Assembly: GCF_958304185.1 (NCBI RefSeq)
Contig: NZ_OY284433.1
Coordinates: 1,364,001 to 1,428,000, forward strand
Direction of reading: 5' to 3'
Length of the DNA stretch: 64,000 nucleotides
Source: an uncultured Erythrobacter sp.
GTDB taxonomy: Bacteria > Pseudomonadota > Alphaproteobacteria > Sphingomonadales > Sphingomonadaceae
The notes under the pieces are model-generated. The model was not told the DNA's origin. It ran no database searches and saw only the letters and a program-made list of their open reading frames with translations. Position numbers and translations under genes: made by a program. Below, piece after piece: positions 1 to 64,000 of this stretch (the stretch's first letter is position 1; each line of letters opens with the position of its first letter).

Positions 1-95
1 CCCCCTTAAGTCAGTCGAATCCGCCTCTCTTGATGTTTGCCCCGCATTTCACGGGCAAGTCCTCCTTTTTCCCCGGAATTAGTAGTATGGACTAA

Positions 96-242
96 ATAAT
101 CATTCAATGATTATCTTAACTAGACGTATGACATTACCTCTCAGGTATATACTATCTTAGAGGTATATACCTGAGAGGTATTAACTAGCTCTCAGTTTGT
201 AAATGCAGAACGCAATTTTTAAGATACTACCTGAGAGGTAGT
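96..242. promoter_or_regulatory. Cluster of palindromes, operator-like region
   Basis: The sequence is AT-rich and holds several inverted repeats. A 9-bp-arm palindrome lies at 96-114 (ATAATCATT, C, AATGATTAT). A perfect 18-bp-arm inverted repeat lies at 135-152 and 163-180. A 17-bp palindrome with three central bases lies at 226-242. The core TACCTSWSAGGTA occurs three times (135-147, 168-180, 228-240). Repeated copies of one palindromic core suggest cooperative binding of a dimeric regulator. On the minus strand a good ribosome binding site (AAAAAGGAGG, about 61-70) follows, but the start codons below it give only 13-codon frames before a stop, so any controlled gene lies left of the window or is a leader. 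The regulator is not identified. Confidence 0.55.
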
Positions 243-747
243 TCTTACAGAATGGCTATTTTGCAGCTGGGCTGATTCAGAGAAGCCCTCAGGCAGCTGC
301 TCCAATCGAGGCACCACGCGAATATCGAACCAGGCAAAAGCACCAGCCGGCTGGCGCCGGGAGGAGCGAGCGGCCTCGCCTTGATAATGCCCCACTTGAC
401 GCCCTCTTTTTGTCCCCAGACCGTCAACTTTGTCCGGGAAATAAGTGGCGAACTTAGCCTGCGTTTTGCCGCAGAAATTGCAGAAAAATAAGACTTTCGG
501 TGATGTGGTGCTTAGGTTGACGGGGTGCCATCAGCGTCAATTGGACCACCTGTTGGGAAACAGTCAGCACGAGGGAATTGAGGCCACAAATAGCGTGGGA
601 GTGCTCTCCGCTCCGAGCATTAAGGCCTCAAGCCCTCACCAGTCTCTCCCGGTCCCGTTGCGTGGTACGGTTCCGGATCCGCAAAAGGCGCGTTTCCGCG
701 GGTTTGCGAGGAGGGTGCACATGCGCGGAGAAAAGTTTGTCCCAAGG
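243..747. other. Stretch without a supported gene
   Basis: About 500 bases lie between the palindrome cluster and the candidate attachment site. Open frames exist here on both strands, but they overlap each other, lack ribosome binding sites and have compositions unlike a real protein. I see no RNA gene. It may be a remnant of another accessory element or the original chromosomal flank of the integrated element. Confidence 0.4.
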
Positions 748-774
748 GACTGGCGGAGCAGGTGTCCGCCAGTC
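748..774. repeat. Candidate distal attachment site inside a 10-bp inverted repeat
   Basis: Bases 751-764 (TGGCGGAGCAGGTG) are identical to bases 7994-8007, the last 14 bases of the tRNA-Ser gene including its CCA. The copy sits at the far end of the gene block that starts with the integrase beside that tRNA, as expected for an integrated element. The site is also inside an inverted repeat: GACTGGCGGA at 748-757 and TCCGCCAGTC at 765-774. Identity stops exactly after 14 bases on one side and at once on the other. The attachment role is inferred. Confidence 0.6.
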
Positions 775-851
775 ACATCTTCTATCTTTCTGTTTTTTCT
801 TGTCAAAACTCAATACTGTGCATCTGTCCCCCACATTTTTGCCCACAACGA

Positions 852-1385
852 CTACTCAGAAAGCTTTGCTCGGGCATCCTCACCTGCCATTTGGTCGATA
901 ATCCTATCCAAGCTGCCATACTTGACGGTGGAGATTTTGCCGAGGCAAGTGTCGATCTGGCTACGGATCGTAGCAAGCACTCTCGAGCCATGATCTGTAC
1001 CAGTAAGCAGAGTATTGGTAGAGCAATAGACAAACGACCCACTATGAAAAGTTCCATCAGGCTTTGGCCATTTATCGAACCGTTCAATCGTTATCGATAT
1101 GTTCGAAGTACAGTACAATCCATCAGGCAGGGTGGTTACAGCGATCCAAACGAACGGCTTTGATTTGTCCTCGGTATAAGCGATGCGATTGAAGCGCAAA
1201 GATGACTTTGTTGCACCTTCGATACTGTCCAACGACAAGCCACACTTTCTCCAAGCTTCATCATCCCGCTCGATAATAACAGCCATTTCTGTTGGAATGT
1301 CCTGCGCCTCGATCCTCTCAGGCGTTTGCAATGTTAAAATCGCAGAAAGTATCGCTCCAAGATTTTTTGCTGAAACTAACACCAA
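852..1385 (-). CDS. Hypothetical protein, possibly exported
   Basis: This 177-residue protein is not recognised. Residues 5-27 are mostly hydrophobic and end at an alanine-glutamine pair after a proline-rich bit, so a signal peptide or membrane anchor is possible. The rest is mixed polar sequence with several cysteines. Its start overlaps the end of the nuclease gene by ten bases, so both are probably translated from one message with the 97-residue gene upstream. It is the last gene before the candidate attachment site, so it belongs to the element's left-hand cargo. Codon use and lower GC fit accessory DNA. Confidence 0.6.
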   Translation of the reverse strand: MVLVSAKNLGAILSAILTLQTPERIEAQDIPTEMAVIIERDDEAWRKCGLSLDSIEGATKSSLRFNRIAYTEDKSKPFVWIAVTTLPDGLYCTSNISITIERFDKWPKPDGTFHSGSFVYCSTNTLLTGTDHGSRVLATIRSQIDTCLGKISTVKYGSLDRIIDQMAGEDARAKLSE

Positions 1386-1750
1386 CCCCTCCTATCCCCC
1401 CAGCGCCGAGCAAGCCCCTCGCTGACTAACTGTTCTCCTATCGAGCGGCCTGAGCGCGTCACCTTCACCAGCGTTCGCCCGTAGCGGTCGACCCCTTGCG
1501 AATGCAGCTCGAAACGCCCGGCGTTCATCAAAGCGGCTAGGCGATAAGTTGCCGCCCGTCCCAGCCTTGCTTCTTCCGGGCATCGCGGTTTGCTTACCTC
1601 TGGCGCGTCTATCTCCGCCAGCCGGTATTTGATACGGTTATGCCAAAAGGTGTCCCCGTCCACCACACAGGTAACGCGCCTACCTTCGCCACATATCGGA
1701 AAGCTCGGGTCATCCCCCACTAGGGCGAGCGCAAACAATAGTTCAATCAT
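1376..1750 (-). CDS. Thermonuclease-like (SNase domain) protein
   Basis: This 124-residue protein is a short staphylococcal-nuclease-like (OB fold) domain. Near residue 30 it has the motif VVDGDTF, followed by YRLAEIDAPE near 42-51 and DRYGRTLV near 87-94. These correspond to the Ca-binding aspartates and the catalytic arginines and glutamate region of the SNase family, which cleaves DNA or RNA at phosphodiester bonds. The first twelve residues are hydrophobic, but it is not clear they form an export signal. It lies between two unknown genes in a minus-strand group on the integrative element. It could process DNA during transfer or act as cargo; neither is shown. Confidence 0.8.
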   Translation of the reverse strand: MIELLFALALVGDDPSFPICGEGRRVTCVVDGDTFWHNRIKYRLAEIDAPEVSKPRCPEEARLGRAATYRLAALMNAGRFELHSQGVDRYGRTLVKVTRSGRSIGEQLVSEGLARRWGDRRGWC

Positions 1751-1799
1751 GGTGCGCCCCTAATGTCAGCAAGCCTCAATACCGCGCTCACCTTCGCCG

Positions 1800-2093
1800 T
1801 TACCTTGCCCTGCCGTAAGCCGGAGAAGCTAAGCCATCGGCAAGGCCCGCGTCTGGGAACGCGCTCACGAATGCCTGAGCGGTTTCGAGATTGCGGAAAT
1901 AGAACGCTGCCGTGCTGCAAGCCAAGCCGGGCGCGCTGTGACAAGCAAAGTCCACGGCTGGGACATTGACCCTTAGCCAAGCCATCATTCTATCAAGCGT
2001 TGCCCCTAACCCGTTTTCCGGGACGCGGATTTTCACTCGGATCGGGAAGGCCAATTCATCCCGCCTAGCCTGCCGAATCGAATGCGCTGCCAT
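1800..2093 (-). CDS. Hypothetical protein of the integrative element
   Basis: This 97-residue protein is first in the minus-strand trio with the SNase-like protein. It reads as a compact alpha/beta sequence with a conserved-looking centre (MAWLRVNVPAVDF) and a second half built on a phenylalanine-rich stretch. No family is recognised. An alternative frame covering 1747-1980 has a composition rich in arginine and proline and no plausible start, and was rejected. The upstream 240 bases separate it from the divergent ATPase gene, so the two probably share a divergent promoter region. Confidence 0.6.
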   Translation of the reverse strand: MAAHSIRQARRDELAFPIRVKIRVPENGLGATLDRMMAWLRVNVPAVDFACHSAPGLACSTAAFYFRNLETAQAFVSAFPDAGLADGLASPAYGRAR

Positions 2094-2284
2094 GCCTCGA
2101 ACATTAGGGGAACGGTGTTGGCCCGCAAGGCCTCTCGCGCGTGCGCGCGGGCGAAAAACTGGTTTAGCGTTATGGCGTAGTAGCAGGCCCGGTCCTTGTG
2201 TCAGTGATGGTAGAGATTTGAACCACCCCTAAGGGCCGCTGCCGGGCTGGCGCAAACTAAGCCACAGGCGCTAAAAAATCCGAA

Positions 2285-2302
2285 CTAGAAGGAATTCCTA
2301 GC
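2285..2302. promoter_or_regulatory. Near-palindrome in the divergent promoter region
   Basis: The sequence CTAGAAGGAATTCCTAG is nearly palindromic around GGAATTCC, 32 to 49 bases before the ATG of the ATPase-regulator gene. Its position between two divergent genes of the element fits an operator, but no regulator or promoter boxes can be assigned with certainty. Confidence 0.3.
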
Positions 2303-2333
2303 AGAATGCCTTGTGCCGACATAGCGTCGAGAC

Positions 2334-3944
2334 ATGTCGACGCGTCGAGTCGAAGGGGTGGAGTTTATTTCCGTGGAACAGATGGGCTTTGCTTTCCAGT
2401 ATCCCAATAGAGATTCGGCCCGTCACATGTCGGTGGACGAAATATATGATAGAATGAAACAATCTGTCGCCGTCGACATCGATGAAAATGACAAAATTGA
2501 AAGGAAAAGCGCTCGATACGCCCCGAAAGACCTTGGAATATATTTTTCAATGTGGGCCAATACACCGCCTTTTGGGGGTGTGATTGTCATTGGTGTCGAG
2601 AACGATGGTAAGGTCAGCGGAATTAATCATGTTTCCCCAAACCATGTGAGCGAACTTCAGCGCGCAGGAGACGTTTATTGCCCTGATGCAAGATACCAAT
2701 GCAAAACTGTTCCTGTAGTAAATCAAAATGGTGAGCCTGACAGTATTATCGTATTTCGTGTGCTTTATCGTGAAGATAAAGTCGTCGAAACGATCTCAGG
2801 CAAGGCCTTCTCTCGTAGAGGTTCTTCAAAGCGAGAACTGTCGCAGGACGAAAAGAGAGAATTACAGATTGCAAAGGGCCAGCTTGAAATTGAGCGAGAG
2901 CCGGTTTCTCTGATTTATCCTCAAGACTTCGACCAATCGTTAATTAAGGCATTTGTGGACAGTGTGCGGGCATCGCGCGGCATGTCGGAGACGCATTCGA
3001 CTGAGGATATTCTTGAACTACGACGGCTGGGAAAGCGCGCTGATAGCGCTTTCATTCCAAATCTCGCATGCGCTGTTCTCTTTGCCAAAGACCCGCAGAC
3101 TGTCGTCCCCGGTTGCAAGGTCCGGTTCGTGCGGTTTGAAGGCACGGAGGAGAAAACGGGTCGGGAGCGCAACGCGATTAAAAGTGCGTGGATTGAAGGC
3201 CCCATACCGACGCTGATTAAGGAATGCGAGAAGGTGCTTGAAGCACAGCTGCGAGAATTCATGCGCCTAGGACCAAAAGGTGAATTTGTGTCCACGGCAG
3301 AGTATCCAAAAGATGCGTGGTATGAAGCCGTTGTAAATGCGTGCGTTCATCGATCCTACAATCTCAAAAACATGCATATCTCAATCAAGATGTTCGACAA
3401 TCGGTTAGAAGTCGAAAGTCCGGGTGGGTTTCCACCGATGGTGACGGCAGAAAACATCTATGACATGCACTCGCCTCGCAATCCGCATGTAATGGATGCG
3501 CTCTTTTATCTCAATTTCGTCCTTTGCGAGCATGAAGGGACACGTCGCATCCGCGATACGATGAAACAACTTGGGCTGCCGTCTCCCATGTTTGAAGAGA
3601 TTACCTCAACGGCTGCGACATTCCGTATCACTCTGAAAAATAGCATTGAACACCGAACGAATTTTGTCGATCAAGAGGCATTCAAGGTGTTGGGCAAAGA
3701 GCTTAGCGAAGGACTGACAGATAAAGAACGACGAATAGTCAACTATGTCGTCGAACGGCAAACCATTAACGTTACAGAGGCATCAAAACTAACCAACGTG
3801 CGATGGCATACAATCAAAAAGTCTCTTAATGGCCTAGTCGATAGAGGAATTCTTGATCACATTCATAGCAGCACGATAGATCGAGACCGACATGCCTACT
3901 ATGTCTTAAAAAAGCGATATGTCGACAAGCTACAACGGCGGTGA
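2334..3944 (+). CDS. AlbA/Schlafen-type ATP-binding regulator
   Basis: This 536-residue protein has the layout of the COG2865 group. Residues 45-175 form an AlbA_2 (Schlafen AlbA) domain, seen in the motif IERKSARYAPKDL and the following GGVIVIGVENDGKVSGI. Residues 325-440 hold a degenerate GHKL-type ATPase segment with the N-box-like EAVVNACVHRSY. The last 80 residues look like a winged helix. Family members bind nucleic acid or ATP and act as regulators; some relatives sit in defence loci, so a protective role is possible but unproved. It is the only plus-strand gene of the element and its GC is lower than the core. The start has only a weak ribosome binding site. Confidence 0.8.
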   Translation: MSTRRVEGVEFISVEQMGFAFQYPNRDSARHMSVDEIYDRMKQSVAVDIDENDKIERKSARYAPKDLGIYFSMWANTPPFGGVIVIGVENDGKVSGINHVSPNHVSELQRAGDVYCPDARYQCKTVPVVNQNGEPDSIIVFRVLYREDKVVETISGKAFSRRGSSKRELSQDEKRELQIAKGQLEIEREPVSLIYPQDFDQSLIKAFVDSVRASRGMSETHSTEDILELRRLGKRADSAFIPNLACAVLFAKDPQTVVPGCKVRFVRFEGTEEKTGRERNAIKSAWIEGPIPTLIKECEKVLEAQLREFMRLGPKGEFVSTAEYPKDAWYEAVVNACVHRSYNLKNMHISIKMFDNRLEVESPGGFPPMVTAENIYDMHSPRNPHVMDALFYLNFVLCEHEGTRRIRDTMKQLGLPSPMFEEITSTAATFRITLKNSIEHRTNFVDQEAFKVLGKELSEGLTDKERRIVNYVVERQTINVTEASKLTNVRWHTIKKSLNGLVDRGILDHIHSSTIDRDRHAYYVLKKRYVDKLQRR

Positions 3945-3961
3945 ATAATCAATCATGGGGG

Positions 3962-4696
3962 CTAGCTTTGCATCGCAGCCCTTAAATTCTGCGTCCTACC
4001 CCACCGCTTGCCGATAATCGCACCGCCCGGCTTTAGCAGGTCCAATCCGAGCTCCGCCGCCACCGCGCTATCACTGCCCTTCGTGAGATAATTCCCCAGC
4101 CGCTCTAGATTCAGCCGGTAAAGGTCCGGGCTTGTCCAAGCGCAATTAAGGCTTCCGCCCACCGGCCTAATCCGGCTCACGCCTTTGTGGTACTGTCCGC
4201 CCGCCGTCTTGATCCAACGCCGTGTGAGATAGCCAATTTTCCAGCCGCGCGGCCAATGCATAGCGATGTGAACGTGCGCGCCATTGCGCTTCCCAACCTC
4301 CCGAACCCAAACTGCCGCAAAGCTCCCGCCTCTTGCCCGCGCATATCGGCGCGGAAGATTCAGCAACCGGCCCACGAATGCAGCTCCGTCCCGGTCGGCA
4401 ATGCCCACCAATTCGTAATCAACAATCCAGTGACGGGTCAGCGGCATTCCTGCCAGATCGGCATAGGCCATTGCTATCAACACGCCCTCGGCTTGGCGCT
4501 GTGATAGGGCAGTCGTTACCCGGTCCCGGCGGTTGCGAGCGCCGCCCCATGTCCCGCGCGCACGCGTAATGTTCCGCGTGTCTGTCGTCCCTCTCGCGCA
4601 CGCGCGCACGCGAGGCTCAAGTGGACACGGTTCATCCGGTTGCAGCGGGAGAAAGCAATCTAGCGGATGGGATGACGGGTAACTGTAAGTTTGCAT
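3962..4696 (-). CDS. HUH-motif protein, candidate rolling-circle replication initiator
   Basis: With this start the protein has 244 residues. The segment REVGKRNGAHVHIAMHWP holds an HxH pair (His141, His143) as in HUH endonucleases. A later YLTKG motif (Tyr203, Lys206) resembles the nicking tyrosine and conserved lysine of Rep/Gp2-type initiators, with about 60 residues between, as usual. HUH enzymes nick one strand at an origin and stay linked to the 5' end. Placement on a small integrase-bearing element suggests a replication or mobilisation initiator. A longer frame begins with GTG at 4771, or ATG at 4762, but its extra residues look unlike the family. The gene converges on the ATPase gene with 17 bases between stops. 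Confidence 0.65.
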   Translation of the reverse strand: MQTYSYPSSHPLDCFLPLQPDEPCPLEPRVRACARGTTDTRNITRARGTWGGARNRRDRVTTALSQRQAEGVLIAMAYADLAGMPLTRHWIVDYELVGIADRDGAAFVGRLLNLPRRYARARGGSFAAVWVREVGKRNGAHVHIAMHWPRGWKIGYLTRRWIKTAGGQYHKGVSRIRPVGGSLNCAWTSPDLYRLNLERLGNYLTKGSDSAVAAELGLDLLKPGGAIIGKRWGRTQNLRAAMQS

Positions 4697-4848
4697 GATG
4701 CGTGCCAATCTGGCGCGCGGCTGATTTCCGCCTGTTTCAGCCTGTATTATCAGGCAAGGCATTAGCCGCACTGTCCAAGTTTCAAGTTTTGTCAGGATAG
4801 GGCGGGACCACCGCGAAAAGTGGCCCCGCGCCCGTTTTTTACCGTTTC

Positions 4849-5082
4849 TTAAACGGCTCCGGAGCCTCGGCTGGCAACATACGCGGCAAGCGCCTCTGCC
4901 AGTGCCGGGACCGCATCAGGTGGGATTGTCACGCCCTTACCAGTTGGGATGGTTCCGCCATCGGCCCACCATCGCAACTCGAAGAACATCTCGCCCTTGA
5001 AGCTCCGCTCTCCTGCCAGCACAAGCCCCCCGCGCTTGGGGTATTGCCAGACAGGCGGCGAGGTGAAGCCGCTACCCTCCAT
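4849..5082 (-). CDS. PC4-like single-strand DNA binding protein (putative)
   Basis: This 77-residue protein matches the C-terminal fold of the transcriptional coactivator p15/PC4 family in pattern: FELRWWADGGTIPTGKGVTI followed by a helix (DAVPALAEALAAYV). Compare the family pattern of an arginine and aromatic residue, an acidic-glycine turn, then GKGI/V and a closing helix. PC4 proteins bind single-stranded DNA. Beside a putative HUH nickase such a protein could shield exposed strands, which is inference. The ATG at 5082 overlaps the end of the winged-helix gene by eleven bases and has GGGAG upstream, so the longer frame to 5331 is not needed. Confidence 0.6.
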   Translation of the reverse strand: MEGSGFTSPPVWQYPKRGGLVLAGERSFKGEMFFELRWWADGGTIPTGKGVTIPPDAVPALAEALAAYVASRGSGAV

Positions 5083-5575
5083 CACGGTGCTCTCCCGGTA
5101 TAGTTTCACCGACAAGCGCAATGGCAAGACGGTAGCGGGCGTGGCGATACGGACCTTCAAGCTCAGTCGTGATAGGCAAGCCATCCTCGCGCATGGCGTG
5201 GATCGAACCACCCAGCCGGGTATGCCAAGGCAGGGTATCCCATTGCGTAATGCCGCCCGGTGATGCGACAAGCATATCGAGCACGCGGGCGCGCTTACCC
5301 CTATATCGCCAAATGCGGCCTTCTGAGTCACGGTAGGCAGTCTGAGCTAAGTTGTAGCGCAGATTGCTCTGAGAAGGGCTTACAGGGCATTCTAGGCCAC
5401 TCTGGCTCTGCCTCGCGGCTGGCGTGCTGCCTGTCCGTTCGGTTCCTGGCCTAATCGTGTTGCCATCCCTCTCCGTTTGGGAGTATCCGGGTTCTGCATT
5501 TGCTTGCACAGCGATGCATTGGGGCTTGGACGCTGCGACCCGGCCAAGCCCCATTTTCGTTTCAGGCGATTGCAT
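5072..5575 (-). CDS. Winged-helix domain protein
   Basis: The chosen start gives 167 residues and has a strong ribosome binding site (AGGAGG, five to six bases before ATG), overlapping the end of the excisionase gene by 14 bases. An open frame to 5737 exists but its extra part only runs over the excisionase gene. Residues 1-80 are polar and low in structure. The second half (ARVLDMLVASPGGITQWDTL, then TRLGGSIHAMREDGLPITT) reads as a winged helix-turn-helix. It is probably translationally coupled to its neighbours in the excisionase-wHTH-PC4 group and may control replication or excision of the element. Confidence 0.7.
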   Translation of the reverse strand: MQSPETKMGLGRVAASKPQCIAVQANAEPGYSQTERDGNTIRPGTERTGSTPAARQSQSGLECPVSPSQSNLRYNLAQTAYRDSEGRIWRYRGKRARVLDMLVASPGGITQWDTLPWHTRLGGSIHAMREDGLPITTELEGPYRHARYRLAIALVGETIPGEHRDGG

Positions 5576-5765
5576 TGGCACCTCCTGCGATGATCGGAAG
5601 GCTAGCGGCCCAAGCCTCTGCATCCTCCCGCGCGATGCGCGTTGCGCTGCCAAACTTGCGAAGCCTGATGCGGCCCGCCGCCGCCTCACGATACAACGAG
5701 GTTTTTCCGACCCGGTAGCGTTCGCAAAAGTCGGCAACTGTCATCAATTCAGATGGGGCTTGCAT
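5562..5765 (-). CDS. AlpA/excisionase-type helix-turn-helix protein
   Basis: This 67-residue protein carries a MerR-like winged helix typical of AlpA regulators and recombination directionality factors: LMTVADFCERYRVGKTSLYR near residues 7-26, then GRIRLRKFGSATRI and a closing acidic helix. Such proteins bend attachment-site DNA and favour excision, or activate the integrase gene. It lies upstream of, and overlaps, the winged-helix gene. With the integrase 900 bases away it makes a plausible Int-Xis pair for the element. Confidence 0.8.
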   Translation of the reverse strand: MQAPSELMTVADFCERYRVGKTSLYREAAAGRIRLRKFGSATRIAREDAEAWAASLPIIAGGANAIA

Positions 5766-5899
5766 GGCCCTGTCTCCTGCCCGGAAGTTAGCGCCGGGGG
5801 CGCACCGCAGCGGATGCCGTGGTGCTGCTAGGGATAGCGGGAGCCATGTCTGGCGCTGTCAGATAGTCTTCATTGTTGAGCGATTGGAATGTCCGACAC

Positions 5900-6679
5900 T
5901 CACCAATTTCGGTATGCTTCCCACAAGATGGCTTGTCGGTCAGGAGTCTCTCTTTCCTGCATCCTTACAAACGCACATGCCTGAAAAAATCTCTGCCATT
6001 CGTTCGCTTCCGCGATAGGCACATGGGCCGATCCACCATCGGGCTTCGGTGCGATACCAAATTCGCAGTGGAATATCGTGAGCAGCTTTGTCGCTAAATC
6101 GATCCGGGTGTTTCGAAGAGTTTTTCCTCGCCAGCGAGGTGGCTGACTATGCTCAGCAAGCCATGCTGATACCGTCTCATGGGACTTAATCAGCGCTTCG
6201 ATCATTGGAATATTTCCATTGGTTCCCGCCTCCGACAACATTGCGGCAACGGAAAAGTCTATGCTGTGATTGAACTCATACAACATAGCACGCACGGCTT
6301 CGAGTTTGACGATGCAAGCATCGACATCACGTCTCAGCTCTGCGTGACCTTTTCGGGTGTCAGGCACATCGAATTGAACAAAGATCAAATCCAATTCGAA
6401 CAGAAAATTCTCCCAACCGGAGTTGGGAATCAGCACGAATCCAAAGTCTACAAATGCCTGTCGAATTCTTGCATGTCTTGCAGCCATTGGAGCCATCAGG
6501 CCCATACGCTCGAAGCAAGTAAGCATTTCGATATTTTGAGAGCGCAAAGCCTTTGCATATGCATCGGCATACTCACGGGGTGATAATTCGCCTAAGTCAG
6601 TCCTGCGGCTAAAAGCTTCTATTTCTGCGTTGTGTTCTTTTTCCTTTTCCGAGCGGTCCCGCCCCCGCTCCTCGCTCAT
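5900..6679 (-). CDS. Hypothetical protein coupled to the integrase gene
   Basis: This 259-residue, mostly alpha-helical protein has a highly charged N-terminus and no recognised domain, membrane span or signal. Its ATG overlaps the integrase stop codon (ATGA), so it is translationally coupled to the integrase and likely made with it. That coupling suggests a role in integration, excision or control of the element, but this is inference. Its GC is below that of the core genes. Confidence 0.7.
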   Translation of the reverse strand: MSEERGRDRSEKEKEHNAEIEAFSRRTDLGELSPREYADAYAKALRSQNIEMLTCFERMGLMAPMAARHARIRQAFVDFGFVLIPNSGWENFLFELDLIFVQFDVPDTRKGHAELRRDVDACIVKLEAVRAMLYEFNHSIDFSVAAMLSEAGTNGNIPMIEALIKSHETVSAWLAEHSQPPRWRGKTLRNTRIDLATKLLTIFHCEFGIAPKPDGGSAHVPIAEANEWQRFFQACAFVRMQERETPDRQAILWEAYRNW

Positions 6680-7878
6680 TTTGCCAGCCGCACGACATTG
6701 CAGCCAAGCGCCCCGTCACAGTAGCTCGCCCATGCCGCCATAAGCTCCCGGCGCTTTTCGAGCATTGTCCCGCGCTGATAGGCGGCGACTGTCTTATCGC
6801 TCACCACGTGCGCAAGCGCCGCTTCTGCCAGATCGGAAGGCCAGTTGGTTTGCTCGGCAACCCAATCGCGGAAAGTGCTGCGAAAACCGTGCGCTGTAAC
6901 GCTGACTCCCATATCGCGGAGCGCCTTTGTCAGCGTCATGTCGGACAGGGGCTTGCCGCGCTTCTGGCCCGGAAAGACAAGGTCGGTGTATTCCCGGCGA
7001 TGTGCTTTCATCCGCTCGAATAGCGCCAGCGCTTGCGGAGAGAGCGGCACCACGTGTTCGCGGCCTGCCTTCATCCGCTCGGCTGGCACCGTCCACGTTG
7101 CCTCCTCTAGGTCCAATTCGCCCCAAGTCATCAACCGCACCTCTCCCGACCGTGCGGCAGTCAGGATAACAGCTTCAAGCGCCAGCCGCCCCATGCTTTC
7201 GATTTCCCGTATTTTAGGGACAAATAGGGGAATATCGGCGTGGGGGAGCGCAGCATGATGCTTCACCTTGCCGCGCTGTTTAGGGAGCGCCTTGTCGATA
7301 ACCGGCAAGGCAAGGCCGCTCGCTCGGTATCCTTTGGCGACTGCCCAATCGATCACCGTTGCGATGCGCTGGCGCAACCGGCGCGCGGTTTCGGGCTTTT
7401 CCAGCCATATGGCTGCTAGACAGTCGCGCACCGCCGCCGCGTCAATGTCGGCAACCGAACGATTGCCAAGCGAAGGCACTGCATAGGTTTCGAGCGTGTT
7501 GAGCCATTGCGCCTTGTGCTTGGGGTTTTTCCAGCTTGGCGCATTCTCAGCATGAACCTTTTTTACGGCTACGGAAAACGTCGGAATGCCAGCCGCCTTT
7601 GCACGCTCGGCAACCGGATCGATCCCTAGCTCGATTTTCTGGCGCACCTCTGCCGCGCGTTCGCGGGCAAGCTTAAGCGGGACTTTGCTGGCGCTGCCCA
7701 ACCCAATGTCGCGCCGCCGCCCGTCCTTTTGGACCCGGACGATCCAACTCTTGCTGCCGCCTTTGCCCACGATAAGGGCGAGTCCCTCACCGTCCCCATA
7801 CCGTCCCGGTGCTTTCGCCTTTGCGACTGCCGTTGCCGTCAGATTGCCCATTGCCGATTTTCCCACACTCTTTCCCAC
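6676..7878 (-). CDS. Tyrosine-recombinase integrase
   Basis: This 400-residue protein is a P4-type integrase. An N-terminal arm-binding domain (about 10-95) is followed by a core-binding domain (100-190) and the catalytic domain. All key residues are visible: Arg243 in TAARSGEVR, Lys270, His330 and Arg333 in HGFRSTFRDW, His357, and the nucleophile Tyr367 in AAYQRG. It starts 115 bases from the 3' end of tRNA-Ser, the usual place for an enzyme that inserts into a tRNA end. The first codon here is GTG; an ATG at 7851 is an alternative. The gene is intact, so the element may still be able to move. Confidence 0.95.
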   Translation of the reverse strand: MGKSVGKSAMGNLTATAVAKAKAPGRYGDGEGLALIVGKGGSKSWIVRVQKDGRRRDIGLGSASKVPLKLARERAAEVRQKIELGIDPVAERAKAAGIPTFSVAVKKVHAENAPSWKNPKHKAQWLNTLETYAVPSLGNRSVADIDAAAVRDCLAAIWLEKPETARRLRQRIATVIDWAVAKGYRASGLALPVIDKALPKQRGKVKHHAALPHADIPLFVPKIREIESMGRLALEAVILTAARSGEVRLMTWGELDLEEATWTVPAERMKAGREHVVPLSPQALALFERMKAHRREYTDLVFPGQKRGKPLSDMTLTKALRDMGVSVTAHGFRSTFRDWVAEQTNWPSDLAEAALAHVVSDKTVAAYQRGTMLEKRRELMAAWASYCDGALGCNVVRLAK

Positions 7879-7993
7879 ACATTAGCGCGGATAGTGGGGA
7901 ACGACAAGGGCCAGCCGGGAACAGCGCCCTTTACTACTTTCCTCTAAAATAGAGAAGAATAGAGGCGGCTGGGGTCTGTTGGGGTTGGGTGGT

Positions 7994-8007
7994 TGGCGGA
8001 GCAGGTG
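7994..8007. repeat. Candidate attachment site at the tRNA-Ser 3' end
   Basis: These 14 bases (TGGCGGAGCAGGTG) are the reverse complement of the tRNA 3' end with CCA and match 751-764 exactly. They bound the integrase side of the element. The extent of the true crossover region cannot be read from one sequence. Confidence 0.6.
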
Positions 8008-8084
8008 GGATTCGAACCCACGATACGCTTTTGACGTATACACACTTTCCAGGCGTGCGCCTTCGACCACTCGGCCACTGCTCC
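7994..8084 (-). tRNA. tRNA-Ser (anticodon GGA)
   Basis: Read on the minus strand the sequence begins GGAGCAGTGGCCGAGTGGTC and ends CTGCTCC, G, CCA, giving a 7-bp acceptor stem. The anticodon loop CTGGAAA gives anticodon GGA. A long variable arm follows, and the T-arm GTGGGTTCGAATCCCAC is standard, so this is a class II serine tRNA. The CCA end is encoded. Its last 14 bases are repeated at 751-764, so it is the likely attachment target, left intact by integration. Confidence 0.97.
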
Positions 8085-8102
8085 GTTTGTTGCACGCGCT
8101 CG

Positions 8103-8127
8103 GTCAGCGAAGCGGTAGCGCAACAAG
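8103..8127. repeat. Short repeat also found inside the DASS transporter gene
   Basis: The stretch AGCGAAGCGGTAGCGCAACAAG closely resembles AGCGGAGCGGTAGGGCAACAAG at about 18096-18117, which is inside a coding region. The match has 20 of 22 bases. It may be a mobile or slipped short sequence of the genome. Confidence 0.4.
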
Positions 8128-8187
8128 CACGCGCCACTAGCCGCGAATGGATTGCTTCGCAAGGCGCGTGGTGGCACCAATGCGCGC

Positions 8188-9249
8188 ATGAGAACTTTGC
8201 TTCTGGCGGCTTCGGCTGCGCTCGCCCTTGCCCTGCCTGTTTCTGCTCAGGAGGAACCCAAGGGAGCGCCTGCGCCTTCCGAGATCGTCGCCGCTGCGCC
8301 CAAGGCGGATTGGGTGGCGATCCCGGCGGAGGATCTGCTGGTGATGACCCTCGCGCCGGACGCGGAGGGCAAACCGAGGCAGGTGGTGATCCAGCTGATG
8401 CCTGCGCCGTTCAGCCAAGGCTGGGTGCACAACATCCGCCTGTTTGCGCGCTCAGGCTGGTATGACGGCATCTCGGTCAACCGGGTGCAGGACAATTATG
8501 TTACCCAGTGGGGCGATCCCAATTACGACAACCCGGAAGCGACGGGAAAGCCCAAGCCGCTGCCCGAGGGGCTGAAGGTGATGGGGGAGGCGGAGTATAT
8601 CACGCGCGCCTCACGCGAAACCGTGCCCTCGGTTTGGACCTCGGCAGGAAAGTTTCCCTTTGACGCGGCGATCACCCCTTTCCGGAGCTTCGGGGCTGGC
8701 ACCGTACCCTCGCGCTTCGCGGATTCCTACACTTCGTTGGCGGGCTTCGCAGGAGGCTTTCCCGTCGGCCTCGCTATCGAGGGCACGAAGGCCAAGCGCG
8801 CGGTGCCAACGGGGCCGGACATTGCCTGGCCCGTCCACTGCTACGGCATGGTCGGCGTCGGTCGGAACTATTCGCCGGACACCGGCTCGGGCGCGGAGCT
8901 TTATACCGTGATCGGCCATGCGCCTCGGCATCTAGATCGCAATATCGCGCTGGTCGGCCGAGTGATTGAGGGGATGCAGCATCTCTCCTCGCTCCCGCGC
9001 GGGTCGGGCGATCTGGGCTTCTACACCGCTGAGGAGGCGGGCAAGCGCACGCCGATCCTGTCGGTGCGGGTGGCGAGTGATCTGGCCGCGTCCGAACAGC
9101 CAGCGTTCGAATATCTCTCGACCGAAAGCGACACCTTCGCGACCTACGCCGAGGCCATCGCCAACCGCCGCGATCCGTTCTTCATCACGCCCGCAGGCGG
9201 CGCGGATATCTGCAACATCCGCGTGCCGGTGCGACGGGTGGCGGATTAG
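8188..9249 (+). CDS. Periplasmic cyclophilin-type peptidyl-prolyl isomerase
   Basis: From the ATG at 8188 the protein has 353 residues and a clear signal peptide (MRTLLLAASAALALALPVSA). The cyclophilin core shows WVHNIRLFARSGWYDGIS and TQWGDP, which correspond to the family's FxxLV/YDGxxFHRV and QGGDP motifs; this is a divergent version with Trp for Gly. Cyclophilins turn proline peptide bonds during folding. The protein is longer than usual and probably periplasmic. An upstream ATG at 8152 would spoil the signal peptide. It is the first core gene after the tRNA. Confidence 0.85.
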   Translation: MRTLLLAASAALALALPVSAQEEPKGAPAPSEIVAAAPKADWVAIPAEDLLVMTLAPDAEGKPRQVVIQLMPAPFSQGWVHNIRLFARSGWYDGISVNRVQDNYVTQWGDPNYDNPEATGKPKPLPEGLKVMGEAEYITRASRETVPSVWTSAGKFPFDAAITPFRSFGAGTVPSRFADSYTSLAGFAGGFPVGLAIEGTKAKRAVPTGPDIAWPVHCYGMVGVGRNYSPDTGSGAELYTVIGHAPRHLDRNIALVGRVIEGMQHLSSLPRGSGDLGFYTAEEAGKRTPILSVRVASDLAASEQPAFEYLSTESDTFATYAEAIANRRDPFFITPAGGADICNIRVPVRRVAD

Positions 9250-9480
9250 GTTTCACGCAGAGACGCGGAGAAGGAAGGGAGACGCGGAGAGGTCAGCCCT
9301 CGGTCACGCCAGTGAGTTTCTTTTTCACACAAAGACACGAAGACACGAAGATGTGGTGCAAACCCGCAACCGCGCACGGCCTCTTCGTGCCTTGGTGGCT
9401 TCGTGTGATTCTAAAAGCGGCTTCGCCGCAATCCCACGCAGGGCTTGCCATCCTCCTCCACGCCTCTGCTTGAGGCAACC
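9250..9480. repeat. Nested inverted repeat, family A copy 1
   Basis: Directly after the cyclophilin stop, the sequence opens with GTTTCACGCAGAGACGCGGAG. An inner pair follows: ACACAAAGACACGAAGACAC near 9326 and CTCTTCGTGCC...GGCTTCGTGTG near 9380-9410. The right outer end (CGCCTCTGCTTGAGGC, about 9462-9477) is decayed. The same nested design is seen at 26131-26365. No transposase is present, so it is like a miniature element or a long structured intergenic repeat. Confidence 0.6.
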
Positions 9481-9528
9481 TCTTGTCTTCTCATAATTCA
9501 ATAACTTAAGCGGCGCGTAACAATCTTG

Positions 9529-9646
9529 CGAAGTTGACAAAGCTGACAGGGTGTCAAGCGCTGATTTTGGCATATTTCTTCATAATTTCAGATCTTTGCG
9601 CGCGAAAATCGAAATTGACACTTTCGCAAACCGCCCCCCCCCCCCC
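9529..9646. repeat. Family B repeat with poly-C tract, copy 1
   Basis: About 100 bases from GAAGTTGACAAAGCTGACAG to TTGACACTTTCGC match 55056-55153 in both order and words: GTTGACA, GGGTGTCAAGCGC, a central AT-rich part, then a GAA(A/G)TTGACACTT close. The words TTGACA and TGTCAA are inverted to each other. It is followed by 13 Cs at 9634-9646; the other copy is followed by 10 Gs. Nothing in it looks coding. Confidence 0.6.
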
Positions 9647-9739
9647 GGCACGGGGCGAAAATCATAGGGCCGACAATGTGAAAGAGCCGTCTAGCGGTTT
9701 ATGGCCAAAGCACCCTGTAGGAAACCGGGTGCCGCTTCG

Positions 9740-10080
9740 CCGGGTTCGCGCAGGGATCGCAGAGGAGCTGGGAGCGCGGAGAAGGTTACGCGGCGTTGCC
9801 GCGAGGGTTTCTCGCAGAGGCGCAGAGAAACAAGGGCAGACGCAGAGGGATTATGCGTGCCGAAGGCACCATCCTCACCAGCAACGTCGCGGCAAGCCGG
9901 AATGTCCGATGAGGAGCGCGGCTTCGCCGCGAGCGCGACATCTCTGCGTCTCTTTTTCCTCTGCGATCTCTGCGTGAAACCCCGCCGCGCAGCCGCGCAA
10001 CCTTCTGCACGAACCCACAGAGAACCCCTCCGTCACCGCTTCGCGGTGCCGCCTCCCCATTGCTCCGCAACGCAGAGGGA
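9740..10080. repeat. Family A fragments, copy 2
   Basis: This stretch before the VOC gene holds GTTTCTCGCAGAGGCGCAGAG near 9808 and the inverted CCTCTGCGATCTCTGCGTGA near 9958, which would bound a 170-base element like copy 1 but without the inner CACGAAG pair. Extra single words (CGCAGGGATCGCAGAGGAG near 9750, ACGCAGAGGGAC near 10071) suggest decayed or overlapping copies. Together with copies A1 and B1 it fills the 830-base gap between the cyclophilin and VOC genes; no gene is supported there. Confidence 0.5.
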
Positions 10081-10082
10081 CT

Positions 10083-10445
10083 TCAAGGCACCCGCTGCAT
10101 CAGCTCGATGCGGTTGCCGAAGGGGTCTTCGGTGAAGAACCGGGCGTAGCCTGCCACCGGCTTGTCATCGCGGGTCGCGCAACCCGCTTGCACCAGCCGC
10201 GCGCGCAAACCGCGAAGGTCATCGACCAGCAGCGCCGGGTGCGCCTTGGTTGCCGGACGGAAATCAGGATCGACGCCGATATGCAGGCTCACCGCACCGC
10301 CGGTGAACCAGCAGCCGCTGGGCGACAGGTTGGCGGGCTTGGGCACTTCGGTCATCCCCAACAGCCCGACAAAGAAGGCGCGGGCCTGATCCTCGCCGCC
10401 CGCCGGAATGGCGAGTTGCACGTGATCCAGCCCGATGATCGCCAT
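10083..10445 (-). CDS. VOC (glyoxalase/bleomycin resistance) family protein
   Basis: This 120-residue single-domain protein has the paired beta-alpha-beta-beta-beta folds of the vicinal oxygen chelate family. It begins IGLDHVQLAIPAG and ends with FFTEDPFGNRIELMQ, where the histidine and the last glutamate fit the family's metal ligands. The substrate is unknown. Its start overlaps the stop of the rsh gene (TAATG), so it is translated with it. Confidence 0.85.
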   Translation of the reverse strand: MAIIGLDHVQLAIPAGGEDQARAFFVGLLGMTEVPKPANLSPSGCWFTGGAVSLHIGVDPDFRPATKAHPALLVDDLRGLRARLVQAGCATRDDKPVAGYARFFTEDPFGNRIELMQRVP

Positions 10446-12535
10446 TACTGGCGCTCGGCCTGAGCCACCGCGTCGCTGGCGCGCAGGGCGGAGATGATGC
10501 GGTTGAGATGCCCCACATCCTGCACCTCGACCTCGACGTCATAGGTGACGAAAGGATGGTCGATATGGGCCTGCATCAGCGTGGTCACGTTGGCCTTGTT
10601 CTGCGCGAAGATCCCCGCCATTTCCGCCAGCGTGCCGAGCCGGTCGTAGATCGTCACCGATAGCTGGCCGACCGCGCCGACCGAGCGGTTGCCCCAGGCA
10701 AGGTCAATCCAGTCGCTGTCCACGCCGCTCGCCAGCATCAGGCAGTCGATTGCGTGGACCAGCACGGTCTCGCCCTTGCGGCGGATGCCGACGATGCGGT
10801 CACCGGGGACGGGGTGGCAGCAGGGGGCGAGATCGAAGGCGACGCCGGGTGTGAGGCCGCGGATCGAGATCGCGCTTTCACGCCGCTCCCAGTGCTCGTT
10901 GTCCTCGATGCCCGCGGTGCAGCCGGGGACGAGCGCTTCCATCACCTCGCGGTCGGCAATCTTGGCGGCGCCGATCGCGTACATCAGGTCGTCAGGCTCT
11001 TCCATGCCGAGCCGTTCCACGGCGGCGCGGATCGCCTTCTTGCCGATCCGGGCAGGCACGCGCGCGGCGATTTCGTCGAACAGCTTGGAGCCGATCTCGG
11101 CGACTTCAGCACGTTCTTTCATCCGCACCGCGCGGCGGATCGCGGCGCGCGCCTTGCCGGTGACGACGAAGCTGAGCCATGACAATTGCGGGCTGGCGTG
11201 TGGGTTCTTGATGATCTCCACCACGTCGCCATTGGCCAGCGGCGTGCGCAGCGGCATGTGCCGCCCGTTGATCTTCACCCCTGCCGTCTGCGTGCCAAGG
11301 TTGGTGTGCACCGCAAAGGCAAAATCCACCGCAGTCGCGCCCTTGGGCAGCTGGAACAGCGCGCCTTTGGGGGTGAAGGCGAAGATGCGATCCTGATAGA
11401 TCGCCATGCGCGTATGTTCGAGCAGTTCCTCGGCATCGTGACTGGCATCGACGATCTCGATCAGGTCGCGCAGCCAGCCCACCTCGCCATCAGGCCGGTC
11501 ACCCTGCTTGTAGGCCCAGTGCGCGGCGAGGCCATATTCGTTGAGGCGGTGCATCTCGCGCGTGCGGATCTGCACTTCGACGCGCATCGAGTTTTCGTAC
11601 ATCAGCGAGGTGTGCAGCGACCGGTAACCGTTCGACTTCGGGGTCGAGATGTAATCCTTGAACCGCCCGGGCAGGAACTGCCACGTGGTGTGGAGGATGC
11701 CCAAGGCCTGGTAGCAATCGCCCTCGCTTTCGGTGAGGACGCGGAAGGCCATGATGTCGGTGACTTGTTCGAAGCTGACATGGCGTTCGGCCATCTTGTG
11801 CCAGATCGAAAAGGGGTGCTTCTCGCGCCCGTAGACTTCGACCTTGAGACCCGCTTCGGCGAGGCGCTGCTTCATCGTGAGGGCGATTGCATCGACCTGC
11901 CCGCCGTCCTGCGAACGCAGCTGGTCGAGCCGGTTGGCGATGGTGGCGTGGGCTTCCGGCTCCAGCTCGCGGAAGGCCAGCGCCTGCATTTCGTGCATGT
12001 ATTCGTACATGCCCACCCGCTCGGCGAGCGGGGCGTAGATATCCATCGTCTCACGCGCGATGCGCTGGCGTTTCTCCGGCGACTTGATGAAATGCAGCGT
12101 GCGCATATTGTGCAGCCGGTCAGCGAGCTTGACCAGCAGCACGCGGATGTCTTCCGACATGGCGAGCAGGAACTTGCGCAGGTTTTCGGCCGCGCGCTCG
12201 TTCTCGGGCATCGCCTCGATCTTGGAGAGCTTGGTGACGCCGTCTACCAGCCGCGCGACCTCGGGGCCGAAATGCGTCTCGATATCCTCGATCGTGGCGA
12301 GGGTGTCTTCCACCGTATCGTGCAGCAGCGCGGTGATGATGGTCGCCACGTCGAGCTTCAGATCGGTCATCAGCCCGGCGACTTCGACCGGGTGGGAGAA
12401 ATAGGGATCGCCCGAGGCTCGCTTCTGGGTGCCGTGCTTCTGCACGGTATAGACATAGGCGCGGTTGAGCATCGCCTCGTCGGCGTCGGGATCGTATTCG
12501 AGGACCTTCTCGACGAGTTCGTATTGGCGCAGCAT
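10445..12535 (-). CDS. rsh: Bifunctional (p)ppGpp synthetase/hydrolase (Rsh)
   Basis: From the ATG at 12535 the protein has 696 residues in the standard long RelA/SpoT layout. The HD hydrolase domain is intact (His72-Asp73 in LLHDTVEDT, with an upstream HPVEVAG). The synthetase domain follows with KSNGYRSLHTSL and EVQIRTREMHRLNEYG, then a TGS domain near 380-440, and a C-terminal ACT domain. It makes and breaks ppGpp, the starvation signal. In alphaproteobacteria one Rsh usually does both jobs. The longer frame to 12571 adds twelve unlikely residues. It is divergent from the MazE/Doc pair with 80 bases between. Confidence 0.95.
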   Translation of the reverse strand: MLRQYELVEKVLEYDPDADEAMLNRAYVYTVQKHGTQKRASGDPYFSHPVEVAGLMTDLKLDVATIITALLHDTVEDTLATIEDIETHFGPEVARLVDGVTKLSKIEAMPENERAAENLRKFLLAMSEDIRVLLVKLADRLHNMRTLHFIKSPEKRQRIARETMDIYAPLAERVGMYEYMHEMQALAFRELEPEAHATIANRLDQLRSQDGGQVDAIALTMKQRLAEAGLKVEVYGREKHPFSIWHKMAERHVSFEQVTDIMAFRVLTESEGDCYQALGILHTTWQFLPGRFKDYISTPKSNGYRSLHTSLMYENSMRVEVQIRTREMHRLNEYGLAAHWAYKQGDRPDGEVGWLRDLIEIVDASHDAEELLEHTRMAIYQDRIFAFTPKGALFQLPKGATAVDFAFAVHTNLGTQTAGVKINGRHMPLRTPLANGDVVEIIKNPHASPQLSWLSFVVTGKARAAIRRAVRMKERAEVAEIGSKLFDEIAARVPARIGKKAIRAAVERLGMEEPDDLMYAIGAAKIADREVMEALVPGCTAGIEDNEHWERRESAISIRGLTPGVAFDLAPCCHPVPGDRIVGIRRKGETVLVHAIDCLMLASGVDSDWIDLAWGNRSVGAVGQLSVTIYDRLGTLAEMAGIFAQNKANVTTLMQAHIDHPFVTYDVEVEVQDVGHLNRIISALRASDAVAQAERQ

Positions 12536-12615
12536 CCCGATGAATATGGGGGCGGTGCTGCGGGCGGGCAAGCGCGATTGTTGCAGGGGCGAAGACAGCG
12601 TGTTATAACGGGCGT

Positions 12616-12843
12616 ATGAACACGACCCTCAAGATCACCAAGATTGGCAATTCGGCTGCCGTGATCCTCACCAAAGAGGTGTTGGCACAGCTGCGCGCCG
12701 AAGTGGGTGATACGATCCATCTGACCCAGTCGCCCGAGGGATGGCATCTGACGCCCTATGATCCCGCCTTCGAGAAGCAGATGGCGCTGGCCGAACAAAT
12801 CATGCGCGAAGATCGCGACATCCTCAAGGTTCTGGCCAAGTAA
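12616..12843 (+). CDS. MazE/AbrB-type antitoxin
   Basis: This 75-residue protein has an N-terminal AbrB swapped-hairpin DNA-binding domain (LKITKIGNSAAVILTKEVL, then VGDTIHL), followed by a helical tail that would bind and block the toxin. Twelve bases separate it from the Fic/Doc gene. Antitoxins of this type usually repress their own promoter; a TATAAC box lies just upstream near 12603. Confidence 0.85.
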   Translation: MNTTLKITKIGNSAAVILTKEVLAQLRAEVGDTIHLTQSPEGWHLTPYDPAFEKQMALAEQIMREDRDILKVLAK

Positions 12844-12855
12844 GCGAAGGGTGCG

Positions 12856-13257
12856 ATGACCGACTCCCGCTCCGAGCCAGTCTGGCTCGACAGCCGCATC
12901 GCCTATGCTGTCCACGACCGCCAGCTTGCCGAGCATGGCGGCGGGGTTGGCTTGCGCGATGCGGGCGCGCTGGAATCAGCGTTGGCCCGGCCGATCAATC
13001 GCTGGAATTACGGCGAGGATGAAATGGTCCAGCTCGCGGCCGCTTATGCCTTCGGCATTGCCCGCAATCACCCCTTCGTCGATGGCAACAAACGGACCGC
13101 TTGGATCATGGCGCGCCTGTTTCTTATGGCCAACGCGGTTGAAATCGCTTTCGACAAGGTGGACGCAACCAATACCGTGATCGCCCTAGCCGCCGGAAAG
13201 CTCTCCGAGGACGAGCTCGCCGACTGGTTCCGGCAGCGGGTGGTGGCGGTGGGGTGA
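12856..13257 (+). CDS. doc: Doc-type Fic toxin
   Basis: This 133-residue protein has the Fic/Doc motif HPFVDGNKRTA at residues 72-82, with the catalytic histidine and the NKR ending typical of Doc rather than the NGR of AMP-transferring Fic proteins. Doc of phage P1 phosphorylates elongation factor Tu and stops translation. Size and position after an AbrB-type antitoxin match a phd/doc-like module. The pair sits in core DNA beside rsh, which is suggestive but need not mean a functional link. Confidence 0.9.
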   Translation: MTDSRSEPVWLDSRIAYAVHDRQLAEHGGGVGLRDAGALESALARPINRWNYGEDEMVQLAAAYAFGIARNHPFVDGNKRTAWIMARLFLMANAVEIAFDKVDATNTVIALAAGKLSEDELADWFRQRVVAVG

Positions 13258-13298
13258 CAGCTTTCCCTGCCTGCCGCGCTGGCAAGCACGAGGCAAAG

Positions 13299-13778
13299 CT
13301 ACGGCGCGTACCAATCGGCCGGGTCGACGCCGGTGACGGTCTCGCCCGCCTTCACGGCCACATCGATCGCGGACCTGTCAGTGCAGGCAACGTCCAGCCC
13401 GCATCGGACCGCTTCGTTGTAATAGGCGCGATAGCCCGCTTCGTAATCATCGGTGCGCGCCCAGACGTGATAGGTGCCGACCGGCAAATCCAGCGCATAG
13501 GCATTGTCCTTGAACCCGCCCTTGCAGGTGACTTCGCCCGACGTGGTTTCTTCGGCGCAGACCTCCAGATCATCCGGCAGATAATCGCTGGGGTAGCTCA
13601 GGCTTCCGGCAATCTTTCCTGCCTCGGGCGCTGCCTGGGCCGGGGCAGGCGTGGGGGCGGTCTGGGACTGCCCGGCATCCTCATCCGAGCCGCTGCACGC
13701 CGCCAGAGCCATCACCATAGCGATGATGGCCGCGCGCCTGCCAAGCCGCACCGGACCGGCGCCGCGCCTCAGCTCCAC
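13299..13778 (-). CDS. Putative lipoprotein
   Basis: This 159-residue protein has a basic N-terminus, a hydrophobic stretch and a lipobox (MALAAC, Cys at about 28), followed by a proline- and alanine-rich linker. The folded part contains four to six cysteines (EVCAEETTSGEVTC, RCGLDVACTD), which could form disulfides in the periplasm. No function is recognised. Its start overlaps the end of hemF by ten bases, so the two are probably cotranscribed. Confidence 0.75.
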   Translation of the reverse strand: MELRRGAGPVRLGRRAAIIAMVMALAACSGSDEDAGQSQTAPTPAPAQAAPEAGKIAGSLSYPSDYLPDDLEVCAEETTSGEVTCKGGFKDNAYALDLPVGTYHVWARTDDYEAGYRAYYNEAVRCGLDVACTDRSAIDVAVKAGETVTGVDPADWYAP

Positions 13779-14623
13779 GTCGCCCTTGGCGGCAGGCTCA
13801 TCAGGATCGCGTCGATATTGCCGCCGGTCTTCAAGCCGAAGATCGTGCCGCGGTCATAGACGAGATTGAACTCGGCATAGCGGCCGCGATACTCGAACAT
13901 CTGCGCTTCGTCGGCGGCATCGAAGGGCGTGTTCATCCGCTTGCGCACGATCATCGAATACACTGCGAGGAACTGCTTGCCGATATCCTTGATGAATTCA
14001 AAATTGCGCGCGAAACCGGCGTCATCGGCGCATTCGAGATGGTCGGCGAATATCCCGCCCACGCCCCGGCCCACTTGCCGGTGGGGGATGTAGAAGTACT
14101 CCTCCGCCCACTTGCTGTAGCGCTCGTAATAGGTCGGATTATGCGGATCGCAGGCGGCCTGCATCGCGGCGTGGAAGTCTGCCGTGTCTTCCGCGTAGGG
14201 GATCGGCGGGTTCAGATCCGCTCCGCCGCCGAACCACGCCTTGGTGGTGGTGAGGAAGCGGGTGTTCATATGCACCGCAGGGACGTGTGGGTTGCTCATA
14301 TGCGCCACAAGGCTGATGCCCGTGGCGACAAAGCCCGGAGCATCCGCGCTCGCCCCGTTGATCGAGCCGGCGAATTCCTTGGCGAAGCTACCGCGCACGG
14401 TCGAGACATTCACCCCGACCTTTTCGAACACCTTGCCCTTCATCAATCCCATCACCCCGCCGCCGGGATCGGGATTGCCGTCTTCCTCACGGTTCCAAGG
14501 AGTGTATTGGAAGCTGGCGTCAGAGCCCGCCTCACGTTCGATCGCTTCAAATTCCGCGCAAATCTGGTCGCGCAGGCTTTCGAACCATACCTTCGCCTGC
14601 GCCGTCTTGTCGGACCAATCCAT
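13769..14623 (-). CDS. hemF: Oxygen-dependent coproporphyrinogen III oxidase
   Basis: From the ATG at 14623 the protein has 284 residues, the usual size. Family stretches are clear: RPPGGGV-like NPDPGGGVMGLMKGKVFEK, MNTRFLTTTKAWFGGGADLN, and NLVYDRGTIFGLKTGG near the C-terminus. The enzyme oxidatively decarboxylates coproporphyrinogen III to protoporphyrinogen IX in heme synthesis. The open frame extends to 14764, but that part reads through a dispersed repeat (near 14634-14660) and is not conserved enzyme. The divergent neighbour is pdeM. Confidence 0.95.
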   Translation of the reverse strand: MDWSDKTAQAKVWFESLRDQICAEFEAIEREAGSDASFQYTPWNREEDGNPDPGGGVMGLMKGKVFEKVGVNVSTVRGSFAKEFAGSINGASADAPGFVATGISLVAHMSNPHVPAVHMNTRFLTTTKAWFGGGADLNPPIPYAEDTADFHAAMQAACDPHNPTYYERYSKWAEEYFYIPHRQVGRGVGGIFADHLECADDAGFARNFEFIKDIGKQFLAVYSMIVRKRMNTPFDAADEAQMFEYRGRYAEFNLVYDRGTIFGLKTGGNIDAILMSLPPRATWS

Positions 14624-14630
14624 AAATTCC

Positions 14631-14661
14631 CGTTCACCCTGAGTGTGTCGAAGGGTTGCCC
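14631..14661. repeat. Dispersed repeat, family D copy 1
   Basis: The words CCGTTCACCCTGAGTGTGTC and GAAGGGT form a degraded copy of the CCCTTCGACAAGCTCAGGGC palindrome family seen twice at 40168-40258. It lies just before the hemF start. Confidence 0.6.
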
Positions 14662-14762
14662 TTCTCCCGAGCCAACGGGTTAGCCAGAAAGGCAATGCTT
14701 CGACAAGCGCGGCATGAACGGTTTTTGTTGCGAATGGGGAGAAAGCCCGCAAAGGAGGGATC

Positions 14763-15470
14763 ATGGTTCCCGCTATGTTCGCCCCCTTCCCCTTCGCCGG
14801 GCATGAAATGCTGCTGGGCCCGGCGCGCGCGCTGTATTGGCCGGCGGAGCGCGCACTGCTGGTCGCCGATCTGCATCTGGAAAAGGCGAGCTGGTTTGCG
14901 GCGCGGGGCCAACTGCTCCCGCCCTATGACAGCCGCGACACGCTGGAACGGTTGGCGGATGCGGTGCGGGTGACAGGCGCACGGCGCGTCATCACGCTGG
15001 GCGACAACTTCCACGATGACGCGGGCGCCTTGCGGCTGGATGCGCATTGCACCGGAATGCTCGAGGCGCTGACCCGAGCGCTCGACTGGGTGTGGATCAC
15101 CGGCAACCACGACGAACAATTGCCCAAAGGCTTCGGCGGGACGATCCTGTCTGAGCTGCAAGTCGGCGGGATCACCCTGCGCCACGAAGCCCGCGCCGGA
15201 GAAACCGCGCCGGAGCTGTCGGGCCACTATCACCCCAAGCTGCGCGTGAATGTCCGCAATCGCCACATCGCCCGCCCTTGCGCGGTCATGGGGCGCAGTG
15301 CCACCGGGGCCGAGCGCATGATCCTCCCCGCTTTCGGCACGCTCACCGGCGGGATGGATGCGGGCGCGCCGGAGATCCTGAGCGCGCTGCAACCCGCACA
15401 GCGGATCGAAGCGCTGATGCCCGCGCGTGACCGGATCGCGCGGTTTCCGCTATGGCAGGCGGCAGCGTAA
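14763..15470 (+). CDS. pdeM: PdeM-like metallophosphoesterase
   Basis: This 235-residue protein has the metal-binding motifs of the calcineurin-like family: DLHLEK near 39, LGDNFHDD near 80, ITGNHDE near 115 and SGHYHPK near 155. It matches the ligase-associated DNA damage response endonuclease PdeM. In many bacteria pdeM is found with a helicase, an ATP-dependent ligase and an exonuclease; here none of these is beside it. A start at 14775 is possible. Confidence 0.85.
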   Translation: MVPAMFAPFPFAGHEMLLGPARALYWPAERALLVADLHLEKASWFAARGQLLPPYDSRDTLERLADAVRVTGARRVITLGDNFHDDAGALRLDAHCTGMLEALTRALDWVWITGNHDEQLPKGFGGTILSELQVGGITLRHEARAGETAPELSGHYHPKLRVNVRNRHIARPCAVMGRSATGAERMILPAFGTLTGGMDAGAPEILSALQPAQRIEALMPARDRIARFPLWQAAA

Positions 15471-15544
15471 GACTCTACCTAGCGCTCGCCCGCGTTTCGC
15501 ACTAAGGAGCGCGCAGTAAGTAAGCCACGACAGGAGAACACCCC

Positions 15545-16087
15545 ATATCACGTCCACCCCGGCGCTCGATGGCCCCGCCCGTAAAAAGCGGCCCTCGTTT
15601 TGATAACATGATCAATGTCCCCAAGGTCCGCGTCATTGATGACGAAGGCGAAAACCTTGGCGTGATGTTCACCCGCGAAGCGATTGAGCAGGCCAATGAA
15701 AAGGGCCTGAACCTCGTCGAAGTGTCCCCCAACGCGGACCCACCGGTGTGCAAGTATCTTGATGTCGGCAAGTTCCGCTTTGAAGCGCAGAAGAAGGCCA
15801 ACCTGGCGCGCAAGACGCAGAAGACCCAGGATATCAAAGAAGTGAAGATGCGGCCGAACATCGACACCCATGATTATGACGTGAAGATGCGCAACGTCGC
15901 CAAGTTCATCGATCATGGCGACAAGGTGAAGATCACCCTGCGGTTCCGTGGCCGTGAAATGGCCCACCAGCACCTTGGCATGGACCTCCTCAAAAAGGTG
16001 CAGGACGACGTCGCCGAGATTGCCAAGGTCGAAGCCTTCCCGCGGCTGGAAGGCCGCCAGATGCTGATGGTGCTCGCACCAAAGTAA
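15545..16087 (+). CDS. infC: Translation initiation factor IF-3, probable AUA start
   Basis: The body of IF-3 is unmistakable ([20 protein letters not shown] near the start, then [17 protein letters not shown] and [12 protein letters not shown]). The nearest ATG is at 15569 but has no ribosome binding site. Eight codons upstream in frame is ATA at 15545, with AGGAG eight bases before it. IF-3 genes classically use a rare start codon (AUU in E. coli) because IF-3 rejects such starts and so limits its own synthesis. I therefore choose 15545, giving 180 residues. IF-3 binds the 30S subunit and checks initiation. Confidence 0.9.
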
Positions 16088-16109
16088 GCACCTGCATTCA
16101 GGCAAAGGC

Positions 16110-16145
16110 GAAGGGGGCGGATCGTTACGGTTCGCCCCTTTGTCG
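16110..16145 (+). terminator. Probable terminator of infC
   Basis: A stem of AAGGGGGCG and CGCCCCTTT flanks a loop of about 13 bases, 23 bases after the infC stop, and is followed by a short T-rich end (TTTGTCG). Confidence 0.6.
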
Positions 16146-16350
16146 TTCAGGCGAGCCGACCAACACCTTGACGCGTCGACAAAATGCTGACGCCAACCGA
16201 TTGCGGGCAACACGAGCCGCGCGATCGGTGCTACATGATCTTGGCAGGGAGCAGGCACGCGGCAGCCCGTTCCCGACCCCGCCTTGCCGCCGCTTGACCC
16301 CCCGCCAGGCCCCCACCGGGACGCCTGCTCTGACAGGACACTTCACGCCC

Positions 16351-17481
16351 ATGCCGTTCCTGCCCATGCGCCTCGCCCGCCCTGCCCTACTCGCTGGCGT
16401 TGCTTTGGCAATCGCCGTTCCGGCCCATGCCCAGACCCCGCTGAGCAATGACGCGCTGGCGACCTTCGCGCCGTCGCAGAGCCCGAACAACGACAAGATC
16501 GATTATTCGATCTGGGACGAGGCGATGAAGAACATCGTCATTTCCATGGGGCCGTCGCTGCGCGAAGGCGCTGGCCGCCCCGACCCGAGCTTCGGTACCC
16601 GCCGCCAATATGGCCATGTCTCGCGCTACCGGCTCGAAGGCACGCGGGTGATGTTCAGCTTTCTCGATGCTGATGTGATCGCGAGCTTCACCGAATATCG
16701 CAAGGATCTGGAAAAAACCGCCGATATCGTTGATATTCAGGCGCTTTCCCGCAACGAGCAGCTGGCCTTCTGGATCAACCTCCACAATGTCGCGATGGTG
16801 GAACAGATCGCCAATGCCTGGCCGGTTCGCCAGCCACGCGAGATCAAGCTGGACGGCGTCCCGCTTGATGAAGCGCGCTTCATTACCGTGGAAGGCATCA
16901 AGCTGTCCCCGCGCGATATCCGCGAGCAGATCGTCTATCGCCACTGGAAAGACCCGGTGGTGATGTATGGCTTCTGGCGCGGTGAGATCGGCGGGCCTTC
17001 GCTCCAGAAAGAAGCCTTCAATGCCGACAACGTCGCGCGCCTGCTGGTGCGCGGCGCGGCAGATTTCGTCAATTCGCTGCGCGGGACGCAGGAAGGTGGC
17101 GGCAAGCTGCAAGTCTCCGAACATTACCGCGAGGCCGCACCGTTCTTCTTCCCCGATTTCGAGAAAGACCTGCGCGCGCACCTCACCCGCTTTGCCGATG
17201 AGAAGACCGTTGCTCTGCTCGCCAGTGCCAGCGGCGCCGATCCGGTCGTTAACGAGCGGGACATTGCCGATCTGGAAGGCGGCGTGCGCGAGACGACCTA
17301 TTCGAACATCACCTCGAACGGCCAAGCCATCAGCTTCCGCATCCCCCAGAGCATGACCTCCCTGCTGCGCGAGCGTGAGGCCAAGTTCCAGGAGATCATC
17401 CGCCAGGGCCGCACCGGCACCGTGACCTTCAGCAATATCGACCTGCCCGGCGAGGCAGGCGAACCGGCCGAGGTCGAATAA
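16351..17481 (+). CDS. DUF547 family exported protein
   Basis: From the ATG at 16351 the protein has 376 residues with a signal peptide (RLARPALLAGVALAIAVPAHA). The DUF547 domain spans about 130-290 and shows the family stretch NEQLAFWINLHNVAMVEQI, then KLSPRDIREQIVYRHWKDP. DUF547 proteins resemble cysteine-type peptidases or transglutaminases in fold, but the function is not established. A later ATG at 16366 could also be the start. It follows infC as a separate unit after the terminator. Confidence 0.8.
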   Translation: MPFLPMRLARPALLAGVALAIAVPAHAQTPLSNDALATFAPSQSPNNDKIDYSIWDEAMKNIVISMGPSLREGAGRPDPSFGTRRQYGHVSRYRLEGTRVMFSFLDADVIASFTEYRKDLEKTADIVDIQALSRNEQLAFWINLHNVAMVEQIANAWPVRQPREIKLDGVPLDEARFITVEGIKLSPRDIREQIVYRHWKDPVVMYGFWRGEIGGPSLQKEAFNADNVARLLVRGAADFVNSLRGTQEGGGKLQVSEHYREAAPFFFPDFEKDLRAHLTRFADEKTVALLASASGADPVVNERDIADLEGGVRETTYSNITSNGQAISFRIPQSMTSLLREREAKFQEIIRQGRTGTVTFSNIDLPGEAGEPAEVE

Positions 17482-17574
17482 GCGCGCGCGCGTTCAAGGC
17501 GCGCACCTGAGGCTTGCCGCGACCGGCGCCTTGCTGATAGGCCCCTGCGACAAGTTCAGGGGAGAACGCCAAGC

Positions 17575-19035
17575 ATGACAGCGCGCCGGATCGGCCTTAT
17601 CCTCGGCCCGCTGGCGTTTGGCTTGACCGCTGTGCTCGCCCCGCCCGCCGGAATGCCGCTGGGGGCGTGGTTGGTGGCGGGGCTGGTCGTGTGGATGGCC
17701 GCCTGGTGGATGACCGAGGCCGCGCCGCTCAGCGTTACGGCGATGCTGCCTTTCATCGTCCTGCCCCTGTCGGGCGTTTCGACCGGCGAGGTCGTGGCAG
17801 GCACTTACTACTCCCCGATCCTGTTTCTGCTGCTGGGCGGCGCCTTCATCGCGCTGGCGATCGAGCGCACCGGACTGCACCGCCGCCTGAGCCTTGCGAT
17901 TCTGCGGATGGTGGGCACCAAAGGTGGCCCCGGCCGGTTGCTGCTGGCCTTCATGATTGCCGCAGCGCTTTTGTCGATGTTCATCTCCAACACCTCGACC
18001 GCGCTGATCATGATGCCGATGGCGCTCGCGGTGCTGGAAGGCGGCGAGCGCGGCGTGCGCGCCGGGGACAAGCTCCCGCAGGGGTCGCCCTCAAGTAGCG
18101 GAGCGGTAGGGCAACAAGACGGCATCGCGGGCGCCTTGCCGATGGGGATCGCCTTTGCCGCCAGCATCGGCGGATTGGGCACCATCGTCGGCTCACCCAC
18201 CAATGCCATCGCCGTGGGCCTTCTGGACGAGATCGCAGGCGTGCGGATCACCTTTGCGCAATGGGCGCTTTACGGGGTGCCGCTGGTGTTGCTGAGCATT
18301 CCGCTGGCCGCCTGGATCGTGGGGCGGGTTCTGCGGGTGGCCGATCACCCCTTCGATATCGTGTCCGCGCGTGCGTCGATTGATAGCCACGCGGCGTGGA
18401 CCATACCGGAGAAGCGGCTGGTGCCGCTGTTCGCCCTTACCTTCATTGCCTGGGTCACGCAGCCGCTGGTAGCGCCCTTGCTGCCATCCGGGTCCTGGAC
18501 GGACGGGACGATCGCGGTGATCGCAGCGCTGGCGCTCTTTCTCCTGCCCGATGGCACGGGGCGTCCGCTGCTGGTTTGGAAGGAAGCCGAGCGCGCGCCG
18601 TGGAGCGTGATCTTCATGTTCGGCGGCGGGCTGGCGCTGGCGGGCGGGATGCAGGCTTCGGGTCTTGCGGGCTGGATCGGGCAGGCGCTGCTGCCGCTGG
18701 CCGGGTGGCCGCTGATCCTAGTCGCGCTCACGGTGGTGGCACTGGTGATCGTGGTGACCGAGTTTGCGAGCAATGTCGCGACCGCCACCGGGATCATCCC
18801 GGTGGTCGCCGCTCTCGTGGTGGCACTTGGAGCGGACCCGGTGCTGCTTGCCCTGCCCGCCGCCTTGGCGGCCAGCTGGGGCTTCATGCTCCCCGCCGGC
18901 ACCGGGCCGAACGCCATCGCTTGGGCGACCGGGCGCATTCGGATCGACGCGATGGTGAAGGCGGGCGCGCTGCTGGATGTGGCAGGCGTTGTGCTGATCG
19001 TGGGCGTGGTATGGGGCATTGCGGCGCTGACCTGA
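17575..19035 (+). CDS. DASS/SLC13 family sodium-dicarboxylate type transporter
   Basis: This 486-residue protein has about twelve hydrophobic segments and the paired family signature SNT: FISNTSTALIMMPMALAVL near 145 and a second helix-hairpin with FASNVATATGIIPV near 400. Members carry C4-dicarboxylates, citrate or related anions with sodium across the inner membrane. The substrate cannot be told. Residues near 172-186 (PSSSGAVGQQDG) are encoded by a short repeat also present at 8103-8127, so a small in-frame insertion in a loop is likely. GGAG-rich sequence upstream supports this start. Confidence 0.85.
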   Translation: MTARRIGLILGPLAFGLTAVLAPPAGMPLGAWLVAGLVVWMAAWWMTEAAPLSVTAMLPFIVLPLSGVSTGEVVAGTYYSPILFLLLGGAFIALAIERTGLHRRLSLAILRMVGTKGGPGRLLLAFMIAAALLSMFISNTSTALIMMPMALAVLEGGERGVRAGDKLPQGSPSSSGAVGQQDGIAGALPMGIAFAASIGGLGTIVGSPTNAIAVGLLDEIAGVRITFAQWALYGVPLVLLSIPLAAWIVGRVLRVADHPFDIVSARASIDSHAAWTIPEKRLVPLFALTFIAWVTQPLVAPLLPSGSWTDGTIAVIAALALFLLPDGTGRPLLVWKEAERAPWSVIFMFGGGLALAGGMQASGLAGWIGQALLPLAGWPLILVALTVVALVIVVTEFASNVATATGIIPVVAALVVALGADPVLLALPAALAASWGFMLPAGTGPNAIAWATGRIRIDAMVKAGALLDVAGVVLIVGVVWGIAALT

Positions 19036-19060
19036 CGGGGCGCTCGCATAAGGGAGACAG

Positions 19061-19900
19061 ATGATGACCGACAGCCGCAAGCCGGTGTTCCTTGTGATCG
19101 GAGCTGGCGCCGGGATTGGCGGGAACGCCGCGATGCGCTTTGCCGCCGGGGGCTATCACGCGGTGCTGGCGCGCCGGTCGGACGAGGAGGGCCTTGCGCG
19201 GCTGGTCGGCCAGATCGAAGCGGCGGGCGGGTCTGCCAGCGGCACGCTGCTCAACGCAGCCGAGGACGGGTCGATTGAGGAGCTGGTCGAGCGGGTCGAA
19301 GCGGACATCGGCCCGATTCACGCCGCACTCTACAACCTCGGCGCGCAGATCGGGAACCGCGCGCTCGACCAGACCCCGCACCGCATTTTCGAGCTCGGCT
19401 GGCGGCTCGGCACCTATGGCGTCTTCCGCCTCGCCCATGCGCTGTTCCCGGCGATGGTGGAGCGCGCGAAGGCTGGCGCGCACGGCACACTGCTGGTCAC
19501 CTCCGCGACGGCGGCGGTGCGCGGCAATGCCGGGCAGCACAGCCATGCCGCCGCAATGGGCGGGCGGCGGATGCTGTGCCAGACCCTCAACGCCGAGTTC
19601 GCGCGGCAAGGCGTGCACGTCGCCCACGTCATCGTCGACGGCCCGGTCGATGCGCCCGACACCCTCGGCAAGCTGCTGGGCGACAAGTTCGACGCCTTCA
19701 AACAGGGCAAGGGCCACGAGGGCGTGATCGACCCGGCGGCTTTGGCCGAGACCTACTGGCACCTCGCCCACCAACCGCGCAATTGCTGGAGCCACGAGGT
19801 CGACGTGCGCCCCTGGACCGACACCCCGTGGTGGAACGACAACCCCGACCCGCAGATCGACTCCAGGGGTAAGGGGTTTGCGGGGCCGCGAACCGACTAG
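19061..19900 (+). CDS. SDR-family protein with altered active site
   Basis: This 279-residue protein has a Rossmann fold with GAGAGIG at the N-terminus and the usual SDR strand order. The NNAG motif is changed to YNLG. The active-site serine is present (VTSATAAV), but where YxxxK should be the sequence reads HAAAMGG, so both the tyrosine and lysine are lost. It may bind nucleotide without normal dehydrogenase activity, or use another chemistry. The ribosome binding site (GGGAG) precedes two ATGs. It follows the transporter by 26 bases and is probably in one unit with it. Confidence 0.8.
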   Translation: MMTDSRKPVFLVIGAGAGIGGNAAMRFAAGGYHAVLARRSDEEGLARLVGQIEAAGGSASGTLLNAAEDGSIEELVERVEADIGPIHAALYNLGAQIGNRALDQTPHRIFELGWRLGTYGVFRLAHALFPAMVERAKAGAHGTLLVTSATAAVRGNAGQHSHAAAMGGRRMLCQTLNAEFARQGVHVAHVIVDGPVDAPDTLGKLLGDKFDAFKQGKGHEGVIDPAALAETYWHLAHQPRNCWSHEVDVRPWTDTPWWNDNPDPQIDSRGKGFAGPRTD

Positions 19901-19904
19901 ACGA

Positions 19905-20438
19905 TCAGCCCCGCCACTCCCGGCGTTCTTCGGCCGCGCGCAGGACTTCGTAGCTGGTCTGGATCAGCTGGAACTGCTTGGCCGCGTTGGCATCGCCGGG
20001 CTTTACGTCCGGGTGCACTTCCTTCGCGCGGTTGCGGTAGGCTTTCTTCACCGCGTTGAAATCGGCATCGGCCTCCAGCCCCAGCACCTCAAGCGCGCGC
20101 ATCTCGTCCGCCGAGCGCGAGCCGTCGCCCGATCCGGCCCAGCCGTAATGCGCCGATTCGGTATAGCCGGACGATTCCTGCCGTTCCGCGTTGGTGCGCT
20201 CTTCCTTTTCAGCCTTGTCGAGGCCTTCGAAGTAATCCCACTTGGAATTGTATTCCGCCGCGTGCTTCTGGCAGAAATACCACCGTTCGGGGCTGTTGGG
20301 GGCTTTGGGCGCGGGGCAATTGCCCGGCTCGTCGCAGCCGTGGCGGTCGCAGATGCGCACATTGGTCGCCTCTTGCGAGGAGCCGTAGGGCCGCCAGCGC
20401 GGGAAGCCCCAATCCATTGAACGGCGGGCGCGGGTCAT
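19905..20438 (-). CDS. J-domain (DnaJ-like) protein
   Basis: This 177-residue protein ends in a J domain (about 110-170) with ALEVLGLEADADFNAVKKAY and the essential HPD in EVHPDVKPGD. J proteins stimulate the ATPase of Hsp70 (DnaK). The N-terminal part is not DnaJ-like; it has a cysteine/histidine cluster (RICDRHGCDEPGNCPAPK, YFCQKHAAEY) that may bind zinc. It converges on the SDR gene with four bases between stops. Confidence 0.85.
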   Translation of the reverse strand: MTRARRSMDWGFPRWRPYGSSQEATNVRICDRHGCDEPGNCPAPKAPNSPERWYFCQKHAAEYNSKWDYFEGLDKAEKEERTNAERQESSGYTESAHYGWAGSGDGSRSADEMRALEVLGLEADADFNAVKKAYRNRAKEVHPDVKPGDANAAKQFQLIQTSYEVLRAAEERREWRG

Positions 20439-20615
20439 GTGCGAATCCGGGGAGCGCGGGGCAGAATGTTGTTGGTCGATTGTCTCACGCGCTCAATCTA
20501 GGCGAGCTAGCCCACAATGGAAAGGCGTGAGACAGCGGGAACCGGTTGCAATGTGAAATGTTGCATCGCAATAGGACCGCAAGCGGCGCATGATCTGCCG
20601 CACTTGAAAGACCGC

Positions 20616-20771
20616 ATGATGAGCCAGCAATTGACCCTTTCCAGCCTGTTCTGCGTGCTTGCGCTCGCAGGGCTGTGCGTGGTCACCGGCGCGCGCGATC
20701 TTACCAGCGGTGCCGTCGGTCCGAGAGTCGCCGAACAGGCCGAGCTTTCGCCCGGCCTGCTCCAAGGCTGA
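20616..20771 (+). CDS. Small single-span membrane protein (tentative)
   Basis: A 51-residue frame starting MMSQQLTLSSLFCVLALAGL has one clear hydrophobic segment and an acidic tail, with GAAAGA just upstream. It fits a small membrane or exported protein, but no family is recognised. It ends four bases before the end of the convergent pal gene. Confidence 0.4.
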   Translation: MMSQQLTLSSLFCVLALAGLCVVTGARDLTSGAVGPRVAEQAELSPGLLQG

Positions 20772-20774
20772 TAA

Positions 20775-21290
20775 TCAGTTGATGATGACGCTGGCGGCGC
20801 GGCGGTTCTGTGCCCACGCGCTTTCATTCGAAGCCAGCGCCACCGGACGCTCCTTGCCGTAGCTCACCACAGAAATGCGGTTCGGTGCCACGCCAAGGCT
20901 GACGAGATAGGCCTTGGCCGCATCGGCCCGGCGTTCACCCAGCGCAAGGTTGTATTCGCGCGTCCCGCGCTCGTCAGCATGGCCTTCGATGGTGAAAGTG
21001 ATCTGCGGATAGCGGGCAAAATACTGCGCCTGCGCCTGCAATGCGGCGGCATCCTGCGAATCGACGTTGTAGCGATCCGTGTCGAAGTAGATCGTGGTCG
21101 AGGAACCGACCGCCGCGGCAAAATGCTGCTGCGTCCCGACCGTTGCGCCAGTGGCCTGCGGCATGGGCTGGGTATCAGTGCCCGAGTTTTCGACCGGAGC
21201 GGGCGGGAGGGTTTCCGGCGCCTTCTTGGCGCAGGCAGCGAGGCCAGTGGCAGACGCCAGCAGCAGGATCGTCGCAATCTTGGTGTTCAT
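20775..21290 (-). CDS. pal: Peptidoglycan-associated lipoprotein Pal
   Basis: From the ATG at 21290 the protein has 171 residues, a lipobox (TGLAAC) and an OmpA-like domain with FTIEGHADERGTREYNLALG and the closing NRRASVII-type end. Pal is anchored in the outer membrane and binds peptidoglycan, and TolB docks on it. It is the last gene of the ybgC-tolQRAB-pal operon, 26 bases after tolB. Confidence 0.95.
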   Translation of the reverse strand: MNTKIATILLLASATGLAACAKKAPETLPPAPVENSGTDTQPMPQATGATVGTQQHFAAAVGSSTTIYFDTDRYNVDSQDAAALQAQAQYFARYPQITFTIEGHADERGTREYNLALGERRADAAKAYLVSLGVAPNRISVVSYGKERPVALASNESAWAQNRRAASVIIN

Positions 21291-21316
21291 GGCTCTTGTT
21301 CCTTTCACATAAATTG

Positions 21317-22726
21317 TCAGGGGCGGATCGGGCCCCAGGCAGGGTCTGAAGCATCAACGGGGGTCGGCAGGCGGCGTTCGTTCTGGCCGGTCAGATCGAC
21401 CTGCCAGATCCCTGAACGCCCGGTGTTCTTTTCGGTGCGGAAGAACTGGATGATGCGGCCATTGGGTGCCCAGGTCGGGGCTTCGTCCTGCCAGCCGCGG
21501 GTCAGCACCCGCATCCCGCCGCCGCCGGTATTCATCACCGCGACGTTAAAGTCGCCCGCGATCCGCGTGAAGGCGATCTGGTCGCCGCGCGGGCTCCATT
21601 CGGGCGTGGCGCAGCGTCCGCCGAAGAAGCTGATGCGCTTCTGGTTCTTGCCGTCGGCGTCCATGACATAGCATTGCTGGCTGCCCGAACGGTCGCTTTC
21701 GAACACGATCTTGGAGCCGTCGGGAGAGAATGAGCCGCCGACGTCGATCCCCGGATTATCGGTCAGCTTGACGCTCGCGCCGCCGGTGGCTGGCACGCGG
21801 TAGATGTCGGTATTCCCGGCAACTCCCATTGAATAGAGGATCGACTTGCCATCGGGTGACCAGCGCGGGGCGATGGTGGGGTTGCGGTTCTCGCTCACCA
21901 GCGTCTGCTTGCCGGTGCCGATGTCATAGACATAGATGCGCGGATTGCCGTCGACATAGGAGAGATACAGGATCTTCGAATAGTCGGGTGAATAACGCGG
22001 GGTCAGCGCGGTGGCGCTGCCCAGCGTCAGGAAGCGGTGGTTGGCCCCATCGCTGTCCATCACCGCCAGGCGCTTGACCCGGCGATCCTTGGGACCTGTT
22101 TCAGCGATATAGGCGATGCGACTGTCGAAGAACGGGCTTTCGCCGGTCAGGCGGCTGAAGATCAGGTCGGAGCACTTGTGCGCCGCGCGCCGCCAATCGG
22201 CTGCGGCAACCACCCAGCCTTCACGCACCAGCTCGTTCTGGAGCGCGACGTCGTAGAGGTAGCAGCCGACCACGAGCTTTCCATCGTCCCGCGCGCGGAC
22301 ATAGCCGTGCACCAACATCTCCGCCCCCCGGCCGCTCCATGCGTCAAAGGTGGGTGCGGTGATCTGGGTGAAGCCCGGCTGCGGCAGGCTGTCGGGGCCG
22401 ACCGGCTTGAACAGGCCATTGTTGCGCAGGTTGGCGGTGATCACGCGCGCAACCTCACGCCCCAGAGCGCCTGTTCCAGCCTCGTTGGCGGGGGTGGCAC
22501 GCTCACGGTCGGTGGCAAAGGCTGGGATGGCGATGCCGATATCCTGCCATGCGCTTTCATCGGTGACGGTGAAGGAGATGCCCTCCTCCGCCTGCGCCTG
22601 CGAGGCATCGGTGGCGGCGCGTTCAACCGGGCCATCCTCACCGATGGGTGCGCCCAAATCCTGCGCCATGACGGACGCGGGAAACGCGGCGGTGAGAAGC
22701 AGGGCGGCAAACAGAGCGGGTTTCAT
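21317..22726 (-). CDS. tolB: Tol-Pal system periplasmic protein TolB
   Basis: This 469-residue protein has a signal peptide (ending SVMAQ), an N-terminal TolB domain and a six-bladed propeller. Typical repeats are seen as APRWSPDGKSILYSMG, GGSFSPDGSKIVFESDRSGS and TPEWSPRGDQIAFT. TolB links TolA and Pal during outer-membrane constriction at division. Its ATG overlaps the tolA stop (ATGA). Confidence 0.95.
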   Translation of the reverse strand: MKPALFAALLLTAAFPASVMAQDLGAPIGEDGPVERAATDASQAQAEEGISFTVTDESAWQDIGIAIPAFATDRERATPANEAGTGALGREVARVITANLRNNGLFKPVGPDSLPQPGFTQITAPTFDAWSGRGAEMLVHGYVRARDDGKLVVGCYLYDVALQNELVREGWVVAAADWRRAAHKCSDLIFSRLTGESPFFDSRIAYIAETGPKDRRVKRLAVMDSDGANHRFLTLGSATALTPRYSPDYSKILYLSYVDGNPRIYVYDIGTGKQTLVSENRNPTIAPRWSPDGKSILYSMGVAGNTDIYRVPATGGASVKLTDNPGIDVGGSFSPDGSKIVFESDRSGSQQCYVMDADGKNQKRISFFGGRCATPEWSPRGDQIAFTRIAGDFNVAVMNTGGGGMRVLTRGWQDEAPTWAPNGRIIQFFRTEKNTGRSGIWQVDLTGQNERRLPTPVDASDPAWGPIRP

Positions 22727-23538
22727 CGTGATGTATTCCTGTCAAACCGAGCGCCCCGGACAGTCTTCCAGGCCTCGTAATACTCTTCGGGCAGTTTGAA
22801 CGGCGCGGCAAGCTGGACGGCGCGGATCGCGTTTTCGGCGTGCCGCGCGGCCTGTGCCTTGTTGGAGGCGTTGACGCCGCTTTGGCTGCGCACCCGCGGG
22901 CGACCTTTGAGAGTGCCATCGGGGTTGAGGTCGAAATCGACCAATGTCACCAGCTGATCGACATCCACCCCCTGCGGCGCGGTCCAATGCGGCTTGACCT
23001 GCCGGGCGAGCGCCTGTCCGATGGACGCCTTGGCGGCAGCGCCAATCTGCGCGGCCGGGGCGCGGGTTTCGGTTATGGTGGTCGAACTGCCCTTGCCCTC
23101 AAGGAAATCGTCACCGATCCGGCTGCCGCCGCCGCTCTTGGGCGCCGGTTTGGCCGCTGTTGTCGCGGGCTTGGCCGGGGTGCGGTCGGGGCGTGAGCGG
23201 TCGCGGGTGGGCGCAGGCTGGGTGGTGGCGGTGCGGGTCGCCGGCTTGGGCGGGGTCGGCACCGGCCGCGCGGCAGGCTCAGGCTTGGCCGCATCGGGCG
23301 CGGGCGCTGGGTCATCCGACAGCGTCGGCGCGATCGCGGCGCGGCTTTCCGGCACCGGATCGGGCGATGCTGCTTCAAGCCCCACTTCGGGCGTCAGGCT
23401 CACCGTCATCCGTTCCGGGAACACCGAAACCTCGCTGCGCACCGTCTGCATCAGCAGCACAGCCACCAGCGCGCCGTGCAGCACGACGGCGGCGGCAAGG
23501 CCGACCTTTTCGTCATTCCTGAGCGCGGTGTCTCCCAT
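22723..23538 (-). CDS. tolA: TolA/TonB-type energy-coupling protein
   Basis: This 271-residue protein has one N-terminal membrane span (VGLAAAVVLHGALVAVLLM), a long proline-, alanine- and lysine-rich region (about 55-150) and a TonB/TolA-like C-terminal domain ending near EEYYEAWKTVRGARF. The sequence is divergent but its place between tolR and tolB fixes its identity. TolA carries proton-motive energy from TolQR to the outer membrane. It lies twelve bases after tolR. Confidence 0.9.
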   Translation of the reverse strand: MGDTALRNDEKVGLAAAVVLHGALVAVLLMQTVRSEVSVFPERMTVSLTPEVGLEAASPDPVPESRAAIAPTLSDDPAPAPDAAKPEPAARPVPTPPKPATRTATTQPAPTRDRSRPDRTPAKPATTAAKPAPKSGGGSRIGDDFLEGKGSSTTITETRAPAAQIGAAAKASIGQALARQVKPHWTAPQGVDVDQLVTLVDFDLNPDGTLKGRPRVRSQSGVNASNKAQAARHAENAIRAVQLAAPFKLPEEYYEAWKTVRGARFDRNTSR

Positions 23539-23550
23539 CCTGTCCTACCG

Positions 23551-23991
<441 letters not shown>

Positions 23992-24068
23992 CTTTCAACT
24001 CCCATCGGCGGTGGAGCCGCCGCAAGGGCGACCGCCCGCCCGCAGCGACGCGGCCGCAAGGCCGCATG

Positions 24069-24108
24069 AGCGAGGATTTCGCGCGCCGGATGGCGTGCGG
24101 AAAACAAA
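24069..24108. repeat. REP-like hairpin, family C copy 1
   Basis: Read on the minus strand, TTTTGTTTTCCGCACGCC, ATCC and GGCGCGCG make a hairpin, then a TCCTCGC end. It matches copies at 28928-28967 and 42530-42561. It lies just after the tolQ stop, between tolQ and tolR. Confidence 0.65.
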
Positions 24109-24115
24109 AAAGCCA

Positions 24116-24820
24116 TTACGCGCGGTCCAACTCGCGGCTGAGCCCGGTATGGAGCTTGTCTGCGAAGCGCTGGAGCACCGCTTCATATCGGTCCACCGCT
24201 CCGCCGAAGCGGTTGTAGGCGATCACCGCAGGGATGGCGGCGAACAGGCCGATCGCGGTCGCGAACAGCGCCTCGGCGATACCGGGGGCGACCACGGCGA
24301 GGCTGGCGCTCTGCTGCGCGCCGATCTGGAAGAAGCTGTTCATGATCCCCCACACCGTGCCGAACAGGCCGACGAACGGCGCAACCGAGCCGACTGTGGC
24401 GAGGAAGTTCAAGCGCCCGGCAAGCTCGTCCGCTTCCTCGGCGATCTGGCTGTCCATCGCGGCGGCGATGCGCTGGCGGGTGGCGTCACGGTCAACTGGC
24501 TGCTTGGCGGTCGACTTGCGCCATTCGTCCAGCCCGGCGGCGGCGACCCGCGCGGCGGGGACTTCGTTCCTCACCTGCTTGGTCAGCAGCGCCTCCCGGT
24601 CACGCTGTTCCCAGAACTCGGCTTCGTATTCGCGCGACTTCTTCGACAGGCCGCCGATCCGCATCGAGAAGGAGACGATGATCGTCCACACCCACACGCT
24701 CGCCAACAGCAGGCCGACCATCACCGCCTGCACGATGATATCGGCCTGGAGGAACAGTTCGACCGGATCGAGCCGGGTCGGGGCAGTGGCAGCAGCAGCG
24801 CTAAGCAGGACGAGCGTCAC
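24116..24820 (-). CDS. tolQ: Motor protein TolQ
   Basis: The GTG at 24820 overlaps the ybgC stop (GTGA) and gives 234 residues, near the usual length; the longer frame would run far into ybgC. TolQ has three membrane spans: one at about 18-40 ([19 protein letters not shown]) and two in the C-terminal half, including [20 protein letters not shown] and the later [13 protein letters not shown]. It forms the proton channel with TolR. Confidence 0.95.
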
Positions 24821-25284
24821 GGGTTCGGGTTTCCTTGAGTCATGAAGTTGTGAAACGCAGCGCGCCATGCGGCAGGCTGGCGGCGGGGGCGGCCATCGAG
24901 GGTGATGAAGCCGACGCGCAGATGCGCCTCGCACAGCATCTCATCCCCCCGCCGCGCGATCTGGTGCATCCGGCATGACGCTGCACCAAGCTCAGTGCAG
25001 CGGGTTTCTATCACCACATCGTCATCAAGCTTGGCCGGACGCAGGTATTTGAGGTTCACTTCGGACAGCGCATAGGCGCCTTCGCCGCCTTCGATCGCCG
25101 CACGCTGATCGATCCCGAGCAATCGCAGCAAGTCGCTGCGCGCACGTTCGAACCACCGCAAGTAATTGGCATGGTAGGTGATCCCCGACAAATCGGTGTC
25201 CTCGTAATAGACCCGCACGGCATAGAGATGCCGCGCGCCGTCAAGGATGCCGCCAGGAGGGTTGGGAGAGATCATACCTGCCAC
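24817..25284 (-). CDS. ybgC: YbgC-type acyl-CoA thioesterase
   Basis: This 155-residue hot-dog-fold protein has the catalytic motif VYYEDTDLSGITYHANYLRW near the start. YbgC cleaves short or medium acyl-CoA esters and is often the first gene of the tol-pal operon, as here. ATG codons at 25284 and 25275 are both possible. The gene overlaps tolQ, so translation is coupled. Confidence 0.95.
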   Translation of the reverse strand: MAGMISPNPPGGILDGARHLYAVRVYYEDTDLSGITYHANYLRWFERARSDLLRLLGIDQRAAIEGGEGAYALSEVNLKYLRPAKLDDDVVIETRCTELGAASCRMHQIARRGDEMLCEAHLRVGFITLDGRPRRQPAAWRAAFHNFMTQGNPNP

Positions 25285-25364
25285 CTAGCCGAGCGGGGAA
25301 TCGCTGCAAAGGCTGCTGTTTGCGTTTTGTCGATGAACAGCGGTGTAACGGGGGCCGAGCGCCC

Positions 25365-25745
25365 TTACCGCCGCGCGATCATCGGACCCAGCGGCTCACC
25401 ACCGAAGATATGGACGTGGAGGTGCGGCACTTCCTGTCCGCCATGCGCGCCGATATTGGCGAGGAGGCGGTAGCCGGGTTCGACCAGACCCTTGGCCCGC
25501 GCCACTTCGCCCACGGCGCGGATAAAGCCGCCGATCTCCGCGTCCGAAGCCTTGGCGCTGAAATCGTCCCAGCTGACATAGCGGCCCTTGGGGATCACCA
25601 GCGTGTGCACTTCGGCCTGCGGGTTGATGTCCTCAAAGGCGAAGGCCCAGTCATCCTCGTAGACTTTGCGCGACGGGATTTCCCCGCGCAGGATGCGGGC
25701 GAAGATGTTTTTGTCGTCGTAAGGCAGGGTCGGGTCGATCGGCAT
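25365..25745 (-). CDS. HIT-family nucleotide hydrolase
   Basis: This 126-residue protein ends with the histidine triad HLHVHIFGG and has the opening DDKNIFARILRGEIPSRKVY. HIT proteins cleave nucleotide phosphoramidates and related compounds. The gene overlaps hisE by one base (TAATG), a common pairing in alphaproteobacteria, so it is the end of the his operon. Confidence 0.95.
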   Translation of the reverse strand: MPIDPTLPYDDKNIFARILRGEIPSRKVYEDDWAFAFEDINPQAEVHTLVIPKGRYVSWDDFSAKASDAEIGGFIRAVGEVARAKGLVEPGYRLLANIGAHGGQEVPHLHVHIFGGEPLGPMIARR

Positions 25746-26059
25746 TATTCGCTCCGTGCAGCTTTTTCCGCGAGGCCGGACATACCTTCGCGGCGGTCGA
25801 GTTCGGCAAGCACCTGTTCGAGCTTCACGCCCTTCTCGGCGAGCAGCACCATGAGGTGGAACAATACATCCGCCGCTTCGCCGACCAACTCAGCCTCGTC
25901 CCCGGCGAGCGCGGCGATCACCGCCTCGGTCGCCTCCTCGCCGAGTTTCTGGGCGATGGTCTTCAGCCCCTTGGCATGGAGTTTCGCCACGTAGCTTGTC
26001 TCAGGGGAAGCCTGAAGGCGTTGGGCGATGGTCGCTTCGAGGCGGGTGAGGGTGTCCAT
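25745..26059 (-). CDS. hisE: Phosphoribosyl-ATP pyrophosphatase
   Basis: The ATG at 26059 has a GGGAG site and gives 104 residues, the normal size. The family stretch KLGEEATEAVIAALAGDEAE and LVGEAADVLFHLMVLL are present. HisE does the second step of histidine synthesis, making phosphoribosyl-AMP. The open frame runs to 26290, but that part is a family A repeat. A 340-base gap separates it from hisF. Confidence 0.95.
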   Translation of the reverse strand: MDTLTRLEATIAQRLQASPETSYVAKLHAKGLKTIAQKLGEEATEAVIAALAGDEAELVGEAADVLFHLMVLLAEKGVKLEQVLAELDRREGMSGLAEKAARSE

Positions 26060-26126
26060 GCATTCTCCCATAGATAGACCGCGCGGACACTTAAAGCCCC
26101 TGCCTGTGCGGGCTGTTCCGGAAAGG

Positions 26127-26366
26127 AAGTCTGTTTCACGCAGAGACCGCAGAGGAGCAGAGAGGCGCAGAGAGGTTGTGCTAGCGGCGAAGCCGCGAGT
26201 TATCTCACACGAAGGCACGAAGGCACGAAGATGTTGCACCAGGCCGCACCGAGAGCTGCCCTCTTCGTGCCTTTGTGTCTTCGTGTGCAATCATGAAGGC
26301 CGCTGGCGCGGCAGGCACGGCACCTCCGCGCCTCCCTTTCCTTCTCTGCGCCTCTGCGTGAAACAT
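26127..26366. repeat. Nested inverted repeat, family A copy 3
   Basis: The outer ends are TTTCACGCAGAGACCGCAGA near 26133 and the inverted CTCTGCGCCTCTGCGTGAAA near 26344. An inner pair is CACACGAAGGCACGAAGGCA near 26207 and CTTCGTGCCTTTGTGTCTTC near 26262. It makes a 235-base structure, the best copy in the window, and fills the 340-base gap between hisE and hisF; no gene is seen there. Confidence 0.65.
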
Positions 26367-26399
26367 CCGCAGCAAAGCTGCGTAACCTTCTTTCGCGCC

Positions 26400-27164
26400 C
26401 TACACGCCTCGTGCGGGCAGCCCCGCTGCGCGCAACGCCGCGTGTGCCTCGGCGATGGTGTGGGTGCCGAAGTGGAAGATGCTCGCCGCGAGCACCGCGC
26501 TGGCGTGGCCCTTGGTTACGCCATCCACCAGATGGTCGAGGCTCCCCACCCCGCCGCTGGCGATCGCCGGCACGCTGACGGCATCGGCAATCTCGCGGGT
26601 CAGGGCGAGGTCATAGCCGCGCTGCGTGCCATCCCCGTCCATCGAGGTGACGAGCAATTCGCCCGCACCCAGATCGGCGACCTTGAGCGCATATTCGACC
26701 GCGTCGATCCCGGTCGGCTTGCGCCCGCCGTGCGTGAAGATTTCCCAGTTCCCGCGCGGTGTCCGGCGCGCGTCAACGCTGGCGACCACGCACTGGCTGC
26801 CGAAGCGCGCGGCGATCTCGCCCACCAGCTCGGGCCGGGCGACCGCCGCGCTGTTCACCGCAACCTTGTCCGCTCCTGCCAGCAGCAGCGCGCGCGCATC
26901 TTCGGCAGAGCGCACGCCGCCGCCGACGGTCAGCGGCATGAAGCACACCTCCGCCGTGCGCCGCACCATGTCGAGCAGCGTTCCGCGCCCTTCGTGGCTG
27001 GCGGAAATGTCGAGGAAGCACAGCTCGTCCGCGCCCGCCGCATCATAGGCGCGCGCCTGTTCGACCGGATCGCCCGCGTCTTTCAGGTCGACGAAATTCA
27101 CGCCCTTCACCACGCGGCCATTGGCGACGTCGAGGCACGGGATCACGCGGATACGGACGGTCAT
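26400..27164 (-). CDS. hisF: Imidazole glycerol phosphate synthase subunit HisF
   Basis: This 254-residue TIM barrel begins [20 protein letters not shown] and has the second catalytic aspartate in [15 protein letters not shown]. HisF closes the imidazole ring using ammonia from HisH. Its start overlaps the preceding small gene by four bases (ATGA). Confidence 0.97.
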
Positions 27165-27460
27165 CGCGGCGGGCTCAGGGTGACGGTCATTTCAGGCTCC
27201 TTGGGCAGGCAATTCTCGCCAACGCAGGTCGGCTCGCCGCGCCATGTGTGGACGGCGACGGGCCACAGGAAACTCAGGAAGAACGCCCCTGCCATGCCGT
27301 AGACCAACCCGTTCTTGCCATAACGCGGGGCGAGAAAGTGGTCGGCGGCAAGCGCGAACCCCATGAAGACGATGATGTTGATGAGCGCAATCTCGACCGT
27401 GCCAATCGTCACCCCCGCAAGGAAGGTCAGGCACAGGAAGAGAAAGCCCATCAGGCGCAT
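27161..27460 (-). CDS. Small membrane protein inside the his operon
   Basis: This 99-residue protein has three hydrophobic stretches ([20 protein letters not shown], the next about 30-45, and [19 protein letters not shown]) and a short tail with two cysteines. It lies two bases after hisA and overlaps hisF, so it is cotranslated with both. No family is recognised; the place inside the operon may be chance or may mark a membrane helper of unknown role. Confidence 0.75.
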
Positions 27461-27462
27461 CG

Positions 27463-28191
27463 CTACACCCGTGCGCCCATCGCAATCGCCGCCGCCAGAT
27501 CGAGCCGCCCTTCATACAGCGCCCGCCCGGTGATGACGCCCTCAATCCCCTCATGCGCGTGGAGCGCCAGCATATGGATATCGTCCAGCCCCTTAACCCC
27601 GCCGCTCGCGATCACCGGGATGTCCACGCGGCGCGCCAGATCCACGGTCGCCTCGATGTTCACGCCCTTCAGCAACCCATCGCGCCCGATATCGGTGAAA
27701 AGCAGCGAGGCGACGCCTGCATCTTCGAAGCGGCGGGCGAGGTCGGTGACGGGCACGTCGGAGACTTCAGCCCAGCCCTCGGTCGCGACCATGCCGTCTT
27801 TGGCGTCCACCGCGACGACGATGCCGCCTTCCCATTCGCGCGCCATGTCCTTGACGAATTCAGGGTTCTTGAGCGCGGCGGAACCCATCACCACCCGCGC
27901 GACGCCGAGGTTGAACCACCCCTCGACCGCCGCCGCATCGCGGATGCCGCCGCCCAGTTGCACATAGCCGGGAAAGGCTGCGATGATCGCTTCGACCGCC
28001 GCGCGGTTACGGCTTTCGCCCGCGAAGCTGCCGTCGAGGTCGACCACATGGAGATGCTCGGCGCCTGCCTCTGCAAAGATCATCGCCTGCGCTGCCGGAT
28101 CATCGCCGTAGATCGTGGCCCGGTCCATGTCGCCTTCAGACAGGCGCACGACTTGACCGTTCTTGAGGTCGATTGCTGGGAAGACGATCAT
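27463..28191 (-). CDS. hisA: ProFAR isomerase
   Basis: From the ATG at 28191 the protein has 242 residues. It opens MIVFPAIDLKNGQVVRLSEG, the standard HisA start with the catalytic aspartate, and later has VASLLFTDIGRDGLLKGVN. HisA carries out the fourth step of the pathway. The frame continues to 28344 only across an intergenic repeat. Confidence 0.97.
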   Translation of the reverse strand: MIVFPAIDLKNGQVVRLSEGDMDRATIYGDDPAAQAMIFAEAGAEHLHVVDLDGSFAGESRNRAAVEAIIAAFPGYVQLGGGIRDAAAVEGWFNLGVARVVMGSAALKNPEFVKDMAREWEGGIVVAVDAKDGMVATEGWAEVSDVPVTDLARRFEDAGVASLLFTDIGRDGLLKGVNIEATVDLARRVDIPVIASGGVKGLDDIHMLALHAHEGIEGVITGRALYEGRLDLAAAIAMGARV

Positions 28192-28215
28192 GGGTTGCTG
28201 CCCCCTCTCGAAGAT

Positions 28216-28298
28216 GCGCGGTCCCACTCCTCTCCCCTTGCGGGAGAGGATACGAAGGCTTGGCAGCTTGCCTGCCCAGCCGGAGTTGGAGAGGGCCC
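28216..28298. repeat. Palindromic intergenic sequence between hisH and hisA
   Basis: A hairpin with nine-base arms (TCCTCTCCC at 28228-28236 and GGGAGAGGA at 28242-28250) is followed by a tail typical of alphaproteobacterial intergenic palindromes. It lies within the operon, so it is unlikely to stop all transcription. Confidence 0.45.
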
Positions 28299-28300
28299 AC

Positions 28301-28927
28301 TCACGGATACCACTCCAGAAAGCGCCGGAGCGTCGCCAGCCCATAGGCCTGGCTCTTTTCCGGGTGAAACTGCACGCCGATAATGTTGTCGCGGGCGACA
28401 GCGGCGACCAGCCCCTCGCCGTGATCGGTCATGGCGGCGACATCATGCGGGTTGTCGGCGGCGAAGTGGAAGGAGTGGAGGAAATAGGCCTCGCCCTCCT
28501 CAATCACCGCAGACCCTCGCGCATGGGGTAGCAGCGCGACATCGTTCCAGCCCATGTGCGGCACTTTGATGCTGGCGTCGCGCGGCTGGATCAGCCGCAC
28601 CTCACCCGGCACCCAGCCGAGGCCGGCGGTCTCGCCATGCTCCAGCCCACGGGTCGCGAGCAATTGCATCCCGACGCAAATACCGAGGAACGGCGCGCCG
28701 CCCACGTGAACACGCTCAGTCATGGCTTCGACCATATGCGGGATCGCGCGCAGGCCTTCAGCACAGGCCTTGAAGCTGCCGACGCCGGGCAGGACAATCC
28801 GGTCCGCCGCGCGCACCACGTAAGGATCGGCTGTGACGGTGACGCTCGCCCCGGCTGCCTTCAAAGCATTGTGCACCGAGTGAAGGTTGCCCGCGCCATA
28901 ATCGATCAGCGCGATGACCTCAGGCAT
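28301..28927 (-). CDS. hisH: Imidazole glycerol phosphate synthase subunit HisH
   Basis: From the ATG at 28927 the protein has 208 residues. It is a class I glutamine amidotransferase: ALIDYGAGNLHSVHNAL at the start, the nucleophile in FLGICVGMQLL, and the catalytic pair in GVQFHPEKSQ. It supplies ammonia to HisF. Confidence 0.97.
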   Translation of the reverse strand: MPEVIALIDYGAGNLHSVHNALKAAGASVTVTADPYVVRAADRIVLPGVGSFKACAEGLRAIPHMVEAMTERVHVGGAPFLGICVGMQLLATRGLEHGETAGLGWVPGEVRLIQPRDASIKVPHMGWNDVALLPHARGSAVIEEGEAYFLHSFHFAADNPHDVAAMTDHGEGLVAAVARDNIIGVQFHPEKSQAYGLATLRRFLEWYP

Positions 28928-28967
28928 TTTTGCTTTCCGCACGCCCATCCGGGCGCGCGGTCCTCGC
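28928..28967. repeat. REP-like hairpin, family C copy 2
   Basis: TTTTGCTTTCCGCACGCCCA, then TCCGGGCGCGCGGTCCTCGC, is nearly the same as copy 1 at 24069-24108. It is followed by more GC-rich inverted words to about 29036 and separates hisH from the YciI gene. Confidence 0.65.
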
Positions 28968-29043
28968 TAGGCGCGCGGCAAAGCCGCGCCCGCTGCGGGC
29001 GCGCAGTCGCGCTTGCGGCTGCGGGGCAGCCGTTCCAGCGCTT

Positions 29044-29340
29044 CTAGGCATTGAAGGCGTCCAACCCCGGCCCGACAAAGCGCGGGGTCCATTGGGTGAT
29101 GGCGAGGTCCGCCAATTGGTGGAGCATGAAAGGGTCGCTCATCAGCAGCGCCTCAGCCTCGGCGCGGCTCGCGGCCTTCACAAAGATCAAACCGCCATCG
29201 CGCGGCTCGCGCGGGCCCCAGGCGAGGAAGTGTCCCGCGTCGTGCCCGGATTTCAGCCATGCCAAGTGATCGGCCAGCACCGCGTCGACCTGTTCGATCG
29301 GCACGGTGTAGGTCAATGAGGCGATGAAGATGCTAGCCAC
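29044..29340 (-). CDS. YciI-like protein
   Basis: This 98-residue ferredoxin-like protein matches the YciI family: a beta-strand start ([20 protein letters not shown]), [19 protein letters not shown] with the conserved histidine-aspartate region, and a closing ITQWTPRF. YciI proteins are small enzymes or helpers of mostly unknown role. It overlaps the end of hisB by eight bases. Confidence 0.85.
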
Positions 29341-29953
29341 CCAGCTGCCCCTTGGTGCTCGGGATCGCGCCGCCTTTGCGTGGGTCGCGTTCGACCGCCT
29401 GCCGCATCGCGCGCGCGAAGCCTTTGTAGAGGCTCTCGCAGATGTGGTGGTTGTTGCTGCCGTAGAGCAGTTCCATGTGCAGGGTGATCCCGGCGCTCTG
29501 GCTGACCGAGTGGAACCAGTGCTCGATCAGTTCGGTATCCCATTCGCCCAAGCGTTCCTGCGTGAACTTCGCCTTCCACACGAGGAAGGGCCGCCCGGAA
29601 ATGTCCAGCGCCACGCGGCTCAGCGTCTCGTCCATCGGCGAATAGGCCGCGCCGTACCGGCCGATGCCAGCCTTGTCGCCCAAGGCCTGCGTGATCGCTT
29701 GCCCCAGCGCAATCGCCGAATCTTCGGTGGTGTGGTGCTGGTCGACATGGAGGTCACCCCGCACCTTCATCGTCACATCGATCAGCGAGTGGCGGCTGAA
29801 CTGTTCGACCATGTGATCGAGGAACCCGATCCCGGTCGACACATCATAGGCGCCCGTCCCGTCAAGATTGACGTGGATGGCGATTGCGGTCTCGGTGGTG
29901 TTGCGCTCTACCGAGCCGGTGCGCGGAGGGGTTTGGGCGAGGGTGCTGGCCAT
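29333..29953 (-). CDS. hisB: Imidazoleglycerol-phosphate dehydratase
   Basis: From the ATG at 29953 the protein has 206 residues. The metal-binding repeats are present: [31 protein letters not shown] and [20 protein letters not shown]. HisB does the sixth step of histidine synthesis. It is the first gene of this his unit and is divergent from sspB. Confidence 0.97.
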
Positions 29954-30099
29954 GAGCCGCGCTATAGTCGGCTCGGCGCGCAAGACAAGCATCGCGCGCA
30001 TCTGCTTGCGAAGCCGGGTCAATCCGGCGCGGCAATCCTGTGTCAAAGCGGGATGGGGGCTTGACCAAGCCCGCGCGCGGCGTCACCAATCCGCAGGTG

Positions 30100-30579
30100 A
30101 TGACCAGCGACGCTCCCGATAGCCTTATTCCCTATGACGAAATCGTGCAGGAAGCCCTGCGCGCCGTAGTCGGCCGGGTGCTCGGCGCGATTGTCAGCGG
30201 CGGCAGCACCCTGCCCGGCGCGCACCATTTCTACATCACCTTCAAAACCGGCGCGCCCGGCGTGTCGATCCCGCCGCACCTGCGCGAACGCTTCCCGGAC
30301 GAGATGACCATCGTGCTCCAGAACAAGTTCTGGGATCTTGAGGTCTTCCCGCACAGCTTCACGGTCAGCCTCACCTTCAATCAGGTGCCGGCGAAGTTGC
30401 AGATCCCCTTCGCCGCGATCACCGCTTTCGTCGATCCGGCGGTCGATTTCGGCCTCCAGTTCCAGGCTGCGGTCGAGGAGCTCGAACCCGAAGCCCACGA
30501 AGACGCCGAAAATGATGGGCCGGACACGGATCCCGATGGCTCGAACGTGGTCAGCATCGATTTCGGGCGTAAGAAGTAG
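30100..30579 (+). CDS. sspB: SspB-type ClpXP adaptor
   Basis: From the ATG at 30100 the protein has 159 residues. The SspB fold covers about 1-130 (IPYDEIVQEALRAVVGRVL, then PGVSIPPHLRERFPDEMTIV and KLQIPFAAITAFVDP). An acidic linker leads to the C-terminal VVSIDFGRKK, which fits the XB peptide that docks on ClpX. SspB brings ssrA-tagged and other substrates to the ClpXP protease. It is divergent from hisB. Confidence 0.9.
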   Translation: MTSDAPDSLIPYDEIVQEALRAVVGRVLGAIVSGGSTLPGAHHFYITFKTGAPGVSIPPHLRERFPDEMTIVLQNKFWDLEVFPHSFTVSLTFNQVPAKLQIPFAAITAFVDPAVDFGLQFQAAVEELEPEAHEDAENDGPDTDPDGSNVVSIDFGRKK

Positions 30580-30584
30580 GCCCG

Positions 30585-31013
30585 ATGGCGCGGGGCAAGG
30601 GGGCGAGCAAGGGCAAGCGCGGAAAGGCCGCAGCTGCGCCGTCCGCTGATGCTGCCGCCGCCAAGAAGTCCGCCCCGACCGGCCCCGGCGGCCTGCCGTT
30701 GCCCAGTCCGGTGGCCGGTACCAATCTCGTTATCGCCGACATCGTCCTGCGCGCCGCTGGCGGGATGCTGCGCAACCGGATGGAGCGCGGATTTCTCGTC
30801 AAAAGCTATGACAAGGCCAAGGCTGACAAGCTGGTCGACGGGCGCGGATTGGCCACCAGCGTTGCCTTATGGGGCGCGAGCCACCTTGCGCGCCGTTCGC
30901 CCATCGGGTTGGCAGTGGTGGCAGGCGGGCTGGCGGCCAAGGTGTTCTACGACCGGGGCAAGCGGCTCGAGGCGAAACGCAAGGCACGCAAGACACCCAC
31001 CGGCGAATTCTGA
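30585..31013 (+). CDS. Hypothetical basic protein
   Basis: This 142-residue protein starts with a lysine- and alanine-rich tail and has a conserved-looking centre (IVLRAAGGMLRNRMERGFLV) and a hydrophobic helix (RRSPIGLAVVAGGLAAKVFY), with a basic end. It may touch the membrane. No function is recognised. It lies five bases after sspB and 58 bases before gmk. Confidence 0.65.
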   Translation: MARGKGASKGKRGKAAAAPSADAAAAKKSAPTGPGGLPLPSPVAGTNLVIADIVLRAAGGMLRNRMERGFLVKSYDKAKADKLVDGRGLATSVALWGASHLARRSPIGLAVVAGGLAAKVFYDRGKRLEAKRKARKTPTGEF

Positions 31014-31071
31014 TCGCCGCTTGATTTGCACGCCTCTTGATTATGGGGGGCGTGTTGGTGCAACGGGGCCT

Positions 31072-31722
31072 ATGGGCGACACCTCACACCACGCAGACGA
31101 CAGGCTCCACCGCCGGGGCCTGATGTTCATCCTCTCCTCACCTTCGGGCGCGGGCAAGACGACGCTGTCGCGGATGCTGCTGGCCAAGGACGCCGAGATC
31201 AAGCTCTCGGTCTCCGCCACCACCCGCCCGCCGCGCCCGAATGAGGTCGACGGGGTGCATTACCACTTCGTCACCGAGGCCGAGTTCGACCATATGGTCG
31301 AAGAGGACGACTTCTACGAATGGGCGCACGTCTTCGGCCACCGCTATGGCACCCCCAAGGGCAAGATCCGCGCCGCGCTGAAAGAAGGGCAGGACTTCCT
31401 GTTCGATATCGACTGGCAGGGCACGCAGCAGCTGTACCAGAAAGACCAGCAGGACGTGGTGCGGGTGTTCATCCTGCCGCCCTCGATCGAGGAGCTGCAC
31501 CGCCGCTTGCAAGGCCGCGCGACCGACAGCACCGACGTCATCAACGCCCGCATGGAACGCGCCCGCGCCGAAATCAGCCACTGGGATGGCTATGATTACG
31601 TGATCATCAATGATGATGTGAACGTGTGCTTCGACAAGGTCCACGCAATCCTTGAAGCCGAGCGCATGAAGCGGGCCCGTCAGACCGGGCTGATCCCGTT
31701 TGTGCGCGGCTTGATGGGCTAA
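31072..31722 (+). CDS. gmk: Guanylate kinase
   Basis: The ATG at 31072 gives 216 residues. The P-loop SSPSGAGKTTLSRML, the GMP-binding VSATTRPPRPNEVDG and FDIDWQGTQQLYQK are present. The enzyme turns GMP into GDP. The open frame to 30649 overlaps the previous gene and is not used. Confidence 0.97.
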   Translation: MGDTSHHADDRLHRRGLMFILSSPSGAGKTTLSRMLLAKDAEIKLSVSATTRPPRPNEVDGVHYHFVTEAEFDHMVEEDDFYEWAHVFGHRYGTPKGKIRAALKEGQDFLFDIDWQGTQQLYQKDQQDVVRVFILPPSIEELHRRLQGRATDSTDVINARMERARAEISHWDGYDYVIINDDVNVCFDKVHAILEAERMKRARQTGLIPFVRGLMG

Positions 31723-31777
31723 CCGCTGGTCGCAGGCCGCATCGCCGTTTGTCGCAATTGTGATAAATCGGTCGCAA

Positions 31778-31795
31778 ATGTCATATATCTGACAC
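31778..31795 (+). promoter_or_regulatory. Pho box before the phosphate porin
   Basis: The sequence ATGTCATATATCTGACAC matches the PhoB box plan of two CTGTCAT-like repeats 11 bases apart (TGTCAT and CTGACAC with ATAT between). It lies 68 bases before the ATG of the phosphate-selective porin gene, so it is likely the activator site used when phosphate is low. Confidence 0.7.
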
Positions 31796-31862
31796 TCAAC
31801 CGACATATCCGCGCCTCGCAGCCGGTTCATTGTGAGCGGGCATATTGCGAAAGCGGTAGCTC

Positions 31863-33326
31863 ATGTCCCGCCCTACTCACGGCCTCGCCGTCCGCCTGAT
31901 CACTGCCGGTCTGCTGGCCAGCACCTGCGCTCCTGCAATGGCGCAGACCGAATCACCCGCCGGGTCGCAAGCGCCCGATCAGGCGAGCACCATCGCCGAT
32001 CTTCAACGTCAGATTGATGAATTGAAGGCGATGGTCAGCGCGCTGCAAACGACTCAGCCCGCCCCTTCGCCCGGCTCGGCACCAGTGGCTGCGCCCGCAC
32101 CCGCCCAGCCCGCTCCGGTCAGCGCCCCGCCCGCGCCGGAATCGATCCCGCTCGCCGCTGCCACGCCGAAGCCCAAGCGCGAGGCGTGGTACGAAAAGCT
32201 GCGCCTGCGCGGTTACACCCAGATGCGCTTCAACCAGATCGTCTCAGGCGATGCCGACGCGCCCGCCGGGGTTTCGCGCCTGCGCTCGATCCACGATAGC
32301 GCGGTGAACGGCGACAGCAATTTCACCTTCCGCCGGATGCGGCTGGTGCTGCAAGGCGACCTTAACGATCACGTCTCGTTCTACTTCCAGCCCGATTTCG
32401 CCGCCGCCGTCTCCAACCAGTCAGTCGGCGAACGGCGTGAGGGCACGGTGTCCTTGCGCGATATGTATGCCGATGTCTTCCCGACCGGCGACAAGTCGTT
32501 CCGCATCCGCCTCGGCCAGTCGAAGGTGCCCTATGGCTGGGAGAATATGCAGTCCTCCTCCAACCGGCTCGCGCTGGACCGGACCGATGCGATCAACTCC
32601 GCTGCATCGGGCGAGCGTGATCTTGGGATTGTCGCCTATTACACCCCGCCGCGCGTGCAGGCGATCTGGGACCGCTTGGCCGACGATGGGCAGAAGCTCT
32701 TCGGCAATTACGGCGCCTTCGGGTTCGGCGTGTTCAATGGGCAAGGCCTCAACCGCACCGAGACCGATAATGACGTGATGGCGGTCGCGCTAGCGACTTG
32801 GCCGTTTGAACTCGATGGTCTAGGCCTCAATGGTCAGGTGTTCGAGATCGGCGGTTCGGTGATGCGCAACACCATCCGCCCGGAAATCCGCACCGGCGGG
32901 GTCAGCCCGGTGGGTTTCAAGGACAACCGCGTCAACCTGCACGCGATCCTCTACCCCCAGCCCTTCGGCGTTCAGGCCGAATGGAACTGGGGCACGGGGC
33001 CGGAATTCATCCCCGCCACCGGCCGGATCGAGGAACGCCCGGTTGACGGCGGCTATGTGCAGGTGATGGCCAAGATCGACCAAACCCCCATCGGCACGAT
33101 CCACCCCTTCGCCCGCTGGCAGTATTACCGCGGCGGCTTCAAGGCGGCGATCAACGCGCCGCGGCTGGAGACCGAGGAGCTGGAGCTGGGCCTGGAATTC
33201 CAGATCGACCCGGCGCTGGAGATCACCACCACCTATGGCTGGGCCTCACGCAAGGAGGCCGACGAGCGGCGCTTCGGGCAGGCCGAGGGGCAGATCCTGC
33301 GCGTGCAGGCGCAGTGGAATTACTAG
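31863..33326 (+). CDS. Phosphate-selective porin (OprO/OprP type)
   Basis: This 487-residue protein has a signal peptide (RLITAGLLASTCAPAMA), a short coiled coil (IADLQRQIDELKAMVSALQ), a proline-alanine linker, and a beta-barrel domain of the porin O/P family from about 115 (RLRGYTQMRFNQI; RRMRLVLQGDLNDHVSFYFQ) to the end at the aromatic residue of AQWNY. It would let phosphate or polyphosphate cross the outer membrane. A Pho box lies upstream, supporting the role. Confidence 0.85.
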   Translation: MSRPTHGLAVRLITAGLLASTCAPAMAQTESPAGSQAPDQASTIADLQRQIDELKAMVSALQTTQPAPSPGSAPVAAPAPAQPAPVSAPPAPESIPLAAATPKPKREAWYEKLRLRGYTQMRFNQIVSGDADAPAGVSRLRSIHDSAVNGDSNFTFRRMRLVLQGDLNDHVSFYFQPDFAAAVSNQSVGERREGTVSLRDMYADVFPTGDKSFRIRLGQSKVPYGWENMQSSSNRLALDRTDAINSAASGERDLGIVAYYTPPRVQAIWDRLADDGQKLFGNYGAFGFGVFNGQGLNRTETDNDVMAVALATWPFELDGLGLNGQVFEIGGSVMRNTIRPEIRTGGVSPVGFKDNRVNLHAILYPQPFGVQAEWNWGTGPEFIPATGRIEERPVDGGYVQVMAKIDQTPIGTIHPFARWQYYRGGFKAAINAPRLETEELELGLEFQIDPALEITTTYGWASRKEADERRFGQAEGQILRVQAQWNY

Positions 33327-33341
33327 GGCGAACTGCTGACT

Positions 33342-33533
33342 TTACTCGCTGATGCCGGGAAACTCCGGCGGCATTTCGTCCGGGCCGCGACCCGGCTCGT
33401 CAATGTCGGGCGGTGTGGGTTCGGTTTCGGGCGGCGCAGTCGGCTCTATCGGTTCGTTGGGCTGGGGCGGCGCCTCCAGCGGCGGCGCGGCGGGTTCGAC
33501 CGTATCGGGCGTGGGCGTGGGTACTGTGGCCAT
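33342..33533 (-). CDS. Small proline- and glutamate-rich protein
   Basis: The 63-residue protein from the ATG at 33533 (GGAG eight bases before) is almost wholly proline, glutamate, threonine and alanine and must be disordered. It has no hydrophobic span. A similar frame on the opposite strand is a shadow. Function is unknown. It is convergent with the porin gene, 15 bases between stops. Confidence 0.5.
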   Translation of the reverse strand: MATVPTPTPDTVEPAAPPLEAPPQPNEPIEPTAPPETEPTPPDIDEPGRGPDEMPPEFPGISE

Positions 33534-33639
33534 TGGTGGTCTCCGCTCAGTCGGACTGTGCACACTGCATCAGCCGTCCCGTGTGCCAACAGTGCCGTTG
33601 CGCAGGGCGGCTTGCTCTATTCTAGTATAGCCGCCGCCG

Positions 33640-33673
33640 AATAAGAAGGGCCGGAGGATCGCTCCACCGGCCC
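33640..33673 (-). terminator. Probable terminator of the SDR gene
   Basis: On the minus strand GGGCCGG and CCGGCCC form a stem (with GGA/TCC inside), followed by TTCTTATT. It lies 25 bases after the stop of the SDR gene. Confidence 0.65.
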
Positions 33674-33697
33674 CTGCTTGTCGCGCTAAGGCTTGGC

Positions 33698-34507
33698 TCA
33701 GTGTCCGCCCGACGGGTCAGCGAAGTGGTTGGGCAGCAGTGCGTTGACCACGCCGCCATCGACCGTCAGCGTCTCGCCCACCACGTAATCGCCCGCGCGG
33801 CTGCACAGGTAGATCGCGGCGGCGGCCATGTCTTCGGCGGTGCCGATGCGCTTGGCCGGGATGCCCGATGCGCTGGCGTCAGGCGCGTCCTTGGCAGCCT
33901 TGTTCATCTCCGACGGGAAAGCGCCCGGAGCGATGGAGGACACGACGATGTTGTCCTGAATCAGCCGCGCGGCCATGCGCCGGGTCAGCTGGATCACCGC
34001 CGCCTTCGACGCCTGATAGGCATAGGTTTCCCACGGGTTGATCCGTTGGCCGTCAATCGACGAGACGTGGATCACCTTGGCCGGATGCCCCGCCTTGCCG
34101 CCTGCGACCAGCAGATCGTGCAGCTTCTGGGTGAGGAAGAACGGGGTCTTGACGTTCAAGTCCATCGTCCTGTGCCACCCGGCTTCCGAGAACTCGAGAT
34201 AGGGCTGGCCCCAGGCTGCGCCGGCATTGTTGATGAGGATGTCGAGCCGCGTCTCGCGCGCCTTCAGCTCGTTGGCGAGGCTGACCATGCCGTCCATCTG
34301 GCTAAGGTCGGCCGGGATGCCGATCACCCGGTCCGCCCCGAATTGGTCGATCGTGTCCTGCATCTGGTCACGCTTGCGCGCCGAGATATAGACCTTGGCG
34401 CAGCCCGCTGCGAGCAGGCCTTCGACGAACATCTTGCCGATGCCCCGCGAACCGCCAGTGACGAGGGCAATGCGGCCTTCGAGGCTGAAAAGTGATTGAA
34501 TGTCCAT
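33698..34507 (-). CDS. SDR-family oxidoreductase
   Basis: From the ATG at 34507 the protein has 269 residues. It is a classical SDR with VTGGSRGIGK, the NNAG motif in ILINNAGAAWG, serine in IHVSSIDG and YAYQASKAAV as the YxxxK site. It is close in type to rhamnolipid or gluconate 5-dehydrogenase-like reductases. Placed beside acyl-CoA dehydrogenases, it probably acts on a hydroxyacyl or alcohol intermediate. The longer frame runs into a palindromic repeat. Confidence 0.9.
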   Translation of the reverse strand: MDIQSLFSLEGRIALVTGGSRGIGKMFVEGLLAAGCAKVYISARKRDQMQDTIDQFGADRVIGIPADLSQMDGMVSLANELKARETRLDILINNAGAAWGQPYLEFSEAGWHRTMDLNVKTPFFLTQKLHDLLVAGGKAGHPAKVIHVSSIDGQRINPWETYAYQASKAAVIQLTRRMAARLIQDNIVVSSIAPGAFPSEMNKAAKDAPDASASGIPAKRIGTAEDMAAAAIYLCSRAGDYVVGETLTVDGGVVNALLPNHFADPSGGH

Positions 34508-34528
34508 AACGTAAAAACCTCTCCGTCT

Positions 34529-34613
34529 TCCCGGGCTTGACCCGGGATCCCGCTTATCTTTTGCCCGCCGCGAGAAGGAAGCGGGGCCCCGGGTCAAGCC
34601 CGGGGAGGCGTTT
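34529..34613. repeat. Long hairpin repeat, family E copy 1
   Basis: CTTCCCGGGCTTGACCCGGG at the left and CCCCGGGTCAAGCCCGGGGA at the right face each other around about 40 bases. Each arm is itself nearly palindromic. The same structure recurs at 35781-35865. Confidence 0.7.
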
Positions 34614-34617
34614 TGAC

Positions 34618-35757
34618 TTAGTACCCGCTCAATTCCGCCACGCGGTTCGCGTGGAAATAGGCATCGCCCAAGAATTCGGCCAAAGCGCGGTCGCGCTTCA
34701 TGTAGAGGCCGATGTCGTATTCGTCGGTCATGCCGATGCCGCCGTGCATCTGCACGCCTTCCTGCACCGCGAGGCGCGCGGTCTTGGCGACCTTGGCCTT
34801 GGCAACGCTCGCCATCAGATCGGCATGGGCCGAGCCGCCGTCGAGCAATTGCTGCGCCTTGATGGTGGCGGCACGGGCGATCTCGACTTCGGAATAGAGG
34901 TGGCTGGCGCGGTGCTGGAGGGCTTGGAACTCGCCGATCAGCTTGCCGAACTGCTTGCGCTGCTTGAGGTAATCGACAGTCATGTCCATCGCGCCCCGTG
35001 CGACGCCGACGCCTTCCGCCGCCGCGCCGACCCGGCCCGCGAGCAGCATCGCATCGAGCACAGCGCGCCCGCCGTCGATCTCGCCGATCACCGCATCGCC
35101 GTCCAATTCAACGCTGTCGAATTTGGTGTGCGTCGCCATCGAGGAATCGACCAGCCGCACCACGTCATGGCTCATGCCACTGACGTCCTTGGGGACGGCA
35201 AACAGGGTGATCCCGTCGGCATCCTCGTCCGAACCGGAAGTGCGGGCGGCGACCACGATCATGTCGGCGCTGCCGCCGTGAATGACGAAGCTCTTGGCCC
35301 CGCTCAGCTTGAACCCGTTGCCCGACTTTTCGGCGCGGGTGGTGATGCGGCTGGGGCGGTGCTTGGCCGTTTCGTCGATGGCAATGGCGAAGACGCTATC
35401 GCCTGCGATCAGACCCGGCAGGTAGCGGCCCTTCATATCCTCCGACCCGTGCTTCAGCGCAGTCGCGGCCAGCACGGATGAGGTCAGGAACGGCGAAGGC
35501 GTGAGGTTGCGGCCGATTTCTTCGAGCACGATCCCGGCTTCGACATGGCCCATGCCGAGCCCGCCGTCGGCTTCCTCCACCAGCATCCCGGTGAAGCCCA
35601 TCTCGGCCATCTGCTTCCACAATCCGTGGCCGAAACCGTCTTTGCAATTGCGGTCGCGCCAGTGGCGCAGTTGCTTGGCGATGTTGCCTTCTTCCGCGAT
35701 AAATCCGCGCGCGGTGTCGGCAAGCATCGCCTGATCTTCGTTGTGATACAGGGGCAT
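34618..35757 (-). CDS. Acyl-CoA dehydrogenase
   Basis: From the ATG at 35757 the protein has 379 residues. The family parts are visible: KQMAEMGFTGMLVEEADGGL, the FAD-binding middle, and QEGVQMHGGIGMTDEYDIG near the end. It oxidises an acyl-CoA to the enoyl form with FAD. It is the smaller partner beside another acyl-CoA dehydrogenase gene, a pairing often seen in sterol and terpenoid catabolism where two subunits form a mixed enzyme; this is inference. Confidence 0.9.
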   Translation of the reverse strand: MPLYHNEDQAMLADTARGFIAEEGNIAKQLRHWRDRNCKDGFGHGLWKQMAEMGFTGMLVEEADGGLGMGHVEAGIVLEEIGRNLTPSPFLTSSVLAATALKHGSEDMKGRYLPGLIAGDSVFAIAIDETAKHRPSRITTRAEKSGNGFKLSGAKSFVIHGGSADMIVVAARTSGSDEDADGITLFAVPKDVSGMSHDVVRLVDSSMATHTKFDSVELDGDAVIGEIDGGRAVLDAMLLAGRVGAAAEGVGVARGAMDMTVDYLKQRKQFGKLIGEFQALQHRASHLYSEVEIARAATIKAQQLLDGGSAHADLMASVAKAKVAKTARLAVQEGVQMHGGIGMTDEYDIGLYMKRDRALAEFLGDAYFHANRVAELSGY

Positions 35758-35780
35758 TGTTTTCCCTCTCCAATTCTTCG

Positions 35781-35865
35781 TCTTCCCGGGCTTGACCCGG
35801 GACCCCGCTGCCTTCTTCCCCGCCAAAAGAGCGGGGCCCCGGGTCAAGCCCGGGGAGGCGCGTGT
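35781..35865. repeat. Long hairpin repeat, family E copy 2
   Basis: Left arm CTTCCCGGGCTTGACCCGGG and right arm CCCCGGGTCAAGCCCGGGGA match copy 1. Copies 1 and 2 flank one acyl-CoA dehydrogenase gene in the same orientation. Confidence 0.7.
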
Positions 35866-35872
35866 TGTTAAA

Positions 35873-37066
35873 TCAAGCGCCCGGCAGGTCGAGAATGCGC
35901 TTGGCGATGACGTTGAGCATCACCTCGGACGTCCCGCCCTCGATCGAATTCGCCTTGGTCCGCAGCCAGCTGCGCGACGGCTTGCCGCCTTCGGTTTCCT
36001 CACTCTCCCATTCAAGGCTGCGCGATCCGCCGACCGCCATCATCAGCTCGTGGCGGCGCTTGTTCAGCTCGGTGCCGGCATATTTCATCATGTTCGGCTG
36101 CGCGGGGTGCGCCTTGCCGACCTTGATTTCGTCGAGGAACTTTTCGCCCATCGCGGTGTAGGCCAGCGCGTCGACATCGAACATCGCCAGCTCTGCGCGT
36201 AGCACCGGATCGAGCTCATCGCCCAGCTTGGCCGAATGCCGCTTCATCGCCGCGCCGATCCCGGCGGTGCGGTCCCCGCCATCCGCGCCCGAGATCATCT
36301 CGCGCTCATGGCCGAGCAGGTACTTGGCGACGTCCCAGCCGCGATTGATCTGGCCCACGTAGGCCGGGCAATCCTCGCCATAGGACTTGGGCACGCTGAC
36401 ATCGTCGAAGAAGGTTTCGCAGAACGGCGAATTGCCGCTGATCAGCAGGATCGGCTTGGTTGCGACCCCTTCGCTGGCCATGTCGAACAGCATGAAGGTG
36501 ATGCCCTGATACTTGTCCGCCTTGTCGGTGCGGACGAGGCAGAAGATCCAGTCGGCGTGGTCGGCATAGGACGTCCAGACCTTCTGGCCATTGACGACCC
36601 AGTGATCGCCCTTGTCTTCACCGAAGGTCTGCAAGGACACCAGATCGCTTCCCGAACCGGGTTCCGAATAGCCCTGGCACCAGCGGATTTCGCCGCGCGC
36701 GATTTCGTTGAGGAAGCGCTGCTTCTGGCCTTCGGTGCCGAAATGCAGCAGCGCCGGGCCGAGCATCCAGATACCGAAGCTGCTCAAGGGCGGGCGCGCA
36801 CCGATGCGGCCCATTTCCTCGCGCAGCACCTTGGCTTCCGCCGGTGAAAGCCCCGCCCCGCCATAGGCCTTGGGCCATGCGGGCACGGTGTAGCCTTTGG
36901 CCACGCAGGCTTCGAGCCACGCTTTTTGGGCGTCATTCTTGAAGGTGGCGCGGCGCCCGCCCCAATAGATATCGCTTTCATCGCGCACCGGTTCGCGCAT
37001 CTCGGCCGGGCAATTCGCCTCCAGCCAGCTGCGGGTTTCGCTGCGGAATGTTTCCAGATCAGCCAT
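35873..37066 (-). CDS. Acyl-CoA dehydrogenase
   Basis: From the ATG at 37066 the protein has 397 residues. It shows WCQGYSEPGSGSDLVSLQTF, the FAD-side loop of the family, QKVWTSYADHADWIFCLVRT and the C-terminal SWLRTKANSIEGGTSEVMLN, which carries the region of the FadE-type active site. It is probably a long-chain or branched-chain enzyme. It is cotranscribed with the following acyl-CoA dehydrogenase and SDR genes. Confidence 0.9.
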   Translation of the reverse strand: MADLETFRSETRSWLEANCPAEMREPVRDESDIYWGGRRATFKNDAQKAWLEACVAKGYTVPAWPKAYGGAGLSPAEAKVLREEMGRIGARPPLSSFGIWMLGPALLHFGTEGQKQRFLNEIARGEIRWCQGYSEPGSGSDLVSLQTFGEDKGDHWVVNGQKVWTSYADHADWIFCLVRTDKADKYQGITFMLFDMASEGVATKPILLISGNSPFCETFFDDVSVPKSYGEDCPAYVGQINRGWDVAKYLLGHEREMISGADGGDRTAGIGAAMKRHSAKLGDELDPVLRAELAMFDVDALAYTAMGEKFLDEIKVGKAHPAQPNMMKYAGTELNKRRHELMMAVGGSRSLEWESEETEGGKPSRSWLRTKANSIEGGTSEVMLNVIAKRILDLPGA

Positions 37067-37278
37067 CGGCCGAGTCTCCTCTCTCGTGTCTCTCACTTGA
37101 CGCTTACGTTAGTGGCATTTGAAGGGCCCTCGCAAGGGCTCATCGCAGGTTCCGCCATGCCGTAGCGTCAGACCGGACGCGATTGACGACCGGCGCATTC
37201 GGTCTAGGTTCGAAACCGAAATAGGAGAGAGACATTGGCCGGATTCGGCGGATCGCCATGCTGCAAAGGCAGGCGCAG

Positions 37279-38715
37279 ATGAGCATGATTGCCGGGCCGC
37301 TTCCGGGCAGGCTCAAAGTGATGCATGGGTTCGGTGCCGTGGCGTTCGGGGTCAAGGACGGCGGTTTTTCGTTCTTTCTGCTGCCGTTCTACAATCTGGT
37401 GCTGGGGGTGGATGCCGGGATCGTCGGCGCGGCGCTGGCGACCGCGCTGATCATCGATGCTTTCGCCGATCCGTTGATCGGACACTTGTCCGACCGCACC
37501 TATACCCGCTGGGGTCGCCGTCTACCTTGGCTCTATCTCGCCCCCATCCCGCTGGCGCTGGCCTGGGTGCTGATGTGGTCGCCACCGTTTACCGGCGTGC
37601 CGACCTTTTGGGAGATCGTCGCGCTGGCCGTGGGCGTGCGTCTGCTGCTATCGGCCTGCGAGGTGCCCTCGATCAGCATGGTGCCGGAAATCACCAATGA
37701 TTATGTCGAGCGCACCACGCTGTTCCGCTACCGCTTCCTGTCGGGCTGGGTTGGCGGGCTGACCATGTCGGTGCTGGCCTTCACCGTGTTCCTGCCCACC
37801 CCGGAATCGCAATTGCAGCCCGATGGCTATGCAGTGTTCGGCATGGTCGGAGCGGTGGTGATGCTGATCTCGGTGATCGGATCGGCGGCCGGACAGCACC
37901 CCTATGTCGCGCGCCTGCCCGACACGGCCCCGCCGCCGTTCTCGCTCCGGCTGGCGTTTGCCGACATCTTCGATGCCTTCCGCGAACGTGCTTTCGTGAT
38001 CTTCGCTTACGGAGCATTGGCGGCTTACATCAGTCAGGGCGTGACGCTTTCGATCACGCTCTATGTGATCCGCTACGTGTGGCAATTCAGCGAGCTGGCG
38101 TTCAAGCTCTACCCGCTGGCGCTGGGCCTGTCGGTGGTGGCGATGTTCCTTCTAGTCGGCCCGCTGCACCGCCGCTTCGGCAAGCCATTGAGCGGGGCGG
38201 GCGGCGCTGTGGCTGCACTCGCCATCGCGGGGACGCCCTATGTCCTCTACCTCATCGGATTCTGGCCGCAGACCGGCGGGGCGCTTTCGACCGGCCTGTT
38301 CATGGCCTTCATGGTGGCTGCGAATACGGCGGGGGTTGTGTCGATAATCTCGGCAACGTCGATGGTGGCCGAGATTGTCGAGGCGTTTGAGGAACGCACC
38401 GGTAAACGCGCGGAAGGGACCTTCTATGCGGGCAACTGGCTGATCCAGAAGTCGGCGACCGGCGGGGGCATTCTGCTCACCAGCCTGATCGTCGAAACCA
38501 TCGGTCTTGAGCCCGGCACTGCGCAAGCCGCAGTCGCCCCCGATGTGGTCGCAAATCTTGCGCTGGCCTACCTGTTGGTGACCGCCGTGCTGGCGTTGAT
38601 TGCGGCGTTTTGGCTGGCCCGCTTCCCCATAACGCGCGCCGATCACGAGGCCCGCATCGCGACCCGAATTGCGGGTGAGCGTGCCGTTGCCACAGGGGCT
38701 CTAACGCACAAATGA
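37279..38715 (+). CDS. MFS transporter of the GPH (MelB-like) family
   Basis: The protein has 478 residues from the ATG at 37279 (AAAGG site) or 485 from 37258. About twelve membrane spans are seen. [20 protein letters not shown] is the loop-2 signature of glycoside-pentoside-hexuronide:cation symporters. Members carry sugars, but relatives in fat and sterol clusters suggest other substrates. It is divergent from the acyl-CoA dehydrogenase operon. Confidence 0.85.
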
Positions 38716-38794
38716 GAGCTTGGCGGGCGGACAAGGCTCTGCCACGGTCAATGCCAGATTCGGTTTTCAAATAAGACGAGAGAGGAACACCCCC

Positions 38795-40132
38795 ATGGAT
38801 TTCGAACCCACCGAACGCCAGGTCTATTGGCGCAACCGTGTGCGCGATTTCATCGAGACGCATGTGCGCCCCAACATGGACACCTACAAGGCGCAGGACG
38901 CCGCGGGTGATCGCTGGAAGGTGATCCAGATCATCGAGGACAAGAAGAAGCTGGCCAAGGAAGCTGGCATCTGGAACCTGTTCATGCCACCGCGCAATGA
39001 CAGCCACCACCATGTCGACGACACCTTCGAATTCGAAGGTCCGGGCCTCACCAACCTCGAATATGCGCTGTGCGCCGAGGAAATGGGCCGCCTCGGCTGG
39101 GCGTCGGAAGTGTTCAACTGCTCCGCGCCCGACACCGGCAACATGGAGGTGTTCCACCGCTACGGCACGCGCGAACAGAAGGAGCAGTGGCTGCGTCCGC
39201 TGATGAACGGCGAAATCCGTTCGGCCTTCCTGATGACCGAGCCCAACACCGCCTCGTCCGATGCCACCAACATCGAAACCCGGATCGAGCGCGACGGCGA
39301 TCATTACGTCATCAATGGCCGCAAGTGGTGGTCTTCGGGTCTCGGCGATCCGCGCTGCAAGATCGCGATCGTGATGGGCAAGACCAATCCCGACGCGCAG
39401 CGCCACGCGCAGCAGTCGCAGATCCTGATGCCGATCGACACCCACGGCGTGAACATCCTGCGCCACCTGCCGGTGTTCGGCTATGACGATGCCCCGCACG
39501 GCCACATGGAAGTCGAGATGGTCAACGTCCGCGTTCCGGCGGAGAACATCCTGCTCGGCGAAGGGCGCGGATTCGAGATCGCGCAAGGCCGCCTCGGGCC
39601 GGGCCGTATCCACCACTGCATGCGCACCATCGGGGTCGCCGAAGAGGCGCTCGCAAAGATGTGCCGCCGCCTGCAGGAGCGTGAAGCTTTCGGCAAGCCG
39701 GTCTACAAGCACTCGGTCTGGGAAGAGCGCGTGGCGCGCGCCCGCATCGATATCGACATGACCCGCCTGCTCTGCCTCAAAGCGGCGGACATGATGGACA
39801 AGGTCGGTAACAAGTCCGCCAAGCAGGAAATCGCGATGATCAAGGTGCAGGCGCCCAACATGGCCCTGAAGATCATCGACGATGCCATTCAGGCGCATGG
39901 CGGCGGCGGCGTTTCCGAAGATTACGGCCTTGCCTCGGCCTATGCCCACCAACGCACGCTGCGGCTCGCCGACGGGCCGGACGAAGTCCATGCCCGCTCG
40001 ATCGCGCATATGGAGTTCGCCAAGCACGCCCCCGTCCCCGGCCCGACCGCCAACGCCCTGCGCGGCGATCATGGCCGGGTGGTCAATGAAACCGCGAGAT
40101 TCAGCTCGGGCGACATGGGTGTGGCGCGCTGA
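38795..40132 (+). CDS. Acyl-CoA dehydrogenase
   Basis: From the ATG at 38795 the protein has 445 residues. [40 protein letters not shown] and [20 protein letters not shown] are typical of the ACAD family, here the subgroup of ACAD10/11-like enzymes that act with an APH-type kinase. The APH-type gene is nearby at 41457-42527. The upstream frame to 38720 has no support. Confidence 0.9.
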
Positions 40133-40167
40133 TCAAGGCGCGCTGAGACCACGTTAAAACTGCCGTT

Positions 40168-40258
40168 CGTGCTGAGCTTGTCGAAGCACCGTTTTTCTTT
40201 TTGAACCTGAGCTACGAAGGAGGAACGGCCCTTCGACAAGCTCAGGGCGAACGGAGTT
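40168..40258. repeat. Dispersed repeat, family D, inverted pair
   Basis: CCGTTCGTGCTGAGCTTGTC, GAAGCACCG (40170-40197) and CCCTTCGACAAGCTCAGGGC, GAACGG (40230-40256) are inverted copies, so the region can fold into a long hairpin between the acyl-CoA dehydrogenase and alcohol dehydrogenase genes. The right copy ends in the GGAG that precedes the GTG start of the next gene. Confidence 0.7.
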
Positions 40259-40263
40259 TGCTT

Positions 40264-41352
40264 GTGGCAAAAGCCGCCATTCTTGAAGCACCCGGCCAAG
40301 GCCTTCGCATTGCCGAGGTGACCTATGCCGAGCCCGGCCCGCACGAGGTGTTGATCGACACCAAGGCCTGCGGGCTGTGCCATTCGGACCTGCATTTCAT
40401 CGACGGGCATTACCCGCACGCCCTGCCCGCCATTCCGGGACATGAGGCCGCGGGCATCGTCCGGGCGGTCGGCTCCGAAGTGCGCACGGTGAAGCCGGGC
40501 GACCACGTCGTCTCCTGCCTCTCGGCCTTCTGCGGGCACTGCGAGTTTTGCGTCACGGGCCGCATGGCGCTGTGCCTTGGTGGGGACACCCGCCGCGCCA
40601 AGGGCGATTCCTCGCGCATCGCCTTTGCCGATGGCGCGCCGGTCAACCAGATGCTCAACCTCTCGGCCCTGTCCGAGCAGATGCTGATCCACGAACACGC
40701 CTGCGTTTCCATCGACAAGGACATGCCGTTTGACCGTGCCGCCCTGCTGGGCTGCGCGGTGACGACTGGTGCGGGGACGATCTTCAACGCCTGCAAGGTG
40801 ACGCCGGGCGAGACCGTGCTGGTGGTCGGCTGCGGTGGGGTGGGTCTTGCCGTCATCAACGCTGCGAAAATCGCCGGGGCAAGCAAGATAATTGCCGCCG
40901 ATCCGCTGCCGGAAAAGCGCGAGTTGGCGCAGGTGCTCGGCGCAACCCACACTGTCGATGCGCTCGCTCCGGACGCCGCCAAGCAGATCATCGCAATTTC
41001 GGGCGGCGGGGTCGATTGGGGGATCGAGGCGGTCGGACGTCAGGCTTCCGCCGATCTTGCGGTCGCCAGCCTCAAGCGCGGCGGCACGGCAGTGATCCTC
41101 GGCATGATGCCGCTCGACTGCAAAGTCGGGCTCTCGGCCTTCGATCTGCTCGGCGGCAAGAAGCTGATGGGCGCGCTGATGGGGATGAACCACTTCCCGG
41201 TCGATCTGCCGCGCCTTGTTGATTTCTACCTGCGCGGGCTGCTCGATCTCGATACGATCATCGCCGAGCGCATCACGCTCGATCAGGTGAACGAAGGCTT
41301 CAATACCATGCGCGCCGGGCACTCCGCGCGCACCGTGGTGGTGTTTGACTAA
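40264..41352 (+). CDS. Zinc-dependent alcohol dehydrogenase
   Basis: I choose the GTG at 40264, with GGAG seven bases upstream, giving 362 residues; the longer frame would translate a dispersed repeat. The catalytic zinc site (CGLCHSD near 35, GHEAAGIV near 62), the structural zinc cysteines (CGHCEFCVTGRMALC) and the Rossmann motif VGCGGVGLAV are all present. The protein belongs to the type III alcohol dehydrogenase group. It probably oxidises a long or cyclic alcohol in the catabolic cluster. Confidence 0.9.
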   Translation: MAKAAILEAPGQGLRIAEVTYAEPGPHEVLIDTKACGLCHSDLHFIDGHYPHALPAIPGHEAAGIVRAVGSEVRTVKPGDHVVSCLSAFCGHCEFCVTGRMALCLGGDTRRAKGDSSRIAFADGAPVNQMLNLSALSEQMLIHEHACVSIDKDMPFDRAALLGCAVTTGAGTIFNACKVTPGETVLVVGCGGVGLAVINAAKIAGASKIIAADPLPEKRELAQVLGATHTVDALAPDAAKQIIAISGGGVDWGIEAVGRQASADLAVASLKRGGTAVILGMMPLDCKVGLSAFDLLGGKKLMGALMGMNHFPVDLPRLVDFYLRGLLDLDTIIAERITLDQVNEGFNTMRAGHSARTVVVFD

Positions 41353-41363
41353 ATGATAGATGT

Positions 41364-41445
41364 GAGCCCCCGCGCAGGCGGGGGTCTCATGCGGCACGGG
41401 TGCGACGAGAAGGCCTGAGGCCCCCGCCTTCGCGGGGGCACACAA
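41364..41445. repeat. Pair of GC-rich hairpins, family F
   Basis: Two hairpins, GAGCCCCCGCGCAGGCGGGG near 41364 and GAGGCCCCCGCCTTCGCGGG near 41417, lie in the gap after the alcohol dehydrogenase gene. They are typical sphingomonad intergenic palindromes and may slow transcription, but lack a T-run. Confidence 0.6.
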
Positions 41446-41456
41446 AGGGTGAGAGA

Positions 41457-42527
41457 ATGGACATCGATTACGACGCAGAAATGGTCGGCACGGTCGCAGT
41501 GACCGAGAAGGACCAGCTCGACCTTGCGGCACTGACCGCTTGGTTCGAAGCCCATGTCGAAGGCTTCGAAGGCCCGATCAGCTACACCAAGTTCAAAGGC
41601 GGCCAGTCGAACCCGACCTACCGGATCGACACGCCCGGTGCCTCCTACGTGCTGCGCCGCCAGCCGTTCGGCAAGCTGCTCCCCAGCGCCCACGCGGTCG
41701 ACCGCGAATATGCGGCGATGACCGGGCTCTACCCCACCGGCTTCCCGGTGCCGCGCACCTATGGCCTGTGCGAAGACCCCGAGGTGATCGGCTCCAAGTT
41801 CTTCGTGATGAGCATGGCTGATGGCCGCAGCCTGTGGAACGGCGCGCTGCCGGGGATGGAGCCGGACGAACGCCGCGCGCTTTACAACGCGCTGATCGAC
41901 ACGATGGCCGACCTGCACCTCAACCAGCCCGACCGCATCGGCATGGGCGATTACGGCAAGCCCACCGATTACTGCGCGCGCCAGATCGCCCGCTGGACCA
42001 AGCAATACAAGCTGTCCGAAACCGAGCTGATGCCGGAAATGGAGCGGCTGATCGAATGGCTGCCGCAAACCATCCCGCCGCAGCATGGATCATCGGTGGT
42101 GCACGGCGACTACCGGCTCGACAACGTGATCTTCCATAAGACCGAGCCGCGCATCATCGCCGTGCTCGATTGGGAGTTGTCGACGCTGGGCGATCCGATT
42201 GCCGACTTCAGCTACCTGATGCTCAACTGGCACAACCCGGCTGATGGTCGCGCGGGGCTTGTTGGGCTGGATCTGGAAGCGCTCGGCATTCCCTCGCAGG
42301 ACGAAGCGGTCGAACGCTACGTCGCGCGCACCGGATTCCCCGTGCCGCCGATGGACTGGTACTTCGCCTATAACCTGTTCCGCCTCGCCGGGATCATGCA
42401 GGGCATCAAGAAGCGCGTGATCGACGGCACAGCGTCCTCGTCCCATGCGCAGGCGATGAGCGAACGGGTGCGCCCGCTGGCGGAGCGGGCTTACGAGTTC
42501 GCGCTTGCTGCGGGGATGGATTCCTGA
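41457..42527 (+). CDS. APH-family phosphotransferase
   Basis: From the ATG at 41457 the protein has 356 residues with the kinase plan: FKGGQSNPTYRI at the start, VVHGDYRLDNVIFHKTEPRI with the catalytic HGDYRLDN, and VLDWELSTLGDPIADFSYLM with the Mg-binding DWE. It is the ACAD10/11 kinase-like type, often paired with acyl-CoA dehydrogenases. In humans such a pair phosphorylates 4-hydroxyacyl-CoA before its removal. It is close to the ADH and the acyl-CoA dehydrogenase, so a joint role is likely. Confidence 0.9.
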   Translation: MDIDYDAEMVGTVAVTEKDQLDLAALTAWFEAHVEGFEGPISYTKFKGGQSNPTYRIDTPGASYVLRRQPFGKLLPSAHAVDREYAAMTGLYPTGFPVPRTYGLCEDPEVIGSKFFVMSMADGRSLWNGALPGMEPDERRALYNALIDTMADLHLNQPDRIGMGDYGKPTDYCARQIARWTKQYKLSETELMPEMERLIEWLPQTIPPQHGSSVVHGDYRLDNVIFHKTEPRIIAVLDWELSTLGDPIADFSYLMLNWHNPADGRAGLVGLDLEALGIPSQDEAVERYVARTGFPVPPMDWYFAYNLFRLAGIMQGIKKRVIDGTASSSHAQAMSERVRPLAERAYEFALAAGMDS

Positions 42528-42529
42528 GT

Positions 42530-42561
42530 TTTTCGCACGCCCATCCGGGCGTGCGTCCTCA
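42530..42561. repeat. REP-like hairpin, family C copy 3
   Basis: TTTTTCGCACGCCCATCCGG, then GCGTGCGTCCTC, is the same hairpin as the copies at 24.1 and 28.9 kb, right after the phosphotransferase stop. More GC-rich words follow up to the dapD start. Confidence 0.65.
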
Positions 42562-42755
42562 CCGCGTTTCGCGCGTGCCGCGCGTGCCGCGCGAGCGGCT
42601 TCGGGCGGCCAGTCGGCCTTGTGGCCCTGCGTGCCGAAAAACTGGGCAGGCCTGCGTGACTTACGTATGCCTGCCCAATCCGCGTGCAGCGCGCGCTTGC
42701 CGCTGCTCGCAACCACCGCTAGGCGCGCTGGGAATTTGTCCGCCGGAGAACGCCC

Positions 42756-43592
42756 ATGAGTGATGCCCTGATTGCCGCCATCGAAGCCGCGTGGGAAAAC
42801 CGCGCCGACATCACGCCCGGCCATGAGGTGCGCCATGCGGTCGCCGATGCGCTGGCGCTGCTCGATAGCGGCGAAGCGCGCGTGGCTCAGCCCGATGGCA
42901 ATGGCGGCTGGAAGGTCAACCAGTGGCTCAAAAAGGCAGTGCTGCTCAGCTTCCGCCTCAACGACAACCGGGTGATGGAAAGCGGCGCAGCGGGCGAAGC
43001 GGCGTTCGACAAGGTGCCGTTGAAGTTCGCCGGTTGGGGCGAAAACCGCTTCCGCGAGGCAGGCTTCCGCGTGGTGCCGGGCGCCGTTGTCCGTCGCGGC
43101 GCGCATATCTCCAAGGGCGTCGTGCTGATGCCGAGCTTCGTCAACATCGGCGCCTACGTCGGTGAGAACACCATGATCGACACCTGGGCCACCGTCGGCT
43201 CCTGCGCCCAGATCGGCGCGAATGTCCACATTTCGGGCGGGGCCGGGATCGGCGGCGTGCTTGAACCGCTTCAGGCTGAACCCGTCATCATCGGCGATAA
43301 CGCCTTCATCGGTGCCCGCGCCGAAGTGGCCGAAGGCGTGCGCGTGGGCGAAGGCGCGGTATTGTCGATGGGGGTCTATCTCGGCGCCTCGACCAAGATC
43401 GTCGACCGCGCGACCGGCGAAGTGCACATGGGCAGCGTCCCGCCCTATGCGGTGGTGGTGCCCGGTTCGATGCCCGGCAAGCCTTTGCCCGATGGCACGA
43501 TGGGGCCGAGCCTGTACTGCGCGGTCATCGTCAAGACGGTCGACGCGCAGACCCGCTCCAAGACCGGGATCAACGAATTGCTGCGCGATTGA
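42756..43592 (+). CDS. dapD: Tetrahydrodipicolinate N-succinyltransferase
   Basis: This 278-residue protein has an N-terminal helical domain and a left-handed beta helix from about 100 to 215 ([40 protein letters not shown]). DapD makes N-succinyl-amino-ketopimelate in lysine and diaminopimelate synthesis. GGAG nine bases before the ATG supports the start. Confidence 0.97.
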
Positions 43593-43718
43593 TCGCAGTG
43601 GGCGGGCATTGCGTCCCGCCCTGCCGCCGCTTTTCTTGATCATGCGGCCCGGCCGCCATGAAACAATCGGGCGTTCGATGCGGTAGTGCTCTGCTACACA
43701 TCATGCAGGAGATACCCC

Positions 43719-43976
43719 ATGCCGCAGCACGACCCCGAGACCCGGATTGACGAAACCGACGCCAAGGGCGGTAGCAATGAAGGCGTGGTGCGCTGGGTGC
43801 TGCTGATCAGCCTCAGCCTGGCGATCATTACGCTGACGGTGATCTGGGTGACCGGCGCGCTGACGCAGGACAATGTCGAGAGCCAAGGCACAGCCACCGG
43901 GCGGGTGGAAGCCGAAGGCGAGCAACGCAAAAATGCGGCCACCGACAATGATCCGGTCAACCCCAACGCGGACTGA
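43719..43976 (+). CDS. Small single-span membrane protein, paralogue 1
   Basis: This 85-residue protein has a polar head, one membrane span (VVRWVLLISLSLAIITLTVI) and a polar tail. It starts at the ATG in frame after a GGAG site. The head and span resemble the next gene: RIDETDAKGGSN versus RINDEAARGAVSN before the span. It is therefore one of two tandem paralogues. Function unknown. Confidence 0.65.
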   Translation: MPQHDPETRIDETDAKGGSNEGVVRWVLLISLSLAIITLTVIWVTGALTQDNVESQGTATGRVEAEGEQRKNAATDNDPVNPNAD

Positions 43977-44005
43977 CCGGGAACCATTTGCCCCCGCTTG
44001 ACTTG

Positions 44006-44040
44006 ATTGACGTTACGGAAGATGTTTCCGTAACGTCAAT
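44006..44040. promoter_or_regulatory. Perfect 15-bp-arm palindrome over a promoter
   Basis: ATTGACGTTACGGAA at 44006-44020 and TTCCGTAACGTCAAT at 44026-44040 are exact inverted repeats with GATGT between. A TTGACT at 43998-44003 and GATGTT 17 bases later could be the promoter boxes of the small gene at 44060, so the palindrome would cover the promoter. It looks like an operator of a TetR- or MerR-type regulator, but it could also be a hairpin. Confidence 0.6.
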
Positions 44041-44059
44041 ACAAACGGGGAGAGCAACG

Positions 44060-44221
44060 ATGGCCGATCCAAATGAAGGCATCCGCATCAATGACGAAGC
44101 CGCACGCGGTGCCGTCAGCAATACCGGCCTGCGCTATGTGCTGGGCTTCAGCCTAGCCTTTGCGGTGATCGCGATGAGCCTGGTCTGGATCATCCCCGCC
44201 CTCGCCCGCGCGGCGCATTGA
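44060..44221 (+). CDS. Small single-span membrane protein, paralogue 2
   Basis: This 53-residue protein has a head that resembles the previous gene and one span (LRYVLGFSLAFAVIAMSLVW), but it lacks the polar tail. An ATG and a GGGGAGAG site support the start. It ends one base before the convergent dipeptidase stop. Confidence 0.6.
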   Translation: MADPNEGIRINDEAARGAVSNTGLRYVLGFSLAFAVIAMSLVWIIPALARAAH

Positions 44222-45520
44222 TCATTCTGGTTTGGCGGGCGGGTTGATCAGGGTTTCGATCGGCGGCTCGCTCGCCACCTGCGCCGCATAGGCTTCGGCG
44301 GCGCGCATCACGCGCAGGATGTTGCGACTGGCGATCATCTCCAGCTCTGCCTGCGAATAGCCGCGCCGCGCGAGTTCGGTGAACAGCGCGGGGTAGCCGC
44401 TGACATCCTCCATGCCTTCCGGCCCGATCGGCATGCCGTCATAATCGCCACCGATGCCGATATGCTCCACGCCCGCCACTTCGCGGATATGGTCGATATG
44501 ATCGGCGACATCGCCGATCACGCTCTTGGGTTCGGGATTGGCGGCGACCCACGCGGCCACCGCCGTGGCAGCCGCCTCGAGATTGCCGAGATGCTCGACC
44601 CGCGCCTGAGCGATCACGCCCGCGCGCCGGGCATCCCACTGGCGCACCTTTTCATTGATGAAGCGCGGCAGGGCGACCACCATCACCACCCCGCCGTTTG
44701 CCGGGAGGCGCTTCAGCACACTATCGGGCACGTTGCGCGGATGCGCCGTCACGCTGCGCGCACCGGAATGGCTGAAGATCACCGGCGCGGTGGCGACATC
44801 AAGCGCGTCCATCATGGTCGCTTCGCTGACGTGGCTAAGATCGACCAGCATCCCCAGCCGGTTCATCTCGCGCACCACATCCTTGCCGAAATCGGTAAGT
44901 CCGTCATGCTTGGGCGCATCGGTCGCCGAATCCGCCCAGGGGATGTTGGAATTGTGCGTCAGCGTCATGTAGCGCGCACCCATCGCGTGGAACTGCCGCA
45001 GCACGCCAAGGTTCGATCCGATCGAATAGCCGCCCTCCATCCCCAGCAGAGAGGCGATCTTGCCATCGCGCATCGCGGTTTCGACCTCATCGGCGGTCAG
45101 GGCATAGCGCATGGCATCGGGGTTGCGGGCGATGAGGCGCTTGGTGACGTCGATCTGCTCAATGGTCTGCTGCACCGCCGCCGCCTCGTTGGCGTTGTGC
45201 GGCACATAGACCGACCAGAACTGCGCGCCCACCTTGCCCATCTTCAGCCGGACGAGATCGGTGTGCATCGCCCCGTCATCACCGCCCACGTGATCATGCT
45301 CGTCCATAGTATCGGTGAAATCGAAATCGTTGATCTGATTGTTCTCGCGCGAGCGCAGCTGACCGGGGGCATCATTGTGTCCGTCGAACACGGGCGCGAC
45401 TTCCAGCGCGGCGGCGGCGGTGGCAGCCGCCTGTTCCTCGCTGACCTTTTGCGCAGTGGCAGGCGCAGCCAGCAGGAGCGCAGCCGCAAGGGCGAAGCGA
45501 GAAGGCGCGAAAAGTTGCAT
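44222..45520 (-). CDS. Membrane dipeptidase (M19)
   Basis: From the ATG at 45520 the protein has 432 residues with a signal peptide (MQLFAPSRFALAAALLLAAP). The metal-site motif VFDGHNDAPGQLRSRENN and later SHVSEATMMDAL and IFSHSGARSV match renal dipeptidase-like zinc enzymes. These cleave dipeptides in the periplasm. The gene is convergent with the small membrane protein and divergent from the cupin gene. Confidence 0.9.
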   Translation of the reverse strand: MQLFAPSRFALAAALLLAAPATAQKVSEEQAAATAAAALEVAPVFDGHNDAPGQLRSRENNQINDFDFTDTMDEHDHVGGDDGAMHTDLVRLKMGKVGAQFWSVYVPHNANEAAAVQQTIEQIDVTKRLIARNPDAMRYALTADEVETAMRDGKIASLLGMEGGYSIGSNLGVLRQFHAMGARYMTLTHNSNIPWADSATDAPKHDGLTDFGKDVVREMNRLGMLVDLSHVSEATMMDALDVATAPVIFSHSGARSVTAHPRNVPDSVLKRLPANGGVVMVVALPRFINEKVRQWDARRAGVIAQARVEHLGNLEAAATAVAAWVAANPEPKSVIGDVADHIDHIREVAGVEHIGIGGDYDGMPIGPEGMEDVSGYPALFTELARRGYSQAELEMIASRNILRVMRAAEAYAAQVASEPPIETLINPPAKPE

Positions 45521-45584
45521 GGGGTAGGCTCCCGAAGCTAGAGCGCCTGCACCACCGGGGATGGGGGCAGGCAAGGACATCGGC

Positions 45585-46028
45585 ATGAGTGATAGCGCGG
45601 CAGGACTGATCGAACAATTGGGCCTGGCTGCTCACCCCGAAGGCGGGTGGTACAAAGAAACGTGGCGTGGTGCGCCGGGGCCGGACGGACGCGCCAGTGG
45701 CACCGCGATCATCTTCCTGCTGCGCGCAGGTGAGGCCTCCCACTGGCACACGGTCGATGCAGCCGAGCTATGGCTGTGGCAGGCGGGCGATCCGCTCGAA
45801 CTGCGCCTCGCCGCCGATGATGCGGGGCCGGTGCGTTCGGTGATCCTCGGCAGCGATGTAAGTGCGGGCCAGCAGTTGCAGGGCGTGGTTGCACCGGGCG
45901 AGTGGCAGGCGACGCGATCTTTCGGCGAGGCGCGCTTCGGCTATAGCCTCGTCTCCTGTGTGGTTGTACCGGGGTTCGACTTTGCCGGCTTCACGCTGGC
46001 GGAACCGGGCTGGGAGCCGGGCGCTTGA
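45585..46028 (+). CDS. DUF985 cupin-type protein
   Basis: This 147-residue protein begins IEQLGLAAHPEGGWYKETWR and has SHWHTVDAAELWLWQAGDPL, the family pattern of DUF985/YML079-like cupins. Members bind small ligands; the reaction is unknown. Its stop overlaps the start of the DoxX gene (TTGA). Confidence 0.85.
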   Translation: MSDSAAGLIEQLGLAAHPEGGWYKETWRGAPGPDGRASGTAIIFLLRAGEASHWHTVDAAELWLWQAGDPLELRLAADDAGPVRSVILGSDVSAGQQLQGVVAPGEWQATRSFGEARFGYSLVSCVVVPGFDFAGFTLAEPGWEPGA

Positions 46029-46435
46029 TCCGCGTTGTCCTGCGCTGGCTGCTGGCCGCGTTCTATGCCTTTGCGGGCGTGATCCATCTCATCAATCCCG
46101 CGCCGTTCCTCACCATCACCCCGACTTGGGTGCCCGCGCCCACAGCAGTGGTGCTGCTGACCGGCGTGGCAGAGATCCTCGGCGCGATCGGATTGGTGCA
46201 GCCGTTTTCGCTCAAGCTGCGGCAGGCGGCGGGATGGGGACTGGCGCTTTATGCGCTGTGCGTGTGGCCTGCCAACATCAACCACTTTGCGATGGACATG
46301 GCGCGCGCCGATGGTGGGCTCGGCCTAGGCTATCACGTGCCGCGGATGTTCGCGCAGCCGGTGATCATCTGGCTCGCGCTGTGGGTGGGTGAATGCCTGC
46401 CGCTGCGCCGCCGCCCCATGCCTCCCGGCGCATGA
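46025..46435 (+). CDS. DoxX-like membrane protein
   Basis: This 136-residue protein has four hydrophobic spans and the DoxX-like opening LRWLLAAFYAFAGVIHLINP. The TTG start overlaps the previous stop, so translation is coupled. Function is not established; DoxX proteins are linked to redox and quinone contexts. Confidence 0.8.
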   Translation: MIRVVLRWLLAAFYAFAGVIHLINPAPFLTITPTWVPAPTAVVLLTGVAEILGAIGLVQPFSLKLRQAAGWGLALYALCVWPANINHFAMDMARADGGLGLGYHVPRMFAQPVIIWLALWVGECLPLRRRPMPPGA

Positions 46436-46665
46436 CGCCCGAGGACGCGATCCTCACCCTGCTCGCCGAGCGGGGCGAGGGCGCGACCATCTGCCCCAGC
46501 GAAGCCGCACGCCGCCTGGCCGGGCCGCAAGGGGACTGGCGCGCCGAGATGAACGCTGTCCACGCCACCACCGACCGGTTGGCCGAGGCGGGGACGATCA
46601 TCCTCTCATGGAAGGGCGTTGACATACAAAAGCGGCGCGGACCCTATCGGATCGCGCGCCGCTGA
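46432..46665 (+). CDS. DUF3253 small protein
   Basis: This 77-residue protein begins TPEDAILTLLAERGEGATIC and has RLAGPQGDWRAEMNAVHATT, the DUF3253 pattern with a winged-helix look. The ATG overlaps the DoxX stop (ATGA). It is the third gene of a tight cupin-DoxX-DUF3253 unit. Confidence 0.8.
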   Translation: MTPEDAILTLLAERGEGATICPSEAARRLAGPQGDWRAEMNAVHATTDRLAEAGTIILSWKGVDIQKRRGPYRIARR

Positions 46666-46705
46666 TGTGTGCCAGAGGCAAGACGCCGCAAGGGCGCCGC
46701 GCCGT

Positions 46706-46960
46706 TTAGCTCAGATGCTTCGAGACCGCAGCGGTCATCTTGAACATCGAGATCTGGTCCTTGCCGATCACCGCGCCGAGCTTGGCGTCGGGATTGATCT
46801 GACGCTTGTCGGTGGTGTCCTGCAGGCTGTGGGCCTTGATGTATTCCCACACCTTCGAGGTCACCTGGGCGCGGGTCATCGGGCCCTTGCCGATCACGGC
46901 TTCCAGTTCACCCGAAAGCGTCACCGGCTTCTGCAATGCGTTGGTCGATCCAGCCATCAT
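46706..46960 (-). CDS. SWIB/MDM2 domain protein
   Basis: This 84-residue protein is a whole SWIB domain: GKGPMTRAQVTSKVWEYIKA, then DTTDKRQINPDAKLGAVIGK. SWIB is mainly a chromatin domain of eukaryotes but is also found in some bacteria. The bacterial role is unknown, perhaps in DNA or RNA binding. An ATG at 46957 is equally possible. Confidence 0.85.
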   Translation of the reverse strand: MMAGSTNALQKPVTLSGELEAVIGKGPMTRAQVTSKVWEYIKAHSLQDTTDKRQINPDAKLGAVIGKDQISMFKMTAAVSKHLS

Positions 46961-46988
46961 CTACTCCCTTATGTAAGTGGCAGGTTAA

Positions 46989-47576
46989 TCAGATATCATC
47001 ATCTTCCCAGCCTGCATCGTCGTCCCCGCCGCCGGTAAAGGTGGCATGGAGCACTGCGCAGGACGTAATCGTCCCTTGCAGCGATGCAAGCAGTTCCGCT
47101 CGTCCTGCGCCGGGCATCAGCACCAGCGGCAGGTCGGTCGCGAACAGTTGAAACAGGTATTGGCGCGTCTCGCCCTCGGGCGGGTCGGGCAGCAGCCATT
47201 CGGAATTGCCGACGGCGTTCTTGCCGGTGCGCGGCGGGGTTTCGCCTTCGAGCAGCTTGCCGCGCTGGCCTTTCAGCCCCCAGACCAGCCAGTGGCAGGC
47301 CGGTTCCGCATTGGTGGTTGACGCTTCTTCAACCACCAGCACCAGTTCCTGCGAACCGGGAGGCGGCGCGCTCCATTCCAGCGGCGGGGCAACGGCATCT
47401 TCTTCGGTCGCGGTGAAGCTCGGATCAAGCGGCTCACCCGCGCTGAACGCGGGGCTGGTGAGCGCAAATCCGCCGCGCGCGAAGACCTGCGCCGAACCCA
47501 GCTTCGCGATGGCGAGGCCGGGATGACGCGCGGATGCGGGCACATGGGGTGCAAGCCAGGCGGGAAATTCCGTCAT
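46989..47576 (-). CDS. YbhB/YbcL (PEBP) family protein
   Basis: This 195-residue protein has the PEBP fold with FALTSPAFSAGEPLDPSFTA, the ligand-site HWLVWGL region and DPPEGETRQYLFQLFATD. PEBP proteins bind phospholipids or small anions; the bacterial role is unclear. The tail ends in a run of aspartates. Confidence 0.85.
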   Translation of the reverse strand: MTEFPAWLAPHVPASARHPGLAIAKLGSAQVFARGGFALTSPAFSAGEPLDPSFTATEEDAVAPPLEWSAPPPGSQELVLVVEEASTTNAEPACHWLVWGLKGQRGKLLEGETPPRTGKNAVGNSEWLLPDPPEGETRQYLFQLFATDLPLVLMPGAGRAELLASLQGTITSCAVLHATFTGGGDDDAGWEDDDI

Positions 47577-47807
47577 GATTCTATCAGTTCCTTACCCTCG
47601 TGCTAGTCCGTTCGGATGCGCGATACGAGACTTCGCAAGCCAGTTTCTGAGGAAAACCATGCGAATGCAGGCAAAAAGGTCACGCTTTTTCCCAAGTCGA
47701 CACTTTTCTGCTCAGGTGGTTCTTGCTCTCGGCGCCGCGCCAATGCATCCTTTGCGCATCGGGCCGACCCCCTCGGTCCGGAATTCCTTGTGGAGTTGCA
47801 AAGCTTT

Positions 47808-49283
47808 ATGACGTTCGGTCGCACCGCTCTTAGCCTTTTGCTTTCCGTCAGCCTCGTCGCCTGCGGCGGCGGCGGATCATCCTCCCCACCCGCAACCGGC
47901 GGCGGAGGCGGGGGCACGCCCACCCCATCCCCTTCCCCCACGCCCACGCCATCGGCCTGCGGCCTGCGCGCGCAGCAGGACTTTGCCGATCAGGTGCTCA
48001 ACGAATGGTACCTGTTCCCCGAACTGCTCGCGACCGCGAATCCTGCATCTTTCAATAACCTCGACGATTATCTCGACGCCCGCGTGGCTCCGGCCCGCGC
48101 GCAGAACCGTGACCGGTTCTTCACCTTTGCGACCTCGATTGCCGAGGAGAACGCGCTGATCACTTCCGGCTCCTCGGCCGGCTTCGGCATCCGCTTAGGC
48201 TTTGACTCGGACGCGCGGCGATTATTCGTGGTCGAATCCTATGAAGGCGCCGCCGGGCTTGCCGCCGGGCTTGACCGGGGTTCCGAAATCACCGCGATCG
48301 GCACCAGCGGCGCCAACCTGCAAAGCGTCTCGAGCCTGTTCGCCAGCGGCGGCGCGCAGAGCGTTTCCAATGCCCTCGGCCCATCCACGCAGGGCACCAC
48401 CCGCGTGCTGCGCTTCACCCAGCCCGATGGCACCGTGATCGAGCGCAGCATCACCAAAACCGACTTTGCGCTTGATCCAGTGTCCAACCGCTATGGCGCG
48501 GTGATCCTGAACGACGGGGGCAAGCGGGTTGGCTATCTCAACCTGCGCACCTTCATTATCGCCGACGCGTCCAACCAGTTGCGTTCCGCTTACGGCCAGT
48601 TCGCCGCGCAGGGTGTGAGCGAGCTGATCATCGACTTCCGCTACAATGGCGGCGGGTTGGTCGATGTCGCTGACACGATGGGCGATCTGATGGGGGGCGG
48701 ACGAGTCGGGCAGGTGTGGAGCCGCACAGTGTTGCGCCCCTCCAAGGCTGCCGAAAACGAAACCCGCGCCTTCCGCGCCGAAGCCAACGCCATTACGCCC
48801 ACCAAGATTGCGGTCATCACCACCGGGGCGAGCGCGTCGGCGAGCGAGCTGGTCACCAATTCACTGATCCCCTACCTCGGCAACAACTCGGCGCTGATCG
48901 GGAGCAATTCCTTCGGCAAGCCGGTTGGTCAGTTCGGGTTTGATCTGGCGGCGTGCGACCTCAGGGTGCGGGCGGTGACCTTCCGGACGGTCAATGCCAG
49001 TAATCAAGGCGACTATTACTCAGGCCTCGCCAGCGTGATGCCAAACACCTGCCGCGCGGGGGACGATATCTCCCGCCCCTTGGGTGACCCGCGTGAAGCC
49101 TCGATCGCGGCAGCGCTCGATTTTCTCGGCGGGCGGGCCTGCACCCCGATCACGTCCAGTGCCACGACCAGCGCGCTGCAACAGGGGCAGAGCGCCCGTC
49201 AGGGCTTGGGTCTGCCCGAGCGCGAGATGCTCCAGCCGCAGCGGCCCAATGCCGCGCAGCGCGAATTGCCGGGGCTATACTGA
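47808..49283 (+). CDS. S41-family C-terminal processing peptidase, lipoprotein
   Basis: From the ATG at 47808 the protein has 491 residues and a lipobox (VSLVAC). A glycine-rich and proline-threonine linker (about 20-50) follows. A PDZ part (about 140-190) and the tail-specific protease core with TTGASASASELVTNSLIPY carry the catalytic serine. The open frame to 47616 has no signal. It is probably a surface-anchored protease. Confidence 0.85.
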   Translation: MTFGRTALSLLLSVSLVACGGGGSSSPPATGGGGGGTPTPSPSPTPTPSACGLRAQQDFADQVLNEWYLFPELLATANPASFNNLDDYLDARVAPARAQNRDRFFTFATSIAEENALITSGSSAGFGIRLGFDSDARRLFVVESYEGAAGLAAGLDRGSEITAIGTSGANLQSVSSLFASGGAQSVSNALGPSTQGTTRVLRFTQPDGTVIERSITKTDFALDPVSNRYGAVILNDGGKRVGYLNLRTFIIADASNQLRSAYGQFAAQGVSELIIDFRYNGGGLVDVADTMGDLMGGGRVGQVWSRTVLRPSKAAENETRAFRAEANAITPTKIAVITTGASASASELVTNSLIPYLGNNSALIGSNSFGKPVGQFGFDLAACDLRVRAVTFRTVNASNQGDYYSGLASVMPNTCRAGDDISRPLGDPREASIAAALDFLGGRACTPITSSATTSALQQGQSARQGLGLPEREMLQPQRPNAAQRELPGLY

Positions 49284-49290
49284 CGCCAGC

Positions 49291-49698
49291 CTAGAGCCCC
49301 TGGGGCACGGTTTCGAAGCTGGGGATTTCGCCCAGATCGACCCAGTCCTGCTTGCTCTTGGTATAGCAATGGAAGGCGGGCTTGAGGATGCTGGTATCGT
49401 CCAGCGTCCCGGCCTTGATGAACATCATCCCCGGCGGGGTCTCGACCCGGGTAAACACGGGCGATCCGCAGGTGCCGCAGAACTGCCGCCGCACGGTCGC
49501 GCCGCTATCACCGGTGTCATTGTAGGTGGTGAGCTCGCCTTCGAAGGCTACGGCTGCCTCAGGCACGCCGACGATCACCGAAAGCGCGCTGCCCGCCTGC
49601 CGCTGGCAGTTCTTGCAGTGGCAGGTCACGCACAGCAGCGGGTCGCTTTCGCAGGTGTAGCGTACCGCGCCGCACAGGCAGCCTCCGGTGAGTGTCAT
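49291..49698 (-). CDS. GFA-family protein
   Basis: This 135-residue protein has the zinc-binding cysteines of glutathione-dependent formaldehyde-activating enzymes: GGCLCGAVRYTCE and CVTCHCKNCQRQAGSALS, then CGTCGSPVFTR. The true activity of most GFA proteins is unknown. It converges on the peptidase gene with seven bases between stops. Confidence 0.9.
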   Translation of the reverse strand: MTLTGGCLCGAVRYTCESDPLLCVTCHCKNCQRQAGSALSVIVGVPEAAVAFEGELTTYNDTGDSGATVRRQFCGTCGSPVFTRVETPPGMMFIKAGTLDDTSILKPAFHCYTKSKQDWVDLGEIPSFETVPQGL

Positions 49699-49727
49699 GG
49701 CCCGTCTCTCCCCCTATCCGTGCGCCC

Positions 49728-50162
49728 CTATGGCGCTTCGTCGCCGGTGAATGGCTGGCTGGTGGTATAGCCGCAGCCTTGGAATGTCTCCCCGCCCAAA
49801 GCGATAGTGGCAACGTAGGGGAAGCGGCGGTCGCTCATCCCGTCGCTGCACTCGCCCGGCGTGAGTGTGGCGGTGAGCGGCTTGCCATCCAGCTCGCCGG
49901 AAAAGCCGAGGCCGTTGTTCCCGGCAAAGCGCTTCACTGCAAACCGCGTGCCTGGCTGGTTGTCGGGTGTGGTCCACACCCCCTCGCCCGCTGCAATCGC
50001 AAGCGTCCAGAACGGCTCGGTCCCGGTGAGGGTGACGGCTTCCTCCGGCGCGACAGCATCGAAGGTCTTGCCCTTGGGGTCGATCCCGTCAGCGGCAGGG
50101 GTGCAGGCGGTTGCGGCAGCGAGCAGCAGGCAAAGGGCGGCGCGGGGATGGGTGGTGAACAT
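49728..50162 (-). CDS. Putative lipoprotein (COG3650-like)
   Basis: This 144-residue protein has a lipobox (AATAC) after a hydrophobic run and a folded part with GTEPFWTLAIAAGEGVWTT and a pair of cysteines (GECSDG, GCGYTTS). This pattern fits the COG3650 group of membrane lipoproteins. Function is unknown. Confidence 0.75.
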   Translation of the reverse strand: MFTTHPRAALCLLLAAATACTPAADGIDPKGKTFDAVAPEEAVTLTGTEPFWTLAIAAGEGVWTTPDNQPGTRFAVKRFAGNNGLGFSGELDGKPLTATLTPGECSDGMSDRRFPYVATIALGGETFQGCGYTTSQPFTGDEAP

Positions 50163-50212
50163 GGCAGGGCTCCTCTCACGCCGCAGCTTAAACCGTGCCG
50201 GGGCACAAGCAA

Positions 50213-50250
50213 AGGGCGGGCGCCGCTTGCACGGTGCCCGCCCCTTTTTA
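50213..50250 (-). terminator. Probable terminator of the fasciclin gene
   Basis: GGGCGGGC (50214-50221) and GCCCGCCC (50236-50243) form a stem. A run of Ts follows on the plus strand and TTTGC on the minus strand. It lies just after the fasciclin gene stop and may act both ways. Confidence 0.65.
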
Positions 50251-50272
50251 GGCTGTGATGTAGGCGGTCAGC

Positions 50273-50842
50273 TTACTTCGGCATCAGCACGGTATCGATT
50301 ACGTGGATCACGCCGTTGGACGCTGCCACATCGGTCGCCGTGACCTTAGCGGTGTTGCCGGCCGCATCGGTCAGCACCACGCCGCCATCGACGACCTTGG
50401 CATTCAGCGTAGCGCCCTGGACGGTGGTGATGGAGTAGCCTTCATCGCCCGCCTGCGTGATCGCATTGGTCAGCGTGGCCGCATCCACCGTGCCCGGGAC
50501 AACGTGGTAGGTCAGGATCGACTTCAGCGTTTCCTTGTCCTCGGTCGTCAGCTTTTCGACGGTGCCGGCGGGCAGCTTGGCAAAGGCGTCATTGGTCGGC
50601 GCGAAGACGGTGAACGGCCCGGCGCCCGAAAGGGTCGCACCAAGATCGGCGGCGGTCACGGCGGTCACCAGCGTCGAGAAGGCGTCATCGCCCTGCGCCA
50701 CTTCGACAATCGTGCCGGCGCCGGTCGCTTCATCGGCAACAGCGGTCGTATCGGCGGCAGTGTCTTCGGCGGGGGTTTCGCTGGCGCAGGCGACCAGCGC
50801 GAGCGCGGCAACCGAAGCGAGAGTGACATTGATGATCTTCAT
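50273..50842 (-). CDS. Fasciclin-domain lipoprotein
   Basis: From the ATG at 50842 the protein has 189 residues with a lipobox (LALVAC) and an acidic linker. The fasciclin (FAS1) domain shows FTVFAPTNDAFAKLPAGTVE and ILTYHVVPGTVDAATL, ending NGVIHVIDTVLMPK. FAS1 proteins are adhesion or matrix proteins at the cell surface. A terminator follows. A frame to 51049 overlaps the divergent gene. Confidence 0.9.
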   Translation of the reverse strand: MKIINVTLASVAALALVACASETPAEDTAADTTAVADEATGAGTIVEVAQGDDAFSTLVTAVTAADLGATLSGAGPFTVFAPTNDAFAKLPAGTVEKLTTEDKETLKSILTYHVVPGTVDAATLTNAITQAGDEGYSITTVQGATLNAKVVDGGVVLTDAAGNTAKVTATDVAASNGVIHVIDTVLMPK

Positions 50843-51039
50843 AAGGCATTCCTCAAAATGAGCCAAAAGGCCGGGGGTAGCCCGGATGCAGGAGGGGATC
50901 CGAGGCAAGCAGACGCGGCGCCAAAGCGACGCGGCCTGATAGAGATACGAGTCCTGCGATGGTGTGGATGTTCCGGCCCCTGAGACAATCGTCCTCCGCT
51001 CGTCCGGAACCATGACCGGGTCACCGGGTTGCCCCCTCG

Positions 51040-52272
51040 ATGACTCCACACCCCACCCGCGCGGCAGCCCTTGCCCGCCTCGCCCAGTTTCTTCCGGCCG
51101 CCGGTCGCCGCTACGCCGAAACCCGCAATGCCGATGATGGTCCGGCGAGCGGCGGGCGCAGCAATGTTAGCGAGCTTTCGCCTTGGCTGCACGCCGGATT
51201 GATCGGCGAGCCCGAAGTGCTGGAAGCGGTCCTTGGCCAGCATAGCCCGCGCGCGGCGGAGAAATTCATCGCCGAGGTGTTCTGGCGGATCTACTTCAAG
51301 GGCTACCTCGAACAGCGCCCGGCGATCTGGGACGATTACTGCACCGGCCGCGATGGCGCTCTTGCCGCAGTGGCACGCAATGCCGGGCTGCAAAGAGCCT
51401 ATGCCGAAGCAACCGAGGGCCGCACCGGGATCGAAGCCTTCGATGTCTGGGCGCAGGAGCTGATCCAGACCGGCTACCTCCACAATCACGCGCGGATGTG
51501 GTTTGCGAGCATCTGGATCTTCACCCTGAAGCTCGATTGGCGGCTGGGTGCGGACTTCTTCCTGCGGCACCTGATGGATGGCGATGCGGCGTCGAACACG
51601 CTCTCGTGGCGCTGGGTCGCAGGGCTGCACACCAAGGGCAAGCACTACCTGGCGCGGGCGGACAATATCGCGCGCTATACCGCCGGTCGGCCCGGCGGCG
51701 CGCTGGCAGCGGATGGGCTGGCCGAGGATGCCGAACCGCTGTCCGAGGCGCAGGACTATGGGCGGCAAAAGCTCGATCTGCCCGCGCCGGTCAATGCGGC
51801 TGACCTTGCCCCGCCCTTCGCGCTGCTGCTGCATGACGAGGCGGCGCATCACGCCCCGCTGGCCCTGCCCGCTGCGCCCGCGCTGGTGATCGGCGCGGCG
51901 CGGCCCGGCGTGCGCGCTCCCGGCACCGTTGGCGCGCTGGCGACTGGCTTTGCGAATGGCGCGGTGGCAAGCGGCATGGCCGAAGCGGCCACCGCCTTCG
52001 CCTGTCCCGCGACCGAATGGCGCGCGGGCGATCCGCTGGCGGCGCTGCTGGCCGAAGCCGGAGTGTCACGTATCGCCGTCCCCCACCTCCCCACCGGCTG
52101 GACACGCGACGCCTTGTGGCCCGACATCGCGCCGCTGGCCGCGCAAGGCCGGGTCGTGACCATCCTCGGCGATCTCGACCGCGCGACCTGGCCCCATGCC
52201 AAGGCCGGGTTCTTCGGCGTGGCCAAGGCGATGGATAGCTTGCTTGCCGAATGCGCGATCACCGGCGCGTAG
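51040..52272 (+). CDS. Photolyase/cryptochrome FAD-domain protein lacking the N-terminal domain
   Basis: The first 215 residues of this 410-residue protein match the FAD-binding half of photolyases: FIAEVFWRIYFKGYLEQRP, TGYLHNHARMWFASIWIFTL and GDAASNTLSWRWVAG. The usual N-terminal Rossmann antenna domain is absent. After a linker, residues 255-405 form a second part of alpha/beta character (RIAVPHLPTGWTRDALWPDI; VVTILGDLDRATW) that could be a displaced antenna-like fold. The protein may bind FAD but its photolyase activity is uncertain. Confidence 0.8.
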   Translation: MTPHPTRAAALARLAQFLPAAGRRYAETRNADDGPASGGRSNVSELSPWLHAGLIGEPEVLEAVLGQHSPRAAEKFIAEVFWRIYFKGYLEQRPAIWDDYCTGRDGALAAVARNAGLQRAYAEATEGRTGIEAFDVWAQELIQTGYLHNHARMWFASIWIFTLKLDWRLGADFFLRHLMDGDAASNTLSWRWVAGLHTKGKHYLARADNIARYTAGRPGGALAADGLAEDAEPLSEAQDYGRQKLDLPAPVNAADLAPPFALLLHDEAAHHAPLALPAAPALVIGAARPGVRAPGTVGALATGFANGAVASGMAEAATAFACPATEWRAGDPLAALLAEAGVSRIAVPHLPTGWTRDALWPDIAPLAAQGRVVTILGDLDRATWPHAKAGFFGVAKAMDSLLAECAITGA

Positions 52273-52346
52273 CGGCTTCAACCCGGAATTAACCTTGCCC
52301 GGTTAGGGTTGGGCGGTCTTTGTCCACGCCGGGGCCTCCACGCGCC

Positions 52347-53558
52347 ATGCTCTATCCCAACCGCCTCCAAGCCGCGCTGCTGTTCGATCGGCGAATCCAT
52401 GATCTGGAAGCGATCATGCGCGATTTCGTGCGGATCGAGGGGATGCGGTCGAGCGTCAGCTTCCACCTGTCGGAGACTAATCCGGGCCTGTTCTACCGCT
52501 TGTTCGATGCCACCGACGAACTCATGGTGACCTTCGAATATGTCGACCGTCCCGCCAATGCGCAGGTGTTCCAGCCGGCGCTGTCCTCGGTCTACACCGG
52601 CATCGTCACGCCCGATATCCGTGAGCGGATCACGCGCTGTGACAGCCACATTCTGGTCGAAGTCTCGCACGGCGTTATGGCCGGCGTCGAGGAGAACCCC
52701 GAGATTGCCGCGATGTTCGAGGCTATTGGCCGCGAGCGGTCTGGGGCGAGCCAGCCGCAATTCGAACGGCGGCTTGCCGCTCTGGCGCTGATCACCCGGA
52801 TCGCGATTGATCATGCGATGCCGCTGGCGGTGCACTGGACCCAGTCCGACACGCTGCTCAGCGGCGAGATGTTTGATCGGATTGCGGCGGGCAATGATGC
52901 GCCGGGGCCGCTCCACATCCATCCCTTCCTGTTCGGCCCGACCGCCGCGCCGGGCGAGAGCGCGCGGGTGGGCATTCGCACGTTCGGCGCTCGCCACTGG
53001 CTTGGGCGCGAGATCATCGTCCAGCCCAACGTCCTGCCTTGGGCCGCAAATCTCGAAACGATCTTCGCCTTCCTCCGGGTCACGACCATGCCGAACGGCT
53101 ATGTCATTCCCGATGGCGACACCTTCGGCCCAGAGGACCGCAGCCTGTCCTATCGCGTCCTGCACCATGATGCGCGCGCGAATATCGGCTATGCTTCGCC
53201 CGAACCTGCCGATGTGCCGTTCTACGAACTGGTGCCGCTAAAACACCTCCAATACGGCTTCGTCGCGGACGAACACGTGCCCGACGCCAATGCCTTCGAT
53301 GACCGCGCCTTTCCGCTCGATATCATGCCGGAGGGACAAGACGAGCGGATGGCGCTCGCCAATGAGTGGTTCGAGAAGCGCAAGCTGGCCGAGGGGATCG
53401 GCGGACGCTTTGAAGTGCGCAAGGCGGGTGAAGGGGATGCTCCTCTAGCGCCGGAACCGCCGACGCGGGTGATTGCGCCGACGCCCAGTCAGCCGGGACT
53501 TCCCGGACTGACCGGACGTGGGCTGCGATCGCGGGTGTTTGGGCGCAAGGAGGGCTAA
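52347..53558 (+). CDS. Hypothetical protein, not recognised
   Basis: This 403-residue protein has no signal or membrane span. The N-terminal 120 residues read as alpha/beta (LQAALLFDRRIHDLEAIMRD, SSVSFHLSETNPGLF) and the centre has MPLAVHWTQSDTLLSGEMFD and ARHWLGREIIVQPNVLPWAA. A proline-rich tail ends it. A frame beginning at 52320 is possible. It has no obvious tie to its neighbours. I do not assign a function. Confidence 0.7.
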   Translation: MLYPNRLQAALLFDRRIHDLEAIMRDFVRIEGMRSSVSFHLSETNPGLFYRLFDATDELMVTFEYVDRPANAQVFQPALSSVYTGIVTPDIRERITRCDSHILVEVSHGVMAGVEENPEIAAMFEAIGRERSGASQPQFERRLAALALITRIAIDHAMPLAVHWTQSDTLLSGEMFDRIAAGNDAPGPLHIHPFLFGPTAAPGESARVGIRTFGARHWLGREIIVQPNVLPWAANLETIFAFLRVTTMPNGYVIPDGDTFGPEDRSLSYRVLHHDARANIGYASPEPADVPFYELVPLKHLQYGFVADEHVPDANAFDDRAFPLDIMPEGQDERMALANEWFEKRKLAEGIGGRFEVRKAGEGDAPLAPEPPTRVIAPTPSQPGLPGLTGRGLRSRVFGRKEG

Positions 53559-53587
53559 CCCCTCGCCTGCGCCAACTACAGCGCCGT

Positions 53588-53941
53588 TTAGATTACCTTG
53601 TCAGGTGAGGGATCGTGGCGGTGACGCTGCGCCTTGCCGAGCACGCGTTCCAGCCGCTCTGCCATCGTGTTGGCCGCGATCCGGGCTGCCGCATCAACAT
53701 CGGACGCCTTGCCGGTCACGCCAATCGGGCGACTGCCGCGCGGACGCGCTTCGATGGTGCAATGCTTGTCATCCGCACCATGCTTACGACCGTTGACGTC
53801 CGAGACATGGACCTCGATCCGCGTCAGCCGATCAGCAAAGCGTTCCAGCCGCTTGCGCACCTGCGCCTCGATCCGATGGGCGACGTTCTGCGTGCCCATC
53901 ACCGAACTGTCGGTGTTGAACTGGAACTGCATGGTGGTCAT
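53588..53941 (-). CDS. Ribosome hibernation promoting factor type protein (HPF/RaiA)
   Basis: This 117-residue protein has the HPF/RaiA plan: a beta strand start, RIEAQVRKRLERFADRLTRI, VHVSDVNGRKHGADDKHC and a closing helix (AARIAANTMAERLERVLGKA). It is the short form lacking the C-terminal dimerisation domain. Such proteins bind the 30S subunit in stationary phase. A start at 53932 is also possible. Confidence 0.8.
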   Translation of the reverse strand: MTTMQFQFNTDSSVMGTQNVAHRIEAQVRKRLERFADRLTRIEVHVSDVNGRKHGADDKHCTIEARPRGSRPIGVTGKASDVDAAARIAANTMAERLERVLGKAQRHRHDPSPDKVI

Positions 53942-54030
53942 GGCTGTCTCTCCTTGGGTTCAGTGTCCTGTTGCCCAAGAAGAATATGGGGTGCGCTGAT
54001 CCGGCTTTCCAGCGGAATCAGGCGAGATGT

Positions 54031-54243
54031 TCAGGACAGGAGATGATCGGCCGCGCGCTTTTCGGCCCGGACGCGGTCAGCTTTGACGCGCTCTTCCGCG
54101 GTCTTGCGGGCTTGCTCGGCGAGGCCGCGCCAGGTCTTTTCCGACCGCAATTCGCGGTCACGCACGTTGTCCAGCGTGGCCTTGCCAGCAAGGGCAGCGG
54201 CTTCATCGGCACGTTCGCAGTAGAATTCGTAGGTCTGGGCCAT
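54031..54243 (-). CDS. Small charged helical protein
   Basis: This 70-residue protein is strongly charged and probably a helical coil (FYCERADEAAALAGKATLDN; AEERVKADRVRAEKRAADHL). No family is recognised. It lies between the HPF-like and cold-shock genes and may be part of stress-related DNA. Confidence 0.6.
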   Translation of the reverse strand: MAQTYEFYCERADEAAALAGKATLDNVRDRELRSEKTWRGLAEQARKTAEERVKADRVRAEKRAADHLLS

Positions 54244-54328
54244 CAGGCGCTCCTGCCATGGGAGGGGGTAGGCGGGAATCTGAGGTGGCAGGCAGGGCGC
54301 ACGAAGCGCCCTGCCGCCGGTATTCAGC

Positions 54329-54538
54329 TTAGGCAGCCGCCAGATTCACGGCGCTTTCCTTGCCATTACGGCCGCGCTCGAGATCGAAGCTCAGACGCTG
54401 ATCCTTTTCAAGGCTGTGCATGCCAGCGGCCTGCACGGCAGTGATGTGGACGAAGCTGTCCGACGAGCCATCGTCAGGCTGAATGAAGCCATAGCCCTTG
54501 TCGGTGTTGAAGAACTTTACGGTTCCGGTCTTGCTCAT
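54329..54538 (-). CDS. Cold-shock domain protein
   Basis: This 69-residue protein is a single cold-shock domain: GTVKFFNTDKGYGFIQPDDG with the RNP1 motif and DSFVHITAVQAAGM with RNP2. It binds RNA or single-stranded DNA. A GAAAGGA site lies eight bases before the ATG, and about 60 bases of leader follow the upstream repeat region. Confidence 0.95.
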   Translation of the reverse strand: MSKTGTVKFFNTDKGYGFIQPDDGSSDSFVHITAVQAAGMHSLEKDQRLSFDLERGRNGKESAVNLAAA

Positions 54539-54759
54539 GGAGTGTTCCTTTCAAGAACAATGTATTCCGCACGGCAAAGGGCCGAACGGTTAGTGCGTCG
54601 TATCGTCACATGAAAGGAAGTCGTCGTCTGGTTTACGCCGGGGGCCAAACGGCCAAGCGGCGGAGCGCAAATTTCGAAGTCCGTCGCAAATTTCGACGTC
54701 AGCGGGGGCTGTGTAGCACACAAGCGGGGGTTTACCTAATCGGGGGAAAGGGAAGGCGG

Positions 54760-55187
54760 GTTCGCGCAGAGATCGCAGAGGAAAGAGAGGGAATCCTTGT
54801 GGTGCGACCGCGCCTCCGCGCGGTCGTCCTCGGTGCGTTTCGATCCCTGCGGGACCGAGCACCTGCGGCTCGCGCCGTGCGCTCGCGGCCCTGCGGGCCG
54901 AACCAGCGCAACCCGTGCCGTTTCGCGGTGGCTCGGTCCGCCAGCGGACGGACCGCAAGGCCGACCGGCCGCCCGCAGGTGCCCGGACCCCGGACTTGAT
55001 CCGGGGGGAGGAACAGCACCGAGCACGACCGCGCGGAGGCGCGGTCGCACACCAGAAAGCTGACAAAGTTGACAGGGTGTCAAGCGCCATTTCTGCCTTT
55101 TTTATCATGTAATTCAACGTTCTAAGCCCGAAATACGAAGTTGACACTTCGCCATGTCCGGGGGGGGGGCAGCAGCAACCCGACCGA
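54760..55187. repeat. Repeat cluster upstream of the cold-shock gene
   Basis: The 650 bases between the cold-shock and helix-turn-helix genes hold no gene. A family A word (GTTCGCGCAGAGATCGCAGA, about 54763) lies at one end. An inverted pair of about 33 bases (GTGCGACCGCGCCTCCGCGC near 54801 and CGACCGCGCGGAGGCGCGGT near 55026) brackets about 180 bases. Inside are a CCCCGGACTTGATCCGGGGG palindrome (about 54990) and other hairpins. Family B copy 2 (TGACAAAGTTGACAGGGTGT to GTTGACACTTCGCC, 55061-55153) and a run of ten Gs at 55160-55169 follow. Confidence 0.5.
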
Positions 55188-55796
55188 TCACCGGGGCACC
55201 CCTTCCGCCCGATCATCCGCGTCATAGTCCGCGCCCCCTTCCCCCTCCTCCTCCGCGAGGCGCGCGGCTTCGGCAGCGTCATATTCGGCGTAGAGCGCCT
55301 CGCGCTCCTCATCCAATTGCTCGTCCCAGGTTTCCGGGCCCTGTTCGACCCGTTCGCGGAGCGGGCCGAAATCCTCCGGCCCATACTCCGCCGCCGGATG
55401 CGAGGCCGAGGTGCGCCGCGCCCCGCCCGTCCCGCGCATCGCCAGCAGCGCCAGCGTCAGCCGTTCATCATAGCGCCGCGTGGTGCCGACCAGCTCGCCA
55501 TTGTAGAAATGCTGCACCTCAACCCCGTTAATCGCCCGGTCGAGCGCGGCTTCGGCCAGCGCATCGAAGCGGCAGCGGAACGCCGCCGTCCAGGCGAGAT
55601 CGAACGGCTCCCCCTTCAACCGCGCGCGCAAGGCATAGGCCGATTGCCGGCTCATCCCCACCGCCCGCGCCGCCTCGGACACGGAATGCGAGGCGGCGAG
55701 CGCATCGAGGAAAGTGACCTGACGCTGCGTGGTCCAGCCATCGTGGCGGATCGGGGCGAGCGCGAGGGGCGAAGCGGGGGTGCGAGCTTGCGTCAT
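55188..55796 (-). CDS. Helix-turn-helix protein (terminase-small-like)
   Basis: This 202-residue protein has an N-terminal helix-turn-helix: WTTQRQVTFLDALAASHSVS then EAARAVGMSRQSAYALRARL. A helical region and a long acidic, alanine-rich tail follow. It resembles the small-terminase/HTH-type proteins common in sphingomonads. It could regulate transcription. No phage genes are nearby. Confidence 0.7.
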   Translation of the reverse strand: MTQARTPASPLALAPIRHDGWTTQRQVTFLDALAASHSVSEAARAVGMSRQSAYALRARLKGEPFDLAWTAAFRCRFDALAEAALDRAINGVEVQHFYNGELVGTTRRYDERLTLALLAMRGTGGARRTSASHPAAEYGPEDFGPLRERVEQGPETWDEQLDEEREALYAEYDAAEAARLAEEEGEGGADYDADDRAEGVPR

Positions 55797-55883
55797 GGGC
55801 CGGAGGATGACGCGCGATCTGGGAGTAGGAAAGAGCGCGCGTTGCCATTGTCCGCGCCGTCTGCGCTGGGCTAGAGCCGTCCC

Positions 55884-56336
55884 ATGTCACCCGTCACCAT
55901 TCTGATCGACGCCGACGCCTGCCCGGTGAAGGACGAGATCTACCGCGTCGCCCTGCGCTTCCGCGCCGAGGTGCGCGTGGTCAGCAACGCCCCGTTCCGC
56001 ATTCCCGATAGCCCGCGGGTGACGCGCGTGGTGGTGTCGGACAGCTTTGACGCGGCGGACGACTGGATCGCCGAGGCAGCGGATGCGCGTTCGCTGGTAG
56101 TGACCGCCGACATATTGCTCGCCGAACGCTGCCTGAAAGCCGGCGCGCGGGTGCTGAAACACAACGGCGAGGAATTTACCGCCGCCAGCATCGGCGGAGC
56201 CATCGCGACCCGCGCGATCATGGCGGATTTGCGCGCCGGGATGGACGGGGTCGGCGGCGGGCCAGCGCCGTTCAGCAAGGCGGATCGCTCGCGGTTTTTG
56301 CAGGCGCTGGACCGGGTGTTGGTGGGGATGGGGTGA
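55884..56336 (+). CDS. YaiI/YqxD (DUF188) family protein
   Basis: This 150-residue protein begins ILIDADACPVKDEIYRVALR, the opening of the UPF0178 (YaiI/YqxD) family, with VVSDSFDAADDWIAE and LVVTADILLAERCLKAGARV after it. It is a PIN-like fold of unknown function. It is divergent from the HTH gene. Confidence 0.9.
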   Translation: MSPVTILIDADACPVKDEIYRVALRFRAEVRVVSNAPFRIPDSPRVTRVVVSDSFDAADDWIAEAADARSLVVTADILLAERCLKAGARVLKHNGEEFTAASIGGAIATRAIMADLRAGMDGVGGGPAPFSKADRSRFLQALDRVLVGMG

Positions 56337-56431
56337 TGGGGGGTGCCTTCCTCTCGAAATACTCACCTAAATTCACCGACTTGGTGGCGAGGCGACTCGC
56401 CAAATAATTATTCCCGAGTTATCAATTCGGA

Positions 56432-56929
56432 ATGTTGGATCCCTATCATCCGTTTGTTAAGAACTGGAAGGAACTGAGTGGCCTGCTCGCGTGGTCGCGA
56501 CCTGACCCTCAAGACGGCTACATGTCGATCTTGGCGCCTCTTGAAATTGACGGTGTGACAATCGCAAATTTGGCTTTGCGATGCGGTTGCTATGAGCAAT
56601 CACCGGACTCAAACATCACGCTTCAGCTTGAAGTTGGGGTCGATGGCTCGCGGACCCGAATACCGCTGGCTAGGATCGACTGGCGTCCGATTTCGCCCCG
56701 CCACCGAAATCCCGACAGGACCATGATTCATGGCGACCATGTTCATCCCTTTGAACGCAATTGGCTGAAGACGGAACAGCGAATGCGACAAGGCAATTTG
56801 CCCATTGCAGAGCAAATTTCTGCGCCAATACACACGTTTAGCGATCTTCTTGACTTAGGCAGGGAAGTCTTTAGAATCAAAGATATAGACAGACTTCCGA
56901 TGCCGGAGTGGTCTCCGAAGTTGATATGA
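56432..56929 (+). CDS. Unknown protein of a two-gene lower-GC cassette
   Basis: This 165-residue protein has a beta-rich first half (GYMSILAPLEIDGVTIANLA) and a middle with RIDWRPISPRHRNPDRTMIH, GDHVHPFERNW. This pattern recalls the DUF6978 group, but I cannot confirm it. The second half is helical. It begins 95 bases after the yaiI gene with no strong ribosome site and lies five bases before the next gene, so both form a unit. GC is well below the flanking genes. Confidence 0.65.
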   Translation: MLDPYHPFVKNWKELSGLLAWSRPDPQDGYMSILAPLEIDGVTIANLALRCGCYEQSPDSNITLQLEVGVDGSRTRIPLARIDWRPISPRHRNPDRTMIHGDHVHPFERNWLKTEQRMRQGNLPIAEQISAPIHTFSDLLDLGREVFRIKDIDRLPMPEWSPKLI

Positions 56930-56933
56930 AATC

Positions 56934-57683
56934 ATGATCGCGCTTGAGACATCTAGAAATCATGCTGCGGTAGTCGAGGCGGCTGCGCGCTCCCTGCTGT
57001 CTGTCAGCCACGAAAGCGATATTAGCCTGATCACGCTTCCGCTTTTTTACCCGAGCGGCGCTGCCGTTGTAGTGGAGGTTGTCGGAGGGCGGGATAGCTT
57101 CTTCGTCAATGACGGGGGGCGAGCATATCGGGAAGTTGAGATGTTCGGCGGCGAGCATCTTTTCGGAAGAAATTCATCACAAATTGCTGAGAGTTTTTCG
57201 ATCGATGCGAGCAAGAGAAGTTTCTCGGCGTTTGCCTCAATCGAACAACTGGCTGCCACAATCGCCGACGTTGGCGCCGCCTCAGTTCAACTTGCAAGCC
57301 GCATTTGCGAACGCATAGTCGTCCGCCATGAGACTGTCATTGCTTCCGGGTTTTACCGAAAACTGGTCCAAGTTTTTGGTCAAGATCGCGTTGTCCAAGA
57401 CGCCACTATCGAAGGGGCATCCAGCCACCAATGGAAGATATCTGCGCTTGTGCACGCAGACGGGCGCGAAATTGCGTTTGAGGCAGTCTCTAACCATCAC
57501 AGCTCAGTTTATTCATCTGCGACGATGTTCCATGATATCGCACTGCTGAGCCGCAAACCTGTTCCTATTGCGGTGGTCAGGAACAAAACCGAAATGGGCG
57601 CATACCTCGGAATACTCTCGCAAGCCGCAAATGTGATCGAGGCGGACGTATCAAATAATACGATTGAGAGACTGGCGGCGTAG
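56934..57683 (+). CDS. Unknown protein with a DUF1828-like region
   Basis: This 249-residue protein has, at about 40-75, SGAAVVVEVVGGRDSFFVND, GGRAYREVEMFGG, which resembles the N-terminal beta part of DUF1828 proteins (VxxxDGG pattern). The rest is helical with KISALVHADGREIAFEAVSN, HHSSVY, a possible nuclease-like core, and an RKPVPIAVVRN strand. No function is known. The gene follows its partner by four bases and shares its lower GC, so the pair looks horizontally acquired. Confidence 0.65.
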   Translation: MIALETSRNHAAVVEAAARSLLSVSHESDISLITLPLFYPSGAAVVVEVVGGRDSFFVNDGGRAYREVEMFGGEHLFGRNSSQIAESFSIDASKRSFSAFASIEQLAATIADVGAASVQLASRICERIVVRHETVIASGFYRKLVQVFGQDRVVQDATIEGASSHQWKISALVHADGREIAFEAVSNHHSSVYSSATMFHDIALLSRKPVPIAVVRNKTEMGAYLGILSQAANVIEADVSNNTIERLAA

Positions 57684-57802
57684 ACCGACTTTCGGTTGAT
57701 TTTCGATTGGCCGTAGAATGCAACCTCCCCCCACATTGACACCCCACCCCATCAGGCCCACGCTCCGCGCTTGGGCATATCGCCCTCTGATCGGAACATC
57801 CT

Positions 57803-57937
57803 ATGGCCAAGGGCCAACAGAAGAAGAGCCGCGAAGCGCGTAAGCCCAAGGCGGACAAGGGGCCGAAGCTCAACGCCAGCCAGCCCAGCACCAAGCCCGG
57901 CGGGATCAAGGGTCTGGAGAACATGAAGAACTCCTGA
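57803..57937 (+). CDS. 44-residue basic small protein
   Basis: The short frame reads MAKGQQKKSREARKPKADKG, PKLNASQPSTKPGGIKGLEN, MKNS. It is very rich in lysine. A similar small basic protein is common in sphingomonads as far as I recall, but I cannot verify this here. CGGAAC lies upstream. Proteins like this may bind RNA. It is too short for most gene finders. Confidence 0.55.
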   Translation: MAKGQQKKSREARKPKADKGPKLNASQPSTKPGGIKGLENMKNS

Positions 57938-58000
57938 GGCAGCCGGCGCGGGGGTTCTCGCGGGGTTTGCCTTTTGCGCTGCGGCAGCTCAGGACGGGGC

Positions 58001-58681
58001 ATGACCGATACTCGCGCACTCACCCGTCCTGTCACCCGCTTCGCCTCGCGCCGCCCTGCGCCCGCATTGCTTGCGGCGGCGCTCGCTCCGCTGCTGGCGC
58101 TGGCAGGGTGCGCTGCGCCCGGCGCCGAGGCTCCCACCCCGCTCGCGGCGACGGAGGATGCGGCGCAAACCCGCTTCATGGCCGCACTGGCGCGCCATTG
58201 CGGCAAGGCCTATGCGGGCCGCCTCGTCTCCTCCGACGCGGCCGATGCCGATATGGCGGGCGCGGCGATGGTGGTGCATTTTCGCGAATGCGCCGCAGAC
58301 CGCATGGCGATCCCGTTCCATGTCCAGGGCGAGGGCGGCACATGGGACCGCTCGCGCACCTGGCTCATCACCCGCACGCCAGCAGGGCTCAGGCTGAAGC
58401 ACGATCACCGCCACGCAGACGGAACGCATGATGCGGTGACGCTGTATGGCGGGGACACGGCGGATGGCGGCACGGCGACCGCGCAGGACTTCCCGGTCGA
58501 TCAGGAGAGCATCGCGATGTTCTGCGCAGAAGGGCTGACGGCGTCAGTCACCAATGTGTGGCGCGTGGAGATCACCCCGGCGACCTACACCTACCAGCTG
58601 AGCCGCGCAGGCCGCTTGTTCCGGGTGGAGTTCGATCTCACGCAGCCCGTCACCCCGCCGCCCGCGCCCTGGGGATGGTGA
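58001..58681 (+). CDS. Putative lipoprotein
   Basis: The protein has 226 residues from the ATG at 58001, with a twin-arginine-like basic start and a lipobox (LLALAGC). The body has MVVHFRECAADRMAIPFHVQ and a strand-rich end (VTNVWRVEITPATYTYQLSR). It is not recognised. It lies 60 bases from the convergent thiC gene. Confidence 0.65.
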   Translation: MTDTRALTRPVTRFASRRPAPALLAAALAPLLALAGCAAPGAEAPTPLAATEDAAQTRFMAALARHCGKAYAGRLVSSDAADADMAGAAMVVHFRECAADRMAIPFHVQGEGGTWDRSRTWLITRTPAGLRLKHDHRHADGTHDAVTLYGGDTADGGTATAQDFPVDQESIAMFCAEGLTASVTNVWRVEITPATYTYQLSRAGRLFRVEFDLTQPVTPPPAPWGW

Positions 58682-58740
58682 TCCGCGACCGCTGACAGGT
58701 GGCGGGACGGCGCGCCGATCCGGCTCGCCGCCCCTCGCCG

Positions 58741-60784
<2,044 letters not shown>

Positions 60785-60844
60785 GATCGAGCGGGAATAG
60801 AAGGTTTGCGCAGAGGTGTCGAGAGGCGGCGGACAGCGGCTCAT

Positions 60845-61447
60845 TCAGCGATCATCCGCAGGCAAGGTGAACAAACACAGCGCCAGCAGCAGCGTGGCCA
60901 GCACACCCGATCCGCCCGCCAGCGGCACATCGCCCAAGCCATCGCGGCCCAGTGCCATCGACAGCGCATTGGAGATCAGCGCGACAAAGCCTACCCCTGC
61001 AATCACCCCGCCTGATGCGCGGCTGCGGGTGGCCATCCGGCCCAGACCGAACACGATCGCAGCAAGCGCGAGCAGGACCTTCGCCGCGTTGTAGACCATG
61101 AAGGAAAACGCCACCACCGCGCCGAGAACCGGGGCCAGCGAAGGATTTGCCTGTGCCGCGTCGCTCAATGATCCGAACATGGTGAGGCCGACGCCCACCT
61201 GCACCACATTGAGCACCGCCGCTGCCATGATCGCTGACCAGCCGAGATGTAGACGCCGCGTCTGCGCCAAGGCGGAACCCGCAAACGCTGCGAGCAGGAC
61301 GAACAAGATCCCCTCGATCCCCCATAATGGCCTGCGCGAAACGTCTGGCATGGTCAGGTAGAGCGCGGTGTAGATCGCCTGCGTCGCCGCCGCCGCGAGC
61401 AGCAGCAAGGCGACAATCGTGACTGTGCGCTGGCCCGTGATGTGCAT
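60845..61447 (-). CDS. Multi-span membrane protein
   Basis: This 200-residue protein has six hydrophobic stretches, e.g. TIVALLLLAAAATQAIYTAL and VVAFSFMVYNAAKVLLALAA. No family is recognised. It lies 60 bases upstream of the TPP riboswitch on the same strand, so readthrough into thiC is possible but a functional link is unproven. The ATG at 61447 is preferred over 61462. Confidence 0.7.
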   Translation of the reverse strand: MHITGQRTVTIVALLLLAAAATQAIYTALYLTMPDVSRRPLWGIEGILFVLLAAFAGSALAQTRRLHLGWSAIMAAAVLNVVQVGVGLTMFGSLSDAAQANPSLAPVLGAVVAFSFMVYNAAKVLLALAAIVFGLGRMATRSRASGGVIAGVGFVALISNALSMALGRDGLGDVPLAGGSGVLATLLLALCLFTLPADDR

Positions 61448-61666
61448 ATAAAGTTCCCCCAATTGGCGGACTGCAATGAGCCGTCCGGTATTGGCGGGGT
61501 TCGATAGCTATCGGGATAGGGTTACAGCGAAAGTGATCAAAGTTTCGTGCACCAGCATGAGGCCCGCGTCGTCCGGCGTGGTCACATTGGCCAAAGGATT
61601 GCCGTCCACCACCATAAGGGCCGTCGAATAGCGCGGGCGTGCCGCTTTGCTTGCGTCGGTTGGGCC

Positions 61667-62263
61667 TCAGGCAACCCCGCCTGCCGCCTGCCATTCGGCA
61701 ATCGCTTCGATCGGATAGACCAGCATGATGACATTGAAGGTCAGATTGTCGCGCACGACGTAGCCCGCCACCAGTTCACCGATGATCGCCAGCGCCACAG
61801 TCACCTTGACCGGCAGACGCAGCGCCAGCCAGAAGCCGAAGCTCATCCACACCAGGTCAGCGCCCGAATTGAGAACGCTGTCGCCTGAGTAACCAAAGTT
61901 GGCGGTCACCGAGCGAAAGCGATTGATCACCATCGGGGTGTTTTCCAGCACTTCCCACGCAGCCTCCAGCAGCACTGCGAGCGGCAAGCCCCAGCGGAAG
62001 GCCTCGGCCCCGCCCCAGCCGCGCTTTACGAACATCCACCAGCCAAAGGCGTAGAAAATCATCCCGTGGATGATGTGGCTGGGCGTGTACCAATCGGTGA
62101 TATGCTGGCTGTTGCCGCTATCATTGATCTGCCCATGCCACAGCTTGACGTAGCCGCACTCGCAGATCGGCGCGCGGCCCATTGCGAGCAGGATGATGAT
62201 GGTGACAGCCGCGATGGCCAGCGAGACGATAACCGTGCGGCGGTTGGGGATGAGCGCGCCCAT
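61667..62263 (-). CDS. DUF2585 membrane protein
   Basis: This 198-residue protein has about five spans and the DUF2585 stretches CECGYVKLWHGQINDSGNSQ and HITDWYTPSHIIHGMIFYAF, with WEVLENTPMVINRFR after. These conserved polar residues suggest a metal- or ligand-binding membrane protein, function unknown. The gene lies 17 bases before the amidohydrolase gene's end on the same strand. Confidence 0.85.
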   Translation of the reverse strand: MGALIPNRRTVIVSLAIAAVTIIILLAMGRAPICECGYVKLWHGQINDSGNSQHITDWYTPSHIIHGMIFYAFGWWMFVKRGWGGAEAFRWGLPLAVLLEAAWEVLENTPMVINRFRSVTANFGYSGDSVLNSGADLVWMSFGFWLALRLPVKVTVALAIIGELVAGYVVRDNLTFNVIMLVYPIEAIAEWQAAGGVA

Positions 62264-62280
62264 AAAACCTTAGCGCCCGC

Positions 62281-63561
62281 TCATTCGATCACACGCCCGC
62301 GAACCATCACGAAGTCCACCTCTTCCAGCACGGTAACATCGGCCAGCGGATTGCCGTCGACCGCGATGATATCCGCCGAATAGCCGGGGGCGAGCTTGCC
62401 GATCTGGTTGTCCATCCCGAGCACCTTCGCCGCGACGGTGGTCGCGCTGGCGAGGACTTCGCGGTCGGTCATGCCCTGCTTCTTCATCAGCGCCAGTTCC
62501 TCGCCATTGCGGCCATGCTGGTAGACGCCTGCGTCGGTGCCGAAGGCGACCGTGACGCCGTATTGGCGCGCGCGGCTGACGAGGCTAGCCATCAGCGGTT
62601 GCACCGCACGGATCTTGTCTTCGACCACGGGGGTATAGACGCCCTTGCCCAGCCCTTCGCTCACACCTTCCAGCGCCATCAGCGTCGGCACCAGCACGGT
62701 GCCGTTGGCCTTCATCGCCTTGGCAGCGGCTTCATCGAGATAGGTGCCGTGCTCGATTGAATCGATACCCGCTTCGGCGGCCTGCTGGATGCCGCGCGCG
62801 CCGTGGGCGTGGGCCATGACCTTGAGGCCGAGCGAGTGCGCGGTGTCGGCAATCGCCTTCATTTCGGCAGGCGTGAAGTGCGCTTCAAGTCCCCGCCCTT
62901 GCTGCGAGAGCACGCCGCCGGTCGCAGTGATCTTGATCACATCGGCGCCGTTCTGGCTGGCGAGCCGCACTTTCGCGGCGCATTCGACCGCGCCGGTGCA
63001 GGTGAAGCCAGAATCGAGCAGCTCGTTGACCTCGGAGCGGAAGCCGTTGACGTCGCCGTGCCCGCCGATGATCGCCAGCGCCGGGCCAGCGGCAACAATG
63101 CGCGGCCCCGGCACCATGCCCTCGGCCGTGCCGCGGCGCAGCGAGAACGCCGTGTCACGCCCACTGCCCGCTTCGCGCACCGTGGTGAAGCCTGCCAGCG
63201 CGGTGACGCGGGCGTTCTTGGCACCGACCACGACGCCCCATTCGTCAGGCTCGGTCGCTTCTTTCCAGAAATCGCCGCCCGGATCGCCGGTCAGGTGGGT
63301 GTGGAGGTCGATCAGGCCGGGCAGCACCGTCTTGGTCTTGAGATCAATCTCGCGGTCGGCCGTCACGGCACCGTGGCCGGAGGTGATCGACACGATCCTG
63401 CCATCGGTGACGAGAATGGTCGCAGCCCCGGTCGGCTCGGCAGCGGCATCGGTGATCACCGCGCCAGCGCGGATCGCGACGGTCTCGGCCGCGAGCGGCG
63501 CTGCCATCAGCGTGCCGGTCAGCGTCAGCCCCGCCATCAAACGGTTGCGGAATGCCTGCAT
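62281..63561 (-). CDS. Exported amidohydrolase-family enzyme
   Basis: From the ATG at 63561 the protein has 426 residues with a signal peptide (GLTLTGTLMAAPLAA). The metal motif LIDLHTHLTGDPGG, the carboxylated-lysine region DVIKITATGGVLS and KVMAHAHGARGIQQA and FGTDAGVYQHG match the COG1228 group (imidazolonepropionase/Xaa-Pro dipeptidase type). It probably cleaves a periplasmic amide or peptide. Confidence 0.9.
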   Translation of the reverse strand: MQAFRNRLMAGLTLTGTLMAAPLAAETVAIRAGAVITDAAAEPTGAATILVTDGRIVSITSGHGAVTADREIDLKTKTVLPGLIDLHTHLTGDPGGDFWKEATEPDEWGVVVGAKNARVTALAGFTTVREAGSGRDTAFSLRRGTAEGMVPGPRIVAAGPALAIIGGHGDVNGFRSEVNELLDSGFTCTGAVECAAKVRLASQNGADVIKITATGGVLSQQGRGLEAHFTPAEMKAIADTAHSLGLKVMAHAHGARGIQQAAEAGIDSIEHGTYLDEAAAKAMKANGTVLVPTLMALEGVSEGLGKGVYTPVVEDKIRAVQPLMASLVSRARQYGVTVAFGTDAGVYQHGRNGEELALMKKQGMTDREVLASATTVAAKVLGMDNQIGKLAPGYSADIIAVDGNPLADVTVLEEVDFVMVRGRVIE

Positions 63562-63691
63562 GATTGTCTTTCCCCTTGCCTCACATGGCCCAGAGGATTG
63601 ATGGCCCGCCCGCGCCGCCAAGGCAAGCGCAGCGGTGAAAATCGCGGGCCATTAAACTATGCGTTTGGGCAAGGGCAGGCGCAGGCGGGCC

Positions 63692-64000
63692 TCAGAAGGT
63701 GTAGGCCATCCCCAACCCGATGATGAACTGGTTGGCATCGCCGCGCTGGGCGGTGAAGGGTGTGTCGGCGCTGTCGCCCAGCAGGCGCGATACGCCACCG
63801 ACCCCGGTGATCGCCCAGCCGCCGCTCAATGGCTTGCCGTCCAAGTCATAGGTCAGGATCGCGACCGTGCCGATGCGGTTCAGCCCGCCATCCGCGCGGA
63901 ACTGCGGCAGTCCGGTGGCCAGCGCCTGTCCGGGGCTGACGGTGAAGTAGTAATCGGCAAAGCTGTCATCGACGAACTCGGCGCTCGCCTGCACCTGCAA
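63692..64000 (-). CDS. MipA/OmpV-type outer-membrane protein, C-terminal part
   Basis: The last 102 residues of the protein are present; it continues past the right edge. The strands NRIGTVAILTYDLDGKPLSG and WAITGVGGVSRLLGDSA and the final FIIGLGMAYTF, ending in phenylalanine, fit the MipA/OmpV beta-barrel family. Function is not certain. Stop codon at 63692. Confidence 0.7.
   Translation of the reverse strand: MQVQASAEFVDDSFADYYFTVSPGQALATGLPQFRADGGLNRIGTVAILTYDLDGKPLSGGWAITGVGGVSRLLGDSADTPFTAQRGDANQFIIGLGMAYTF

Follow-up and report, generated by a model that had tools for sequence, protein, structure and literature searches.

A tRNA-Ser(GGA) gene and a cluster of ten open reading frames lie near the left end of the window, the 64,000-nucleotide stretch of Erythrobacter sp. 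DNA that was analysed (Table 1). The earlier note had read an integrase, an AlpA-type excisionase, an HUH-motif protein, a winged helix, a PC4-like protein and cargo from the letters, and Pfam matches agree with this gene list: the integrase arm, core and catalytic domains (E 1e-19, 5e-25 and 3e-17), an AlpA-type HTH_17 (1.9e-7), PC4 (1.3e-5, exactly at the cut-off), the HTH_91 winged helix (6.5e-5, below the cut-off) and REP_ORF2-G2P on the Rep (1.1e-5; 26.1 bits, just below the cut-off of 27.8). A profile of the PC4-like protein also matches solved PC4 proteins (best E 1.4e-5). Schlafen AlbA_2, HATPase_c_4 and a staphylococcal-type nuclease are matched as well, and three of the ten window proteins have no Pfam match. 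The five core genes int, alpA, whd, pc4 and rep each have an open reading frame. As the earlier note had stated, capsid, packaging and conjugation families are absent from the ten window proteins (Pfam and PHROGs, E 0.1), which likewise match no DUF3987/DUF5906 primase and, in Pfam and PHROGs, no Zot/pI ATPase or coat protein; no coupling-protein or known relaxase family is matched in the window element. The reading as an integrated inovirus was rejected for want of any coat or Zot-type match in the window.

Table 1. Features at the tRNA-Ser(GGA) locus; positions are those of the window
Feature	Position	Strand	Remarks
Probable chromosomal sequence 3' of the tRNA before insertion	725..750	-	hairpin GTCCCTTGGGAC, then AAACTT
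Distal att repeat, identical to the final 14 bases of tRNA-Ser(GGA)	751..764	+	with 765-771 gives TGGCGGA-GCAGGTG-TCCGCCA
177-aa protein, function not assigned, cargo	852..1385	-	relative (30%) in L162
Staphylococcal-nuclease-like protein	1376..1750	-	several family members have it at their distal end
97-aa protein, function not assigned	1800..2093	-	recurs near the nuclease
Schlafen AlbA_2 / HATPase_c_4 (RecG C-terminal-like) protein, cargo	2334..3944	+	weak winged-helix-type matches at the C terminus
HUH Rep (REP_ORF2-G2P-like)	3962..4771	-	HVHI at residues 166-169; Y228 and K231 conserved
Conserved CTTGAAACTT, candidate Rep nick site	4777..4786	-	
G+C-rich hairpin	4800..4832	-	13 nt before the candidate nick site; both together form the candidate origin
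PC4-like protein, 77 aa	4849..5082	-	predicted single-strand DNA binding
Winged-helix protein (HTH_91-like, below the Pfam cut-off)	5072..5575	-	overlaps the start of the PC4-like gene with its end
AlpA/MerR-type excisionase or directionality factor, 67 aa	5562..5765	-	
259-aa protein, variable 'int-coupled' slot	5900..6679	-	overlaps int by 4 nt; other members have a dissimilar protein there or none
P4/CP4-57-type tyrosine integrase, 400 aa	6676..7878	-	
tRNA-Ser(GGA), target gene	7994..8084	-	proximal att core formed by its 3' end, 7994-8007

The exact 14-bp repeat reported in the earlier note, TGGCGGAGCAGGTG, is present at 751-764 and at 7994-8007; because the tRNA gene lies on the minus strand, the latter copy is its 3' end. 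The genome (five contigs, 3,288,895 bases, about 3.29 Mb) contains no further exact copy, and none of the reversed-pattern control. From base composition, 3.7e-5 occurrences are expected on one strand of 7,990 nt, and the 14-mer appeared in 0 of 2000 mononucleotide shuffles. The distal copy is enclosed in a longer palindrome at 751-771, with TGGCGGA and TCCGCCA separated by 7 nt. Judged from the sequence, 751-7993 is an integrative element of about 7.2 kb in the 3' end of tRNA-Ser(GGA), with the tRNA left undamaged, and it would be mobile, excision included. The 14-mer alone is unspecific: genome G016 has it 9.7 kb from its own tRNA-Ser, and the 19.9 kb read there (locus L115) contain no family gene.

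The comparison with empty sites in relatives, proposed in the earlier note, succeeded for the elements of three relatives and only over a short stretch for the window's own. The joined flanks of L085 are matched end to end by G484 (700 nt at 86%), the L092 junction is crossed by G260 and G529 at 86-87%, and that of L162 by G020, G009, G008, G260 and G529, which extend 230-893 nt beyond it at 68-75%. For the window, G196 alone crosses the junction, over 26 nt: by a by-eye count, 21 of the 26 bases at 725-750 equal those directly after the intact tRNA-Ser(GGA) of that genome. The match is this short because the left side of the tRNA is non-syntenic in 20 relatives, whose DNA there is unlike that of the window and in which a left-flank synteny search found no empty site. 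In four of the 20 (L037, L042, L047 and L050), the sole match lies 4.1-5.0 kb further left, near the serine-recombinase gene. The 2.75 kb left of 751 has any match in 9 of 114 genus genomes, its own included, and the longest outside its own genome spans at most 279 bases.

Together with related small integrative elements, found mainly in sphingomonads, the window element forms a family. Searching other genomes for the same gene set, as the earlier note had suggested, recovered an exact repeat of a tRNA 3' end in 23 of the 44 distinct loci examined (window included), 17 of them at tRNA-Ser genes. In all 17 distinct members, again with the window included, the repeat occupies the same 14-nt position, matches the member's own tRNA and is directly preceded by GA (L091 has two copies, of which the nearer was taken). 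This pattern supports the earlier view of a compact integrative element with att repeats at its boundaries. The 17 members measure 4.4-12.7 kb, the smallest delineated one being 4.4 kb. The family core runs int, alpA, winged helix, PC4-like, HUH Rep, while the cargo varies, and close members keep the order int-alpA-(WHD)-(PC4)-rep; PC4 or the winged helix was not found in some (e.g., L086, L099 and L111). In the nearest relative, the core proteins are 88-96% identical to those of the window and the cargo is different. The gene combination, which had been called unusual, is so only in part, as the core cassette recurs across Sphingomonadales and the window element is not a one-off; Rep occurs in a minority of the order, 47 of 396 genomes. 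Partial relatives include L178, which has just a rep end plus the 97-aa gene. In G020, the Rep match contains one in-frame TGA. The 102 cargo ORFs of 16 other elements match 25 PHROGs families (E 1e-5), 14 of them without any description and none described as structural or packaging. Among the matches listed, in literature outside subscription journals and preprints, no publication names the family.

Of 31 Rep family members, 26 match REP_ORF2-G2P with an E of at most 0.01; H166, Y228 and K231 are invariant in the 31 sequences, and H168 is kept in at least 90%. Nine of the best ten Foldseek matches are HUH-type nucleases (parvovirus, AAV or IS200-type, a label that we assigned from the listed titles), none at E of 0.001 or below, and the Rep sequence profile reaches only E 0.46-0.51 against parvovirus NS1. 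We take the inovirus Gp2-like protein to be PF11726. YagK_YfjJ_C is matched by one of the 31 Rep family members, at 0.0097, and the hhalign comparison of Rep with E. coli YfjJ, aligned over WVRE...HxH...YxxK, gave E 9e-4 with a probability of only 22%. The window Rep has no match to Rep_1 in Pfam at E 0.1. No relatives occur in plasmid or phage records, and the viral contigs include a single distant one, whose contig also has portal and terminase genes. The window Rep is more like replication initiators than named relaxases. Its start codon is uncertain, with 4771, 4762 and 4696 among the candidates.

The gap before rep contains a G+C-rich hairpin followed by CTTGAAACTT. In 13 of 15 delineated elements (all but L099 and L111), this 10-mer lies no more than about 350 nt ahead of the Rep domain; 30 random placements reached at most 4, and 337 kb of control DNA contain no copy. 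Across the 47 rep loci scanned, 24 have the exact 10-mer; the 23 without it mostly encode distant Reps, yet L088 and L164 are close. In 25 sequences chosen for having the motif, the predicted hairpin always ends 4-18 nt before it, with z above -1 in six, among them L084, whose hairpin is no more stable than shuffles (z +1.3). The CTTGAAA of the family site is one base off CTTGATA, given as the Rep_1 nick site in the accessible part of its description (PMC10378824). The site formed by the hairpin and CTTGAAACTT is new here; it is a candidate for the nicking origin of Rep, and such an origin would make rolling-circle copying after excision likely. That the pair is merely a terminator and a promoter -35 box for rep seems very improbable. 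TTGAAA in CTTGAAACTT is similar to a -35 hexamer and the hairpins are rich in G+C, but a run of at least five T within 22 nt before the motif occurs in only 3 of the 25 sequences, the best -10 match at 15-19 nt spacing reaches at most four of six in all 25, and a consensus scan of the window lists neither terminator nor promoter at CTTGAAACTT. A ten-base exact match common to 13 of 15 elements would also exceed what a -35 box needs, and we set this reading aside as unsupported. The window also has CGCGCGTGCGCG-type repeats at 2131-2154 and 4590-4613, which were considered as an origin or as element ends; no k-mer of this type was among the top k-mers of the element comparison that yielded CTTGAAACTT.

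We consider it probable that the element is excised by its integrase and AlpA, copied as a rolling circle by Rep and moved by a helper. The final 14 bases of the tRNA would supply the core recombined by the tyrosine integrase, which AlpA would turn towards excision. In the excised circle, the HUH Rep would nick CTTGAAACTT beside the hairpin just before rep and drive rolling-circle copying, while the PC4-like protein would coat the single strand and the winged-helix protein probably aids the origin or regulates the operon. Since the element has no recognised transfer genes, a helper would have to carry it between cells, either by phage packaging or through a conjugative system acting on the Rep-bound strand.

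In relaxase oriTs, a hairpin is followed by nic, and the hairpin 4-18 nt before the conserved site is similar to this layout. Rep could then be a relaxase and the hairpin with CTTGAAACTT an oriT, with a resident conjugative system carrying the nicked strand of what would be an integrative mobilizable element. Transfer of Rep_1-type HUH Rep plasmids via the ICEBs1 coupling protein, described in the accessible part of PMC5714925, is in line with such a route. However, the window element matches no coupling-protein or known relaxase family and its Rep is nearer to replication initiators than to named relaxases. We regard this route as possible but somewhat unlikely. Packaging of the excised, Rep-copied DNA by a helper phage, on the pattern of I55 or PICMI, has in our view not quite an even chance. 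The minimal gene set is of the same kind as those described, in the sections available, for I55-type islands (PMC12595487) and PICMI (PMC10803314), whereas the cargo ORFs of the other elements bear no structural or packaging description and the only viral relative of Rep is the distant one beside portal and terminase genes.

We find it quite improbable that the island has decayed into an immobile remnant whose genes and boundaries persist after the loss of movement. The absence of Rep from most genomes of the order, the partial L178 and the interrupted Rep match in G020 would fit such decay, but in the window the five core genes are open, the att repeat is exact and both motif and hairpin are present, and the nearest relative combines closely similar core proteins with other cargo. 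A broader proposal, which we make tentatively and regard as unlikely, is that these elements form an undescribed Sphingomonadales family of integrating rolling-circle replicons whose winged helix/PC4-like/HUH Rep/CTTGAAACTT-hairpin cassette is at once replication and transfer origin. If so, a single nicking site would be used both to copy the element within a cell and to pass it on to the next by whichever helper is present.

Many genomic islands carry an integrase and AlpA, yet have no visible route of replication or movement. The recurrence of a Gp2/HUH-type Rep in such islands raises the question of whether it starts rolling-circle copying, and where. A family with a small core, in which att core and candidate nick site are both defined, makes this question testable, and the candidate site is assayable with one protein and one oligonucleotide.

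Among known systems, actinomycete AICEs such as pSAM2 have an int-xis-rep module at a tRNA, a rolling-circle Rep and a TraB-type transfer ATPase; the window element is like them in its int-xis-rep genes at a tRNA, whereas no TraB-type ATPase is recognised in it. Plasmids of the Rep_1 type such as pC194 are similar in their HUH Rep and in a nick site upstream of rep, as far as the accessible parts of their descriptions go (PMC10378824, PMC5714925), but they are free plasmids, and the window Rep lacks the Rep_1 match. The closest known systems are CP4-57, the PICMIs and the I55-type IntY/AlpA islands. CP4-57 of E. coli K-12, by its annotation, has the same succession of int, a gene, alpA and replication genes, an integrase 29% identical to that of the window over about 400 aa and, in yfjJ, the gene of the low-probability alignment with Rep; it differs in also encoding the DUF3987 protein YfjI and in adjoining smpB in the record, and no PC4-like gene is annotated in the stretch read.

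The PICMIs of Vibrionaceae, in the available part of their description (PMC10803314), have the order int-iolg-alpA-up1-prim, a minimal set which resembles the window element in its int, a gene overlapping by 4 nt, alpA and a replication protein. They differ in a DUF3987/DUF5906 primase and a location at fis, where the window element has an HUH Rep and lies at tRNA-Ser(GGA), and the int-overlapping gene, essential for excision in PICMI, is variable or missing in the window family. The 259-aa gene was considered as the iolg equivalent because of its 4-nt overlap with int, common to 15 of 33 distinct loci by a script that favours an overlapping start wherever one exists. It was rejected as a core gene because the proteins in this slot are mutually dissimilar, L086, L092 and L172 have no ORF of at least 120 aa there, and alpA itself overlaps int in L090; a fold search with the 259-aa protein found nothing.

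The I55-type islands comprise IntY, AlpA, an inovirus Gp2-like protein, an HTH protein and a 14-bp repeat, without transfer genes in the accessible sections of their report, and I55 is transduced by a jumbo phage (PMC12595487). The sequence link between their Gp2-like protein and the family Rep is weak, the comparison having been made with E. coli YfjJ. As far as the same source extends (PMC12595487), I23, I44 and I55 of Pseudomonas have in common with the window family a tyrosine integrase, AlpA, an HTH protein, cargo, a lack of transfer genes and a 14-bp direct repeat at the 3' end of an RNA gene. They lie at tmRNA, with the integrase directly downstream of it in the I55 type, are larger (the 18-kb shared region alone) and carry YqaJ and often RadC, whereas the window family occupies tRNA-Ser in Sphingomonadales, spans 4.4-12.7 kb in its 17 tRNA-Ser members and in many members carries PC4-like and HTH_91-like proteins.

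The 14-base repeat described in the earlier note is exact, and its copies at 751-764 and 7994-8007, the latter being the 3' end of tRNA-Ser(GGA), are the only two in the genome. Analysis of the interval also recovered the gene set assigned to it, with a full-length P4-type integrase adjoining the tRNA, AlpA-type, winged-helix and PC4-like proteins and a HUH Rep, as well as a Schlafen/HATPase gene as cargo, a small nuclease and three unknown proteins. Capsid, packaging and conjugation genes had been reported absent, and no such family matched any of the ten proteins of the element. The Schlafen/HATPase protein (2334-3944) matches a PADLOC pAgo profile over residues 48-448 (2.7e-50) and phrog_12156 (2.6e-85).

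Sequence comparison shows that the element belongs to a family. Within the order, 47 of 396 genomes contain Rep, and a profile search found it in 8 of 385 genomes sampled from the class, the window's own being counted in both. We gathered 33 regions, 32 around Rep and one (L115) picked for a repeat near its tRNA, and added 18 more, seven of them on contigs already in the set. Gene order is common to the close members, running from the tRNA through int, a variable gene, alpA, winged helix, PC4 and rep to the cargo, and several end with the 97-aa protein and the nuclease. In the nearest member, L083 of Porphyrobacter sp. SLTP (on a contig shared with region L161), the core proteins are 88-96% identical to those of the window, whereas the gene after int and the cargo differ. 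The member of Erythrobacter fulvus sf7 (L162) has int and alpA at 91% each (for int, best match over residues 106-400), and the smallest delineated member, L172 of Novosphingobium fuchskuhlense, measures 4,407 bp. A gene overlapping int by exactly 4 nt, as at window 5900-6679, is found in 15 of 33 distinct loci; its products fall into several mutually dissimilar groups and it is missing from some elements. On sequence grounds, we regard this position as an int-coupled cargo slot. Fragments of the rep C-terminus occur in four loci, perhaps as traces of earlier cargo exchange at the 3' end of rep; the search of the order's genomes also gave partial matches to N-terminal or middle parts of Rep.

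Fragments of the rep C-terminus in gathered regions (coordinates of each region)
Region	Position	Context
L083	11375-11518	extra, downstream of full gene
L087	6616-6897	extra, downstream of full gene
L087	8221	extra, downstream of full gene
L090	12246-12482	extra, downstream of full gene
L178	6846-6914	standing alone

The boundary scan comprised 51 rows, or 44 distinct loci. In 27 rows, corresponding to 23 distinct loci including the window, the final 14 bases of a tRNA recur exactly 3-19 kb downstream of it; 17 of the 23 have a tRNA-Ser target (anticodons GGA, CGA, GCT or TGA), and the other six (tRNA-Arg or tRNA-Glu) were left out of the later comparison. Within the tRNA-Ser set the repeat tracks its target (CACCTGC, CTCCTGC, CTCACTC and others) with an invariable TCCGCCA end, and the two preceding bases are GA in all 17 members, giving GAC at the same place. 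For L091, which has two copies, this count uses the nearer one; the farther matches the tRNA over a greater length but lacks GAC. The repeat with GAC is still in place in L102 and L110, where int lies at the end distal to the intact tRNA-Ser. The bases preceding the element-borne copy tend to mirror its end (TGGCGGA-7nt-TCCGCCA in the window), which fits the paired core sites expected for an integrase. No exact repeat was found despite a tRNA-Ser and int in L088, L090, L094, L096, L163, L176, L177 and the duplicates L167 and L170, several of these rows reaching contig ends. In region L115 (genome G016), the identical 14-mer lies 9.7 kb from tRNA-Ser(GGA), and a search for relatives of the ten window proteins found none; the repeat by itself is therefore no marker of the family, and another kind of element possibly occupies this site in L115. 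At the int-side ends, between tRNA and int, AACGGCAAGG is common to 6 of 15 elements and CCAGCCG to 11 of 15 (against no more than 3 and 6 in the background), a weaker signal than the rep-side 10-mer; these are perhaps integrase arm sites.

The empty site that the earlier note proposed to seek in relatives was found for three other members, while the window's own site is represented by a 26-base junction in G196 alone. In a search of 71 genomes, the joined flanks of L085 aligned with G484 over their full 700 nt (86%). For the joined flanks of L092 (60 genomes), the alignments cross the junction at 250 and extend to position 354 for G260 and 336 for G529, with 86-87% identity. For L162, a search among the gathered loci gave matches at 68-75% identity that cross junction 700/701 in G020 (607-1593), G009 (552-1054), G008 (596-930), and G529 and G260 (605-1248). 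On the left flank of the window's own site no synteny was found in 20 relatives, whereas the opposite side of tRNA-Ser(GGA) matches in 20 of 20 congeners (L034-L053); we read the DNA beyond the tRNA 3' end as an insertion hotspot or a rearrangement point. The 26 bases just beyond 751 consist of a small hairpin and ACAAACTT. After an intact tRNA-Ser(GGA) of G196, 21 of 26 positions agree with them by a count made by eye, in one of 114 genus genomes; elsewhere among these genomes the junction motif occurs in the window's own and G396 alone, both at the distal end of an element. Past the junction, G396 continues into DNA located about 2.7 kb further out in the window. Some 3.2-5.3 kb left of the window (L001 14701-16790), lie a DUF2924 protein and, after it, a large serine recombinase, which probably belong to a second mobile element adjacent to this one. 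Also outside the element, 135-180 and 228-240 hold an 18-nt inverted repeat without mismatches (TACCTCTCAGGTATATAC) and additional copies of TACCTGAGAGGTA, an operator-like arrangement.

In an alignment of 31 Reps, E158, H166, P174, W186, Y228, K231, G254 and R256 are invariant and H168 is conserved in at least 90%; 26 of the 31 match REP_ORF2-G2P at E 0.01. The AlphaFold model of Rep has a mean pLDDT of 77, residues 1-74 being mostly below 50, and a structure search with it returned parvovirus, AAV or IS200-type nucleases as nine of the top ten hits, every E-value being weak. A distant Rep relative (26% identity; L160 1596-2135) is encoded on a viral contig that also carries portal and terminase-like genes.

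Comparison of the non-coding stretches of 15 delineated elements for common k-mers revealed the 10-mer CTTGAAACTT before the Rep domain in 13 of them, against at most 4 in 30 random placements. It lies within 700 nt in 24 of 47 rep loci scanned; the 23 without it have mostly distant Reps, L088 and L164 having close ones, and L093 was scored as a miss through its second Rep, its first having the site. In 25 loci chosen for the exact 10-mer, whose identity among them is thus by selection, 399 kb contain 26 copies, of which 25 lie at rep and one, which was dropped, inside int of L084; 20 control loci (337 kb) contain none. A G+C-rich hairpin is predicted in the 50 nt preceding the motif in all 25, with pairing ending 4-18 nt before it; the folding z-score averages -2.0 and is below -1 in 19 of 25 (L084, +1.3). 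A run of at least five T precedes the motif in 3 of the 25 sequences, and the best -10 box match is at most 4/6 in all. We regard the hairpin and 10-mer as a candidate origin for Rep; the published nick site of Rep_1 is CTTGATA (PMC10378824).

Integrase and AlpA would form the expected excision pair, and rolling-circle copying is the simplest reading of the sequences because Rep is accompanied by a single-strand binder and a nick-like site. Among 102 cargo ORFs (at least 80 aa) of 16 other elements, no structural or packaging PHROGs family was recognised by description, 14 of the 25 matching families having no description; the Pfam matches listed cover 25 of 52 matching families. Among the cargo are copper-resistance genes, SRAP, a Y-family polymerase, PIN domains and an AbiD-type protein. 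Since no transfer genes were recognised in the window element and no described structural or packaging family in the other cargo, transfer would probably need a helper, phage or conjugative system.

In CP4-57 of E. coli, the order is int, yfjH, alpA, yfjI and yfjJ; its integrase is 29% identical to the window's, and YfjJ aligns weakly with Rep across the catalytic motifs. The I55-type islands of Pseudomonas, of which I55 itself is transferred by a jumbo phage, have in common with the window element an integrase, AlpA and a 14-bp repeat, and their inovirus Gp2-like protein is a possible counterpart of Rep (PMC12595487); PICMIs share its minimal layout (PMC10803314). Because it has neither the primase and fis site that define PICMIs nor the tmRNA site of the I55 class, its own being tRNA-Ser(GGA), the element is outside both by their defining features, yet akin to both.
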